Shown here in pieces: positions 1 through 64,000 of a stretch of 64,000 nt of DNA. The notes beneath the pieces were generated by a model. That model was given only the letters and a program-made list of their open reading frames with translations. It did no database searches and had not been told where the DNA came from. Position numbers and translations under genes: made by a program. The stretch comes from a virus. The stretch lies in IMG/VR virus record IMGVR_UViG_3300045971_000356, positions 1 to 64,000 of that record; one strand, written 5' to 3'. How positions within the stretch are numbered: position 1 is the stretch's first letter; each line of letters starts with the position of its first letter.

Positions 1-446
1 GCGGTCAATGTACCAACTATTACTACGTATCTCTAACCCGCCGCGGCTAGTATTCACGGGTAAAATGGTTCCGAATGAGGGAGACGGAACGCTTCAAATT
101 CATTTTTCGTCTGTGGTTAAACTCCACAGAGGCTTGATAATCAAGCGACTGCGGTCTGTTGCCCAATACGCAACTCTATTATAGAAACGAGATTCAATTT
201 TGTGTTTAGCATATTAAGTAATGCGTCCCCGATATGGTGTAAGAACCTGAAGGTAGATCAAGCGGTGCAATTCCGCAGCACGAATTCAATTTTAGGGTGC
301 CTACAGCAATTAACCTCTTTCAATCAAGAACCAAATGTGCACCCTGTTGTTTTAGCCTTGTATTCGATCGTAGTCGAAGCCTCTATGACACGGAGGATAT
401 AGTTGGTTAGACTCCAACCTAGGCCACCAGTTTTATTAAGTTTCCA
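1..446. other. Non-coding stretch with hairpins
   Basis: No credible ORF: the only candidate (202-402) lacks a ribosome site and looks like chance. Visible structure includes a perfect hairpin near 110-128 with a seven-base T-loop-like loop (TTAAACT), a GGTTCC/GGAAC hairpin around 68-90, and a GGGTGC/GCACCC pair spanning about 293-346. The phrase ATTCAATTTT occurs twice (near 192 and 285). The end of the stretch holds the tRNA-Val-like gene listed separately. Confidence 0.4.
354..429 (+). tRNA. tRNA-Val(GAC)-like, degenerate
   Basis: A cloverleaf can be drawn: D-stem TTCG/CGAA, anticodon stem CCTCT/GGAGG with loop ATGACAC (anticodon GAC), T-arm GTTGG/CCAAC with loop TTAGACT, and an encoded CCA. 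The acceptor stem has two mismatches (positions 1-72 and 6-67) and the T-loop is not the usual TTCRANY, so it may be a decaying or non-translating tRNA. Confidence 0.5.
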
Positions 447-454
447 ATAAATAC
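447..454 (+). promoter_or_regulatory. T4-type late promoter, ATAAATAC
   Basis: ATAAATAC lies 28 bases before the ATG of the outer-membrane protein gene at 482. The same octamer family recurs before most genes in this window and matches the T4 late promoter TATAAATA. Confidence 0.6.
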
Positions 455-481
455 ATGGTTAGTCCTAACCATCAGGAACTT

Positions 482-1174
482 ATGAAAAAATTGTTAGTTT
501 TGCTTAGTTTATTTTTGGCAACTTCTGCAATAGCAGAGCCAAAAGTGTCAGTCTCACTTGGAAGCACTTTTGCCAATACACAACCTTCAGGTATTTGGTG
601 GCAGCAAGAATACTCAAGTAAGTTTACCCATAATGCTCCCTCATTCACCCTGAGAGTTGATAATAGAATATCAAATGGATGGAGTTATGGAGTGGGTTAT
701 GCTTACGTAGGTAATTTTCATTCAGACTCATTGGCAGTTAGTTCAGATCCTGCTTATGCGAGCGGATCGCCATGGCCACTTTCTCGATGGATTGGGAATC
801 AGAAAGTAGATGGAATATTTTTAGTAGGTCGCAAAACGATTGGAAAATGGTATATTGAAGCAGGTCCCATGCTAACTAAAACTTCATACTCAATGGATGT
901 TCCAGACTGGATCGGATCAAAAGATTGGCCTACTAACCTTGTTCCAGATACAGGTAATACGCGATTTTTACACGTTGGCACACCACGGCAGATGAAGGTA
1001 GAATTAATCGGTGGGGTAGGCTATAATATATCAGATAAATTATCTGTTCAGTTTACAGCATACCCAACTCGTGTATTAAATCCACAGCCAGAGGAGGTTG
1101 GCGAAAGTGCTGACACCGGACCAGGTATCCTTAAAGGTTACTCAGGTAACCTTTCGGTACTGTACACATTTTAG
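482..1174 (+). CDS. Outer-membrane beta-barrel protein
   Basis: About 230 residues. The N-terminus is a clear signal peptide (MKKLLVLLSLFLATSAIAE). The rest is rich in alternating polar/aromatic strands and ends in YTF, the terminal phenylalanine typical of outer-membrane barrels inserted by the Bam machinery. Start 482 was chosen over the in-frame ATG at 455 because AGGAA precedes it and the signal peptide begins there. A late promoter lies at 447. The final base of the stop codon is the first base of the next tRNA gene. The family could be OmpW/PagL-like but no diagnostic motif was recognised. It is a host-like accessory gene that could alter the cell surface, for example by superinfection exclusion; that role is inference. 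Confidence 0.65.
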   Translation: MKKLLVLLSLFLATSAIAEPKVSVSLGSTFANTQPSGIWWQQEYSSKFTHNAPSFTLRVDNRISNGWSYGVGYAYVGNFHSDSLAVSSDPAYASGSPWPLSRWIGNQKVDGIFLVGRKTIGKWYIEAGPMLTKTSYSMDVPDWIGSKDWPTNLVPDTGNTRFLHVGTPRQMKVELIGGVGYNISDKLSVQFTAYPTRVLNPQPEEVGESADTGPGILKGYSGNLSVLYTF

Positions 1175-1266
1175 TCCTGTTAGTTTAGTGGCCCAGAACG
1201 CCATTCGCCACCCTCGGGTGACCGGTTCAAGTGGTAACGTAGGTTCGAATCCTGCACAGGACACCA
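1174..1266 (+). tRNA. tRNA with 24-base anticodon loop
   Basis: Perfect acceptor stem GTCCTGT/ACAGGAC, D-arm GTTT/GAAC, T-arm GTAGG/CCTGC with loop TTCGAAT, encoded CCA. The frame resembles tRNA-Glu, but the stem CCATT/AGTGG closes a loop of 24 bases instead of 7. The loop contains CACC/GGTG and ends in GGTTCA. The anticodon cannot be assigned safely (TTC or GTT). It is either an insertion/mini-intron or a decoy. Confidence 0.6.
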
Positions 1267-1509
1267 AAGAATGCACAGCATCGCTTTATGCTGTGGCGGG
1301 ACGGCTTAAACTTCCGCGGAAGTGCTACGAAGTAGGACTAAGGTCGCCTCTCAAACCGCAATTAGAGTTCTCCGCAAGAGAACATAGCAACAGAATTTCA
1401 TCGCGTTAGACTTTTTAAAGATAAAAAGTCAAAATTTGAAAAAACATTTTGTTCTAGAGCTTGTTCGCTTAAAGGCAACAGAAAAGTTTCAGGACATAAT
1501 CAGTATTTA
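1267..1509 (+). other. Structured non-coding spacer
   Basis: No ORF. It holds several strong hairpins: CAGCAT/ATGCTG (about 1273-1290), CTTCC/GGAAG (about 1311-1322), GTTCTC/GAGAAC (about 1367-1383) and GACTTTTT/AAAAAGTC near 1409-1430, which could end transcription. It may be a further structured RNA like those at 13746-14832. Confidence 0.35.
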
Positions 1510-1585
1510 GCCCTGGTGACGGAACGGCATACGTGTTGGTCTTAGAAACCAAATTCTGGGAGTTCGAGTCTCCCCCGGGGCACCA
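1510..1585 (+). tRNA. tRNA-Leu(TAG)
   Basis: Acceptor GCCCTGG/CCGGGGC, anticodon arm TTGGT-CTTAGAA-ACCAA (anticodon TAG), T-loop TTCGAGT, encoded CCA. The variable arm is short for a leucine tRNA. Confidence 0.85.
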
Positions 1586-1590
1586 AATAT

Positions 1591-1693
1591 GGCGTGTGAG
1601 GTACGCGGGACGTCAAAGCGTATTTCTTAGTACATAGACAAAATATTGCGGCCGCGGTATGCGACTAGTATTAAGTTAACTCCAACGCCGCCA
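1591..1693 (+). ncRNA. tRNA-like element ending in GCCA
   Basis: GGCGT at the 5' end pairs with ACGCC before GCCA, and a TACGC/GCGTA hairpin lies inside. The 103-base interior does not fold into a normal cloverleaf and lacks a canonical T-loop. It sits between two tRNAs with no ORF. Confidence 0.35.
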
Positions 1694-1700
1694 ACTTTAT

Positions 1701-1792
1701 GGATAGTAATGCAGCGGGGTTGGTCCTGCGACGAGCCTTGAAAACTCGGTTCTTAGAAATAGGATGGGGTTCGACTCCTCTGCTATCCGCCA
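1701..1792 (+). tRNA. tRNA-Ser(TGA)
   Basis: Acceptor GGATAGT/GCTATCC, D-stem GCAG/CTGC, anticodon loop CTTGAAA (TGA), long variable arm, T-loop TTCGACT, GCCA end. One C.A mismatch closes the anticodon stem. Confidence 0.8.
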
Positions 1793-1798
1793 ATTTTT

Positions 1799-1890
1799 GG
1801 AAGATGAAGACCAGACGGTTCTGGCACTTGTTTGGAAAACATGGGGGCGTCAAGAAGTCGCCCGGGGCTCAACTCCTCCTTCTTCCGCCA
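1799..1890 (+). tRNA. tRNA-Ser(GGA)
   Basis: Acceptor GGAAGAT/TTCTTCC (last pair T.T), anticodon loop TTGGAAA (GGA), type II variable hairpin GGGCG/CGCCC, T-loop CTCAACT, GCCA end. Confidence 0.7.
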
Positions 1891-1895
1891 AACAC

Positions 1896-1978
1896 GCAGA
1901 ATGTGTATAAACTACCCGTAAGGGTTTCTGGTAAGTGTGTCAGTTCGCCGGACACTACACTAACAAAATTCTGCGCCA
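1896..1978 (+). ncRNA. tRNA-like RNA with perfect acceptor
   Basis: GCAGAAT pairs perfectly with ATTCTGC, followed by GCCA. Inside, AGTGTGTC and GACACTACACT form a long hairpin whose loop contains GTTCG, and CCC-GTAA-GGG forms another. There is no standard anticodon or T-arm position. It may be a processed tRNA-like molecule. Confidence 0.45.
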
Positions 1979-1982
1979 ATTT

Positions 1983-2066
1983 AAGCAGAGCCTGACTGAA
2001 ACGGGCATCGAGTACGTGGAACGTGGAAGAAGGTTCGATTCCTTCATACTCAATTTCAGTCTGCTT
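1983..2066 (+). ncRNA. tRNA-like element without CCA
   Basis: The ends AAGCA...GACTGAAA and TTTCAGTCTGCTT pair over 13 bases with a bulge. Inside are GAGTA/TACTC and a canonical T-arm GAAGG-TTCGATT-CCTTC. No CCA is encoded. The architecture matches the elements at 14078-14193 and 14291-14404. Confidence 0.4.
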
Positions 2067-2077
2067 ATTAATTTTAT

Positions 2078-2152
2078 GGGTCTAGAACCAGTCAGCATGG
2101 GTGCCGCACTGCAAACGCGGATAACACGGGGCAGCACCGTGTAGGCCTTCCA
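2078..2152 (+). tRNA. tRNA-Cys(GCA), odd T-loop
   Basis: Acceptor GGGTCTA/TAGGCCT, anticodon arm CCGCA-CTGCAAA-CGCGG (GCA), T-stem CACGG/CCGTG, TCCA end. The T-loop reads GGCAGCA and lacks the conserved TTC, so tertiary contacts with the D-loop would be unusual. Confidence 0.6.
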
Positions 2153-2167
2153 ATTTATTTCGGTGTA

Positions 2168-2208
2168 TAGCGATGCTGATTTGGAAAAACTCGAATTAGT
2201 GTCGCTAG
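2168..2208 (+). ncRNA. Hairpin before endonuclease gene
   Basis: TAGCGA pairs with TCGCTA, and inside it CTGATTT pairs with GAATTAG. This two-step hairpin lies directly upstream of a late promoter (ATAAATAA at 2210) and could be a transcript 3' end. Confidence 0.4.
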
Positions 2209-2257
2209 GATAAATAATAGTATGGAAATCAAAATCATCAGCCCAGGATTAGCAGCA

Positions 2258-2701
2258 ATGAATCAAAAAATTTGTTGCCGTTTTTGCAATAAAGAAACTA
2301 CAAAAGGAAATATAGCACGGCACGAAGAAGCATGCTATATCAATCCGGCAGTGAAAGTAGAATGTAAAGTGTGTGGTGAACCAATTAAGGATTACAAACA
2401 CTCAAAGGGCACTTGCTCTTATTCATGCTCTAATAAATTATTTCGTTCAGGATACGATAACGGTAACTGGAAAGGTGACAATTATCGTAACATAGCAAAA
2501 ATACATCATAATATGAGCTGTGTAGTATGTGGGGAAGGTAAAATTGTAGCAATACATCATTATGATGAAAATCATAACAATAATTCCCCAGACAATCTAA
2601 TTCCTTTATGTCCGACACATCATCAATATGTGCATAGTAGATTTAAAGAATTAGTAATAGACAAGATTAATACGTATCAACGTAATCTCCGATTCGCCTA
2701 G
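2258..2701 (+). CDS. HNH homing endonuclease
   Basis: About 147 residues. It starts with a C2H2-like zinc knuckle (CCRFC...H...C), then a second CxxC pair, then an HNH core: CVVCG, IHHYDENHNNN, LIPLCPTHH. This is a free-standing phage endonuclease that spreads by cutting alleles lacking it. Start 2258 (MNQKICC) is preferred to 2222 because the late promoter at 2210 would put the transcript start on top of the earlier ATG, and AGGA precedes 2258. The last 15 bases run into the tRNA-Pro gene. Confidence 0.75.
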   Translation: MNQKICCRFCNKETTKGNIARHEEACYINPAVKVECKVCGEPIKDYKHSKGTCSYSCSNKLFRSGYDNGNWKGDNYRNIAKIHHNMSCVVCGEGKIVAIHHYDENHNNNSPDNLIPLCPTHHQYVHSRFKELVIDKINTYQRNLRFA

Positions 2702-2764
2702 CCTGGTATGGCACTTCGTTTGGGACGAAGAATAACGGGAGTTCAAATCTCTCATCGGAGACCA
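2687..2764 (+). tRNA. tRNA-Pro(TGG)
   Basis: Acceptor CTCCGAT/ATCGGAG perfect, anticodon arm CTTCG-TTTGGGA-CGAAG (TGG), T-arm GGGAG-TTCAAAT-CTCTC, encoded CCA. The 5' end overlaps the 3' end of the endonuclease gene. Confidence 0.85.
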
Positions 2765-2769
2765 ATTTT

Positions 2770-2846
2770 CTGTGTGTGGTGACAAGTGGACGTCGACCTG
2801 TTTTGGAAGCAGGAATATGCCGGTTCGAGGCCGGCCACACAGACCA
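2770..2846 (+). tRNA. tRNA-Pro(TGG), second copy
   Basis: Acceptor CTGTGTG/CACACAG, anticodon arm CCTGT-TTTGGAA-GCAGG, T-arm GCCGG-TTCGAGG-CCGGC, encoded CCA. The loop reads TGG by position. It differs strongly in sequence from the preceding tRNA-Pro. Confidence 0.75.
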
Positions 2847-2850
2847 ACTT

Positions 2851-3444
2851 TTAGGATCGACACAAGTTTTTAAGTGTCAATGACCTCCAGTTTTCTAAAG
2901 CATGGAGTGGAAAATTACTTGCTGGTATCAGTGTAAACTCACTGAGATGTTGTATGAATATGGCAGGGGGCTGAAACATTAATTCTTGCCAACTAACAGA
3001 CAACAGCTGATGAGAGCTTTTTTGTGGTTTAAAATAAATATTATCAAATTCAATATCGGTAAATTTTTTGCCGTGCCCCTCGTCAATCGACCACTTACAA
3101 TAAAAAATTTGTCTTAACTTATCATAATCGTCGGCAGTGAATGTTATTTCAATGACTTTGCTAAAATACGTAGACAGTAACTGACAATCTGTCATATGAC
3201 ACGGAATATATTGCGTAATTTCTAATACTGGGTTTTCGAGTAATTTACTAATATGAATATTTGGTGCATAACCCACTCCAAGTACACTACCTTTATACCG
3301 ATCTTGTGGGAGGTAACATGCACTACCGCGTTTAGTGAACATTTTGAGCGGACATTGCTCTCTTGCAGCATATAAAAATGCTCCTAAGAACCGTCCACCA
3401 GTACCGCCCATGAAGCGAATAGGTATAATGTCAGATCGTATCAT
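2851..3444 (-). CDS. Sulfotransferase-like P-loop protein (tentative)
   Basis: 197 residues. Near the N-terminus is a glycine-rich P-loop (RFMGGTGGRFLGAFLY, residues about 10-25) of the type seen in small phage sulfotransferase-like or nucleotide-binding proteins. No Walker B or other catalytic motif is certain. It is transcribed against its neighbours from its own late promoter (complement of GTATTTAG, 3450-3457). A second P-loop protein of sulfotransferase type lies at 43946, and a possible PAPS-making kinase at 17624. It could also be a general P-loop kinase. Confidence 0.45.
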   Translation of the reverse strand: MIRSDIIPIRFMGGTGGRFLGAFLYAAREQCPLKMFTKRGSACYLPQDRYKGSVLGVGYAPNIHISKLLENPVLEITQYIPCHMTDCQLLSTYFSKVIEITFTADDYDKLRQIFYCKWSIDEGHGKKFTDIEFDNIYFKPQKSSHQLLSVSWQELMFQPPAIFIQHLSEFTLIPASNFPLHALENWRSLTLKNLCRS

Positions 3445-3461
3445 AATGAGTATTTAGTTTT

Positions 3462-3519
3462 AGGATAGTTACAGCAACTCAAAAGCTAACTATGGTTGTC
3501 TAGCGACAAAAGCTATCCT
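3462..3519 (+). ncRNA. Long-stem RNA element
   Basis: AGGATAG (3462-3468) pairs with CTATCCT (3513-3519), and TTGTC/GACAA forms an inner hairpin. It has the same layout as the array at 13746-14832: a closing stem and an interior of about 45 bases with no ORF. Confidence 0.4.
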
Positions 3520-3532
3520 GTTATATTTTACT

Positions 3533-3568
3533 GCCTATAGCTCAATGGATAGTGCAGTAGCCTTCGAT
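3533..3568 (+). pseudogene. 5' half of a tRNA gene
   Basis: GCCTATAGCTC...GGATAGTGCAG has the form of a tRNA acceptor strand plus D-arm, then the 5' anticodon stem and part of a loop (CTTCGA). It then stops and is followed by a late promoter. No matching 3' half was found nearby. Confidence 0.5.
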
Positions 3569-3573
3569 ATTGC

Positions 3574-3581
3574 ATAAATAG
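3574..3581 (+). promoter_or_regulatory. Late promoter ATAAATAG
   Basis: T4-type late element seven bases before tRNA-Arg(TCT), directly after the broken tRNA half. Confidence 0.45.
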
Positions 3582-3587
3582 ATATAT

Positions 3588-3664
3588 GCGCCCGTAGCTC
3601 AACTGGATAGAGTACTCGGCTTCTACCCGAACTGTTGGGGGTTCAAGTCCCTCCGGGCGCACCA
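3588..3664 (+). tRNA. tRNA-Arg(TCT)
   Basis: Perfect acceptor GCGCCCG/CGGGCGC, anticodon loop CTTCTAC (TCT), T-loop TTCAAGT, ACCA end. Confidence 0.85.
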
Positions 3665-3679
3665 ACAATAAGGTGTTTT

Positions 3680-4435
3680 ATGTTTACGTGCAAACATTGT
3701 AAAAAAGAATTTCTGGGATTATCTACAGCTAATAAAGCTAACCATTCAAGGTGGTGTTCAGAAAATCCTAAACGAGCTAGTTATACTGCACCACCAGAGT
3801 TAAACTCCCCTGAGGCAATTCAAAAACGAAACATTAGCATTAAAAAAGCCTGGGCTGATGGTAAGTATGACAACATTCTTAACAAAGGAAATCATGGTTA
3901 CAGACATACTGCGCAGTCTAAAGAAGCTATCAGTAAAAAAGCATTAGCATCTAAACATAGAAGGTTGGTAAGATCTGTCAGGGAATATACAACACGTGAC
4001 GGCACTAAAATTATGCTTGATTCATCTTGGGAAGAAGCATTGGCAATTAGATTAGATGAATTAAACATAAACTGGATAAGACCAGATATCCCAATTCCGT
4101 ATATTACTGCTGATGGTAAGACACATAATTATTTTCCGGACTTTTATTTGCCGGACTTTGATTTATATCTTGATCCAAAAAACCCAGCAGCAATAAATGC
4201 TCAGGCAGAAAAGTTATCTATTATTACAAAAATTATGCCAAACTTAGTGATAATAGGCAGTTTATTAGAATGCAATAACTATTCGATTCCTGGTGGGCGG
4301 ACCAAAGAATTTAAGAACAATAATAAGAATAATAAATACACATATTGCGTGGTTAGGTTAATGGTAAACTCAGACGTTGCCAACGTTTATACAGGGGTTC
4401 GATTCCCCTACCCCGCACCAAATTTTAGCTCTTGA
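3680..4435 (+). CDS. Vsr/EDxHD-like homing endonuclease
   Basis: About 251 residues. An N-terminal zinc knuckle (CKHCKKEF...H..WC) is followed by a basic linker with NUMOD-like repeats (residues about 40-100). The nuclease domain has SSWEEALAIRLDEL, then FPDFYLPDFDLYLDPKNP, a PD-(D/E)xK/Vsr pattern known from homing endonucleases linked to split inteins. Start 3680 is the first ATG after tRNA-Arg. The reading frame has no stop before the downstream tRNA-Gly gene and runs through all of it, so the last roughly 30 residues are translated tRNA sequence. The original 3' end was probably lost. Confidence 0.7.
   Translation: MFTCKHCKKEFLGLSTANKANHSRWCSENPKRASYTAPPELNSPEAIQKRNISIKKAWADGKYDNILNKGNHGYRHTAQSKEAISKKALASKHRRLVRSVREYTTRDGTKIMLDSSWEEALAIRLDELNINWIRPDIPIPYITADGKTHNYFPDFYLPDFDLYLDPKNPAAINAQAEKLSIITKIMPNLVIIGSLLECNNYSIPGGRTKEFKNNNKNNKYTYCVVRLMVNSDVANVYTGVRFPYPAPNFSS
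4347..4420 (+). tRNA. tRNA-Gly(GCC)
   Basis: Acceptor GCGTGGT/ACCCCGC (one T.C mismatch), anticodon loop TTGCCAA (GCC), T-arm AGGGG-TTCGATT-CCCCT, ACCA end. It lies wholly inside the reading frame of the upstream endonuclease. Confidence 0.8.
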
Positions 4436-4502
4436 AGCATTGACAGCGATGCACGGGTCTTGTAAGCCTGAGAGTGGAGTGCAAGTCTTCACAGGAGCAC
4501 CA
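4428..4502 (+). tRNA. tRNA-Thr(TGT)
   Basis: Acceptor GCTCTTG/CAGGAGC, anticodon arm CGGGT-CTTGTAA-GCCTG (TGT), T-arm TGGAG-TGCAAGT-CTTCA with G in place of the second T, encoded CCA. Confidence 0.8.
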
Positions 4503-4510
4503 ATACATAT

Positions 4511-4584
4511 AGCGGGTAGTGAAGCCAACAATCCAGTCTCATAAGCTCGGATCAACGGAGGTGCGAATCCTTCACCCGCTTCCA
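4511..4584 (+). tRNA. tRNA with CAT anticodon (Met or Ile2)
   Basis: Acceptor AGCGGGT/ACCCGCT, anticodon loop CTCATAA (CAT) with one C.C mismatch in the stem, T-arm GGAGG-TGCGAAT-CCTTC, TCCA end. The T-loop TGCGAAT is shared with the tmRNA of this window. A CAT anticodon may read AUG or, if lysidinylated, AUA. Confidence 0.75.
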
Positions 4585-4610
4585 GTTTTTAAACTAAGAA
4601 AGGAAATAGC

Positions 4611-5168
4611 GTGAACAAGTATCCACTCGTTTTAACGCTCGACTCAGCTGGTATACCACAACGTTGGTCTACTTGGGAAGAAGGCGTTTGTTACAAAGTA
4701 AAAGATTTGATTGCATGGTCTATCGGAGACGAAACCATCTACCGCGGAGGCAACTCACGGTTAACTGGCTTGCAATCAACTGTGTCAGTACCATCCATCG
4801 TGGCTATACGCTCAATGGGTCGCACAAAGAACCGTTCTGTGCCACTTACAAACAGGAACCTGTTTGGTCGTGACCGTAACCTTTGCTGCTACTGCGGTAC
4901 ACACATAAAGGACCATGACGCGACCCGTGATCACATTCAACCTGTGTCAAAGGGCGGAGCAAACACTTGGATGAATTGCGTTACCAGTTGTAAAAGTTGC
5001 AATAACTATAAAGACAACAAAACCTTACAACAAGCTGGTTTAGAATTGTTATATTTGCCATATATACCAAATAGGGCCGAAGCATTGATTATGTCAAATC
5101 GAAAGATTTTGGCAGATCAGATGGAATTTCTTGCAGCTCATTTGCCGGCACATAGTCGTCTAGTTTAA
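4611..5168 (+). CDS. HNH endonuclease family protein
   Basis: 185 residues from a GTG start with AGGAAATA upstream. The C-terminal half has the HNH core: two CxxC zinc pairs (CCYCG and CKSCNN), DHIQPVSKGGANTWMN and NNYKDN. The N-terminal half is not typical of free-standing homing enzymes and resembles bacterial chromosomal HNH proteins, so it may be host-derived. Its last 80 bases overlap the convergent gene ending at 5089. No promoter element was recognised; it follows four tRNAs closely. Confidence 0.65.
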   Translation: MNKYPLVLTLDSAGIPQRWSTWEEGVCYKVKDLIAWSIGDETIYRGGNSRLTGLQSTVSVPSIVAIRSMGRTKNRSVPLTNRNLFGRDRNLCCYCGTHIKDHDATRDHIQPVSKGGANTWMNCVTSCKSCNNYKDNKTLQQAGLELLYLPYIPNRAEALIMSNRKILADQMEFLAAHLPAHSRLV

Positions 5169-5922
5169 GACACTTTCCGTCTTTGTGTTTTCTAACATAC
5201 CAAGAGAATATGGTTTGTTTACTACAAAATTCGCATGTCACTGGCATGTTTGCTTTGTTAGATGAGCCATATTTTTCTAAATTTGTAGATTTAGTTTTAT
5301 CCCAATTGTTATAAGTTGTGGTACCATATTTTTCAAGTTTTGTCTGTGACGCTTGATTTGAGTTCACAAAAGTTTCTGAACCATATTTTTCAAGTTTTGT
5401 AGATTTAGTTTGAGTTGGATTACAATATCCAGCAACACCATATTTCTCAGTTTTAGTTTTTGCAATTTTTGCTTTAACTAATGGATTTCTAGAACCATTG
5501 TTTATAGACTGTTTCAGTTTAGTTTCGGCAGATGATTTTCTGCCGGTGTTAATTAGAATATTCGACTCGCGAGCAGCAGCTTTCATTATTGCAAATTGTC
5601 TTGAATTTGGATTTCTTTGTTGAAATTTAGTCTTTTGATAAAACGCGGTAATTGCTTTAAGCATTTGACTTTTCATACGTTTATTAGAAAACATTTTAGA
5701 TAAAAGTCTATGAGCAATAAAGTGTTCTCTGAAAGTAAACCTAATCACATTGCTCATGTCACGTTCGCCACCTAGTTTAAAACTTTTTGGCAGCATGTGA
5801 TGTTTTTCTGTGTATTCGGTTTGTGTGATTCTAGTGAGTCTAGATTCGCAAAGTTGCACATAAATATATGCATATTTTGATTTATTACTCAGTTCTAAAA
5901 TTTGAGATAGGTATTGGTTCAT
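5089..5922 (-). CDS. HNH homing endonuclease with repeats
   Basis: About 277 residues. The HNH part is N-terminal (YTEKHHMLPKSFKLGG, then R.HFIAHRLLSKMF). The middle carries four repeats of the form T-K-x-T-K-L-E-K-Y-G, DNA-binding modules that read the target. A C-terminal zinc knuckle (CEFCSKQ...H..GKC) ends it. Start 5922 is preferred to 5937 because GGAGC lies just before it. A late promoter on this strand is at 5937-5944. The 3' end overlaps the opposing gene by 80 bases. Confidence 0.75.
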   Translation of the reverse strand: MNQYLSQILELSNKSKYAYIYVQLCESRLTRITQTEYTEKHHMLPKSFKLGGERDMSNVIRFTFREHFIAHRLLSKMFSNKRMKSQMLKAITAFYQKTKFQQRNPNSRQFAIMKAAARESNILINTGRKSSAETKLKQSINNGSRNPLVKAKIAKTKTEKYGVAGYCNPTQTKSTKLEKYGSETFVNSNQASQTKLEKYGTTTYNNWDKTKSTNLEKYGSSNKANMPVTCEFCSKQTIFSWYVRKHKDGKCLKLDDYVPANELQEIPSDLPKSFDLT

Positions 5923-5981
5923 AATTGCTCCATACATTATTTATCCTTTTAATGGTGTGACTGCATGTAAAATAAAACAAT

Positions 5982-6055
5982 GCTCTTTTAGGTCAGTGAT
6001 AGACCAACTGTTTCGTAAGCAGTGAACGTGAGTTTGATTCTCACAGAGAGCACCA
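5982..6055 (+). tRNA. tRNA-Thr(CGT)
   Basis: Acceptor GCTCTTT/AGAGAGC, anticodon arm ACTGT-TTCGTAA-GCAGT (CGT), T-arm GTGAG-TTTGATT-CTCAC, encoded CCA. Confidence 0.85.
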
Positions 6056-6062
6056 AAATTTT

Positions 6063-6154
6063 AGTGAGTTGGATGAGAGGTTTAAATCGGCACCCTGCTA
6101 AGGTGTTGTTCGTAGAAATACGGGCCGTGGGTTCAAATCCCACACTCACTGCCA
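6063..6154 (+). tRNA. tRNA-Ser(GCT)
   Basis: Acceptor AGTGAGT/ACTCACT, anticodon loop CTGCTAA (GCT), long variable arm, T-arm GTGGG-TTCAAAT-CCCAC, GCCA end. Confidence 0.85.
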
Positions 6155-6162
6155 GAATTTAT

Positions 6163-6238
6163 TGGGGGTTTGTCATTTGGTAATGACACTGCGCTTTGAC
6201 CGCAGGAAAGTCGGGTCCGATTCCCACACCCTCTGCCA
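6163..6238 (+). tRNA. tRNA-Gln(TTG)
   Basis: Anticodon arm CTGCG-CTTTGAC-CGCAG (TTG), T-loop TCCGATT, GCCA end. The acceptor TGGGGGT/ACCCTCT has a mismatch at the first pair, which is tolerated in glutamine tRNAs. Confidence 0.8.
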
Positions 6239-6245
6239 AACAAAT

Positions 6246-6324
6246 GCGTCGGTCTTCTAATTGGCAAGATCTCAGACTCCAAATCTGAATGTTAATGAAG
6301 GTTCGAATCCTTCTCGGCGCGCCA
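6246..6324 (+). tRNA. tRNA-Trp(CCA)
   Basis: Acceptor GCGTCGG/TCGGCGC, anticodon arm TCAGA-CTCCAAA-TCTGA (CCA), T-arm GAAGG-TTCGAAT-CCTTC, GCCA end. Confidence 0.85.
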
Positions 6325-6333
6325 AACAATATT

Positions 6334-6368
6334 ACTCAGTAGTTCAATTGGCAGAATAGCGGTCTTGT
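6334..6368 (+). pseudogene. 5' half of a tRNA gene
   Basis: ACTCAGTAGTTCAATTGGCAG is a good acceptor strand plus D-arm. It continues to a 5' anticodon stem (GCGGTCTTGTA) and then merges into a late promoter TATAAATA (6368-6375) that serves the endonuclease at 6392. The 3' half is absent. Confidence 0.55.
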
Positions 6369-6391
6369 ATAAATAAGTGTAAGGGACAAAT

Positions 6392-7009
6392 ATGCACTAC
6401 TTAATATACAGAATAACTAATCTAATCGACAATAAAATATACGTTGGAGCACATCAAACGAAAGATATTACTGATGGGTATATGGGTTCAGGAAAGCACT
6501 TGCGATATGCCATTAAAAAATATGGTGTTGAAAATTTTAAAAAAGATATATTGTTTGATTTTGACAACAAACAAGATATGTTTAATTCTGAGATAAGCAT
6601 TGTAAATGAAGATTTTGTTAAACGTCTCGACACGTATAATTTAAAAGTTGGAGGATCAGGTGGGAATCCAGGAATAATAGGGGCATTCACAGGAAAGAAA
6701 CATTCAGCTGAATCTAAGGAAAAGCAACGGCAAGCCTCGTTGTTACAGGTTACTACGGATGCAAAACGAATGAAAATATCAACACATAACGGCATGAAAA
6801 ATTCTGCAGAGGCTAGAAAGAAAGTTTCAGAGGCGTTAACTGGAAGAATATGTTCAGACGCACACAGAGCAAATGTTGCTAACGCGAATTTAGGAAAGAT
6901 TGTAGTAAATAACGGTCTAGTAAGTAAGAGAATTGTAAAAGAAGAAGAAACAAAATATCTTGAATCCGGATGGGTTAGAGGTATGTTAACAAAGAAAATG
7001 TATCGGTAG
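6392..7009 (+). CDS. GIY-YIG homing endonuclease
   Basis: 205 residues. GIY-YIG core: YLIYRITN...KIYVGAHQT near the N-terminus, Y..SGK, then E (SEISIV) in the usual place for this nuclease fold. NUMOD3-type DNA-binding repeats ([25 protein letters not shown]) follow. It is similar to T4 Seg enzymes. GGG precedes the ATG, and the late promoter is at 6368. Its stop codon lies inside the next tRNA gene by 10 bases, and a truncated tRNA lies just upstream, so it probably invaded a tRNA gene. Confidence 0.8.
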
Positions 7010-7075
7010 CTCAATTGGCAGAGTGCTCGCCTCCAAAGCGAGAAGTTGAGGGTTCGACTCCTTCCCGGTACGCCA
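7000..7075 (+). tRNA. tRNA-Trp(CCA), second copy
   Basis: Acceptor GTATCGG/CCGGTAC, anticodon loop CTCCAAA (CCA), T-loop TTCGACT, GCCA end. It overlaps the end of the endonuclease gene. Confidence 0.85.
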
Positions 7076-7089
7076 AAGACAATTTTGGT

Positions 7090-7164
7090 GTGGCTGTCGC
7101 CAAGTGGTAAGGCCCGAGGTTGTGATTCTCGTATGCGTGGGTTCGATCCCCACCAGTCACCCCA
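7090..7164 (+). tRNA. tRNA-His(GTG)
   Basis: Acceptor GTGGCTG/CAGTCAC, anticodon arm CGAGG-TTGTGAT-TCTCG (GTG), T-arm GTGGG-TTCGATC-CCCAC, discriminator C as expected for histidine, encoded CCA. Confidence 0.85.
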
Positions 7165-7176
7165 AAATTGTTTTAA

Positions 7177-7253
7177 GCGCATGTAGACAAATTGGTAAAG
7201 TCAGCGGTCTTAGAAGCCGTTATCTGAGAGTTCGAGTCTCTCCTTGCGCACCA
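7177..7253 (+). tRNA. tRNA-Leu(TAG), second copy
   Basis: Acceptor GCGCATG/CTTGCGC (one T.T), anticodon arm GCGGT-CTTAGAA-GCCGT (TAG), T-arm GAGAG-TTCGAGT-CTCTC, ACCA end. Confidence 0.8.
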
Positions 7254-7257
7254 AGAA

Positions 7258-7325
7258 TTTACCGGGAGCAACTAATCATTGCCGCTATATGTCCATACCC
7301 TGTGGGTATAGTGCTTCCCGGTAAA
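7258..7325 (+). ncRNA. Long-stem RNA element between tRNAs
   Basis: TTTACCGGGA pairs with TCCCGGTAAA at the ends, extended by GCA/TGC with a small bulge. An inner hairpin ATACCC-TGT-GGGTAT is present. 68 bases with no ORF and no CCA, placed between two tRNA genes. It is one of the same class as the array at 13746-14832. Confidence 0.55.
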
Positions 7326-7333
7326 ACTAATTC

Positions 7334-7408
7334 ATCTCTGTAGTACAACGGATAGTACATAAGTTTGCGGAACTTAGGACGAAGGTTCGACTCCTTCCAG
7401 AGGTACCA
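7334..7408 (+). tRNA. tRNA-Arg(GCG)
   Basis: Acceptor ATCTCTG/CAGAGGT, anticodon arm TAAGT-TTGCGGA-ACTTA (GCG), T-arm GAAGG-TTCGACT-CCTTC, ACCA end. A GCG anticodon is unusual; bacteria normally use ACG (inosine) for CGC/CGU. Confidence 0.75.
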
Positions 7409-7440
7409 ATATAAAATAGTATTATAACTGTACGAGAAGG

Positions 7441-7448
7441 ATAAATAT
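7441..7448 (+). promoter_or_regulatory. Late promoter ATAAATAT
   Basis: GGATAAATAT lies about 100 bases before the receiver-domain gene at 7545, giving a long leader that ends in a clear AAAAGGAGAT ribosome site. Confidence 0.55.
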
Positions 7449-7544
7449 TATTAAGAGCTTCGAGCCGTGCCGTAATCGACATTACCCGGAACCCTGTTTT
7501 ACACAGCCGCCATTGGTAGCACTAACAGAAAAGGAGATCTTAAA

Positions 7545-8237
7545 ATGAGAACGCAACGTAAAATTTTAGTCGTCGACGACGATCCAGTAGTAGGCCGCAG
7601 TTTTGAGCGGGTACTAAAAAGCAAAGGCTATGCAGTTATTAACTGCTCAAACGGCAAAGACGCTTTAACAAAACTACAAAATGAGGAATATGACGCAGTA
7701 TTCACAGACTTAAAAATGTCTGGAATGGATGGACTTGAAGTAGCCACAAAGGTTAAAGCAAGCCAACCATGGATGCCAGTCGTAATCATCACGGGGTATG
7801 CAACACCAGCAGCAGAAACCCAGGCAGCAACGCTAGGGGTGCACACATTCATTCAGAAACCACTAAGCCCTTCGATGATTGAAGAAATGGCTGAAAACGC
7901 GATGAGTGAAAAAAATGCAGTGTTTGAACCAACCACAGCAGTAATTGATGCATTAGTTGCCACACATGAAGTTAAGAAAGAAAACTTTGCTCTTAATTTA
8001 GCATTGTTTTTGTCAGCACCATTCATTGGTTTGCTGTATGCACTTGCATTGCCGCTAGTTGGCTTTGCTATGCTTGCTTACCTTGGTTTCAAGGCAGCAG
8101 TAAAGAGCGAAAAAATACGCTTTTATGGCACTATAATCGCAGCACCATTTATTGGGCTAGTATTTGCAATAGCAATGCCTATTGCAGGATTAGGTACGCT
8201 AGCTTACGTAGGCGGGCAAGCTGCTTTTAAAAAGTAA
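7545..8237 (+). CDS. Response-regulator receiver with C-terminal membrane hairpins
   Basis: 230 residues. Residues 1-120 form a CheY-like receiver domain with D11-D12-D13, phospho-acceptor D55 (FTDLKM), T83 and K105 (QKP), all the residues needed for phosphotransfer. Residues about 145-230 hold two related hydrophobic repeats containing APFIGLL/APFIGLV and G-x-LAYxGxxAA, predicted as membrane hairpins. No DNA-binding output domain is present. The ribosome site AAGGAGAT is strong. A host histidine kinase would be the natural partner; none lies nearby. The gene is host-like and is followed by a terminator at 8257. Confidence 0.75.
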   Translation: MRTQRKILVVDDDPVVGRSFERVLKSKGYAVINCSNGKDALTKLQNEEYDAVFTDLKMSGMDGLEVATKVKASQPWMPVVIITGYATPAAETQAATLGVHTFIQKPLSPSMIEEMAENAMSEKNAVFEPTTAVIDALVATHEVKKENFALNLALFLSAPFIGLLYALALPLVGFAMLAYLGFKAAVKSEKIRFYGTIIAAPFIGLVFAIAMPIAGLGTLAYVGGQAAFKK

Positions 8238-8256
8238 TTTAACCTAACTACTCCGC

Positions 8257-8282
8257 AACGGCACTTTTACGTGCCGTTTCTA
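8257..8282 (+). terminator. Rho-independent terminator
   Basis: AACGGCAC-TTTTAC-GTGCCGTT followed by TCT. Eight perfect pairs right after the receiver gene. Confidence 0.8.
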
Positions 8283-8311
8283 TTGCGACCACCAGTAAAA
8301 TATAGTAAACT
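8283..8311 (+). promoter_or_regulatory. sigma70-type promoter
   Basis: TTGCGA - 17 bases - TAAACT, nine bases before the ATG of the gene at 8320. Confidence 0.5.
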
Positions 8312-8319
8312 ATACAGTT

Positions 8320-8661
8320 ATGAACATCAATATAGACCCAGCGTTTTTAACATCAGTTACTATTCATAAAGAATGGAGCATGTTTGGGCATAAAACAGAG
8401 CTAACTGAAGATGAGCTAGTTAAAGTCCTTAAAAACGAGGATAAATGCTCGTCAATCTCAAGTGAAGATCACCCTGAGTTTGCGAAAGTAAGAGAACAGC
8501 TAGGTAAAGACGGATACATAGAAATACAACGCAGTTGGTGGAACGGCGATCGTGTAACGAAAGCATTTACATTTAACGGCGCAAAATTTAAAAAAGGTGA
8601 GCAATTTCCAAGTGGTTGTGCAATGGCAGGCTACTTAAAGTTCACTAAGAAAGTAAAATAA
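8320..8661 (+). CDS. Hypothetical protein
   Basis: 113 residues, no recognised family, no membrane segment. It is rich in charged residues, with SSEDHPEF in the middle and a tryptophan pair (QRSWWNGDRV) near residue 70. It has its own sigma70-like promoter and lies just upstream of tRNA-Leu(CAA). It may be an early accessory gene. Confidence 0.55.
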   Translation: MNINIDPAFLTSVTIHKEWSMFGHKTELTEDELVKVLKNEDKCSSISSEDHPEFAKVREQLGKDGYIEIQRSWWNGDRVTKAFTFNGAKFKKGEQFPSGCAMAGYLKFTKKVK

Positions 8662-8664
8662 TAA

Positions 8665-8742
8665 GCCACTGTAGGCAAATCGGAAAAGTCGGCTGTCTCA
8701 AAAGCAGTTATTCTGTGGGTTCGAATCCCACCAGTGGCACCA
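8665..8742 (+). tRNA. tRNA-Leu(CAA)
   Basis: Perfect acceptor GCCACTG/CAGTGGC, anticodon arm GCTGT-CTCAAAA-GCAGT (CAA), T-arm GTGGG-TTCGAAT-CCCAC, ACCA end. Confidence 0.85.
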
Positions 8743-8765
8743 AAATCAATTCAGCTAAATACTAG

Positions 8766-9455
8766 ATGCTTAAATTTTTATCTAAACTGCTTAATAAACC
8801 GCTTTTTAAACAAGAAGAAGCAGGCCCAACTGTCATTGACGAAGTTCGCATGAATTTAGATGATAGAAAAGCGTGGCGCCGGAAGATGGTATACTCTGCA
8901 ATACGCGAAACAATGACATCAGTTGGTGTCGTTGGATCAACATACAGATTTAAGTTGTCACAAGTTGATGATCGTGGGCACATTTATGCAGTGATGATTG
9001 ACATAAAGAAAAGTTTCACAATAAATCCATTGTCACAAGTAAAAGGATTTTTGGGCATTGAAAAATTAATTGTAAAAACTGCATTTGACAAATATGGAAT
9101 CACTGTAACTTCAGTATACTGGAGAACAGTGGAAGAAAAAGTTAACAAGGTTATTAAGAAAACAGTGGAATTAAAATCAGTCCCACCTAAACTTAAAGAT
9201 ATAGAAGTCATTGACGACAAAGATTTTGGCCCAGTAAGCGAGTTTGAACGCGAGCAATTCATGCAAGCAATTACACTTGGTATGCGTCCCAAGCCGTTAA
9301 CTATAGACGACAAAGCGTATTACTCTGATGTAATGCCACTTGAGGCTGCAAAGAAAGCAGTAGAGATAGATTTTGACTTGTCAGTGCCTGGCATAGTCGC
9401 TAGCTCAATCCAGTATTCAACTCAGCCTGGTGAGTTAACCGCAAAAAACAAATAA
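8766..9455 (+). CDS. Hypothetical protein, host-like
   Basis: 229 residues. Residues 30-135 look like one compact alpha/beta domain (RKAWRRKMVYSAIRETM, YRFKLSQVDDRGHIYAVMIDI). I associate this pattern with an uncharacterised family in Burkholderiales, but that is from memory and unchecked. No signal peptide or membrane segment. The late promoter CTAAATAC (8755-8762) sits right before the ATG with almost no leader. Confidence 0.5.
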   Translation: MLKFLSKLLNKPLFKQEEAGPTVIDEVRMNLDDRKAWRRKMVYSAIRETMTSVGVVGSTYRFKLSQVDDRGHIYAVMIDIKKSFTINPLSQVKGFLGIEKLIVKTAFDKYGITVTSVYWRTVEEKVNKVIKKTVELKSVPPKLKDIEVIDDKDFGPVSEFEREQFMQAITLGMRPKPLTIDDKAYYSDVMPLEAAKKAVEIDFDLSVPGIVASSIQYSTQPGELTAKNK

Positions 9456-9457
9456 TC

Positions 9458-9536
9458 GCGCCGGTATGCCGCTAGTCTTCGAAACTAGAGAAAGCTAACT
9501 GGACACATGCACGTTCGACTCGTGTTCGGCGCACCA
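9458..9536 (+). tRNA. tRNA-Arg(TCG)-like lacking a D-arm
   Basis: Acceptor GCGCCGG/TCGGCGC, T-arm GCACG-TTCGACT-CGTGT, ACCA end. A perfect anticodon-type arm CTAGT-CTTCGAA-ACTAG (TCG) follows the acceptor after only seven bases, leaving no room for a D-arm. About 20 bases (AGAAAGCTAACTGG...) sit in the variable-region position and look D-arm-like. Possibly a rearranged or non-translating tRNA. Confidence 0.55.
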
Positions 9537-9544
9537 AAATTAAT

Positions 9545-9619
9545 GCCCAGTTTGCATAGTGGTATTGCGCTCGTTTGGTATGCGAGAGATCATTGGTTCG
9601 ATTCCAATACTAGGCACCA
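9545..9619 (+). tRNA. tRNA-Thr(GGT)
   Basis: Acceptor GCCCAGT/ACTAGGC (one C.A), anticodon arm CTCGT-TTGGTAT-GCGAG (GGT), T-arm ATTGG-TTCGATT-CCAAT, ACCA end. Confidence 0.75.
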
Positions 9620-9626
9620 ATATTAC

Positions 9627-9701
9627 GCCCAGGTAGCTCAGAGGAAGAGCAACGCTCCTACAAAGCGAAGGTCGAGATTTCGAAATTCTCCTTGGGCACC
9701 A
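9627..9701 (+). tRNA. tRNA-Val(TAC)
   Basis: Acceptor GCCCAGG/CTTGGGC, D-arm AGCTC...GAGC, anticodon loop CCTACAA (TAC), T-loop TTCGAAA, ACCA end. Confidence 0.8.
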
Positions 9702-9706
9702 AATAT

Positions 9707-9781
9707 CTCGCTATAGTACAATGGAAAGTGCGGGAGTTTCCTAAACTCTAAATGGGAGTTCGATTCTTCCTAGCGGGACCA
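9707..9781 (+). tRNA. tRNA-Arg(CCT)
   Basis: Acceptor CTCGCTA/TAGCGGG, anticodon arm GGAGT-TTCCTAA-ACTCT (CCT), T-loop TTCGATT, encoded CCA. Confidence 0.8.
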
Positions 9782-9810
9782 CAGTAACAAATTTTAAAAG
9801 AGAGAAAGAA

Positions 9811-9834
9811 ATGAAACACACTGACAAACGTTAG
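9811..9834 (+). other. Seven-codon ORF with ribosome site
   Basis: AGAGAGAAAGAA precedes ATG; the peptide is MKHTDKR and ends in TAG. The same frame stays open after the TAG for about 60 codons through an ATG at 9865 and into the tRNA-Lys genes. It may be a leader peptide, a broken small gene, or chance. Confidence 0.2.
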
Positions 9835-9895
9835 TGTCGTCGCAAGCCCCGTGTAGGTTCTGTGATGGCACGTAAAAGAAATTTTATACACATCA

Positions 9896-9970
9896 CCATT
9901 CTAAACTTTGATAGTGAAGTCCGGCCTCTTAAGCCGAGAGAACTCAGTGCGATTCTGAGAGAGTGGACCA
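9896..9970 (+). tRNA. tRNA-Lys(CTT)
   Basis: Acceptor CCATTCT/AGAGTGG, anticodon arm CCGGC-CTCTTAA-GCCGA (CTT), T-arm CTCAG-TGCGATT-CTGAG, ACCA end. Confidence 0.8.
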
Positions 9971-9975
9971 TACAC

Positions 9976-10052
9976 GGATTGTTAGTTTAACGGTTAAAAC
10001 ATCTCCCTTTTAAGGAGTAAGACTCCGGGTTCGAATCCCGGGCGATCCACCA
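9976..10052 (+). tRNA. tRNA-Lys(TTT)
   Basis: Acceptor GGATTGT/GCGATCC, anticodon arm TCTCC-CTTTTAA-GGAGT (TTT), T-arm CCGGG-TTCGAAT-CCCGG, ACCA end. Confidence 0.85.
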
Positions 10053-10123
10053 TATTAAAACACATTTTCTGAAACGTGAGAGCCTGTTTGCCGGTGCAGA
10101 GTAGGTCAGTGTGTTTTAATATG
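10051..10123 (+). ncRNA. Long-stem RNA element
   Basis: CATATTAAAACACA (10051-10064) and TGTGTTTTAATATG (10110-10123) are a perfect 14-base inverted repeat enclosing 45 bases without an ORF. It fills the gap between two tRNA genes and overlaps their ends by one or two bases, so folding would compete with or guide tRNA processing. Confidence 0.55.
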
Positions 10124-10197
10124 GTGATATAGCATAGACAGATATGCAGGGGTCTCATAAGCCTCACAGGAAGGAGCGTTGCCTTCTATCACCACCA
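10123..10197 (+). tRNA. tRNA with CAT anticodon, odd T-loop
   Basis: Perfect acceptor GGTGATA/TATCACC, anticodon arm GGGGT-CTCATAA-GCCTC (CAT), T-stem GAAGG/CCTTC with the non-standard loop AGCGTTG, ACCA end. Confidence 0.65.
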
Positions 10198-10208
10198 GTA
10201 AATACTTA

Positions 10209-11816
10209 ATGCGATTATGGTTTTTAATCTTTTTAGCACTCACATTGCTACCTGCTTACGCTCAAGACACGAGCCAACCGCAGGTAGTTTTTTCTGCGAT
10301 TAAAGATACTGACCAGCCCATTGAAGTACAGATGGAGACAGCAAGAGAGGCACTTAGGAACAATGACTTTGATACAGCAATAACCATACTGAATACAGTG
10401 CTGCTACTACCTAACAATAAGTTTACACAAGAGGCGCAAGCCCGCATTGGATTTGCGTACGAGAGATCTAAAAAGTACTCTAAAGCAATAGGCGAGTATA
10501 ACGCTTACATTGCCATGTATCCCAACAGCGGCATAGTGGAGTCAATGCGTAGGCGTTTACTGGCGCTTGAGATTTTAACGCCACAGCACGATGTAGCAAA
10601 AGCAATACCCGATGGACCGCGACAAATAAAAGAGCATAAAGTGGAAGCATCGAGCTCTACTTATTACATTGCTTCAGGTACTGACTCAACCTTGATTTCC
10701 AATGTACATGCGAACGGTGTGTTCAAAGATAATGAATACACTACAAAAGTAGTAGTGCGAGAAAATGTACACACTGACATTAAACCTAAAGTTGAATCTA
10801 AATACACGCTCAACACTGCCACTGTTGAAATTGAAAACAGTTATAAAGACTGGGAATTAAAACTTGGACGACAATCTTCTGATTACGGTGTAATGTCTAA
10901 GTTTGATGGTATAGCTGCAACGTATGGGTACGGGCACGACACTGAGTACACCTTAGTGCTCGGACAGCCATTAATGAACAATGCAACATCATCACGTAAA
11001 ATGTTTGGTCTTCACACTCACTTTAACTTAGGTGAGTTTACGTCAGCCACTGCATACTACAACCACCAAACTGCTGACAATTTTGAAGAGCGCTCAGCAT
11101 TGGGCACAGAGTTTAGGTACTTTAAGAACGAACTATCCGTGACAGCAGCAGCAGAGTACGACATAGCATATCAGCAACTAAACTCAGTGACATTTAACGC
11201 TCATAAAGACAACAACTCTAATAGATGGTTTGTGCTATACGATCGCAGAAAGTCTCCTGTGCTGTATGCCGACAAGGCGTTGGCACTGGGGTTGTTTAAC
11301 GGAGCAAACATGCCATATAATTCTATTGCAGAGGCATTAGCAAGGTCTGGTATGACAGCAAGCGAGTTGCGTGATTACATTGTGTCAGAAACAGCAGTGT
11401 CGTCAACATTTGCAATAGGTGGAGCAATAGCAGTAAACACATGGACCTTAGGTGGTGATATACAATCTGCAACAATGACAGGAACTGGTACCGAGCCGCA
11501 GTCATCTAAGATTAACTCAATATCGTTAAACGCATTTAACCCGAATGCTTTTCTAAAGCATTCAGTTAACGCTATTGTATCTTACTCTACGTCAGAAAAC
11601 GGTATATATACATTGACATTGTTAGACAGCACCGATATAGCAAAAATAAGATTAGACACTACTGCTCGTATTACTAACAAACAAAACAAACTATTATCGT
11701 TTAGTACACATCATAAACTGACTAAGGATGCGTTTTTAGAACTTCAACTTATGCTAAGTAAGATACGAGACGAGATAGACAAAACATTTATTTTAGGGTT
11801 TAGATATGAGTTTTAG
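10209..11816 (+). CDS. TPR-containing outer-membrane porin
   Basis: About 535 residues. Residues 1-18 are a signal peptide (MRLWFLIFLALTLLPAYA). Residues about 25-115 form two to three TPR helices (AREALRNNDFDTAITILN, GFAYERSKKYSKAIGEYN). The rest (about 150-535) is strand-rich and ends in GFRYEF with terminal Phe, an outer-membrane barrel. The late promoter GTAAATAC is at 10198 and the first ATG after it is taken as start; no good ribosome site is visible. The stop overlaps the start of the first multiheme cytochrome gene, so the genes are co-translated. By position it could be the pore of a porin-cytochrome conduit like MtrB/PioB, although it lacks their N-terminal CxxC and is shorter. Confidence 0.65.
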   Translation: MRLWFLIFLALTLLPAYAQDTSQPQVVFSAIKDTDQPIEVQMETAREALRNNDFDTAITILNTVLLLPNNKFTQEAQARIGFAYERSKKYSKAIGEYNAYIAMYPNSGIVESMRRRLLALEILTPQHDVAKAIPDGPRQIKEHKVEASSSTYYIASGTDSTLISNVHANGVFKDNEYTTKVVVRENVHTDIKPKVESKYTLNTATVEIENSYKDWELKLGRQSSDYGVMSKFDGIAATYGYGHDTEYTLVLGQPLMNNATSSRKMFGLHTHFNLGEFTSATAYYNHQTADNFEERSALGTEFRYFKNELSVTAAAEYDIAYQQLNSVTFNAHKDNNSNRWFVLYDRRKSPVLYADKALALGLFNGANMPYNSIAEALARSGMTASELRDYIVSETAVSSTFAIGGAIAVNTWTLGGDIQSATMTGTGTEPQSSKINSISLNAFNPNAFLKHSVNAIVSYSTSENGIYTLTLLDSTDIAKIRLDTTARITNKQNKLLSFSTHHKLTKDAFLELQLMLSKIRDEIDKTFILGFRYEF

Positions 11817-12318
11817 CAAGTTACTGATTGTAATATTTGTAAGTTGGTATGTTACACCTTCTATAGCAGCAGAATGTACCGCGTACGAAAAATCGCACCC
11901 ATCATTTTTGCTTGACGGAGCACACTTGTCCACGGGTAAGTGCCAAACGTGCGCAAGCTGTCACATCAACAGTATCTTCAACGGCACACCACGCTCATGC
12001 GTAACATGCCACAATGGAGATCCAGCACGTAACACCATTGGGAGACCAGCGTTACACATACCTACACAGCTTATCGAGTGTAATGCCTGCCACAAAACGG
12101 TATCATTTGCTACATCTGTTACTATGAATCACGTTATACTCGGGTCAGTGAAATGTACAACATGCCACTCAACAGCAAGCCCGCGATATCTTGGCAACCA
12201 GCAACGCATGTCGTTAACTCACGATCAGCGAACACCGGTGCCCACAGACTGCTCACAAGTTGGGTGCCACCGCCCCGGCGGTACAAAAGGTGTGCTATAC
12301 AAAAGTTGGGACAACTAA
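11806..12318 (+). CDS. Multiheme c-type cytochrome, four or five hemes
   Basis: 170 residues. Signal peptide to about residue 21 (SIAA). Four CxxCH motifs (CASCH, CVTCH, CNACH, CTTCH) plus a C-x4-CH (CSQVGCH) that may bind a fifth heme. Shares with the next gene the segments SHPxFLLDGAHLSTG and LHIPTQL, so the two are paralogues. Hemes would be attached in the periplasm by host Ccm. It overlaps the porin stop codon by 11 bases. Predicted soluble electron carrier. Confidence 0.85.
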   Translation: MSFSKLLIVIFVSWYVTPSIAAECTAYEKSHPSFLLDGAHLSTGKCQTCASCHINSIFNGTPRSCVTCHNGDPARNTIGRPALHIPTQLIECNACHKTVSFATSVTMNHVILGSVKCTTCHSTASPRYLGNQQRMSLTHDQRTPVPTDCSQVGCHRPGGTKGVLYKSWDN

Positions 12319-12360
12319 TCAGACTAAATAACTATGCTTTTAAGTTTTGACTAAGAACGC

Positions 12361-12368
12361 CTAAATAA
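12361..12368 (+). promoter_or_regulatory. Late promoter CTAAATAA
   Basis: T4-type late element 40 bases before the heptaheme cytochrome gene, followed by TTAGGACG near the start. Confidence 0.4.
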
Positions 12369-12408
12369 TTATGACCACTTGGTCATTACACATTAGGACG
12401 TTTATACC

Positions 12409-13137
12409 ATGCTTAAAAAGATATTACTTAGTTTAGCACTTATTGTAGCGGGCACATTGGGAACTGCTACTACAGCATCTGCGGCAGAATGTACCTTATA
12501 TGAGCAATCCCACCCAGCGTTCTTATTGGACGGGGCTCATCTATCAACTGGGCAATGCAACACCTGTGCATCATGTCACAAAGGTGGTGTATTTGTGGGT
12601 ACTCCAAAATCATGTACTGCGTGTCACAACGGTGACCCAGCAAGAACTACAGTAGGTAGGTCAGCATTACACATTCCAACACAGTTAACTGAATGTTCTT
12701 ACTGCCACCGCACAACTGCGTTTACGACCAACGTAAACATGGACCACACGCAAGTAACTCAGCAACGTTGCGACACTTGCCACAATGGATCATACTTGAA
12801 CTACGGTAAAAACTACGGTGGAGCAAAACAAAAAGGTCCATTGCACATTCCAACTACTGCTGATTGTTCATCGTGCCACACTACACAAAGCTGGTTAGTT
12901 AACCACGCAACAATCCATGCTGGCGTGACTACAGGTTGCGTAAACTGCCACAACGGCACTTACGCACCAGGCAAATCATCGTATGCTGCTGGACACCCAG
13001 TAACATCTGATGCTTGCGAAACTTGCCACAGCATTGATAACGCATTCAAGTGCGCCTCTGCTTACGACAAAGTAAAAGAATTCTTTGCGGTGTTGATACA
13101 CAAGGCAAAGATTTATTCCAACCATGCGTTTGCTTAG
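12409..13137 (+). CDS. Heptaheme c-type cytochrome
   Basis: 242 residues. Signal peptide to about residue 26 (TTASAAE). Seven CxxCH motifs: CASCH, CTACH, CSYCH, CDTCH, CSSCH, CVNCH, CETCH, spread to about residue 210, with extra histidines in LHIPT and NMDHT elements that could be distal ligands. This HIPT-x-x-C-x-x-C-H style is common in betaproteobacterial and Geobacter multiheme proteins (family knowledge). The C-terminal 30 residues are helical and basic. Its last 14 bases overlap the cytochrome b gene. Expected in the periplasm, passing electrons between the membrane cytochrome and the porin. Confidence 0.9.
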   Translation: MLKKILLSLALIVAGTLGTATTASAAECTLYEQSHPAFLLDGAHLSTGQCNTCASCHKGGVFVGTPKSCTACHNGDPARTTVGRSALHIPTQLTECSYCHRTTAFTTNVNMDHTQVTQQRCDTCHNGSYLNYGKNYGGAKQKGPLHIPTTADCSSCHTTQSWLVNHATIHAGVTTGCVNCHNGTYAPGKSSYAAGHPVTSDACETCHSIDNAFKCASAYDKVKEFFAVLIHKAKIYSNHAFA

Positions 13138-13561
13138 TTTCAAAGACCTATATATTCTATCATCAGATTGGCATGTAAGTTATTGGACAGGTGTAGTTTG
13201 CGGCATAATAATGCTGCTATTGTTTACGTACCCGATTCGCAAATATTTCTTTGCGATTCGTGGTATCGGTAAAATGTCAACATGGTTTAACGCACACGTG
13301 GTGTTAGGCACTGCGATGACATTTCTGTTGATTTACCATACTAACTTTTTCCATACTCACTCGTTAAACGGTACCTTTGCCTTTTACAGCATTGTGGCAG
13401 TAGTAGCAAGCGGATTTGTGGGAAGGTATATTTTGCGTAGAGTACATAATCACAAATTTTGGGCTGACTTGTTCAAACATTGGCATGTAGCGCATGTACC
13501 CGTGATTTATATGTCGCTGGTTCTTGTGTTGATTCACGTTTATGCTATCCACGTATATTAA
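13124..13561 (+). CDS. Four-helix cytochrome b-like membrane protein
   Basis: 145 residues with four hydrophobic segments. Two segments each carry a histidine pair 14 residues apart: NAH...IYH and VAH...LIH, the H-x13-H pattern of b-heme ligands in cytochrome b561/ferric-reductase-type proteins. It would therefore hold two stacked b hemes across the inner membrane. It starts inside the cytochrome gene, so it is translationally coupled. It is the natural entry point for quinol or cytoplasmic electrons to the multiheme proteins. Exact family not identified. Confidence 0.75.
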   Translation: MRLLSFKDLYILSSDWHVSYWTGVVCGIIMLLLFTYPIRKYFFAIRGIGKMSTWFNAHVVLGTAMTFLLIYHTNFFHTHSLNGTFAFYSIVAVVASGFVGRYILRRVHNHKFWADLFKHWHVAHVPVIYMSLVLVLIHVYAIHVY

Positions 13562-13564
13562 CGC

Positions 13565-13593
13565 TTGACTTTGGGCTGATTCTGCGCTATAAT
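13565..13593 (+). promoter_or_regulatory. sigma70-type promoter P1
   Basis: TTGACT - 17 - TATAAT, close to consensus. The -10 flank CTGCGCTATAATAA is also found at the promoter at 27650. It points into the structured RNA array. Confidence 0.8.
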
Positions 13594-13650
13594 AAGCACT
13601 TAGACGCAAAGAAAACAATGTTTTTAGGCAATAAAAAGCAGAAAAACTAG

Positions 13651-13679
13651 TTGACTAGCGCAGTAAATAGTGTTATAAT
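13651..13679 (+). promoter_or_regulatory. sigma70-type promoter P2
   Basis: TTGACT - 17 - TATAAT, with GTAAATAG (late-like) inside the spacer. The second of two tandem promoters reading into the RNA array. Confidence 0.8.
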
Positions 13680-13745
13680 AAACACTTAACGCAGTAAATG
13701 ATCGAGTTAGCTGCTAGCATTCATTAACAATATAAGTAGACAGAT

Positions 13746-13772
13746 TCCTTACGCTACAAGCGGGTGTAAGGA
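13746..13772 (+). ncRNA. Array element 0, small hairpin
   Basis: CCTTAC pairs with GTAAGG around an 11-base loop, directly before the first long-stem element. Confidence 0.45.
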
Positions 13773-13774
13773 GT

Positions 13775-13861
13775 CATTTTGAAGTATTTTAGTTTGAACG
13801 TAAGTACATCCGAGGTGATCGAGGTTGTCCACTACCAGTATTGCTAAAGTATTTCAAAATG
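13775..13861 (+). ncRNA. Array element 1
   Basis: CATTTTGAAGTATTTTAG (13775-13792) pairs with CTAAAGTATTTCAAAATG (13844-13861), 18 pairs with G-T wobbles. The interior is about 51 bases and contains AGGTGATC. Confidence 0.6.
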
Positions 13862-13864
13862 ATT

Positions 13865-13936
13865 ATCCCATGACAATAGCGCAACGATAGGGTACGCTTG
13901 CGATAGAACGACAATAGCAGCACGATATTATGGGAT
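13865..13936 (+). ncRNA. Array element 2
   Basis: ATCCCAT (13865-13871) pairs with ATGGGAT (13930-13936). The interior of about 58 bases contains CGATAGGGTACGCTTGCG and has no ORF. Confidence 0.5.
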
Positions 13937-13938
13937 GT

Positions 13939-21424: not shown

Positions 21425-21940
21425 ATGCTGACTTGCGAATGTGGTAAACAGTTTTTAAATATTAGACAATTGAACGGACATAAAAGCGTTCATACTCGCG
21501 GTGAAAATTATAGAAATAGTCGTGCATCTGAAGTAATACGATATAAATGTTTAAATTGCAGTAAAGAGGTAGATGCAGGGGCATCAAAAGTTAATAAATA
21601 TTGTAGCACTAATTGCCAGCGTGAGTATCAAAGTGCAGACAAAATTAGACAATGGTTAGAAGAAGGTAAGGATTGGAATTATGGTGTGCCACCCTGGGCA
21701 AGAAGAACAATAGCAAAACTTCGCGGAGATGGATGTGAAATTTGCGGAGTAGTGACACACAATAATTTGCCTTTGCAACTTGAATGCGACCATATTGATG
21801 GCAATCACACTAACAATAAGATAGAAAATTTAAGATTAATATGCCCAAATTGTCATAGCCAAACATCAACATATAAGGCAAAGAATATGGGAAACGGAAG
21901 AAAAAGTAGAAGAACAACAGATTATGGCAAAACAACTTAA
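21425..21940 (+). CDS. HNH homing endonuclease with zinc fingers
   Basis: 171 residues. N-terminal zinc finger (CECGKQFLN...H...H), second zinc ribbon (CLNCSKEV...CSTNC), then an HNH core CEICG...LECDHIDGNHTNNKIENLRLICPNCHSQT. GAGATAGGAGATTTTT before the ATG; late promoter ATAAATAC at 21399. A selfish free-standing gene. Confidence 0.8.
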   Translation: MLTCECGKQFLNIRQLNGHKSVHTRGENYRNSRASEVIRYKCLNCSKEVDAGASKVNKYCSTNCQREYQSADKIRQWLEEGKDWNYGVPPWARRTIAKLRGDGCEICGVVTHNNLPLQLECDHIDGNHTNNKIENLRLICPNCHSQTSTYKAKNMGNGRKSRRTTDYGKTT

Positions 21941-22022
21941 AGAAATAGCATCAATTGTGTTCGCATTAACTTGTATTGTGCCATTTATTCTGTTATACTT
22001 GCACTACGGCAAAAGAATATAG
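21924..22022 (+). CDS. 32-residue membrane peptide
   Basis: ATG at 21924 inside the end of the endonuclease gene; product MAKQLKEIASIVFALTCIVP... then FILLYLHYGKRI. One hydrophobic helix. The stop's last base is the first base of the next tRNA. Too short to assign. Confidence 0.4.
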   Translation: MAKQLKEIASIVFALTCIVPFILLYLHYGKRI

Positions 22023-22096
22023 GATTGTTGGCGCAGCGGTAGCGCAGTGTCCTTACACGGCATTGGTCGTAGGTTCGAATCCTACACAATCCACCA
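22022..22096 (+). tRNA. tRNA-Val(TAC), second copy
   Basis: Perfect acceptor GGATTGT/ACAATCC, anticodon arm GTGTC-CTTACAC-GGCAT (TAC), T-arm GTAGG-TTCGAAT-CCTAC, ACCA end. Confidence 0.85.
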
Positions 22097-22117
22097 ATTT
22101 AACTAACGAAAGAAAAC

Positions 22118-22414
22118 ATGACTGATAAAATCCCAGGTGTAAATTTAGAAAAGCGTTTAGCCTGCGCTAAGGGCACCAAAATGTCAAAGCGCACCAAGAC
22201 CATTGGTGCGTTAATTGGTTTCGCATCACGTGCAGACCAAAAGCAATACATGAAATTGCTCGCTAAGACTCAGCATGAAGCTGACATTCAGTCCAAGAGC
22301 AATAAGCGTATTGGCGGCGGTGGCGGATTTACTGGTGGCCAACCACGTGATGTGGTTCCAGGTGCTGCTCGTACATTGCGCCCAGGCGAAGCGTCTACCG
22401 CAGACTTGGTTTAA
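22118..22414 (+). CDS. Hypothetical protein
   Basis: 98 residues, basic N-terminal half (KMSKRTKTIGALIGF), glycine-rich middle (GGGGGFTGGQP), no known motif. ACGAAAGAAAAC before the ATG. The end overlaps the convergent endonuclease gene by four bases. Confidence 0.5.
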   Translation: MTDKIPGVNLEKRLACAKGTKMSKRTKTIGALIGFASRADQKQYMKLLAKTQHEADIQSKSNKRIGGGGGFTGGQPRDVVPGAARTLRPGEASTADLV

Positions 22415-23079
22415 CGCAACCTGCCCGGACTCCATCCTACTGGGCAGGTAACTGATAATGTATGTGAACATCCGTTGTTCCACCATCGTTTTTGGCGGCC
22501 AAGTTCCACCATTCTCGCTTTAATCTCATCGGATCTAACTAACCCACTTAAACTGGCAGACATTTTATTGCGAGTTTCACTTGATACTATTTTACCTTTG
22601 TGAATCTTAGATATTTTATCTCTTGTCTCAGCAGATACTACCTTACCCAGATGCGCCTCTGACATTTTTTGTCTTGTTGCAATAGAATGTCTTCTGAGTT
22701 TGCTAGCATTTGCGATATTTTTCTTATGTTCCTCAGTGAAGGTACGCTTTATGCCAGAATTGGCACCTTTGGTGGTTCCGAGACCATTTTCGAGAATTTT
22801 GTTAGCCCATATTTTCTTACCAGTGTGGTTATCAATGGCATTGATAATGTTGTGTGAAGTAGAAAATGCCATGGCCTCTTCAACAAGCGTTTCCTTATCT
22901 AAGTATAAATGACACCATATTGTTGAAACATCTTTCCCGTGTTTACGAAGATGTGCTAACCAGTATTCGCCAGAACCAGAATATTTGATTGGATCTTTGG
23001 AAGATGTTTTCCCAAAATATTTTAAACCAGTTTGGTTATGTTGTTTTATGTAAAGCCAAGTCGGCTTATAAATACTCAT
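22411..23079 (-). CDS. GIY-YIG homing endonuclease
   Basis: 222 residues. GIY-YIG core WLYIKQHNQTGLKYFGKTS, then YSGSGEYW and the acidic residue in VEEAMAF. Several NUMOD3 repeats follow (HLGKVVSAETRDKIS, HKGKIVSSETRNKMS) for DNA recognition. GAAAGGAGTT before the ATG. The late promoter on this strand is at 23138-23145. The 5' leader shares sequence with leaders at 40632-40696 and 35919-35976. Confidence 0.8.
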   Translation of the reverse strand: MSIYKPTWLYIKQHNQTGLKYFGKTSSKDPIKYSGSGEYWLAHLRKHGKDVSTIWCHLYLDKETLVEEAMAFSTSHNIINAIDNHTGKKIWANKILENGLGTTKGANSGIKRTFTEEHKKNIANASKLRRHSIATRQKMSEAHLGKVVSAETRDKISKIHKGKIVSSETRNKMSASLSGLVRSDEIKARMVELGRQKRWWNNGCSHTLSVTCPVGWSPGRLR

Positions 23080-23154
23080 GCTGTAACTCCTTTCAGTTAT
23101 AGAGTAGGTGGATGCTGATACATCGCGATCTACACTATTATTTAGCCATTATCG

Positions 23155-23183
23155 TTGACGAATTATTAAATTTATAGTAAACT
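23155..23183 (+). promoter_or_regulatory. sigma70-type promoter
   Basis: TTGACG - 17 - TAAACT, 23 bases before the small gene at 23207. Confidence 0.6.
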
Positions 23184-23206
23184 AATGCTTTACACGAGGA
23201 AATTAT

Positions 23207-23362
23207 ATGTTTTTTGAAAGTATCGAATTGAGAAAAGTTAAGAATGGCTTTTTGCTAACACTCAACACTGAGGACGGAAACGAAGAATACGTTTTTGACT
23301 CATCGCGCAAAGCACTCAAGTTCATCAAAGACTACATTGAAGCAAAACCTGAAGCAAAGTAA
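23207..23362 (+). CDS. Small hypothetical protein
   Basis: 51 residues (MFFESIELRKVKNGF...). Short beta-rich sequence with acidic patches; unknown. Ribosome site ACGAGGAAATTAT and its own sigma70-type promoter make it a credible early gene. Confidence 0.6.
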   Translation: MFFESIELRKVKNGFLLTLNTEDGNEEYVFDSSRKALKFIKDYIEAKPEAK

Positions 23363-23368
23363 TTTGCG

Positions 23369-24787
23369 ATGCATAGTGTAACCGTTATTACCCCAACGAC
23401 GGGGAAAGCATCGTTATTGAAATTAATTGACTCCATAGAGTCCCAAAGTCTTTCGGGGATTGTATATCACCTATTGCTATGGGATGATTTTAGAGACTCT
23501 GACGTTGATCCAGCTTCATTTAATAGCGATCATCGATTCAGTATTGTTGCTCCGCCAGGCAGTGGGAAAAATGGTTCTGCACCGGGGTCAATTCTTAGGG
23601 CAGTTGGATTTATACTGGCCAATACTCCTTGGATCACATTTGCCGATGATGATGTTACGTGGGACAACAATCATTTGGCTGTATTGAACGAAGTTATTAC
23701 TAATTCCGGTAAAAATTGGGCGTTTACTATGCGTAAAATTTGGTCACCTGCAGGTGATTACTTAGGCATAGACAATTTTGAATCCGTTGGGGATTCACCA
23801 TTACGCAGAGTTCCATATGAGATGTGTGATGGTAATACAATGATATTTCGACGCGAGTATGGAGTGGCAGCAGCACATTTGTATCGCAATACTACAGAGT
23901 ACAACGACGATAGGCTCATGTATGCCTTACTTAAAGAAAACGCTGGCCCAGGTGCTCAAACTAATACTGCGACAATCAATCAAATTTGCCCAGATAAGCT
24001 AATTGATTTTTTTAAAAACAATTGTGATAAAACACGAACAATAGAATTTTATAATGACTATCATTTAGGCGACAATGTATTTCACTTGACTTTTTTGAGA
24101 AAGTTATGTGCGCTAACATCTGATAAATTTGTTTACTACATTAAGCCAAATTACATAGCCGAGTTAAACAACCACATCGTTGGTTTTGAGAATCGCATTT
24201 CGTTGCGGCCACTCAGTGAGAAAACTGCATTGGCTATGAATGCTTGGATTGGTGAAATTTACTTTGCACATCCTGGCTCGTCAATTTACGATATTTTTTA
24301 TATAGATTGGTTTAATTATCTAACGAATAAAATGTATGGTAAGTCGTTAAACCTTACTTTAATATCTGATTATCTACCTCTGTCAATGGGTACGCCTCAA
24401 TATGACATGTTAATTATTAATTCAGTGCCGCAATCAAACCAGTTTGCACTCAATGAGCAATTGTTCAATGAGTATATCGTTAACCTAAGTAAAAAATATA
24501 AAGTTATTACTACTAAAAAAGTTGACGGGGTTCCTTGCTCTATAGATACAAACATGACGTTAATTGACATTGGGGCGATAGCAGCAAAGGTAGATCACGT
24601 GATTGCCATTCACACTGGGCCAATAACCACGTGTATTAATCAATGGGCAGTAAACAATGTTAAATCATGGGTCATTTGTGACATTAAAAACTCATTCTCT
24701 TTTAGTAACATGACTTGGGTTCGTAATATGCAAGAATTAATAGATGTAATTCAAAATGATTATCTTGCAGGCAAACACATAACATGA
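23369..24787 (+). CDS. Two-domain glycosyltransferase
   Basis: 472 residues. Residues 1-195: GT-A family 2 fold with VTVITPTTGK at the start and a DDD metal site (TFADDDVTWDNNH). Residues about 200-472 form a second domain (EFYNDYHLGDNVFHLTFLRKL...IAIHTGPITTCINQ) resembling a GT-B/heptosyltransferase-like acceptor domain. It could glycosylate phage DNA, fibres or the host envelope. Followed by a remnant of another gene and by a methyltransferase, so a small modification locus is likely. Confidence 0.7.
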   Translation: MHSVTVITPTTGKASLLKLIDSIESQSLSGIVYHLLLWDDFRDSDVDPASFNSDHRFSIVAPPGSGKNGSAPGSILRAVGFILANTPWITFADDDVTWDNNHLAVLNEVITNSGKNWAFTMRKIWSPAGDYLGIDNFESVGDSPLRRVPYEMCDGNTMIFRREYGVAAAHLYRNTTEYNDDRLMYALLKENAGPGAQTNTATINQICPDKLIDFFKNNCDKTRTIEFYNDYHLGDNVFHLTFLRKLCALTSDKFVYYIKPNYIAELNNHIVGFENRISLRPLSEKTALAMNAWIGEIYFAHPGSSIYDIFYIDWFNYLTNKMYGKSLNLTLISDYLPLSMGTPQYDMLIINSVPQSNQFALNEQLFNEYIVNLSKKYKVITTKKVDGVPCSIDTNMTLIDIGAIAAKVDHVIAIHTGPITTCINQWAVNNVKSWVICDIKNSFSFSNMTWVRNMQELIDVIQNDYLAGKHIT

Positions 24788-24864
24788 AATTTGGGTTTTT
24801 GGTAACGTCAGCCATAAACACAAAGTTTGGTGTTTACAGCGCAGATGCAACTTCAACAAAATAA
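24784..24864 (+). pseudogene. Remnant N-terminus of a lost gene
   Basis: ATGA overlap with the glycosyltransferase stop. The 26-codon product begins MKFGFLVTSAINTKFGVYS, a start I recognise as typical of phage glycosyltransferase-like proteins, then breaks off. The methyltransferase start lies inside it in another frame. Looks like a deletion scar. Confidence 0.4.
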
Positions 24865-25462
24865 TCATTTAATTTATATGTTCGAACAATCTAAATCAGC
24901 AAAACGTCGATATTACGACGGTAATTTTTTGTCAAAATACTTTGTGGGCAACGGACTTGATGTTGGGTGTGGATCAGATTCAATTGGTCAGTATATGGGA
25001 ATTTTCCCGATGATCACTTCGGTGACTCCGTGGGACAAAGAAGACGGTGATGCAATGCTTCTTGCATCTATTCCAGATGAATCTTACAATTTTGTTCATG
25101 CAAGTCACTCACTTGAGCATATGAGTGACCCGGTGGTAGCGTTAACAAACTGGTTTAGAGTAGTCAGGACTGGTGGTCACATCATCGTCACGATTCCTGA
25201 TGAAGATATGTACGAGCACGGTATTTGGCCAAGTCAATATAACCCAGAGCATCATTTTAGTTTTACTATATGCAAGGATGTATCAATGATGCCGCGTTCG
25301 GTTAATGTGACTGATTTAGTTAAACATTTTGCAAATGTTGGGAAGTGCGTAAAAATTCAATTGCTTGACGATTTTTATCGCAGTAACCTATCCAGCACAA
25401 TAGATCAAACAATGCTGCTTAACGCGGAATGTGGAATTGAAATTATTTGGAAAAAACGGTAA
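24845..25462 (+). CDS. SAM-dependent methyltransferase
   Basis: About 205 residues. Class I methyltransferase: GLDVGCGSDSIG (SAM-binding motif I) near residue 45, HASHSLEHMSDPV (motif IV region), then GGHIIVTIPDEDMYEHG. Similar to sugar or O-antigen methyltransferases next to glycosyltransferases. The start is uncertain (24845 or 24878); neither has a good ribosome site because of the deletion upstream. Confidence 0.75.
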   Translation: MQLQQNNHLIYMFEQSKSAKRRYYDGNFLSKYFVGNGLDVGCGSDSIGQYMGIFPMITSVTPWDKEDGDAMLLASIPDESYNFVHASHSLEHMSDPVVALTNWFRVVRTGGHIIVTIPDEDMYEHGIWPSQYNPEHHFSFTICKDVSMMPRSVNVTDLVKHFANVGKCVKIQLLDDFYRSNLSSTIDQTMLLNAECGIEIIWKKR

Positions 25463-25470
25463 TATTGGTT

Positions 25471-25499
25471 TTGACAGCCAGTGTTAAATGTGTTACACT
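25471..25499 (+). promoter_or_regulatory. sigma70-type promoter
   Basis: TTGACA - 17 - TACACT, 30 bases before the gene at 25530. Confidence 0.7.
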
Positions 25500-25529
25500 G
25501 TACCTACCGCAACTTTAACTTCGTATATT

Positions 25530-25808
25530 ATGAACATCAAAGATTATCCGTTGGAACAGAAAAAAGCAATCATTTGGAACGTGCTGTCAACATCAGAAGC
25601 ACTGGTTGAGTTTACAAAAGTAAATGGCGAGCATCGTGTTATGCCGTGTACACTTGAGCTATCAAGGTTACCTGCAAAAATACTCACTGAAGGAAAAACT
25701 GAACATAAAGGTAATCCTGACGTGTTACGAGTGTTTTGTACAGACAAAAACGAATGGCGATCATTCAGGTACGACAGTGTCATATCCATTACAGAGGCAG
25801 GCAAATGA
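25530..25808 (+). CDS. SH3-fold phage protein
   Basis: 92 residues. The stretch RVMPCTLELSRLPA...LRVFCTDKNEWRSFRYDSVISI matches the small SH3-like beta-barrel family widespread in large phages (W-R-S-F-R-x-D-S signature). Role unknown, possibly host-takeover or DNA-related. First of four short genes in one early unit; stop overlaps the next start. Confidence 0.6.
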   Translation: MNIKDYPLEQKKAIIWNVLSTSEALVEFTKVNGEHRVMPCTLELSRLPAKILTEGKTEHKGNPDVLRVFCTDKNEWRSFRYDSVISITEAGK

Positions 25809-26062
25809 AATTAGTTATCAACACAACCAAAAAGCAAAAACCAGCTAACACATATCTGGTTCGTGTCCCTAACTACTTTGATGTGAACAAGGTACAGGAG
25901 TTAGTTGAGGCAGTTGAAAAAGTAATCCCCGCTACTGAAACTGTAGCTCATCACACGCTATACGGCGATTGGGTGTTGTCCATTGAGGAACGGAATCAAA
26001 TTGACTACACTGGTGAAGTAACTGACAAGCCTATTGAGATTGAGGTCGACTATGCTTTCTAA
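25805..26062 (+). CDS. Hypothetical early protein
   Basis: 85 residues; overlaps the previous gene (ATGA) and the next one by 11 bases. Acidic C-terminus (TDKPIEIEVDYAF). Not recognised. Confidence 0.55.
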   Translation: MKLVINTTKKQKPANTYLVRVPNYFDVNKVQELVEAVEKVIPATETVAHHTLYGDWVLSIEERNQIDYTGEVTDKPIEIEVDYAF

Positions 26063-26321
26063 GGACGAAGATTTCCTGCGATCAGTTATGGAACAGCGTC
26101 GCCGCTTTCGTGCGACGGACCCGCAAATTCCATCTTACACTTACCGCGGCCAAGACAAGAAGATTCCAAGTCTGTGCAGCGGCATTGGCAACGCAACGTT
26201 GGCACCAGCAAAAGTGTACACTGGCACGGAGATGATCGGCATTTCGCAAATGGCGAAATCAAATGCTATTCCAGTGTTTAATTCTGATCACATTACAGAC
26301 ATCGCTAGGATGAGGAGATAA
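26052..26321 (+). CDS. Hypothetical early protein
   Basis: 89 residues, basic (QRRRFRATDP...KKIPSLCSGIG). ATG at 26052 lies in the end of the preceding gene. Not recognised. Confidence 0.55.
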   Translation: MLSKDEDFLRSVMEQRRRFRATDPQIPSYTYRGQDKKIPSLCSGIGNATLAPAKVYTGTEMIGISQMAKSNAIPVFNSDHITDIARMRR

Positions 26322-26324
26322 ATT

Positions 26325-26576
26325 ATGGCAGAAAAATGCAAAACATGCGGTAAAGAATATTCAACATCGTGCACGTACCATCAAGGTCGTTGCGAGCATC
26401 CGCTTGCTAAGGCACCGCTTGCGCCACCAGACCCAATGCTTCACCGCAATATTAGCTTTGTCAAGAGTATTTTGCGAGTAGTGGCAGGTGCGTTGCTAAT
26501 TAACAACAGAATAGTTGCTGCTGGTGTAATGATTATTCTTGCTGAAATACTGGGCGTTATTGAAGAAGTAGTGTAG
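26325..26576 (+). CDS. Zinc-knuckle membrane protein
   Basis: 83 residues. N-terminus CKTCGKEYSTSCTYHQGRCEH could bind zinc (CxxC...C...H...C...H). Residues about 50-80 are hydrophobic and would form one or two membrane helices. Last gene of the unit that starts at 25530. Confidence 0.55.
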   Translation: MAEKCKTCGKEYSTSCTYHQGRCEHPLAKAPLAPPDPMLHRNISFVKSILRVVAGALLINNRIVAAGVMIILAEILGVIEEVV

Positions 26577-26583
26577 ATTTTGC

Positions 26584-26612
26584 TTGACTTTTTGCGATTT
26601 CTATCATATAAT
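26584..26612 (+). promoter_or_regulatory. sigma70-type promoter
   Basis: TTGACT - 17 - TATAAT, 31 bases before the lipoprotein gene at 26644. Confidence 0.8.
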
Positions 26613-26643
26613 CCCAGTATCGTAACAAAGATAGGAGTCTATC

Positions 26644-26790
26644 ATGAGTAAGTTAGTTATTGCTGTGGTTGTAGCACTTTTGGCAGGGTGCAGCACAGTG
26701 GCAGGCACGGTGCGCGGCCTTGGTGAGGACGTCGGTGCAGGAACCAACACTGTAGCAAACTGGATTAAACCAGCGCCAGTACAAAAATAA
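26644..26790 (+). CDS. Entericidin-like small lipoprotein
   Basis: 48 residues. Signal peptide with lipobox LLAGC, then STVAGTVRGLGEDVGAGT. This C-(N/S)-T-x-x-G-x-G-x-D-V pattern and size match entericidins EcnA/EcnB, envelope lipoproteins that act as antidote/toxin in enterobacteria. A clear GATAGGAG site and strong sigma70 promoter suggest early expression. Function in the phage unknown; membrane perturbation or surface protection are options. Confidence 0.65.
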   Translation: MSKLVIAVVVALLAGCSTVAGTVRGLGEDVGAGTNTVANWIKPAPVQK

Positions 26791-26798
26791 ATCTTAGT

Positions 26799-26875
26799 GC
26801 GCTGGTAGTTCAGTTGGTTAGAACAGTCGACTCATAATCGATTGGTCACAGGTTCGAGTCCTGTCCGGCGCACCA
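26799..26875 (+). tRNA. tRNA-Met(CAT)
   Basis: Acceptor GCGCTGG/CCGGCGC, anticodon arm GTCGA-CTCATAA-TCGAT (CAT), T-arm ACAGG-TTCGAGT-CCTGT, ACCA end. Confidence 0.85.
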
Positions 26876-26895
26876 TTCACATTAAAGGAAATAAA

Positions 26896-27261
26896 ATGAT
26901 TCAACCAGTACAAGTTATTCGCTATGTTCGCCCACGCCTTGAGAACGGCACGTGGAGCAATTTGGGCGGCGCAACGTTTGTGTTCACTATGGATTACAAC
27001 AACCGCACAGTGCGAGTCCAGCATGCGCTATGCTCGTCAAAGGACAATTTCAACAAAGCACTCGGCCTCAAGACGGCGCTCGCAAGCGGCTTCCGTGAGT
27101 TCAACTTGGATTCTTTCCAAGAGTTTGCGGACAAGTTGGGCGGATTTGTCCTAGCATATCAAATGATGCTGTCAACATTCTCAGTGTCAGGCACTTTGTC
27201 ATCAAGCGAAGCAGTGTTTGTGAAAAAGTGGAATGCCCAAAATCTCAACGACCTAGCATGA
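26896..27261 (+). CDS. Hypothetical protein
   Basis: 121 residues, mixed alpha/beta, no motif recognised. AAAGGAAATAAA before the ATG just after tRNA-Met. Shares an ATGA overlap with the next gene, so the two are coupled. Confidence 0.6.
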   Translation: MIQPVQVIRYVRPRLENGTWSNLGGATFVFTMDYNNRTVRVQHALCSSKDNFNKALGLKTALASGFREFNLDSFQEFADKLGGFVLAYQMMLSTFSVSGTLSSSEAVFVKKWNAQNLNDLA

Positions 27262-27653
27262 CAGTAAGAATGAGTAACGTTGACACTCTTGGCATGTTCC
27301 GCGACTCCACGCGGAACTGGGAAGTTGACGAAGAATGGTCCCATGTTGCTTACAACTATGTGGTCCTTGGGTTACAACCAGGCAGTTTTTTTACTGCATT
27401 TTTTGCTAACGATCTTGTCAGCGCCGCGTGTCACTCACACCCATCAAACACGATGGGGGCTGTTATTGCCCTTGGCAAGTGGCTTGCTACCGACGCACCC
27501 AAAGATTGTTGGGGATCTTACGAAAAAGTGGGTGCTTGGATCGCCCTTCGTCAAGAAATACGTGATGAAATCTGTGAAAAGTGTGGTTTAAAAGCAACAG
27601 CTTGGGATATTTTAAGCAGAAAAGAGGTCATTCTCGACGAAATCATTGCTTGA
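27258..27653 (+). CDS. Hypothetical protein
   Basis: 131 residues. Contains two cysteines in ICEKCGLKATAWDIL near the C-terminus and VSAACHSHPS in the middle. Not recognised. Coupled to the upstream gene. Confidence 0.55.
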   Translation: MTVRMSNVDTLGMFRDSTRNWEVDEEWSHVAYNYVVLGLQPGSFFTAFFANDLVSAACHSHPSNTMGAVIALGKWLATDAPKDCWGSYEKVGAWIALRQEIRDEICEKCGLKATAWDILSRKEVILDEIIA

Positions 27654-27678
27654 CTTACCCCCAGATCTGCGCTATAAT
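27650..27678 (+). promoter_or_regulatory. sigma70-type promoter
   Basis: TTGACT - 17 - TATAAT with the -10 context CTGCGCTATAATAA also seen at 13565. 35 bases before the AAA+ gene. Confidence 0.8.
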
Positions 27679-27712
27679 AACCACATAGCGCAACAACATA
27701 GGACATTTAAAA

Positions 27713-28756
27713 ATGGCTCAAGCATACGTTAAAATCACAAAAGGTACTTACGCTAACAAATCCGTTAAGGGTGTTGTTTTGCCGCTCGTCGAGCACTTTA
27801 AGACTGGTTCCAAAGGTGGTTACGTTACAGTTAACGGCGCTTACTTCAAGAAAGACCGTAACATCCGTATTGGTGTTGCTGCTCCTTCTGCTTACGAGTT
27901 TGTGTCAGAAGACGAGTACTTTGCGCAAAGCGTAGAGTTGACTGCTCCTGCTAAGACAGCAGAAGTTGCTGTTACAAAGGAAAGCGACGAGCAAGTGATG
28001 GCTCGTATTGCTGAACGCTTTGACATTCTGCATGACATGACGAAGGCTGCTTGCGAAGGCAACATCCGCGCCATGATTGTTACTGGCCCACCCGGCGTTG
28101 GCAAGAGCTTTGGCGTTGAACTTGAAATTGAAAAAGCATCGCTGTTTGACAAGATCCAAAACAAGCGCACCCGTAGTGACGTGGTTAAAGGTGCTGCTAC
28201 ACCCATTGGCTTGTATCAGAAACTGTACGAGTTCAGCGACAAAGATTGTGTGCTCGTTTTTGATGACTGCGACATGTTGTTTTATGATGACTTGTCGTTG
28301 AACTTGCTGAAGGCTGCACTGGACACATCCAAGCGTCGCAAGATTTGCTGGAACAGCGAGTCAAGTGTGCTGGAACGCGAAGGCATCCCACGCACGTTTG
28401 ACTTCAAAGGTTCAATCATCTTCATTACCAACTTGAAGTTTGAAAACATCAAGTCCAAGAAGCTGCAAGACCACTTGATGGCACTTGAGTCACGTTGCCA
28501 CTATTTGGACTTGACCCTGGATACAGTGCGCGACAAGTTGCTGCGTATCAAACAGATTGCCAACACTGGTGAACTGTTTAACGACTACGAGTTTAATAAA
28601 GTTGAAGAAACTGAGATCATTGACTTTTTGTTTGCTAACCACACTAAACTGCGCGAAGTGTCTCTGCGTACGGCACTGAAAATTGCCGACTTGCGTAAGA
28701 GTTTCCCGACACGCTGGAAGAACATGGCCCAAACTACTGTGATGAAGACTGCTTAA
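27713..28756 (+). CDS. AAA+ ATPase
   Basis: 347 residues. Residues 1-75 are a small beta domain (YVKITKGTYANKSVKGVVLP). The ATPase follows: Walker A GPPGVGKSF near residue 125, Walker B VLVFDDCDML near 180, sensor ITNLKFEN near 245. A single-subunit AAA+ of unknown target, common as an early gene in large phages. Strong sigma70 promoter directly upstream. It is not a clamp loader by sequence. Confidence 0.75.
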   Translation: MAQAYVKITKGTYANKSVKGVVLPLVEHFKTGSKGGYVTVNGAYFKKDRNIRIGVAAPSAYEFVSEDEYFAQSVELTAPAKTAEVAVTKESDEQVMARIAERFDILHDMTKAACEGNIRAMIVTGPPGVGKSFGVELEIEKASLFDKIQNKRTRSDVVKGAATPIGLYQKLYEFSDKDCVLVFDDCDMLFYDDLSLNLLKAALDTSKRRKICWNSESSVLEREGIPRTFDFKGSIIFITNLKFENIKSKKLQDHLMALESRCHYLDLTLDTVRDKLLRIKQIANTGELFNDYEFNKVEETEIIDFLFANHTKLREVSLRTALKIADLRKSFPTRWKNMAQTTVMKTA

Positions 28757-28757
28757 T

Positions 28758-29081
28758 ATGGCAACTTTTTTAGAGTTTCGTGAGACAAAGTGGGGCTCAG
28801 CAGACGGTAGGGGCACAAAGATTAAGGATTTGACAGTAGGTCATCTTACTGCCATCCTTAATTGGGTTAAACGCTATCCTAAGTCGTACTCTCTACACGT
28901 ATATCAAAACCTCGAGCAAGAAGCACATTACCGCAAACTGTTTTTGTTTGCGGAAGGTAAGCCATACCCGACGTTTGACGGAGAACATTGGGACTTGGTT
29001 GACCCAAAAACGGGGGTGACATTTATTGAGCCACCGCCACAGGAATATCTTGATGCCATTAAAACAATTTCCGTACATTGA
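28758..29081 (+). CDS. Hypothetical protein
   Basis: 107 residues beginning one base after the ATPase stop. Aromatic-rich (YPKSYSLHVYQNLEQEAHYRKL). No motif recognised. The following gene starts inside it, so all three genes are coupled. Confidence 0.6.
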   Translation: MATFLEFRETKWGSADGRGTKIKDLTVGHLTAILNWVKRYPKSYSLHVYQNLEQEAHYRKLFLFAEGKPYPTFDGEHWDLVDPKTGVTFIEPPPQEYLDAIKTISVH

Positions 29082-30204
29082 AGACTACGTCCTTTTTCTA
29101 AACAGCCGCATTGACGCGACTGGCAATGTGTTCGCGCCTTGGGCAGGGTCAATGCAAGTGTTTTTCCTCAACGCATTTGACAAAAAGTTCATCAGTGACA
29201 TGTCTGACATCGTGGACAAGTCTGCGTTTTTAGTGTCGCTGAATGTTGCTAAGGACACTTACACAGACAAGCAAGCGAACTTGATCCTGCGTATTATTGG
29301 CAAGTACAAGCGCCAACTTGAGAAGGAAGGCATTGAGATTCCAACGCACAGAAATTTCAGATCAACAATACGCATAGTTGACAGGTCCACGGGTCTGAGC
29401 CTGGTTAACGGCAGGCTGCATGCGAGGTTCCCGTATCAGAACATGCTCATTGAACAACTGCGAGCAATCTCCAAGGTAGCGCAAGGTAATGTAAAGTGGG
29501 ACGTTGAGGAGCGAGTGTGGTCGTTTGCGCTGACAGAGTACAATGTGAGTTGGACTGTAGCGTTTGCTCAACATAACAACTTTGCGATTGATGAAGAAGT
29601 TCAAGAGCTGTTTGCGCAAATACTTGAGATTGAGAATGGACTATCGCAAAGCATTAAGCTGGTGGTGAACGATAACCATCAGCTTGAGATTGAAAACGTG
29701 CCACAGTCAATGCTTGAGTACATGGCAAGCAAAAACGTTGACACAACTGACATTTACGCGATGGTGGATTGTGCGGGTGAGTTATGCTACGAAGTCAGTG
29801 ACGACATTAAAGAGGTACTCACTGAGACAGATGGCAAACAGTTTGTGGAACTGTGTACGCAACATGAAATTGGCTCAAAGCATAATTTTGAAGAAGTTGT
29901 GAAATGGGCCATTAAGGTGAATCGTTTGCCTATTGTGGTGTACAATCCAATTTATGCTAAACACGACACATCAGTTCAGGATAAATACTTTCTACCCAGC
30001 GAAATACAAATAATCAAATCGAGCGGTAAGACGATTGATCCTTCTGCGAAATTAGTGTACACTACAACTGCGATAGAGGCAGAAGCCAATAGCATTCCAG
30101 TATTGGTATCGTACGCTAATTTGATGCATGGTAAAACTAAAAAAGGTATGCTTAGTGCAGCCCGTAAAGTTGTTTACCATTGCGAGACCTTACCTACAAC
30201 ATAA
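29053..30204 (+). CDS. Hypothetical protein upstream of uvsW
   Basis: 383 residues, no clear motif. Residues 60-115 are helical and basic (KYKRQLEKEGIEIPTHRNFRS). The C-terminal region (PVLVSYANLMHGKTKKGMLSAARKVVYHCETLP) recalls a helicase C-terminal lobe but lacks Walker motifs. In many T4-like phages a gene of this kind precedes uvsW; that is weak recollection. Starts inside the gene before it. Confidence 0.5.
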   Translation: MPLKQFPYIEDYVLFLNSRIDATGNVFAPWAGSMQVFFLNAFDKKFISDMSDIVDKSAFLVSLNVAKDTYTDKQANLILRIIGKYKRQLEKEGIEIPTHRNFRSTIRIVDRSTGLSLVNGRLHARFPYQNMLIEQLRAISKVAQGNVKWDVEERVWSFALTEYNVSWTVAFAQHNNFAIDEEVQELFAQILEIENGLSQSIKLVVNDNHQLEIENVPQSMLEYMASKNVDTTDIYAMVDCAGELCYEVSDDIKEVLTETDGKQFVELCTQHEIGSKHNFEEVVKWAIKVNRLPIVVYNPIYAKHDTSVQDKYFLPSEIQIIKSSGKTIDPSAKLVYTTTAIEAEANSIPVLVSYANLMHGKTKKGMLSAARKVVYHCETLPTT

Positions 30205-30226
30205 ATGACTACAGCACGAATTATGA

Positions 30227-30234
30227 TATAAATA
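30227..30234 (+). promoter_or_regulatory. Late promoter TATAAATA
   Basis: Exact consensus, 26 bases before the endonuclease start at 30260. Confidence 0.6.
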
Positions 30235-30259
30235 AATGGATAGATTGAAAGGTTATCAT

Positions 30260-30985
30260 ATGTCATTTATTTATATTGTTACTAATTTATTGGATGGTAA
30301 AATTTACATTGGCAAATCTAAATACAATAATCCAACTTATTATGGGTCTGGGTTGAAAATTGGATATGCAATTAAAAAACATGGAATAGAAAATTTTAAA
30401 AAAGAAATTCTCGAAGAGTGTGCCGATGACATGGTAAGTGAGCGAGAAATTTACTATATAGAACAGTATAAGTCAACTATAGATCATATTGGATATAATA
30501 TAAGTAAAGGTGGCGAGGGCGGCGCCCATTATTGGAGTTCGTTAACTGAAAATGAAAGAAAACAGCAGGGTAGGAAAATTAGTGCAGCATTGACTGGTAA
30601 AAAATATGGGCCAAGGTCAGAAACTACTAGGAAAAATCAAGCGTTGAGCTACAACCGAACACCTGAAATTTTAGAAAAGAGAGCAGCTGGAAAGCGTAAA
30701 TTTTATACTTGTGTAAACCATAATAGTTTGGAAATATATATTACTAAAAATCTCCCAGTTTGGTGCACTGAGATGAGTTTAAATCTCGGAGCCATGCAGC
30801 ATAATGCGAGAACACGAAAAAAACTGTGCAATAAAAATTGGTCATGCCGTTTTGGTGTTCTTGCCGGCGATGTCACGGATATAGTTACTATGCTCAATGA
30901 AGAAATTAGGCAGGCTCGAGCTATAACTAAAGAAAAAATCATTAACAAAGGAAAAAATGGCAACTGCAAAAATAGTTATAAATGA
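30260..30985 (+). CDS. GIY-YIG homing endonuclease
   Basis: 241 residues. FIYIVTNLLDGKIYIGKSK at the start is the GIY-YIG core, followed by YYGSG and the acidic residue in SEREIYYIE. One NUMOD3-like repeat, then a basic C-terminal region. ATG 30260 has GAAAGG upstream and is preferred to 30236. It lies between the gene at 29053 and uvsW and overlaps the uvsW start by 29 bases. Confidence 0.8.
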   Translation: MSFIYIVTNLLDGKIYIGKSKYNNPTYYGSGLKIGYAIKKHGIENFKKEILEECADDMVSEREIYYIEQYKSTIDHIGYNISKGGEGGAHYWSSLTENERKQQGRKISAALTGKKYGPRSETTRKNQALSYNRTPEILEKRAAGKRKFYTCVNHNSLEIYITKNLPVWCTEMSLNLGAMQHNARTRKKLCNKNWSCRFGVLAGDVTDIVTMLNEEIRQARAITKEKIINKGKNGNCKNSYK

Positions 30986-31970
30986 CGAAGCAAATTGTAA
31001 AATTTTGGGATTGGATTTGAATACAAGGAAGAAACTTGTAGGCAAGTTTAAGTACGAGATACCTGGAGCCAGATTCACCCCCGCATGTAAACTTGGGCGT
31101 TGGGATGGGTGTAAAACATTTGCCCAACTTGGCGGTAGTACCTATATCAATTTGCTTACAGAAATCTTGCCTATGCTTGACAGTGCTGGTTACGATGTCA
31201 CGCTTGAGGACTTGCGTGAGTATAATACCACGTTTGAGTTTGACGCAGTCCACGAAAAAAGTTACGCACACAAAGCATGGCCCAAAGGGCACGAGCATGA
31301 GGGCGAGCCCATTATGCTGCGTGACTATCAGGTCGAGGCAATCAACACATTCTTAGAAAACACACAGAGCATTCAGTGCCTTGCGACTGGTAGTGGTAAA
31401 ACTATCATGACAGCAGTGCTGAGCCACAAGTGCGAGCCCTATGGCAGAACAATCGTCGTGGTGCCAAGCAAGGACTTGGTGCTGCAAACAGAGCGCGACT
31501 ACATTAACATGGGACTTGATGTGGGCGTGTTCTTTGGCACACGAAAAGAATACACAAAAACGCACACTATTTGCACATGGCAATCACTCAACTCACTCTT
31601 TAAGAACACAAAGAACGGTGAAGCACAGATTCCGTTTGGTGAGTTTATTGAAGATGTCGTATGCGTGATGATCGACGAATGCCTTGCTCCAGGAACTTTG
31701 GTCAAAACTCCGTCTGGAAATGTAGCTATTGAAACATTAGTTCCCGGTGATAAAGTATATTCATTTAATGAATTATCTAATGAATTTATTATTGACGAGG
31801 TAGTTAAGTTACATGTAAATTTACCTAAAACTAATAGTGCTGAAATGTATGAATTTGAATTAGACGATGGAAGTCTGATTCAAATAACCGGCAATCACAA
31901 AATGCTAACTGATCGTGGATGGGTTGCTGCGAGAGACATAAATGAAGGGGATAATATACGCAGTCATTGA
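30957..31970 (+). CDS. UvsW helicase, N-terminal half, with N-intein
   Basis: 337 residues. 1-241 is the N-extein: a UvsW-like N-terminal domain, the Q-motif region (MLRDYQVEAINTFL), Walker A ATGSGKT near residue 147, and the beginning of the DExH box (VCVMIDE). At residue 242 (base 31680) the intein starts: CLAPGTLVKTPSGN...LVPGDKVYSF (block A) and GNHKMLTDRGWVAARD (block B), ending after 96 residues at a stop. UvsW is a 3'-5' helicase that resolves recombination intermediates and restarts forks. The second half is at 32907. Cys1 and the block B His are present, so trans-splicing should work. Confidence 0.9.
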   Translation: MATAKIVINDEANCKILGLDLNTRKKLVGKFKYEIPGARFTPACKLGRWDGCKTFAQLGGSTYINLLTEILPMLDSAGYDVTLEDLREYNTTFEFDAVHEKSYAHKAWPKGHEHEGEPIMLRDYQVEAINTFLENTQSIQCLATGSGKTIMTAVLSHKCEPYGRTIVVVPSKDLVLQTERDYINMGLDVGVFFGTRKEYTKTHTICTWQSLNSLFKNTKNGEAQIPFGEFIEDVVCVMIDECLAPGTLVKTPSGNVAIETLVPGDKVYSFNELSNEFIIDEVVKLHVNLPKTNSAEMYEFELDDGSLIQITGNHKMLTDRGWVAARDINEGDNIRSH

Positions 31971-32013
31971 CATTGTATCTACTATAAATACATACAATAA
32001 AGGCGTTTACATT

Positions 32014-32910
32014 ATGAGCAAATTATGGAATGATAGATTATTAACAAGTGGAGCCACATTGAGAATTATGACGTTTTCTCAAAATTCTGTAATTTTAAGC
32101 AATGGTTTTACATTATCAGACAAAAATAGTGTAGCACGATTTACTTCAAGATTAAAGCAGGGATGGAATATTGATTTAGCATATCATGAAGACGAAATAG
32201 TTCGCCTCGCCTATATAAAGACTCACAAATCTGAATTAGCCAGAAAAGGTGGCATATCATGTCAAGCAATGAATCCACATATTAGGGAAATTGCAACAAA
32301 AAATTTAGCAACTGCAAGAGATAATGGTAGTAATCTTGCATACCTTAAAAAACGTGGGCAGTGGAATAAAGGATTGACTAAAGAAACGGATTCACGAATA
32401 TTGGCTATCAGCGCCCGGGCAACTGGCAGTGGGAATCCGATGTTTGGTACTAAGCATTCTGAAGAATATAAAGCAACTCAATCCAAGACAATGAAGGAAA
32501 ACATTAAGTCTGGCAAATTTACTCCAAGCATTAAAAATAGTAAAACGCATTGGCAAGTTGAATTTGATGGTAAAAAGTTTAGAAGTTCGTGGGAAGCAGC
32601 CTGGTCTGCTTTACATCCATCACATTTATATGAACAGATTAGAATTAGTTATTGGGTTGCCAATGTTGAAAAGATCTACATTGTAGACTTTTATGATCCT
32701 GCTGTAAACACTCTAATAGAGATTAAACCGGTAGAACATACATATAGTGAACAATTTAAAGCAAAGAAATTATGGGCAGAAAAATGGGCATTAGAGAACA
32801 ACGGATATTATAAAGTAATAACCCAGGAGTATTTTAAAGATAATATGCCAGCATTGCTTTTGACTAATCTGCCAGACGATGTTAAAATGAAAATAAGGAA
32901 TATTAAATGA
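32014..32910 (+). CDS. Homing endonuclease between intein halves
   Basis: 298 residues. Has RKGGISCQAMNPH, a basic linker, NUMOD-like repeats (GNPMFGTKHSEEYKA), then FRSSWEAAWSAL and IVDFYDPAVNTLIEIKP, a Vsr/PD-(D/E)xK-type nuclease of the class reported in fractured genes with split inteins. Late promoter TATAAATA at 31983. Its stop codon overlaps the start of the C-terminal half (ATGA at 32907), so that half depends on its translation. It is related in its nuclease motif to the endonuclease at 3680. Confidence 0.75.
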   Translation: MSKLWNDRLLTSGATLRIMTFSQNSVILSNGFTLSDKNSVARFTSRLKQGWNIDLAYHEDEIVRLAYIKTHKSELARKGGISCQAMNPHIREIATKNLATARDNGSNLAYLKKRGQWNKGLTKETDSRILAISARATGSGNPMFGTKHSEEYKATQSKTMKENIKSGKFTPSIKNSKTHWQVEFDGKKFRSSWEAAWSALHPSHLYEQIRISYWVANVEKIYIVDFYDPAVNTLIEIKPVEHTYSEQFKAKKLWAEKWALENNGYYKVITQEYFKDNMPALLLTNLPDDVKMKIRNIK

Positions 32911-33746
32911 AGGTTATTAGAAAAACATTAACAGAAAAAACGCCAATAACATACAATTTGCACGTTAAAGAGAATCATAATTATGTGGCAAACGGATTAG
33001 TGGTATCCAATTGTCACGGCATTAAAGCAGACGCATTGCTTGGCATGCTAACTGGTGTGATGGCACATATTCCAATACGCTGGGCAGTGACGGGCACGAT
33101 CCCCAAAGAAGATTTTGAGAAGCGGTCACTACAGGTTGCCATTGGCGAGGTGGTGGGCACAATCAAGGCAAGCGACTTACAAGATAAAGGTGTGCTGTCA
33201 AACTGCCACGTTAACATTGTGCAGATGATTGACCACCCAGAATTTAAGCAGTATCAGGATGAACTAAAATATTTGCTTGAGACAGAAGGTCGCCTCCAAT
33301 ACATGGCTGCACTGATTGAGAAAGCAAGTGTGGACGGCAATACTTTGGTGCTGGTTGATCGTGTAGAAGCAGGCAAGACACTGGCGAGTTTGATCCCTGG
33401 CGCAGTATTTTTAAGTGGCGCAACTAAATCAGCAAACCGCAAAGAGCAATATGATTCCATTGCGACGACTAATAACGGCGTGACAATTTGCACGTATGGC
33501 ATTGCTGCGGTGGGCATTAACGTGCCGCGAGTGTTTAACGTGTTTTTGATTGAACCTGGTAAGAGTTTTATACGGGTGATACAGAGCATTGGCCGCGGTT
33601 TGCGCAAAGCGGAAGATAAAGACTTTGTCAACATTTATGACATTACGTCATCATGCAAGTTTGCGAAGCGCCATTTGACTAAACGAAAAGCATTTTACAC
33701 TGAGTCAAATTATCAATATAGTATTGTAAAAGTGGCGTGGCAGTAG
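32907..33746 (+). CDS. UvsW helicase, C-terminal half, with C-intein
   Basis: 279 residues. Residues 1-35 are the C-intein: YNLHVKENHNYVANGLVVSN ends with the block F/G pattern, His near the end and final Asn. The next residue is Cys (base 33012), the +1 nucleophile, and CHGIKA completes the DECH box begun in the first half. The C-extein holds motifs III (AVTGTI), IV-V (TICTYGIAAVGINVP) and VI (QSIGRGLRK). Joined exteins would be about 485 residues, near T4 UvsW (about 500). Confidence 0.9.
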   Translation: MKVIRKTLTEKTPITYNLHVKENHNYVANGLVVSNCHGIKADALLGMLTGVMAHIPIRWAVTGTIPKEDFEKRSLQVAIGEVVGTIKASDLQDKGVLSNCHVNIVQMIDHPEFKQYQDELKYLLETEGRLQYMAALIEKASVDGNTLVLVDRVEAGKTLASLIPGAVFLSGATKSANRKEQYDSIATTNNGVTICTYGIAAVGINVPRVFNVFLIEPGKSFIRVIQSIGRGLRKAEDKDFVNIYDITSSCKFAKRHLTKRKAFYTESNYQYSIVKVAWQ

Positions 33747-34580
33747 CTAAATTTTTGTCTTACATTTATCGTTGTGCCACCGTGATAGATTAGCTTTAGT
33801 AACTTCTTTACCGCAGTGGATACATTTGAATATGGCGCGATTTTTGTGTGATTCTTTTTGCTTTAAAATAGTTTCTGGAGAAGTAGTTTTTCCTTTGTTT
33901 GCGGGAGCTACCCCTTTTCTCCATGGCGCTGGCCGTCCAGAATATAGATTTGAATAATATTCTTTTCGCTCATTGGAGCATGGGGTATTGTGTTTCCCTA
34001 GATTGTTTTCTGAAATTTTTATCTTTGTTGCTTCTGAGTGTTTATAATTTTTTCTTGTTTCTAATATTTTTGCTATAGTTTCTGGAGTTATGAATCGCCC
34101 ATTCTTGGCAATTGTGGCTTTCATTTTTACTTTTTGCTCTTCTGACATTGGTTTGCCTAGATTGGGCCCAGGTTTTCCTTTATGAGAATCAGATATTTTT
34201 TTGCGTGTTTCAGTAGATACTATTTTACCTTTATGAAGAGAAGAACTAAATTCAGCTATTTTAGCACGGGTAATTTCATAATGTTTGCCTTTAGATACGT
34301 GCCGTTTTTGAGATTTATTTTTAGTGCGAAGTATCATCCAAGCAGCATACCACATGCTGACAGTATGTTTAGGATTTTTGGTCATTCTTGGCAGAAGCAA
34401 ATGTATTAATCTATGTTCTTGGGCAAGCAGTTGAACTAAGTTGTCACTGGAGTTTGACCCGCCTAACGATTTTGGGATAATATGATGTGTCTCAAAATAA
34501 ATATTTGGTGGTAAAGTTCTTGCTTTTGCTTTAGCAATAATGTTACAATACCATTGTGTATATTTGTTTTGTATATACAT
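33747..34580 (-). CDS. HNH homing endonuclease
   Basis: 277 residues. HNH core FETHHIIPKSLGGSNSSDN...EHRLIHLLLPRM near residue 30, then four or more NUMOD3 repeats (HKGKIVSTETRKKIS and variants) and a C-terminal zinc knuckle CIHCGKEV...H..KC. Late promoter on this strand at 34605-34612. Convergent with uvsW and abutting its stop. Confidence 0.8.
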   Translation of the reverse strand: MYIQNKYTQWYCNIIAKAKARTLPPNIYFETHHIIPKSLGGSNSSDNLVQLLAQEHRLIHLLLPRMTKNPKHTVSMWYAAWMILRTKNKSQKRHVSKGKHYEITRAKIAEFSSSLHKGKIVSTETRKKISDSHKGKPGPNLGKPMSEEQKVKMKATIAKNGRFITPETIAKILETRKNYKHSEATKIKISENNLGKHNTPCSNERKEYYSNLYSGRPAPWRKGVAPANKGKTTSPETILKQKESHKNRAIFKCIHCGKEVTKANLSRWHNDKCKTKI

Positions 34581-34610
34581 TTCTAGATTTCCTGGATTGT
34601 ATACTTATTT

Positions 34611-35129
34611 ATGCGGAGAAATAAAATTAGAATTTTAACTTTAGACAACATTTCGTATCCAATGGATGAGATTCCAGACGAGATTGACGATTTGCGTTTC
34701 TGCGTCTTTGATAACAGTAATCCAAAGGAACCAGATTATTTTTACATTCCACTTATCTTTTTGGAAAGCTTCAACAGCCCAGCATTGGTGCTGAAAATTG
34801 GTGATGACGTTATTCGTATGCCAGTGGACTGGCAGATTTTGATCGGTGAGCCGGACTTAGGCGATTTAGAAGTAGTGCCGCTTACAAGCATTAACGACCG
34901 CGGCTTTAACGTATTTTGTTTTAACCCTATTGCTGGCTTTAAACCAGAGTTTAAGTCAGTGGAAGTGATTGACATCTATCAAGACGTAAAGTGGTATTTC
35001 CCTAAGTTAAAGCCTGGGCAGATGTTAGCAGTGCCGTTGAAGGACAAGACAGACAAGCCGCTTTGTGCATTTTTTGTGAAAGAAATTTCGAGACAATCGG
35101 AAATAGTTGACTACTCTAAAAGTTGGTGA
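34611..35129 (+). CDS. Conserved phage hypothetical protein
   Basis: 172 residues, strand-rich, acidic. Pattern IRMPVDWQILIGEPDLGDLEVVPLTSINDRGF and FNPIAGFKPEF; I have a sense of this in marine T4-like phages, where it lies near uvsW and the clamp-loader genes. Function unknown. Confidence 0.55.
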   Translation: MRRNKIRILTLDNISYPMDEIPDEIDDLRFCVFDNSNPKEPDYFYIPLIFLESFNSPALVLKIGDDVIRMPVDWQILIGEPDLGDLEVVPLTSINDRGFNVFCFNPIAGFKPEFKSVEVIDIYQDVKWYFPKLKPGQMLAVPLKDKTDKPLCAFFVKEISRQSEIVDYSKSW

Positions 35130-35132
35130 AAC

Positions 35133-35384
35133 GTGCCCGTCCCTGCTATAATGGTAACTCCAACAAGGCCCTGGCCCAACCCACCTCCGTTTCGTGTCCC
35201 GCAGCCTGATCCTTGGACAAGGAAAGGAAACTGGCAAAAATGGTTCGCTTGGTATCCAGTGAAGGTCAATGGGGATACACAGTGGTTAAAATTTGTGTAT
35301 CGTAGGAAATGGATTAATGTATTTCACAGTGGCGATGAATTTAAAACAGAATACGGCACAGTGTTTGACATATTGAAAGACTAA
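35133..35384 (+). CDS. Hypothetical protein
   Basis: 83 residues from a GTG start (ATG at 35151 is an alternative). Proline- and tryptophan-rich N-terminus (RPWPNPPPFRVP). Stops one base before the next gene. Confidence 0.5.
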   Translation: MPVPAIMVTPTRPWPNPPPFRVPQPDPWTRKGNWQKWFAWYPVKVNGDTQWLKFVYRRKWINVFHSGDEFKTEYGTVFDILKD

Positions 35385-35385
35385 G

Positions 35386-35868
35386 ATGGCAACAGAATTT
35401 AAAAGCGCAAAACTTACCGTTAACTACGAAATGTCAGCACTTGACAGAAAAGATCGTGGCTTTTACGATAGCTTGACTGTTGAGGAAAAGAAGAGGTTTA
35501 GCAACTTTTTGATGATCCGTTATGGCAGTAGTGTTGGTGGTAGTTCCGACATGCAAGCGTATTACTTGATGTCGACAAACGCAAAGTTGAACAAGAACTT
35601 TTTCGCTATACCTAAAGAGCATGAAAAGTTACAGTGGCTTACAGTCACAACTATATCGCCAGGGATGGGGAATCAGAATCATCAATGGATCTCCATGAAG
35701 AAGAAGGAAGGCAGTGACGCAAAACTAATGAAGTTTTTACGCAAGCAGTATCCAACATACAAGGAAGATGATCTAAAAACATTGATAGCGGTGAACGAGC
35801 CATCAGTGTGGAAGACAATGGCAAAGGACTTGGGCATGACGCCTGAGCAAATTAAATCTGCCTTATAG
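35386..35868 (+). CDS. Possible clamp-loader small subunit (gp62-like)
   Basis: 160 residues. FLMIRYGSSVGGSSDMQAYYLMSTN has the shape of the gp62 family start (P-F-x-x-N-R-x-L-S...A-N-E-M-N). It would join gp44 to load the sliding clamp. No catalytic motif is expected. gp44 itself is not in the window. The call is tentative. Confidence 0.4.
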   Translation: MATEFKSAKLTVNYEMSALDRKDRGFYDSLTVEEKKRFSNFLMIRYGSSVGGSSDMQAYYLMSTNAKLNKNFFAIPKEHEKLQWLTVTTISPGMGNQNHQWISMKKKEGSDAKLMKFLRKQYPTYKEDDLKTLIAVNEPSVWKTMAKDLGMTPEQIKSAL

Positions 35869-35888
35869 TAGCATTCTTTTTATTTTGT

Positions 35889-35976
35889 CTACACTACAAC
35901 TAAGAGCTCTTGCAGCATTGCTGGTGTCCTTTCCGACATTAGAGTAGTTGGGCCGGCAAGCCGCGAACTACACTAT
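35889..35976 (-). pseudogene. Remnant leader of a homing endonuclease gene
   Basis: On the minus strand: late promoter GATAAATAA, then GTGTAG.TCGCG..., a stem, GAAAGGA and ATG (35918). This matches the leaders of the GIY-YIG genes at 23079 and 40631. After the ATG only nine codons remain before TAG (35889). It looks like a deletion scar. Confidence 0.55.
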
Positions 35977-35987
35977 TATTTATCTAT

Positions 35988-36677
35988 ATGAACCTAACAA
36001 CTGAAATTTATAAATGCCAATATTGTGACAAGTCGTTTAGAAAATTGTCAACTCTTTCGGTTCATATTTGTGAACAGAAACGAAGAGCACAACAAGAAAA
36101 AGACACTGGTGTTCAACTTGGGTTTAGGGCATATTTGCGTTTTTACGAGATGACACAAGGCAGTGCTAAAACAAAAACATACGCTGACTTTTCAGACTCT
36201 GCTTATTACAGTGCGTTTGTAAAGTTTGGGCAATACTTGGTCCAAATACGATGTGTGAACACAGGCATGTTTACAGACTATTTGCTGAAGGAAAGCAAGA
36301 AGTTAGATCAGTGGACAAAAGACGTTTTTTACGATGAGTGGCTGTATACGCATCTACGCAAAGAGCATCCATCAGATGCGTTAGCACGAACGCTGACTGA
36401 ACTACAAACAGCAGCAGATGAGGCTGGGGTTCAACTTGCTGAATCGTTTACTAAAGTCTCAAGCAATAAACTGTGTAACATGATCGTAAACGGTCGTGTG
36501 AGTCCGTGGGTTTTATACAACTGTTCAAGTGGTGTAAATTTCTTGGCTTCACTAAATACTGAACAAGTTAAGTTAGTATTTAAATGGATTGAGCCAACAT
36601 TCTGGCAGCACAAATTTACGGATTTCGTTGCTGACGTGGAGTTTAATAAATCAGTGTTAGAAACTGCGGGATTATGA
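35988..36677 (+). CDS. Zinc-finger phage protein
   Basis: 229 residues. N-terminal C2H2-type finger (YKCQYCDKSFRKLSTLSVHICEQ). The rest is helical, with LRFYEMTQGSAKTKTYADF and VFKWIEPTFWQHKF. Seen in T4-like marine phages as a conserved unknown (from memory). May bind DNA. It heads the run of coupled small genes that follows. Confidence 0.55.
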   Translation: MNLTTEIYKCQYCDKSFRKLSTLSVHICEQKRRAQQEKDTGVQLGFRAYLRFYEMTQGSAKTKTYADFSDSAYYSAFVKFGQYLVQIRCVNTGMFTDYLLKESKKLDQWTKDVFYDEWLYTHLRKEHPSDALARTLTELQTAADEAGVQLAESFTKVSSNKLCNMIVNGRVSPWVLYNCSSGVNFLASLNTEQVKLVFKWIEPTFWQHKFTDFVADVEFNKSVLETAGL

Positions 36678-36678
36678 T

Positions 36679-37005
36679 GTGGCAACTTCCATTAAACATA
36701 GCAATATTTTTAAGGCAGTGCATACAAATCTCGCTCCTGTTCCGTCAGCCATCGGAGAAACTGTAACCACAGTCCGTGGGTTTAACGATACATGGTTTTG
36801 GGTGAAGCCAGAAGCACCATTATGGCCCGCAGAATGGGAAGAAAATAAAATACACCAGAAAGAAATGGTAAAATGGTGCCTTGACTCTTTTGGCAATTTC
36901 GGCTATAATGTATGCACAGACCAGATTCGCTGGGCACACGAGAATAACGTTTTTTATTTTACTTTCGAATCAGACAGAAGCATGTTTCTGTTACGCTGGC
37001 AATGA
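36679..37005 (+). CDS. Paralogue 1 of the DAxMFxLxW-tail family
   Basis: 108 residues, GTG start. Ends in FYFTFESDRSMFLLRWQ. First member of ten adjacent small genes whose products share a tail of pattern F-x-F/Y...D-x-x-M-F-x-L-R/K-W. Tryptophan-rich. Overlaps the next gene by four bases. Function unknown. Confidence 0.6.
   Translation: MATSIKHSNIFKAVHTNLAPVPSAIGETVTTVRGFNDTWFWVKPEAPLWPAEWEENKIHQKEMVKWCLDSFGNFGYNVCTDQIRWAHENNVFYFTFESDRSMFLLRWQ
36881..36909 (+). promoter_or_regulatory. sigma70-like promoter inside a gene
   Basis: TTGACT - 17 - TATAAT within paralogue 1, about 90 bases before paralogue 2. It may give separate early expression of the downstream run. Confidence 0.5.
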
Positions 37006-37331
37006 CGCTGAAACAATATATAGCATTGGACATTATTGGTGTTCAATCAATGCCTGCCTTCGCAGGCGAGATTTTCTCCATTACACGAAACAGGTTTGGT
37101 AAGCCAATGCGAGACCCAAAATATCAATTTTCACGTAAAGACTGGTTCATTGCCGACCTTTTTAATAAAGGTTATCACATGTCTGAAGTTCGAGAATGGT
37201 GCACTGAACAGTTTGGGCTAAAATCGGAAAATCCAGATGCATGGTCACGGTGGATCAACAATACTAACTCGTTATTTAGATTTCGCGACGAGAAAGATTA
37301 CGTGCTATTTGTATTACGGTGGGGATCATGA
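37002..37331 (+). CDS. Paralogue 2 of the tail family
   Basis: 109 residues. Ends in LFRFRDEKDYVLFVLRWGS. Contains HMSEVREWCTEQFGL, a helix with a tryptophan also found in paralogue 1 (MVKWCLDSFG). Overlaps neighbours by four bases each side. Confidence 0.6.
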   Translation: MTLKQYIALDIIGVQSMPAFAGEIFSITRNRFGKPMRDPKYQFSRKDWFIADLFNKGYHMSEVREWCTEQFGLKSENPDAWSRWINNTNSLFRFRDEKDYVLFVLRWGS

Positions 37332-37579
37332 CAGTTAAAAAAACTGTTAAGTGGACTGACTACCCGCACAGATCTAAAAAAGTGCTGCGTGGTCATTGGT
37401 GGTATGTAGCCCCTAACGGAAAAGATGGTCAGTGGTATGGATATTACACATGGTGTAACGAAACAATAGGTAGATGGTGCAGCATCGATGACGGCGAAAG
37501 CCCGTGGGAATTTATGAACGATCAATTTCTTTTTAGACGTGAGGCAGACTTACTGTTGTTTAAGTTGAAGTGGGAATAA
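37328..37579 (+). CDS. Paralogue 3 of the tail family
   Basis: 83 residues. Ends in FLFRREADLLLFKLKWE; has YYTWCNETIGRWCS in the middle. Coupled by ATGA upstream and TAATG downstream. Confidence 0.6.
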   Translation: MTVKKTVKWTDYPHRSKKVLRGHWWYVAPNGKDGQWYGYYTWCNETIGRWCSIDDGESPWEFMNDQFLFRREADLLLFKLKWE

Positions 37580-37764
37580 TGTCACGCATAACAATTACTT
37601 GCCCAATTACTTGGTGGGAACGTTGTAATTGGGTCGCTGAAAATTGTAAGGGATATAAAGATGCGACTTGCTGGTCAGCGTGGAATATTGGGTATGATGA
37701 CATTTATTTTGAAGTAAACGATAAAGACGCAATGTGGTATCATTTAATATGGGGGTGTAAATAA
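37579..37764 (+). CDS. Paralogue 4 of the tail family
   Basis: 61 residues. Ends in IYFEVNDKDAMWYHLIWGCK, the tail with a small insertion. WWERCNWVAENCKGY at the front. Coupled by TAATG on both sides. Confidence 0.55.
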   Translation: MSRITITCPITWWERCNWVAENCKGYKDATCWSAWNIGYDDIYFEVNDKDAMWYHLIWGCK

Positions 37765-38003
37765 TGTATCTGTCAGCAGAGGGACGAACGGTAGTCTTAC
37801 CATCAAAGCAATTTTACCACCTGATTGATCATCCGATCCGTGATTGGAATACAGCACAGTTTGGCAAAGGGCTATGGTTCGACAATGCTGCTTTTAAAGA
37901 TCCCGCAGTAATGTGGATAGTTGAAACAGGATTAGCCGCTACTGTGAAGTTTACGTTTAGGAAAAAAGAGGACGCGACGATGTTTGCGTTGAAGTGGCTT
38001 TAA
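37764..38003 (+). CDS. Paralogue 5 of the tail family
   Basis: 79 residues. Ends in KFTFRKKEDATMFALKWL. Confidence 0.6.
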   Translation: MYLSAEGRTVVLPSKQFYHLIDHPIRDWNTAQFGKGLWFDNAAFKDPAVMWIVETGLAATVKFTFRKKEDATMFALKWL

Positions 38004-38004
38004 G

Positions 38005-38184
38005 ATGCACATAGTAAAGATTAGTAACGTTGACGCATTGGCAGAGGCTGAAGCGTGTCATTGGGCATGGAAAAACTGTTTGAGTTTTATTGGTTGGAAA
38101 TTGATTGAAGACAATAAAGTGATTGAATTTAAATTTAAGAGCGAGCATGATGCTTTGATGTTTACACTGATGTGGGCAAAATGA
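38005..38184 (+). CDS. Paralogue 6 of the tail family
   Basis: 59 residues: MHIVKISNVDALAEAEACHW at the start, ending in EFKFKSEHDALMFTLMWAK. Close in its first half to paralogue 10 (VTIVKNEDALQALYWAKENC). Confidence 0.6.
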   Translation: MHIVKISNVDALAEAEACHWAWKNCLSFIGWKLIEDNKVIEFKFKSEHDALMFTLMWAK

Positions 38185-38579
38185 AGTTTTTTGAATACAT
38201 TAACGACAAGTGGCTTACTTTGTATACAGGCAAGGATAAAATCACACGAGATTGGGAAAAGTGGAGCGAGGAAAATATTGTCCGCAGGGCTGATACATTG
38301 CAAAACTATTTTGTGAACTTCAAGCACATCATTGAAGTTGACCCGCAAAAGTTTTGGGACTTCGCTGAACCATTTGGCTGGTGTGTGGTGGAAGATTTTC
38401 AACAATATGAATACCCGCAACGAGCGTTAGGAGACAATGCTGTGGGAAACTGGTTTAGGGGTTATTGGAATCAATGGGACAGTAGGTTTCACCTCACTGA
38501 CTTGGCTGGCAGTGATCGAGTATTTGTGGCAACTAACAACGATGAGGACGCATTGATGATTGCGTTAAAGTATTCATGA
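38181..38579 (+). CDS. Paralogue 7 of the tail family
   Basis: 132 residues. Ends in VFVATNNDEDALMIALKYS, the most diverged tail. Overlaps both neighbours by four bases. Confidence 0.55.
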   Translation: MKFFEYINDKWLTLYTGKDKITRDWEKWSEENIVRRADTLQNYFVNFKHIIEVDPQKFWDFAEPFGWCVVEDFQQYEYPQRALGDNAVGNWFRGYWNQWDSRFHLTDLAGSDRVFVATNNDEDALMIALKYS

Positions 38580-38845
38580 CTGACGAGGAAATGGACCAGT
38601 TGAATTTGTTTACTGTCCCGTGGCATTGGACAGATGTAGTAATGCCAACGTATTTAACGGAAGCAGTAAACTGGTGTATTGAACTGGGTTTGGATTATGA
38701 GGTTGATTACTACGTTGAAACTATTGATGAAACGGTAAAAGTTGCGCCACGTGGGAAAATGACACAGGTAGTTCGAACACATCACTGGTTGTTTAAAGAT
38801 CCGCAATATGCTACAATGTTTAGATTAAAATGGTGTGGGCAATGA
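38576..38845 (+). CDS. Paralogue 8 of the tail family
   Basis: 89 residues, acidic start (MTDEEMDQLNLF). Ends in HWLFKDPQYATMFRLKWCGQ. Confidence 0.55.
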   Translation: MTDEEMDQLNLFTVPWHWTDVVMPTYLTEAVNWCIELGLDYEVDYYVETIDETVKVAPRGKMTQVVRTHHWLFKDPQYATMFRLKWCGQ

Positions 38846-39165
38846 TGTATTCAAGAAGTGAGTTTAAGAAAATATTGAATTCCTGGAAAAAAGGTCTGGG
38901 TAGTGAGAATGGGCCGGCGTGGGAAGGTGAAAAGCATGCGAAAGTTAAATGTGATTGGTTTGTAAAAGTCATTCCAATTACTGACGATTTCCACGTCGAT
39001 AATAACAAGAATAATTACTGGCGGTGGTGCAACGATACACTAACTGGCAAATTACTGTGTATCAGCACTACAGGCAATGTTAATGTTAATGTTAAGGATA
39101 GGCAAGAGTGGTGGGGTTTTACTAATAAAGATGATATTCCGCTGTGGCTGCTGAAGTGGGCATGA
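38842..39165 (+). CDS. Paralogue 9 of the tail family
   Basis: 107 residues. Ends in WWGFTNKDDIPLWLLKWA. Contains NNYWRWCNDTLTGKL, as in paralogue 3. Confidence 0.55.
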   Translation: MMYSRSEFKKILNSWKKGLGSENGPAWEGEKHAKVKCDWFVKVIPITDDFHVDNNKNNYWRWCNDTLTGKLLCISTTGNVNVNVKDRQEWWGFTNKDDIPLWLLKWA

Positions 39166-39350
39166 CAACAGTTACTATAGTGAAGAATGAAGATGCGTTG
39201 CAAGCACTTTACTGGGCTAAAGAAAACTGCCCAAGTTATATAACGAACGACATGCACATGAACGGATATAATACATACGATGTGACGAAACTTGACTTCC
39301 ATTTTAGTGAAGCAGAGGATGCTCTAATGTTTAGATTGAGGTGGCAATGA
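39162..39350 (+). CDS. Paralogue 10 of the tail family
   Basis: 62 residues. Ends in [19 protein letters not shown], closest to the shared pattern. Coupled to the next gene by ATGA. Confidence 0.6.
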   Translation: MTTVTIVKNEDALQALYWAKENCPSYITNDMHMNGYNTYDVTKLDFHFSEAEDALMFRLRWQ

Positions 39351-39940
39351 TAAAACAACAAGGCGACATAGATATTGATTTCCCAAACAGGGATAACGCA
39401 CTGTCACATTTGATGCACTATAAAGCAAGCATTAAGCGTGATAAGACATTCAGCAAACACGCTACGGGGATATACTTCACGGAAATTCCGCATGACTTAG
39501 ACGGTAACGCAACTATTGATTACAAAGAGGCAGAGGGAAGAGGATACTTTAAGGTAGACTTCTTGAACGTGTCAGTATACGAGCAAGTGACGTCAGAGCA
39601 GCATTTAGTTGAGTTGATGACTACGAACCCACCGTGGCAGCGATTGCTTGAGCCAGATTTTTGCGCACAGTTGATACACGTGGGCAACTATAACTGGATG
39701 ATTAAAAACTTAGCAGAGCCTATTGACAGCATCCCGCGATTAATGATGTTTATATCTTTGATACGCCCCGGAAAGAAACATTTAGTTGGAAAAACTTGGA
39801 AAGAAATAGCAGAGACTATTTGGGACAAACCAACCGACGGGTCATATGCATTCAAAAAGTCGCATGCCTGCGCCTATTCGCATTTAATTATTGTTCACAT
39901 GAATCTATTGGTAGAGCAAGAGAAGTTATCCATTTGTTAA
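39347..39940 (+). CDS. DnaE-like (Pol III alpha-related) fragment
   Basis: 197 residues. [13 protein letters not shown] near the start and [20 protein letters not shown] near the end resemble two parts of bacterial DNA polymerase III alpha (D-I-D-x-D-F, and G-F-N-K-S-H-S-A-A-Y). The polymerase active site itself would lie elsewhere, so this is a partial or adapted domain. Its last 53 bases overlap a convergent endonuclease gene, so its native C-terminus may have been altered by that insertion. Confidence 0.45.
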
Positions 39941-40631
39941 ACGTATTGATCGCCATTTCTTTTTTGTCTATAATTCTACTAACTCGTAATCGTTTTTGAC
40001 CAGTATTTTTTGCTACTCTATTTGCTACTGTGTCTATTGATTGTTTAATATGCTTGCCAAACATTCCATTTTTTGACCCAGGATGACCGCATTTTGCTTT
40101 TGCCTCAGCAGTATGTGTTTTGCCAAACATATGATTTCTATCACCAACCATAAGCCCAGTTAAACTTTTTGCTCTTTTATCTATTGTTTCTTTAGATTGC
40201 GCGCGACCTGCATTCTTTTTACCACCTTGCTTATATTTGTCATCTAATAGAGTCAATCCTTTATTCCACGGTATGTTTCCTTTCTTAACACCCATGTTTT
40301 TAGTTATTGCTTTTGGTTTTCTAAGTTTTTGCTTATGCTCATTGGTCATATTAACTATCCTACCACTGGTTCCGTCCCCACCGTCAGTTAAGTTTCTTAA
40401 AATACCTGTGTTGATATCTTTACGGCCATACCATTTGATTAATCTGCGTTCTATGGCTAACGCTCCGATCTCAGTGAGATTATTTTCAACTATAACAATT
40501 AAGTGTTTATTTTTCGGAAGGTTAACATTATGTTTTACAAAAACTCGACGCTTGCATCCCTTACCTATATAATATGGAGTTCCGTCTTGTCGCAAGTATG
40601 CGTAGACATAATAAATAAGTTGGCTGGACAT
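39888..40631 (-). CDS. GIY-YIG homing endonuclease
   Basis: 247 residues. GIY-YIG core [23 protein letters not shown], then [18 protein letters not shown]; basic NUMOD3-like repeats ([18 protein letters not shown]). Start 40631 has GAAAGG before it. Late promoter on this strand at 40689. Same leader module as the gene at 23079. Confidence 0.8.
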
Positions 40632-40712
40632 ATGGCCTTTCATCGGGTTGTTTAGGGTAGTTGGACCTGCAAGTCGCGAACTACACTATTATTTAGCTTA
40701 TAATAACCTTCA

Positions 40713-40937
40713 ATGGATCTAATTAAAGACGTTAACAACTTATTTCGGTTTAAACTTCTTACAAAGCTTAGAAAGTTAAGTCCGAACAATAGGTTTGATG
40801 ATGCCTTTGATAAGTGGGTCTTTAAAAACTACGGGTTACGTTTGAGATACGAGTTGCCTGACCGCCCGTTAGTGATAACCGGGATGAATATTTCTGAAGA
40901 GGATTATACGTTGTTATTGCTAAAACTGTCTGCTTAG
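40713..40937 (+). CDS. Hypothetical protein, tail-family relative
   Basis: 74 residues, basic first half (LTKLRKLSPNNRF). Ends in ITGMNISEEDYTLLLLKLSA, which is similar to the tails of the ten paralogues but without the tryptophan. Its 3' end overlaps a convergent gene by four bases. Confidence 0.45.
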   Translation: MDLIKDVNNLFRFKLLTKLRKLSPNNRFDDAFDKWVFKNYGLRLRYELPDRPLVITGMNISEEDYTLLLLKLSA

Positions 40938-41311
40938 CCAATTTTACGTATCAGGGTGATACTGCGGCGCTTGGACTTTTTAAGCGCCATTTCTTTGAGG
41001 CTCAACGCTGGGCCTACTTTGATGTCAACGTCCTTAGAGTTTAACGTTTTTAGTGTGGGTCTGAAGAAATCCCACTCCTGCTTTAGAAACACGTTTATGG
41101 GCACCATGCGGTTACTTTCCCACCACCAAATCTCAGCAAGTTGTAGGAATACAATGCGATCTTCTTCAGATTTAACTACGCCCAAATCGTAAATGGTCGT
41201 AATCGCGTCGTCAACGTTTTGTATGATCCCAACGAAGTCAGTCTTAGCATACGTCAAATATGACAGGTATGGATGAGAATTCAGTAACTGCTGGTATTTA
41301 GGCTCGATCAT
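40934..41311 (-). CDS. Conserved phage hypothetical protein
   Basis: 125 residues. FLQLAEIWWWESNRMVPINVFLKQEWDFF is striking; I associate it with T4-like marine phages. Basic C-terminus (KKSKRRSITLIRKIG). Follows an endonuclease gene on the same strand with a 14-base overlap. Confidence 0.55.
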   Translation of the reverse strand: MIEPKYQQLLNSHPYLSYLTYAKTDFVGIIQNVDDAITTIYDLGVVKSEEDRIVFLQLAEIWWWESNRMVPINVFLKQEWDFFRPTLKTLNSKDVDIKVGPALSLKEMALKKSKRRSITLIRKIG

Positions 41312-42038
41312 ATTTTTTACATTTATTAAAGTGGAATTGTGTCATTGCACCTCCACCTCCAATTTTTCCGCAGTGCGGGCATTCTACTTGCTTTATATTT
41401 CGCTTCTTTTCAATCCCTAACTCTTTACGTAGTGCATTATTGGTTATCAGTGATGCGGCGTGATTCTTAGTATGCGATGAACTGCGTGATTTACCTTTAA
41501 GGGCATTACTAATTTTTTCACGGTGTTCTAATGTCTGAGCTCCTTTACTTTTTCCGAGATGTGAGGTGGACAGATTGTTTTTGTGAGCCTCACTTTTTAA
41601 CTTCCCGCGTAAACTGTTGCTTATTGCTATTTTGTGACCTTCAGATTTGGGATTTTTGTATTTCCCTTTTAGCGCCTCACTCATTTTTATTTTGACATAT
41701 TCAGGACGTGGCTTTCCCGTAAACATTTTCGACATGTGCTTCTTTTGATCATCAGATTGTCTATATCCGCTCGACCCCTCGCCGCCATCAGTTAAATTAT
41801 GCAACACACCAGTGTTTATATCTTTTCTGCCATAATAAGAAATCAATTGTTTTTCTAATAGAAACGCTTCGTTTTCAAATAATTTTTGTGCAAAAAATTT
41901 TATTTTACTGCGGTCAGAAGGAACGGTAACTGTGTGGCGATTAAACGCTCGGCGACCTTTACCCTTGCCTATATAGTAGGGGGTAATGTTGTCTTTACGC
42001 AAATATGCGTAAACATAAAATATTGCTTTATCGTCCAC
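41298..42038 (-). CDS. GIY-YIG homing endonuclease
   Basis: 246 residues. [54 protein letters not shown], several NUMOD3 repeats and a C-terminal zinc knuckle CPHCGKIGGGG...FH.NKC. A close relative of the gene at 39888 in its nuclease part. Late promoter on this strand at 42042. Confidence 0.8.
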   Translation of the reverse strand: MDDKAIFYVYAYLRKDNITPYYIGKGKGRRAFNRHTVTVPSDRSKIKFFAQKLFENEAFLLEKQLISYYGRKDINTGVLHNLTDGGEGSSGYRQSDDQKKHMSKMFTGKPRPEYVKIKMSEALKGKYKNPKSEGHKIAISNSLRGKLKSEAHKNNLSTSHLGKSKGAQTLEHREKISNALKGKSRSSSHTKNHAASLITNNALRKELGIEKKRNIKQVECPHCGKIGGGGAMTQFHFNKCKKYDRA

Positions 42039-42078
42039 AGTTTATTTAGTTTAGAAAAATCATATTGATAAATACTTG

Positions 42079-42867
42079 ATGCAATCAAATAATATTTATT
42101 ATTACGCTAACGCCGTTGACGTTCAGCTTGACTTAGACCCCACTATAACCACGAGGAATCGCATTGTGTATCAAAGAACTGTGAAAATTTATAAGGGCGT
42201 TGATAACACCCTGCAATTTAACTTTAAAAACTCCGACCAGAAAGCTGTCAACATCACTGGCTGGGACGTTTCGTTCAATGTCATATCTGATACTGATGGT
42301 GTTGTGATTTTGAGCAAGTTAGCAACCGTAGTAGATTTGCTTAAAGGCATCGTTACTGTTGAGTTAAATGAGTTGGATTTGATTGGGTTAGATCGTGAGT
42401 TTTACAACTATACGTTGAGCGTAACGGACCCACTTACAGGCAAAACCAAACCCGTGTATGTGGACGACAACTACGATGTTCGTGGTGAGCTGTCAGTATT
42501 GCCAGGGCGTTATCCTACCTTCTTGCCAAGCATTCAAGTTGGCTTCCCAACTGACAGCAACGTTACGGTTACCACAAGTGCTATCCGCAGCGAGTCACCA
42601 TCCCGCCAACTTAGCACATCGCACACAGCACAGTTTTACTTTGACAACTTCACGGGCAATATCGCTGTGCAAGCGACACTGGACTCGCTGCCACCAAATG
42701 GTGCTACGTCAGCAAACGTAACACTAAGCTGGGCAACCATTTCAACGTTGCCATACGTGAACCAAACTACACCAGATTATTACAACTTTGATGGTGTGTT
42801 TACGGCAGTTCGTTTTAACATAGCCAAAGATTCCGGCACTGTGACATCGGCGTTATACCGTCCTTAA
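42079..42867 (+). CDS. Virion structural protein
   Basis: About 262 residues, almost all beta strands. The first half (TIYKGVDNTLQFNFKNSDQ...VDDNYDVRGEL) matches the N-terminal attachment domain found in phage baseplate and fibre proteins. The second half has SHTAQFYFDNFTGNIAVQATLD. Late promoter ATAAATAC at 42068 with almost no leader. Confidence 0.6.
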   Translation: MQSNNIYYYANAVDVQLDLDPTITTRNRIVYQRTVKIYKGVDNTLQFNFKNSDQKAVNITGWDVSFNVISDTDGVVILSKLATVVDLLKGIVTVELNELDLIGLDREFYNYTLSVTDPLTGKTKPVYVDDNYDVRGELSVLPGRYPTFLPSIQVGFPTDSNVTVTTSAIRSESPSRQLSTSHTAQFYFDNFTGNIAVQATLDSLPPNGATSANVTLSWATISTLPYVNQTTPDYYNFDGVFTAVRFNIAKDSGTVTSALYRP

Positions 42868-42917
42868 TTGAGCCTATGGTATTTGATTTTACAGGAGCAG
42901 GCATATATAATAAGTGT

Positions 42918-43946
42918 ATGTCTACTCTGATTCAAGAAACTGCCCTAAGTCACTGGCGTGGCAAAACGAACTCCAAAGGGTGGAATTCTGGCAATGCGGT
43001 ATGCTGCACTCATAACGGCGAAACAATGGATTCCCGTGGTCGCGGCGGGTTCAAATCAGAGCCAGACGGATCAATTGTTTACTCTTGCTTTAACTGTCAA
43101 TTCACAACAGGCTACACACCAGGGCATCCATTATCCTACAAGTTTAGAAAACTACTTAGCTGGCTCAATGTAGATGATTTAGAAATCCATAGACTCTCAA
43201 TAGAAGCATTACGAGAGAAAGAAAAAATGGAGTTGCTGGGGATTATTGCCCCAGAAGTTAAAAAAGAGGAAATCAAAACAAACTACAAAGTTGAGCCTCT
43301 GCCAGAACAGGCGTTGTCGTTTATTGCGTTAGCTGAGTTTTACGAGTTGAAGGATAGTTTGGATTACCCCACAGGGTTAATGGAAGCAGTTGATTACATT
43401 AGCACTCGCAAGATAGACATGCGTAAGTATGATTTTTTGTGGACGCCAGACACAAGTTATAAGATGAACAAGCGGGTGATTATACCGTTTGTTTGGAAAG
43501 GGCAGACGATTGGATATACAGCACGAGCGATGCATGATGGAATCCTGCCTAAGTATGTAACGCATGTGGACTCAGGTTTTGTGTTCAACATGGACGCACA
43601 GAAGAAGGATTCCAAGTTCGTGATTGTATGCGAGGGTATCTTTGACGCATTGTCCGTAGATGGTGTTGCGGTGATGAAAGCTAACGCTAACCCACAGCAA
43701 GTAGCGCTCATTGAAAGTTTAGATCGCGAAATCATCGTTGTGCCTGATATGAACAAAACTGGTCGCAAGCTAATAGACCTTGCACTAAATAATAACTGGT
43801 CGGTGGCTTTCCCAGTGTGGGCGGAAACTTGCACCGACATCAATGAAGCAGTTTGCAAATACGGCAAATTGTTTGTGCTCAAAACAATACTTGACAGTGT
43901 TGAACGCAGCAAGCTAAAAATAAAACTACGAAGGAAGAAAATCTGA
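42918..43946 (+). CDS. DNA primase, gp61-like
   Basis: 342 residues, the length of T4 gp61. N-terminal zinc-binding region (CCTHNGE...CFNCQFTTG). TOPRIM-type domain from about residue 225: FVIVCEGIFDALSVDGVAVM, VPDMNKTGRKL. Makes RNA primers for lagging-strand synthesis with the gp41 helicase encoded just downstream. Start 42918 chosen over 42876 because the family begins near the zinc site. Stop overlaps the next start. Confidence 0.8.
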   Translation: MSTLIQETALSHWRGKTNSKGWNSGNAVCCTHNGETMDSRGRGGFKSEPDGSIVYSCFNCQFTTGYTPGHPLSYKFRKLLSWLNVDDLEIHRLSIEALREKEKMELLGIIAPEVKKEEIKTNYKVEPLPEQALSFIALAEFYELKDSLDYPTGLMEAVDYISTRKIDMRKYDFLWTPDTSYKMNKRVIIPFVWKGQTIGYTARAMHDGILPKYVTHVDSGFVFNMDAQKKDSKFVIVCEGIFDALSVDGVAVMKANANPQQVALIESLDREIIVVPDMNKTGRKLIDLALNNNWSVAFPVWAETCTDINEAVCKYGKLFVLKTILDSVERSKLKIKLRRKKI

Positions 43947-44578
43947 TGAAGGTTGCTGTAATTGGATATCCGAGAACTGGATCTACTCTGGCTAGTATGC
44001 TATTATGTGAAGCATACAACTTAGAATATCTTGGGGAGTTAGTTCGTGGGTATTATAGCGACAGTGACAAGAGTTTAGCCTTTACAAAGTTAGATACCGT
44101 AGATAATATTTGCGTTAAATTTTTCCCAGGGCACATAAAAAATCATATTTCTGAAATTAGTTGGGGATTGTTTGATATAATCATAACAACTGGAAGAAAA
44201 TCAATAGTTGACGCATATATTAGTTTGGAATTTGCATTAAGCACTAATCATTGGATCAAGACTAAAGGTGATAGCTGGGCTACAAATATTCTTTCTGTAG
44301 ATGCATCTACAGAAAGAATACAGAAATGGGTAGAAGTTTATCTAGCATCACTTAACACAATAATTACAAAAATTGAAGCAATATATAAAAAACCAATTTT
44401 AAACTTTACATATGAAGAATTATTGAAAACTGCACCTGCAATGAAATCAGTGATCCCTGATCAAACAACTAATAAGTTGACAAGATTTGGAATAATACCA
44501 GCTGATATTAATTATAAAGAACAATGCATTAATTATGTAGAAGTAGAAAACAAATTTAAGGAGTTGGGGCTAATATGA
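43946..44578 (+). CDS. Sulfotransferase-like protein
   Basis: 210 residues. VIGYPRTGSTLASMLLCEAY at the N-terminus is the PAPS-binding P-loop of sulfotransferases (Y-P-R-T-G-S-T). ITTGRKSIVDAYIS corresponds to the 3'-phosphate-binding R...S region. Inserted between primase and helicase with overlaps on both sides, so it is expressed with replication genes. The APS-kinase-like protein at 17624 could supply PAPS. AT content is higher than in its neighbours, a hint of recent arrival. Confidence 0.65.
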   Translation: MKVAVIGYPRTGSTLASMLLCEAYNLEYLGELVRGYYSDSDKSLAFTKLDTVDNICVKFFPGHIKNHISEISWGLFDIIITTGRKSIVDAYISLEFALSTNHWIKTKGDSWATNILSVDASTERIQKWVEVYLASLNTIITKIEAIYKKPILNFTYEELLKTAPAMKSVIPDQTTNKLTRFGIIPADINYKEQCINYVEVENKFKELGLI

Positions 44579-46017
44579 GTGAAGGCAAAGTATACAATAA
44601 AGATTTACAGCAGTTGTTTTTGGAGATGATGGTGGACTCGCCAGAGAGTTATGTGCGAGTTCAAAATATTTTTGATGTAAAAAACTTTGATCGCTCACTA
44701 CAAGAGGTAGCTGAGTTTGTGAAAGAGCATGCTGACAAGTATAAAGCAATGCCTACGGTTGAACAAATTAACGCATCGTTTGGTGTAGAGTTAAAGACAA
44801 CAAAGGGACTTAGCGAATCACATTACGATTGGTTCTTAGCTGAGTTTGAGGGGTTTAGTAAGACAAAAGCACTTGAGCGGGCGATTTTAAAAGCAGCAGA
44901 CTTGCTTGAGAAGGGCGGCGACTTTAACCCCATTGAAAAGTTGATTAAAGATGCGATACAGATAGGGTTAGTTAAGGACATTGGCACTGATTACTTTAAA
45001 GATCCACGGGAACGGCTGATGCAAATTAAGTCGTCCAATGGGCAAGTTAGCACTGGCTGGAAGAACTTAGACAAGGTGCTGTTTGGCGGCATGAACAGGG
45101 GCGAGTTAAACATTTTTGCTGGCGGCTCGGGTTCAGGTAAGTCACTGTTTATGCAAAACATTAGCGTGAACTGGATGACAGCAGGACTGAACGGGATTTA
45201 CTTAACGCTTGAGTTGAGTGAAGGGTTGTCTGCTATGCGTATTGACGCTATGGTAGCAAACTGCGGCACGAAGGACATTTTCAAGAACTTGGACGATGTT
45301 GAGTTAAAAGTTGGAATGACAGGTAAACGCTCAGGCAAGTTTCAGTTGAAGTATTTGCCCGCACAAAGCAATGTAAACGATATTCGTGCGTTTATCAAAG
45401 AATACGAAATTCAGATGAAAGCCAAAATAGACTTCTTGATGGTTGACTATTTGGACTTACTAATGCCCGTGACAGCTAAAGTTAGTCCAAATGACTTGTT
45501 TGTTAAAGACAAGTATGTATCGGAAGAACTGCGTAATTTGGCTAAGGAATTAAATGTATTGTTTATTACTGCGTCACAGTTGAATCGTGCAGCAGTTGAC
45601 GAGACAGAGTTTGATCACTCGCATATTTCGGGTGGTATTTCCAAGATCAATACAGCAGACAATGTGTTTGGTATCTTTACGAGCCGTGCGATGCGTGAGC
45701 GCGGTAAATATCAGCTACAGTTACTAAAAACACGTTCAAGTTCTGGTGTTGGCAGCAAGGTAGACTTAGATTTTGATGTAAACAGTTTACGAATTGTTGA
45801 TGCAATTGAGTCTGATGACTCAAACGGAAATACTTCTGCCCCTACAATGGCAAATAACATCTTGAATGGCATTAAGGGCAAGTCCAAAGTAACTAAGCCT
45901 GGTGAATTATTAGATGAGCATACGGGCGAAATCACTAAGGCACCACAAGCAGAGATACAAGCGACTATGTTGAAAAATATGTTGAACGGGCTTAAGACCC
46001 CAATTAAAACAAATTGA
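44575..46017 (+). CDS. Replicative DNA helicase, gp41-like
   Basis: 480 residues (T4 gp41: 475). DnaB/RecA-fold: Walker A GGSGSGKSLF near residue 184, Walker B FLMVDYLDLL near 290, then ITASQLNRAA and the arginine-finger region LLKTRSSSG. A hexameric 5'-3' helicase that works with the primase encoded at 42918. The C-terminal 60 residues are linker-like. Overlaps the preceding gene by four bases. Confidence 0.9.
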   Translation: MSEGKVYNKDLQQLFLEMMVDSPESYVRVQNIFDVKNFDRSLQEVAEFVKEHADKYKAMPTVEQINASFGVELKTTKGLSESHYDWFLAEFEGFSKTKALERAILKAADLLEKGGDFNPIEKLIKDAIQIGLVKDIGTDYFKDPRERLMQIKSSNGQVSTGWKNLDKVLFGGMNRGELNIFAGGSGSGKSLFMQNISVNWMTAGLNGIYLTLELSEGLSAMRIDAMVANCGTKDIFKNLDDVELKVGMTGKRSGKFQLKYLPAQSNVNDIRAFIKEYEIQMKAKIDFLMVDYLDLLMPVTAKVSPNDLFVKDKYVSEELRNLAKELNVLFITASQLNRAAVDETEFDHSHISGGISKINTADNVFGIFTSRAMRERGKYQLQLLKTRSSSGVGSKVDLDFDVNSLRIVDAIESDDSNGNTSAPTMANNILNGIKGKSKVTKPGELLDEHTGEITKAPQAEIQATMLKNMLNGLKTPIKTN

Positions 46018-46055
46018 TCCATTTAACATAAATACTCTATACTTCGGAGCATTTC

Positions 46056-46319
46056 TTGCAAAAAAAGACGCGATCGCTACTTGACGAGTTAGACAGCCTG
46101 CTTATTCATAGAGATAGAGAAAATCTCATTGAAAGCAGAGCAACTCACATCATTCAAGGTGCTATAAACCTAATCAATACCATCCGTGAGTCATATGACG
46201 CCGATGTTGCAGACGAAATGGAGCGTAGGTTTATTAACAGCATTCGTGGTCAAGATCCTGCAAAGTTTACCCGGGGATTAAAGAGAATTACGAATGAAAA
46301 TAAACGAAATAGTCAGTAA
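46056..46319 (+). CDS. Hypothetical helical protein
   Basis: 87 residues from a TTG start with GGAGC before it; late promoter ATAAATAC at 46028. Helical and charged, with one long amphipathic stretch. Overlaps the next gene by 26 bases. Confidence 0.5.
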   Translation: MQKKTRSLLDELDSLLIHRDRENLIESRATHIIQGAINLINTIRESYDADVADEMERRFINSIRGQDPAKFTRGLKRITNENKRNSQ

Positions 46320-47037
46320 TCAAGTCAACGAAGGTTTTTGGGATGCTCTAAAAGCAGCAGGCAGCGGTGTTGCGGCCGCAGCAACTGGTAAAAATCCTGC
46401 TCAAGCTGCGTCACAGACATATCAACAATCCGTGGGCGAAAAGAACTTGGCAGGTATGACAAAATCTGTAATGGCTCGATGGAATCAGCAGATTGCTCCG
46501 GCTATTCCACCTGCTAAGAAAACTGACCCAGCTACAATAAAACAATACTTAGACAAGTTCTTAAGCTCGTATTTTGCTGGTGATTATTCAAGCAACAATG
46601 CGTTAGATTCCGCAGATGCCCAAGCAGTTGGTAATTATATTCGCAAGGCAGTAAACGCTGAAGCTGCTGGTATGTCGGTTGCTTCTACAAGTCAGCAACC
46701 ACAGCAACCACCAGACACGACTGCGGCACAACCACCACAATCAACAGTGCAAGGAGTTCGCCCTGGGTATCGTATTAAAGTTACTAATCCGTCAAATGGT
46801 GGAATTTACTATAAAACTACGGCTGGGTGGTTTAACGATGTTGGTCAACAACTTAAAAAACAACAATCAATTGATTTTTTAGATCAATTAGCAAATAATA
46901 TCGGGAAAGAAGAGCCAGATCCAGGCCAGCAGCATCCTCCACCACCGCCACAAGGTCAACAGCAACAACCGCCACAGCAGCAAGCTCAACCAAGCAATAA
47001 GCGTCGTCGCAAATCAAGAAATAGGGCCGCACCGTGA
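46294..47037 (+). CDS. Predicted head-internal protein
   Basis: 247 residues. Begins MKINEIVSNQVNEG, the shared capsid-targeting-like motif of this region. Middle is alanine-rich; residues 130-150 and 210-247 are Q/P-rich with a basic RRRKSRNR tail that could bind DNA. No enzyme motif. It would be cleaved after VNE by the head protease if the T4 model holds. Confidence 0.5.
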   Translation: MKINEIVSNQVNEGFWDALKAAGSGVAAAATGKNPAQAASQTYQQSVGEKNLAGMTKSVMARWNQQIAPAIPPAKKTDPATIKQYLDKFLSSYFAGDYSSNNALDSADAQAVGNYIRKAVNAEAAGMSVASTSQQPQQPPDTTAAQPPQSTVQGVRPGYRIKVTNPSNGGIYYKTTAGWFNDVGQQLKKQQSIDFLDQLANNIGKEEPDPGQQHPPPPPQGQQQQPPQQQAQPSNKRRRKSRNRAAP

Positions 47038-47792
47038 GCATATTAATGGAAGGTGGTAACGTATTCCCTGACGTTACAGCAATTAAGAAAGAGTATGTGC
47101 CTGGCATCATTAAAAAGATACAGGCAATAATGCCTGGCGGCATACAAATAATTCCGCACATTGGCAGTGCTGGCTTCAAGGTTGAATCGGGTGACATGGA
47201 TGTGTTTGTTGATGCTGCTGAAATAGCGCAGCACTTTAACGCGGCTGATGATAAGATTGCTAAAGTAGCATTGAAAAAGTATTTTGAAGCTAAGGGCTAC
47301 CAAGCAGCACTAACAGGACGCAATGTTCACATTCGTATGCCAGTGCCAGGCGGAACATTTGTTCAAGTTGATGTGATGGTAATTCCAGACGCAGCGCGAG
47401 TAGCACCATTTCACCAACACGGACCATCTGGTCAATACAACGACCCAACGTTTAAAGGCGGCCAGTTGTTCATCATGTATTCATCACTCGCTAAGGCAGC
47501 AGGGATGAAGTTTAGCCCGTTTGAGGGTAAGCTGGTTGACCGCACTACTGGTGAGTTAGTAGCAGACAACAAAGACGATGTGGCGAAGATTTTATTGAAC
47601 CCAAATGCTACAGCAGCAAATTTGGCATCAGTGAAAGCTATCATGGCAGCATTGGCGAACGATCCACGCAAGGAAGAGAAAATTGCGCAAGCGAGAGAAG
47701 ATGCGAAAAAGGGTCTTATTGTATTGCCTGAGTCAGTGCAGCCAGGCACAGCACAATGGTTTAGAGATATACAAAATATTTTAGTGTCATGA
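47034..47792 (+). CDS. Nucleotidyltransferase-fold protein
   Basis: 252 residues. IGSAGFKVESGDMDVFVD (residues about 45-62) is the G-S-x-G...D-x-D motif of Pol-beta-type nucleotidyltransferases, and VQVDVMVIPD gives the third acidic residue. Near the N-terminus MEGGNVFPDV recalls the M-x-G-G-N-V-F start of a phage family often next to the ligase-like protein that follows. Possibly adds nucleotides to RNA or proteins, together with that enzyme. Confidence 0.7.
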   Translation: MSILMEGGNVFPDVTAIKKEYVPGIIKKIQAIMPGGIQIIPHIGSAGFKVESGDMDVFVDAAEIAQHFNAADDKIAKVALKKYFEAKGYQAALTGRNVHIRMPVPGGTFVQVDVMVIPDAARVAPFHQHGPSGQYNDPTFKGGQLFIMYSSLAKAAGMKFSPFEGKLVDRTTGELVADNKDDVAKILLNPNATAANLASVKAIMAALANDPRKEEKIAQAREDAKKGLIVLPESVQPGTAQWFRDIQNILVS

Positions 47793-48247
47793 AATTTTAC
47801 GAATTTGAATTAGGAAAACCTCCAGTCTATGATTTGGTTGAGGAATTTAACCAAAATTTGTCCGAAGTTGAATTGGGCAAGGGAGATAAACAGCTAATTG
47901 ATGACTGCGCTGATTTTGCACATCAATACTGCACTGACCCAGCAACTTTAACTAAGGGAAAAAATTATTTTGCTATTACGGTTATATCACAGCCAAGAAT
48001 TAGTTTAATTCAACTTGAATATTCAAATACCCCAGTATGTTTTATTGGAGTTAATAATAACAAGTTTGAATTCAAGAGTAAGGAAAAAACGTATTTACTG
48101 CCTATTTTATTATCAAATGATGATAAATCTTTAATATTTTCAACTACTGTATTTGCACAAGCTGATGAAGCAAACCAATTTTTAACTATGTTTATGCTAA
48201 AATTTTCTAGTAGAGCACATATTAACAAAAAAGAGTTAGTGTCATGA
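47789..48247 (+). CDS. Hypothetical protein
   Basis: 152 residues. Starts MKFYEFELGKP, a weak form of the shared N-terminal motif. AT-rich compared with neighbours. ATGA overlaps at both ends. Not recognised. Confidence 0.5.
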   Translation: MKFYEFELGKPPVYDLVEEFNQNLSEVELGKGDKQLIDDCADFAHQYCTDPATLTKGKNYFAITVISQPRISLIQLEYSNTPVCFIGVNNNKFEFKSKEKTYLLPILLSNDDKSLIFSTTVFAQADEANQFLTMFMLKFSSRAHINKKELVS

Positions 48248-49407
48248 AAATTAGCGAGATTATAACAGAATCCAGAAAGCCTGCCTTCAAGTTGAATGAA
48301 GTTGGGATGAACCACGCGGAAGATATTATATTTTTTGAGGGGTCGGCTGGTGCTCTCCGTGTATTACAGAGCTTTAAGGCGCTGCCTAAGAAGAAAGACG
48401 AAGTGTTGACCATTAAATGGGACGGGCAAGTGGCGCTATACGCTGGTAGAACAGCGGATGGAACATTTGTGCTAACTGATATGGCAGGCTGGGGAGCAAA
48501 GGGCTATAATGGCATGTATACCTCTGCTAAAGAGTTTATTGCGCAAAAGCAAACTAAGGGTGGTAATCCAGACTTCTTGTCTAAGATCTCTGCAATATGG
48601 CCTATCGTTGAATCAGCAATACCTCCATCGTTCCGTGGTTTTATCAAGGGCGACGTAATGTGGTGGCCAGGCACACTAAAAGACACTGGCAAACGCTGGG
48701 TGTTTGGCGAAGGAACAACTACATATGAAGTTGACAAAACATCTGAGTTGGGTAGGCGAGTTGGCCAAGGTAAGGCAGGGCTAGCGATACACGGATTTTA
48801 CGATGCGTCAGTGGCAGGCTCCCCAGAGGAGCGCACTGCGACAGAACCAGCACCGTTACGCAATACAGCAGGGTTAAATCCTAACGGGGCATTGTGCGTT
48901 CTTGGCCCTGAGATTAAAGTTGAAGGCAATGTAGCATTAGACGGCAATAAGATGAAGGAAGTGACGCAATATGTGCGCAAAAACGCTAAAGTCATTGACA
49001 CTTTCCTTGATGTAAACACGCTAAAAGAACGCAAGCTAACCAGCTTGCCTAATATGCTGTATACATTCGTTAACCAACAGACACGCATACGAGACTTAGA
49101 TATGCTTGCTCATAAATTTCCAGCTTGGGTTCAGTCTAACCCTAAGTTGAGCAAAGCAATGGCACAAAATGTGATTGCTTACATACAAGAGACTGGAGCG
49201 GCATTGCAAACCGTGTTTAATGTGTTTGACGCAGTTACCACACTGAAGCTGGACATTATCAATCAACTTGACAATTCAAGCACAACGCTATACGCACACA
49301 TCAAGGGTGTTAAGGGCGGAGAAGGATATGTCGCTTCAAGTCCAGACGGTCACGTAAAATTAGTCAATCGTTCACATTTTTCAGCAGCTAACTTCGGCAA
49401 CCACTAA
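48244..49407 (+). CDS. ATP-dependent ligase-like enzyme
   Basis: 387 residues. Shared start MKISEIITES. Motif I KWDGQVALYAG (nucleotidyl-lysine, K-x-D-G) near residue 58, FIKGDVMWWP (motif III), and EGYVASSPDGHVKLV (motifs IV-V) near residue 360. This is the covalent nucleotidyltransferase fold of DNA/RNA ligases. With the preceding nucleotidyltransferase it could repair nicked RNA or DNA after injection. The head-packaging inference comes from the N-terminus. Confidence 0.7.
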   Translation: MKISEIITESRKPAFKLNEVGMNHAEDIIFFEGSAGALRVLQSFKALPKKKDEVLTIKWDGQVALYAGRTADGTFVLTDMAGWGAKGYNGMYTSAKEFIAQKQTKGGNPDFLSKISAIWPIVESAIPPSFRGFIKGDVMWWPGTLKDTGKRWVFGEGTTTYEVDKTSELGRRVGQGKAGLAIHGFYDASVAGSPEERTATEPAPLRNTAGLNPNGALCVLGPEIKVEGNVALDGNKMKEVTQYVRKNAKVIDTFLDVNTLKERKLTSLPNMLYTFVNQQTRIRDLDMLAHKFPAWVQSNPKLSKAMAQNVIAYIQETGAALQTVFNVFDAVTTLKLDIINQLDNSSTTLYAHIKGVKGGEGYVASSPDGHVKLVNRSHFSAANFGNH

Positions 49408-49982
49408 TGAAATCTCTGCCGTTCCTAGAAGAACTCGCAGAAGCGAGATTATACTTTGACGCTGATGATGTCAAGGGTAAGTCTGCTGACGACATAGCGC
49501 ACATAATATTCCTTATGTTTATGATGATTGAGGTTATTCGTCGCTCATACCCATCGTGGGCAATGAGTTACGCTGACCAGACTATGCGTTATAACACATA
49601 CGAGAACATTCACTACTCAGGCACAGACTTGGGAAACTTGTTGGCTGTGTTAAACAATCAAGATACATTTAAAGACAAGATTAAAACAAACACAAGCATT
49701 AACATTCCGTTGTTTCAGATCAATCGCTATCTATCCGCAGTGCGCTCTAATGCTAACAGCCACAGCGATGATGCTACATTTTTCTGGAGATTAGACGATT
49801 ACTTGAAGGCATACAACTCGCCCGCATTACGACAACTGCGTCGTGATGTGGTTGATTGGGAGAACGCAGAGCATGCTGATAAAGAGCGCATTGTGGCAAT
49901 GCTGCGTCGTGAAATGGACAAGCGTTCATCATCCAATGACATTTACCTGTGGTTTAGACAAAACTACAGGCTAAAGAAATAA
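49407..49982 (+). CDS. Hypothetical protein, possible head-internal
   Basis: 191 residues, helical. MKSLPFLEELAEARLY contains a phi-x-E site (LAE) near the start. Starts on the last base of the ligase-like gene. No known motif. Confidence 0.5.
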   Translation: MKSLPFLEELAEARLYFDADDVKGKSADDIAHIIFLMFMMIEVIRRSYPSWAMSYADQTMRYNTYENIHYSGTDLGNLLAVLNNQDTFKDKIKTNTSINIPLFQINRYLSAVRSNANSHSDDATFFWRLDDYLKAYNSPALRQLRRDVVDWENAEHADKERIVAMLRREMDKRSSSNDIYLWFRQNYRLKK

Positions 49983-50855
49983 TTACTCGTCAGCTTTCTT
50001 AGCGATATATCGCTTCCAAACAAAAACAAATATTGGTAGTAATATGGTTGACCACAGCCATTGCCCGTATTGCTTTAACCACCCAAAAAGAACCTGTTGT
50101 TTAGTAATATCAATAAACACAGACTGGTCGAATGTAGTTATATGACGGTTAGCAGACATATCATCTACGACTACTAATGCGTCAACAGTGATTTTAACCT
50201 CTTGCTTACCGGGTTTAGTTGGAGTCAAATCCCATTCCCATATAGTAGGCGCAGATTCTGCCAATGCTTGCTCTTCTGTGCTAAGTGCGACCACAGTGAA
50301 CGACGGAGCAATGAGTTTCACAGTGATGATTTTAGATACCTGTATTTTGCTTGAAACAACAATGCCTTTTTGCTCAATATTTACTTCCCCAACTTTCTTC
50401 TTTGGGTCAAGTATTACTTGAATGCGGAACTTTTCTGCGACATTGACAGACTCAGGAACATTAAACGCAATAGTAGACTCGTGTAACTGATCAAGTATGT
50501 TGTCCGTTGTCGTGTGCTTTGCGGTAGCAGTCCGTTCTGCTTTTGAAACAAGAACTGCCATTCGTCTAACACTGCGAACAGCTTTTTCCATTTCAGCGTC
50601 TTTCTCTGTTTTACTAACTTTATCTGTTGCGGCAGATTCAGTCGCAGAGGCTTTTTTAGCCTTTGATGCAAAATTAAAGTTAAATGAAGTATCACCCGCA
50701 ATGAATGCTGCTCTTGGGCTTGTGACCGGAATCGGCGGCGAAGGCATAGGTATTGATGCTGACACGGGCATAAGCACTACTACAGGCATTGGTTGTAGAG
50801 TTCCGCAAGACACTAATAAAATACATAGTAAGGGAGTAACAATATGTTTTTTCAT
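49983..50855 (-). CDS. Lipoprotein with C-terminal membrane anchor
   Basis: 290 residues. Signal peptide with lipobox LLVSCG, proline-rich segment, lysine-rich coiled region (residues 65-120), beta-rich middle and a terminal membrane helix (WSTILLPIFVFVW). Transcribed opposite to its neighbours and divergent from the spanin gene at 50894. Function unknown; may act in envelope modification or lysis. Confidence 0.6.
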   Translation of the reverse strand: MKKHIVTPLLCILLVSCGTLQPMPVVVLMPVSASIPMPSPPIPVTSPRAAFIAGDTSFNFNFASKAKKASATESAATDKVSKTEKDAEMEKAVRSVRRMAVLVSKAERTATAKHTTTDNILDQLHESTIAFNVPESVNVAEKFRIQVILDPKKKVGEVNIEQKGIVVSSKIQVSKIITVKLIAPSFTVVALSTEEQALAESAPTIWEWDLTPTKPGKQEVKITVDALVVVDDMSANRHITTFDQSVFIDITKQQVLFGWLKQYGQWLWSTILLPIFVFVWKRYIAKKADE

Positions 50856-50893
50856 ATCGTATTTATAGATAAATAAGTTAAAGAGGTATCTGT

Positions 50894-51301
50894 ATGGACC
50901 TAATATTATCGTTTATTTTGCGTAACAAAGGGCTAGTCGTAGGTCTACTTCTTATGGCAGCATTGGGTGGATGTTACATTTACATAGACATGCTTAAAAA
51001 TGATGCAAAGGTTATCATTGCAGAAAAAAATGTAGTTATAGCGGAGTTGCAAGCGTCACAAGCTGCGTTAAAAGGGCTGCAATCTGCAATCAATGAGCAA
51101 AACTCAGCAGTAACTAAGTTAAAGGATGATGCCGAAGCAAGGGCAGCGGCAGGCCAGGCAGAAATAACGCAAGCAAAAGTAACCTCAGAGCTATACAGGC
51201 GCAAAGCGTCAGACTTGATGAAGGTTAAACCAGATCCAAAACTGTCTCGCTGCGATGCTGCTAACGCTCTTATAAACTCGGAGATCGGCAATGCAAACTA
51301 A
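50894..51301 (+). CDS. Inner-membrane spanin (Rz-like)
   Basis: 135 residues. One N-terminal membrane helix (residues about 10-30), then a long coiled coil (IIAEKNVVIAELQASQAALKG). This layout and the overlapping lipoprotein gene behind it define an i-spanin/o-spanin pair, which disrupts the outer membrane at lysis. Confidence 0.75.
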   Translation: MDLILSFILRNKGLVVGLLLMAALGGCYIYIDMLKNDAKVIIAEKNVVIAELQASQAALKGLQSAINEQNSAVTKLKDDAEARAAAGQAEITQAKVTSELYRRKASDLMKVKPDPKLSRCDAANALINSEIGNAN

Positions 51302-51587
51302 ACTTTTATTATCTCTATTGGCAGCATTTGCGTTAGCTGGTTGCGCGACGACTAAAGAGCCTGTGATTACTACAGTAATACAAAAAGTAGAAGTGCCTAT
51401 TTCGGTGCCATGCAAAGTGGAAATGCCACCACCACGCGATTACAACTTTAACAAGATTACAGCAGAGATGGATATTTTTGAGAAAGTGCAGGCGCTACTT
51501 GCTGACAGGCGCTTACACTTAGGCTACGAAGCTGAACTAAAAGCAACATTAGGGACCTGCACCGCAGATACAATTAAGGCAAAATAA
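51291..51587 (+). CDS. Outer-membrane spanin (Rz1-like lipoprotein)
   Basis: 98 residues. Lipobox LAGC at about residue 18, then a proline-containing segment (VPISVPCKVEMPPPRDY). Overlaps the i-spanin gene by 11 bases. It would sit in the outer membrane and bind the periplasmic end of the i-spanin. Confidence 0.75.
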   Translation: MQTKLLLSLLAAFALAGCATTKEPVITTVIQKVEVPISVPCKVEMPPPRDYNFNKITAEMDIFEKVQALLADRRLHLGYEAELKATLGTCTADTIKAK

Positions 51588-51630
51588 TTGTAGCAAACCG
51601 TTACTAATTGGCATTTTTGCTAATTAGTTC

Positions 51631-51638
51631 TATAAATA
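51631..51638 (+). promoter_or_regulatory. Late promoter TATAAATA
   Basis: Exact consensus 31 bases before the tetraheme cytochrome gene; AGGAGGAAAT ribosome site follows. Confidence 0.7.
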
Positions 51639-51668
51639 AAAGTACATACTTTTAATATAGGAGGAAAT

Positions 51669-52310
51669 ATGTTTTTGAAGAAGTTATTTGCGGCCTTATT
51701 CGCTGTAAGTGTAGTTAGTGCTGGCGCCGGCACCATTGTAGGATCAGCACATGATTTTAGTGGTCAAGCATGGTCTCCGAATGCGCAAACTTGCGTGGCT
51801 TGTCACGCACCTCACGCAACAGCAGTTCTGGCAGATGCTCCACTTTGGAACCACGCATCATCAGTAGCAACATACACTGTTTACGCATCATCATCAATGA
51901 ATGCAACGGTGGGGCAACCTGGCTCAACCTCCAAACTTTGCTTGTCATGCCATGATGGTACGGTGGCAGTTAATTCTTTTGGCGGAGTGACTGGTACTAC
52001 AATGCTGACTGGCGGTTCAAATCTCAGCACGGTATTAACTAATGACCATCCGATCGGTTTTACTTATGATGCTGCGTTAGTAACAGCAGACGGTGCGTTG
52101 GCTCCAATTACAAATACAGTTACCTTAGGTTCAGGTACTAAAGTTAAATCTGGACCCACTGTAACTATAGCATCTGCTATGTTATATGCGGGTAAAGTTG
52201 AATGCGCATCATGCCATGATGTACATAATACATTTACCGCTGCAACTGGTAAATTGGTAAAAGTGTCAATGGCATCAAGTGCATTGTGTACCACTTGCCA
52301 CACTAAATAA
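51669..52310 (+). CDS. Tetraheme c-type cytochrome
   Basis: 213 residues. Signal peptide to about residue 20. CVACH, CLSCH, CASCH and CTTCH motifs, spaced widely, with H-D-F near the start: the doubled-CxxCH pattern of periplasmic cytochromes. A strong AGGAGGAAAT site and exact late promoter imply high late expression, unlike the cytochrome cluster at 10.2-13.6 kb, which it does not closely resemble. Ends at a strong terminator. Confidence 0.85.
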   Translation: MFLKKLFAALFAVSVVSAGAGTIVGSAHDFSGQAWSPNAQTCVACHAPHATAVLADAPLWNHASSVATYTVYASSSMNATVGQPGSTSKLCLSCHDGTVAVNSFGGVTGTTMLTGGSNLSTVLTNDHPIGFTYDAALVTADGALAPITNTVTLGSGTKVKSGPTVTIASAMLYAGKVECASCHDVHNTFTAATGKLVKVSMASSALCTTCHTK

Positions 52311-52325
52311 ACATCAAAACCGCAG

Positions 52326-52353
52326 AAAACTGGCACTTTCGAGTGCCAGTTTT
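52326..52353 (+). terminator. Rho-independent terminator
   Basis: AAAACTGGCACT-TTCG-AGTGCCAGTTTT: 12 pairs with a TTCG loop. Confidence 0.9.
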
Positions 52354-52416
52354 CATTTGTAATGCTATAAAAGTAGCGATGATATATGATAAATAACTTT
52401 TTAAGGAAATTAACGG

Positions 52417-52710
52417 ATGAATAGAATTTTAGCGGCTTTGCTTATTGCTCTTGTAGTAATACCAGTGATGGCGAAAACAAACAAAAACGATAGTGCATAC
52501 ACTGAAAAGTATTCGTTTGAAGAAAAGATAAAAGATCAATACAATAACGGCAAAAATGATATAAATTTTGACAAAAATGAGTATGCAGATTATAGCAGCA
52601 GCAATGATCATTATACTCCGACAAGTCCAGTGCCAGAACCGACATCTTGGATGATGATGCTTGCCGGCGGAATAATAATTAACCGCCTTCGCAAAAAGAT
52701 GCATAAATAA
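52417..52710 (+). CDS. PEP-CTERM surface protein
   Basis: 97 residues. Signal peptide at the N-terminus (MNRILAALLIALVVIPVMA), a short polar middle, and a C-terminal PEP-CTERM sorting signal: VPEPTSW, a hydrophobic span, then NRLRKK. Host exosortase would cut there and the protein would be exported or surface-attached. AAGGAAATTAACGG before the ATG; late promoter ATAAATAA at 52389. Requires a host with exosortase (EpsH/XrtA type). Confidence 0.75.
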   Translation: MNRILAALLIALVVIPVMAKTNKNDSAYTEKYSFEEKIKDQYNNGKNDINFDKNEYADYSSSNDHYTPTSPVPEPTSWMMMLAGGIIINRLRKKMHK

Positions 52711-52714
52711 TATA

Positions 52715-53041
52715 TTGTTGTATATCCCTTCAAAGCGAAGGAATTCTGGACGGGGATGCGAATTCCCCCTCCTCCACCAAAAGTGCTCTAAATTGAGTAG
52801 TAATACTTGATCAGGTTTGGCATCCCGGGTAAACTCTCCAGCAATGGACTCGTCCGTATACGCCGTGAGTACTTTTGATGGGGGAGACTAGTTTCGACAG
52901 GGTTAGATAGTAGAGACGGCAACTCAGTAGGCGATGACTGTATAAATCAAGCAAATCAAACTAAAGGCAAACGATAGTTTATATTCCTTAGCCGCTTAAG
53001 GCATGGGTGGGGAGGCTGTACCCTGTAACACTTTAGCAGAG
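52715..53041 (+). ncRNA. Two-piece permuted tmRNA gene
   Basis: The acceptor piece lies first (about 52715-52779): T-arm GGGGA-TGCGAAT-TCCCC, acceptor strand CTCCTCC, discriminator A and CCA (ending 52779). An intervening segment (52780-52879) follows whose ends AAAAGTGCTC and GAGTACTTTT pair. The coding piece begins at 52880 with GGGGGAG, complementary to the acceptor strand over seven pairs, then the TTTCGACAGGG signature. The tag frame starts with GCA at 52967: (A)ANDSLYSLAA then TAA at 52997. tmRNA rescues stalled ribosomes and tags the product for proteolysis. Circular permutation is known from alpha-, some betaproteobacteria and cyanobacteria. Confidence 0.9.
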
Positions 53042-53067
53042 ACCCGCTTCACGGCGGGTTTCTTTTG
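53042..53067 (+). terminator. Terminator of the tmRNA gene
   Basis: ACCCGC-TTCACG-GCGGGT followed by TTCTTTT. Confidence 0.8.
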
Positions 53068-53094
53068 CTGTAATATAACGGTAACACCCTCTGA

Positions 53095-53102
53095 TATAAA
53101 TA
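53095..53102 (+). promoter_or_regulatory. Late promoter TATAAATA
   Basis: Exact late consensus followed within 80 bases by a terminator and no ORF. Confidence 0.6.
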
Positions 53103-53107
53103 CTTTA

Positions 53108-53181
53108 TGTAAATCGAGTACAACTATTGAGTACAGCAGGAACTCGTAACCTGTATTGAGGCAACTTAGGTTGCCTTTCTT
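53108..53181 (+). ncRNA. Candidate small RNA
   Basis: Between the late promoter at 53095 and terminator AGGCAAC-TTAG-GTTGCCT (53159-53176) plus TTCTTTT. Contains CGAGT...ACTCG and ACAG...CTGT pairings. No start codon with a frame longer than a few codons. Confidence 0.5.
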
Positions 53182-53269
53182 TTGGCTAAAATATTTCACT
53201 CAAACTCGTGTAAATTTATATGAATGTAATATATGACCAGATAAGTAGTTATAACACTATCACTTTACC

Positions 53270-54382
53270 ATGCCACCAATACAAGCCCCGAGAATTCTAT
53301 TCATCCTAAAACGCCGCGAAGATTACAACCATGCAAAACACAGCAGTCACCTGGGGTTAAGCACTGGGTTGTTCAACTCAGCAAACTTTGTCAATGGTAT
53401 GCTGACTGAAATAGGATATACATCTAAGATGGTGGTAGTGCACGATAACAACGACATTGATCGTGAATGCACTGCATTTAGACCAACGCATGTCATCATT
53501 GAAGCGTTATGGGTTGTGCCAACTAAATTCTCAGTATTAGAAAAACTACATCCATCAGTGACATGGATTATTCGTCTACACTCAGAGATGCCGTTTATGG
53601 CGGGCGAAGGTATGGCTATGGATTGGCTTGGTGATTATTCAAGTTTTAAAAACACGATAATCGCAATTAACGCACCGCGGATGCTGTCTGAAATAAAATT
53701 GTATTTGAAAGTTAAAAACAAATGGGACGATGCTACTGCTAACCGAAGAGTGATTTATTTCCCAAATTATTACCCTAAGGACTTTGCTAAGTCAAGAACA
53801 ATTAACACTGATTCAGACACAATCAACATAGGTTGTTTTGGTGCGATACGGCTATTGAAAAATCATTTATTACAAGCATTTGGTGCGTTAAAATTTGCTG
53901 ACTCAATTGGTAAAAAACTTTGTTTTCATGTAAACGCTGGGCGCATTGAGATGAAGGGCGAGCCCGTTATTAACAACTTGCGTGGACTATTTGAACAACT
54001 TGATGGGACTGGGCACACATTGGTAAATCACGAGTGGGTCCCACATGATGGATTCATCGATTTATGCAAGAAAATGGACATTGGCATGCAGGCAACATTC
54101 TCCGAAACATTTAACATTGTTGGAGCAGATTTTATAGCAAATGGCATTCCTTTAGTCGGAACGAGTGAAATTCCATGGATTAGCAAAATATCAGCAGCTG
54201 ACCCAATGAGTTCAGATGATTTAGCAGCAAAGTTAGCAGTGGCATATCAATATACAGATACGGTGGTTAAAATGAATCAACAGTCGCTGGCTAAGTATTC
54301 CGACACAACTCATTGGATTTGGGATAAATACTTCACAAATTGGAGTATATATCATGAAAGACACCGGGCACAATCAACATAA
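53270..54382 (+). CDS. GT-B glycosyltransferase
   Basis: 370 residues. Typical of phage group 1 glycosyltransferases: RILFILKRREDY at the start, IIRLHSEMPF, then INIGCFGAIRLLKNH in the second Rossmann domain, and ETFNIVGADFIANGIPLVGTSEIPW, the nucleotide-sugar binding loop. It could modify DNA bases or surface sugars. The next gene starts within its last 29 bases. Confidence 0.75.
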   Translation: MPPIQAPRILFILKRREDYNHAKHSSHLGLSTGLFNSANFVNGMLTEIGYTSKMVVVHDNNDIDRECTAFRPTHVIIEALWVVPTKFSVLEKLHPSVTWIIRLHSEMPFMAGEGMAMDWLGDYSSFKNTIIAINAPRMLSEIKLYLKVKNKWDDATANRRVIYFPNYYPKDFAKSRTINTDSDTINIGCFGAIRLLKNHLLQAFGALKFADSIGKKLCFHVNAGRIEMKGEPVINNLRGLFEQLDGTGHTLVNHEWVPHDGFIDLCKKMDIGMQATFSETFNIVGADFIANGIPLVGTSEIPWISKISAADPMSSDDLAAKLAVAYQYTDTVVKMNQQSLAKYSDTTHWIWDKYFTNWSIYHERHRAQST

Positions 54383-54608
54383 AATTAAGTTATTCCGTTG
54401 GATAGACGGGGTATTAGAGACTGTTGAAAAATTCTTTGATAAGCTTGAGGATGCTATAACCAGCACTAAAGATTCTGAAGCTCAATCTTACAAGATATAT
54501 GATCGCAACGGAGAGTTATGCCACAGTGGCACTATCCATCACAAAGAAAAAGAACACAATCATGGCCACCATGGCCATGATCACGACGGCGATAACCAAT
54601 ACGCATAA
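54354..54608 (+). CDS. Histidine-rich small protein
   Basis: 84 residues. An amphipathic helical first half (WIDGVLETVEKFFDKLEDAI) and a C-terminus with a run of HNHGHHGHDHD that probably binds metal ions. Confidence 0.55.
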   Translation: MKDTGHNQHKIKLFRWIDGVLETVEKFFDKLEDAITSTKDSEAQSYKIYDRNGELCHSGTIHHKEKEHNHGHHGHDHDGDNQYA

Positions 54609-54616
54609 TTGAAACC

Positions 54617-55069
54617 ATGCGTGTATCTGAGATAACAGAATCCTTTGATAGTAATGTTCCCTACTCTGTAGTTAGAGCAGGGAATAATTTGTTCACGACT
54701 CGCGCAGACATAAACGGTAGAATGGTTACATTTAACGCAGTTGGTGAGCTGGACTATAATGGCGGAAGAGATGTAATTTGGGAAATTGATTTCTCAGAGA
54801 AAACTAGTCAAACTGGGATTACTTTTGCTAAAACTGGGCATGGTGGAGAGATGCAAGTATTTTCGTTTGTAATTGCTTCGATAAAAGAACTGATTTCCAG
54901 GTATGCTCCAAATGTGATTGAGTTTGCCTCACACAAAGCAGACGGTAATAGAACAAAATTGTATCAACGCATGTTATCACGCATTGCGCTACCAGGATAT
55001 CATGTTGCTCCAACTAGTAACTCAGACGCATCTGCTGACGATTTTTTTAGAATAGAAAAGGTTAGATAA
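54617..55069 (+). CDS. GNAT-like protein with targeting motif
   Basis: 150 residues. Starts MRVSEITES. The C-terminal part has IASIKELISRYAPNVIEFASHK...NRTKLYQRMLSRIALPGYHV, a layout known from phage acetyltransferase-fold proteins. The acetyl-CoA loop (Q/R-x-x-G-x-G/A) is not obvious, so catalysis is uncertain. Predicted to be packed in the head. Confidence 0.55.
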   Translation: MRVSEITESFDSNVPYSVVRAGNNLFTTRADINGRMVTFNAVGELDYNGGRDVIWEIDFSEKTSQTGITFAKTGHGGEMQVFSFVIASIKELISRYAPNVIEFASHKADGNRTKLYQRMLSRIALPGYHVAPTSNSDASADDFFRIEKVR

Positions 55070-55260
55070 TGTTAGTTAAATTAGCAAACAACATAGGTAA
55101 ATGGCATGGCCAGTTTTTTGGTTACTTGAGCCGCAAAGCGACTACGAGTAAGTGGTTTGCTCTTGGGCTAACACTGTGGGCATGCTACGAGATATTTGAG
55201 CACATTGCTCTACCAGCCATCGCTATTATGTGGGGCACAGGACATTTGGGAACGAAATGA
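55069..55260 (+). CDS. Small membrane protein
   Basis: 63 residues with one or two hydrophobic segments (WFALGLTLWACYEIFEHIALPAIAIMW). Starts on the last base of the previous stop codon and ends over the next start, so it is coupled to both. Unknown. Confidence 0.5.
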   Translation: MLVKLANNIGKWHGQFFGYLSRKATTSKWFALGLTLWACYEIFEHIALPAIAIMWGTGHLGTK

Positions 55261-55937
55261 GAGCATCTGAAATCATTGATGAATACGACATGCAGTCTCC
55301 AGCAACAAAGCAAATTACTTCCAAGTTAAAGAGCCTTGGTTACAAGATGCTTGGCAGTGGACAAGATGCTACAGTGTGGACTAAGGATGAAGCATCAGTT
55401 ATTAAGATTTTAATGCCTTCTGAAGAATTTGACGATCCAGAATTGTCTGAGAAAACATTTTTAACATTCTACGACTTTTGCCAATCATACCCATCCCCGC
55501 ACTTGCCAAAGTTCATTGATGTTGGTGGTCAGCATCACACTGTGTTTGAACTTAACGGAATGCCTTATAGGCAAATCGCAATGGAAAGGTTAGCACCCAT
55601 CAAGAACAACACATTTGAAGAAGCGATGGTGTGGATGATGAGTGATATGGCAGACGAGGATTACTACGAAAATTGGGATAACTTTACAACAAAATTGTTA
55701 AACGAAGATTGGGCAGGCGTTAATCCTCCACTTGGCGAGCAAATGCCTGAGTTAATACTTACTAAGATGCGAGACAAAGGATTTAGGGATTACTACGGCG
55801 GGTTGTTCATGGTAATGCGCAACTTGTATGAGATAGGACGGCAAAATAGATTAGGCTGGGATATGCACACTGAGAATGTAATGCAGCGCAGAGACGGCAC
55901 ATTAGTCGTTGTAGATCCATGGTGGGGGTCAGTATAA
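55257..55937 (+). CDS. Kinase-fold protein 1, head-targeted
   Basis: 226 residues. Starts MRASEIIDEY. Kinase features in order: glycine loop LGSGQDATVW, lysine in SVIKIL, then WDMHTENVMQRRDGTLVVVDPW, which equals the catalytic loop (H-x-x-N) and the metal-binding D-P (in place of D-F-G) of aminoglycoside-phosphotransferase/lipopolysaccharide-kinase-type enzymes. The HRD aspartate is replaced (D-M-H-T-E-N). If injected, it could phosphorylate a host target at once. Paralogue of the next gene. Confidence 0.65.
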   Translation: MRASEIIDEYDMQSPATKQITSKLKSLGYKMLGSGQDATVWTKDEASVIKILMPSEEFDDPELSEKTFLTFYDFCQSYPSPHLPKFIDVGGQHHTVFELNGMPYRQIAMERLAPIKNNTFEEAMVWMMSDMADEDYYENWDNFTTKLLNEDWAGVNPPLGEQMPELILTKMRDKGFRDYYGGLFMVMRNLYEIGRQNRLGWDMHTENVMQRRDGTLVVVDPWWGSV

Positions 55938-56566
55938 TGCGAGCATATGAGTTAACTGAATCATCGACCATCGACAATGAATTGAGTGCCGCACTGAAAC
56001 AGAAGGGCTACAAGTTTTTAGGTAGAGGTGTTGACCAAGCGGCGTGGCTTGAACCTGGTACTGGGTTAGTGCTTAAAATATTTGGCACTGACAAAATGAT
56101 TCATTCAAATCCATTGGATTTGTCCAATGAGCAAAAATCATTTGTTAAGTTTGCTAACTACTGTATGGCTAATCCAGATAATGAATTTTTGCCGCAGTTT
56201 TTAGGTTGGCAGAAATTTATATACAACGAATACGCTTATTTGCAAATACGATGTGAACGCTTGTTTGAGATTGACAAAGGTAAGACTCAGATATGGGCTC
56301 ATGAATTAAACAAAATGGCTAGATATACTAGATTGCAGCTTCCATTGGCCACTTATCTTAGAGACAGCAATAAAAATGAAAGCCCAGGACATTATGAACT
56401 TATGTCATATTTGGGTGAAGATAAACTTGCCACATTATGGAAAACAATAGGAGATTTATATAAGATAGCAAACCGCAACGGGTATGATCTTGACTTACAC
56501 CCTGGAAACTTTATGCTAGGCAGCGATGGTCACATTGTGATCTCTGATCCTTTTTACGCTTGGTAA
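55937..56566 (+). CDS. Kinase-fold protein 2, head-targeted
   Basis: 209 residues. Starts MRAYELTESS. Same pattern as kinase 1: GYKFLGRGVDQAAWLEPG, LVLKIFG, then YDLDLHPGNFMLGSDGHIVISDPF, with the full D-x-H-x-x-N catalytic loop and D-P metal site. Overlaps kinase 1 by one base. Confidence 0.7.
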   Translation: MRAYELTESSTIDNELSAALKQKGYKFLGRGVDQAAWLEPGTGLVLKIFGTDKMIHSNPLDLSNEQKSFVKFANYCMANPDNEFLPQFLGWQKFIYNEYAYLQIRCERLFEIDKGKTQIWAHELNKMARYTRLQLPLATYLRDSNKNESPGHYELMSYLGEDKLATLWKTIGDLYKIANRNGYDLDLHPGNFMLGSDGHIVISDPFYAW

Positions 56567-56571
56567 CGAAT

Positions 56572-64000: not shown

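Follow-up and report, generated by a model that had tools for sequence, protein, structure and literature searches.

The window, a 64,000-nt stretch that forms positions 1 to 64,000 of the IMG/VR virus record IMGVR_UViG_3300045971_000356, contains a complete permuted (two-piece) tmRNA gene on the plus strand at positions 52716 to 53063. In cmscan searches, this gene matches the Rfam families beta_tmRNA (RF01850; 119.6 bits, E = 8e-36, all 331 model positions) and tmRNA_permuted (RF04321; 119.4 bits, E = 1e-22, all 213 positions), well above the curated gathering cut-offs of 84 and 47 bits, respectively. These matches bear out the first-pass annotation, made from the sequence alone, which had proposed a permuted tmRNA of the beta type; beta_tmRNA is the best Rfam subtype. 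The CCA-bearing acceptor piece comes first, followed by a 100-nt spacer and the coding piece.

The acceptor (tRNA-like 3') piece (52716 to 52779, plus strand), delineated from the two Rfam models, the sequence, and the covarying linking helices, contains the 5' arm of the linking helices, the T-arm, the 3' acceptor strand CTCCTCC, the discriminator A, and an encoded CCA. The CTCCTCC-ACCA segment at 52769 to 52779 pairs with GGGGGAG at 52880 to 52886, forming a 7-bp acceptor stem that includes a G3.U70 pair. By the established tRNA-Ala identity rule, this pair is what alanyl-tRNA synthetase (AlaRS) reads. The T-loop is UGCGAAU, compared with the standard UUCGAnU, and differs at position 55. The UGC variant is seen in 54 of 209 virus-contig tmRNAs, suggesting that it is tolerated in phages despite being non-standard. 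The intervening sequence (52780 to 52879, plus strand), defined by its fold and by comparison of spacers from virus contigs, is exactly 100 nt long, as had been noted, and is presumably removed on maturation. Its matching arms, AAAGUGCUC (52780 to 52788) and GAGUACUUU (52867 to 52875), form a predicted 9-bp helix that prolongs the acceptor stem, and its 3' end is UGAU, immediately before GGGGG.

The coding piece (52880 to 53037, plus strand; RF01850 and covariation) contains the 5' acceptor strand GGGGGAG, GUUUCGAC, the 3' arms of the linking helices (CAG at 52898 to 52900, GUU at 52902 to 52904, and CAAC at 52920 to 52923), the tag, and the 3' pseudoknot region. The tag reading frame (52967 to 52999, plus strand) was obtained by direct translation and alignment to the resume codon of the model. 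It starts at the resume codon GCA and specifies ANDSLYSLAA followed by a TAA stop (GCA AAC GAT AGT TTA TAT TCC TTA GCC GCT TAA). An intrinsic transcription terminator, found by a terminator scan and folding, occupies positions 53038 to 53063 of the plus strand, in agreement with the end coordinate of the gene. Upstream, a weak T4-late-promoter-like sequence, CATAAATA (52702 to 52709, plus strand), has its 3' end 6 nt from the gene. As a late promoter of the tmRNA it was rejected, since relatives do not conserve it and it overlaps the end of the upstream gene; it may be a coincidence. Some relatives have sigma-70-like promoters ahead of the tmRNA instead.

That this is a real permuted tmRNA gene, not a chance arrangement, is confirmed by several lines of evidence. 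A search pattern built from the acceptor end, the spacer, the start of the acceptor, and TTCGAC occurs once in the window and in none of 100 shuffles. The pairing of the acceptor stem and T-stem was partly used to pick the comparison set, so that their statistics are biased and were excluded as proof. This leaves the linking helices, which played no part in selecting the relatives, as the sole independent pairing test. Throughout the nearest clade (31 of 31 members), all three helices (GUUG/CAAC, CUG/CAG, and AAU/GUU) are paired, and two-sided changes are seen. One pair is C-G in 18 members and A-U in 13, the next is A-U in 17, C-G in 11, and G-C in 3, and a third is U-A in 28 and C-G in 3. 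Covarying pairs thus link the two pieces in relatives as well. A helix of at least 7 bp at the spacer ends is found in 88% of 289 virus-contig tmRNAs and in 10% of shuffles; the spacer from the window shows no unusual stability when folded by itself (z = -0.99), and the arms are significant only as a group. Just ahead of the coding piece, the spacer ends in TTGAT, CTGAT, or ATGAT in 236 of 297 cases, and this end looks like a conserved processing site, with the enzyme itself being inferred. ARAGORN, the usual annotation tool, misses the tmRNA at this locus (a false negative), so the gene would be absent from standard annotation.

The tag ANDSLYSLAA still begins with AND and ends in LAA, and it conforms to AND(S/E/D)x(F/Y)xLAA, a pattern common in phages. 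The most common tags on virus contigs, such as ANDEKFALAA and ANDSQFALAA, and the bacterial tags read for comparison, such as ANDENFALAA, share these ends. In Escherichia coli, the terminal LAA is the chief signal for ClpX. The earlier suggestion that the tag may change ClpXP recognition is unsupported, as the sequence gives no reason to expect such a change. Retargeting by the tag is unsupported at this locus; the idea has some merit elsewhere, since related phages differ sharply in tag length.

Permuted tmRNAs turn out to be common in phages, contrary to the rarity implied by the first-pass annotation. Two pattern scans of IMG/VR yielded at least about 120 stretches each, and among the matches listed many contigs with a permuted tmRNA are 140 to 340 kb long and several carry a T4 capsid gene. 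In a published survey of 133 unique phage tmRNAs, 53 had a two-piece structure (PMC9004378), and the tmRNA database includes 79 phage sequences (PMC11915505). The gene described here adds to the published phage permuted tmRNAs; it is an ordinary one and not the first of its sort. Stenotrophomonas phage Marzo, which has a cultured host, is reported to carry a beta-class tmRNA (PMC8928761). The permuted tmRNA of Marzo and IME-SM1 (MZ326868 and KR560069; PMC8928761) resembles the one in the window in its class, its location on a T4-like phage (theirs being 159 kb), its spacer with arms, and its encoded CCA; it differs in the tag (ANDDSYTVRIAA), in its distant sequence, and in belonging to another phage genus. 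The OM43 methylophage Melnitz also carries a two-piece tmRNA and is likewise a T4-like aquatic phage; no integrase is reported for it, and its authors put forward a rescue role (PMC9004378). However, the Melnitz ssrA is of the alphaproteobacterial type and is reported to lie under a glutamine riboswitch, whereas the gene in the window is of the beta type; cmscan found no riboswitch above the Rfam cut-off in the window. The gene order, tRNA-like domain, resume site, and tag all follow RF01850 and RF04321. Compared with the bacterial beta genes read, the window gene has a longer spacer (100 nt versus 24 to 42 nt) and the UGC T-loop.

The source record spans 166,302 bp and encodes T4-like replication proteins, including a UvsW helicase, a primase, and a DnaB-type helicase. 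Because no match to the T4 capsid family was found in it, the record may cover only part of a larger genome. Among named phages, the most similar DnaB proteins (~46 to 48% identity) come from jumbo phages, such as Pseudomonas phages MIJ3 and PA5oct, Agrobacterium phage Atu_ph07, and Sinorhizobium phage Phosso. No match to a permuted tmRNA was obtained in MIJ3, Atu_ph07, or SCTP-2, which are among the closest jumbo phages with names. Phosso has one (PV764938.1, 349596 to 350198), which shares the permuted form but differs in its very long spacer and its tag, ANDNVSTKVALAA; it is unannotated in record PV764938.

Judging from these features, the gene very probably represents a beta-type permuted tmRNA from a phage lineage of such genes and supports ribosome rescue via host factors. 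Rescue during infection, as suggested at the outset, is its most likely role. Host tRNA-processing enzymes would cut the transcript at UGAU/GGGGG and after CCA, and base pairing in the acceptor stem and the linking helices would keep the two resulting RNAs together. Once charged by host AlaRS, the molecule would be brought by host SmpB and EF-Tu to ribosomes that have stalled on broken mRNAs, where ANDSLYSLAA would be appended and the ribosome released, with the tagged product passing to host proteases of the ClpXP type. The phage would benefit because ribosomes would remain available at a time when host mRNA is being destroyed. SmpB (PF01668) is found in none of 31 virus records, including that of the window, nearly all of which carry permuted tmRNAs but may be fragments; the same profile does match in bacteria. 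Host SmpB is therefore presumably used. The gene in the window confirms a known pattern, in which a ribosome-rescue RNA is frequently encoded by large T4-like aquatic phages that seem to depend on host SmpB.

The lack of SmpB in these records would also suit an interfering RNA, that is, a phage tmRNA that competes with host tmRNA for SmpB and AlaRS, or whose tag evades host proteolysis, instead of rescuing ribosomes. There is a precedent in phage DS6A, whose tag-less tmRNA-like molecule inhibits host tmRNA (PMC11915505, PMC4131195), and tags in related phages are strongly changed in length and at the end. However, the gene in the window keeps both AND...LAA and the stop, together with the coding piece, the pseudoknot region, and the resume site, none of which a decoy would need, making interference improbable.

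The origin of the gene is best seen from its relatives. In a FastTree tree of 194 distinct tmRNAs, the gene falls within a 31-member clade of virus-contig tmRNAs (local support 0.94). Eight sampled bacterial beta tmRNAs, the only bacterial sequences in this tree of ~200 nt, lie outside the clade and more than 1 substitution per site from the gene. The nearest sequences are all virus-contig tmRNAs (~85% identity per piece), and the one on a 167.6-kb phage contig (L054) is 0.29 substitutions per site away. A BLASTN search with the gene against 50,697 phage records gave no match, and the same search with the relative L206 reached Stenotrophomonas phages. In three close-relative phage contigs, a tmRNA lies between the same flanking genes as in the window, o6 (at 49407) and, where the contig extends that far, o11 (at 54617), and two other relatives, L291 and L302, have no tmRNA. 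From this combination of a virus-contig clade, synteny, and absence in some relatives, the gene is most likely part of a phage-borne tmRNA lineage and is gained and lost at that site; the comparison suggests that these rescue RNAs form a lineage that travels with phages. Recent capture from a beta-type host is not supported. A recent acquisition from the present betaproteobacterial host, with the gene now a decaying or neutral passenger, could appeal to the beta subtype, to a multiheme cytochrome in the window with a distant Gallionella homologue (28% identity), and to permuted-model matches above the cut-off in 5 of 60 Gallionellaceae and 4 of 120 members of the same order, but it is very unlikely given the nearness of virus-contig sequences and remoteness of the sampled bacterial ones, the shared syntenic position, the intactness of every helix, and the lack of a DNA match between a 20-kb stretch of the phage and 158 Gallionellaceae genomes.

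Among the relatives are phages with much longer tags, unlike the gene in the window, which has an ordinary short one. Tags of 20 to 35 residues make up 53 of the 106 readable ones in one pattern-based set, and tags of at least 18 residues are found in 37 of 271 distinct tmRNAs in a broader set, in which 63 of 297 tags were unread; both counts depend on the set and are not frequencies. The long-tag tmRNAs (loci L406, L410, L413, L416, L434, L435, L441, L442, L446, and L466, as well as L429, L077, L203, L453, L306 to L308, and others) fall into at least three sequence families. In family B, which has the core SFTGNTV and usually ends in ALAA, the tag frame has a pN/pS of 0.21, compared with ~2 for the remaining two frames, a clear sign of purifying selection on the amino acid sequence of the peptide. 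In family A (GEVTVSGK...LAV), the signal is weaker, with a pN/pS of 0.74 in the tag frame, which cannot be told apart from the value in one other frame. The syntenic tmRNA in three relatives of the window phage has the tag A(N/K)TSTNSGxKVTVAKGFRFGGSKVAATEAAFA, and some long tags finish with a complete ordinary tag, as in ...GNTVANDSKFALAA. The long-tag genes score normally with the covariance models (~104 to 141 bits); the syntenic set scores 60 to 66 bits. Weak matches to long tags outside the tmRNA, among the matches listed for these loci, were taken as chance.

Long tags per se are not new, as Mycoplasma tags reach 27 residues. Conserved long tags in these phages do look new. No report of long tags on phage tmRNAs was found in the literature searched, to which access was limited; a translated search for the long tags in named phages gave no convincing match, and a search for exact matches to one family A tag pattern in 398 genomes of the same phylum found none. 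A tentative possibility is that permuted tmRNAs form a phage-borne lineage with an exchangeable tag cassette, in which conserved peptides of 20 to 35 residues replace or extend the 10-residue degradation tag (e.g., GEVTVSGKNVKFSARTAQRQSLAV and ADTFDFSAMSFTGNTVRGAANESRFALAA), and that these phages might use trans-translation to equip the products of stalled ribosomes with a functional peptide and not just a degron. Because tag sequence and length vary strongly among close phages, the steering of incomplete proteins by phage tagging becomes testable. The gene in the window is of modest interest; its long-tag relatives merit a separate study.

Positions 10179 to 13561 and 51669 to 52310 of the window contain what is possibly an electron-transfer set. 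It comprises three multiheme c-type cytochrome genes and, recognized by eye, both a membrane cytochrome-b-like ORF and a TPR-containing protein that might act as a porin-like partner. The one cytochrome compared with 50,697 phage records had no match there. Directly upstream of the tmRNA gene, positions 52417 to 52710 encode a small protein with a weak PEP-CTERM sorting motif just under the Pfam cut-off, for which a host with an exosortase would be expected. Downstream, at 53095 to 53177, a perfect T4-late-promoter-like TATAAATA lies ~60 nt ahead of an intrinsic terminator; no ORF of at least 80 aa intervenes, and this interval possibly encodes a small late RNA. The UvsW-type helicase is divided between two ORFs whose ends are intein-like and which are separated by an endonuclease-like ORF (30957 to 33746), and many more homing-endonuclease-like ORFs are scattered across the window. 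About 22 to 25 tRNA genes are spread over 26 kb (1174 to 26875). Finally, two adjoining ORFs at 18387 to 20851 have radical-SAM-like cysteine motifs and are followed by a hemerythrin-like ORF (20859 to 21224), all recognized by eye only.
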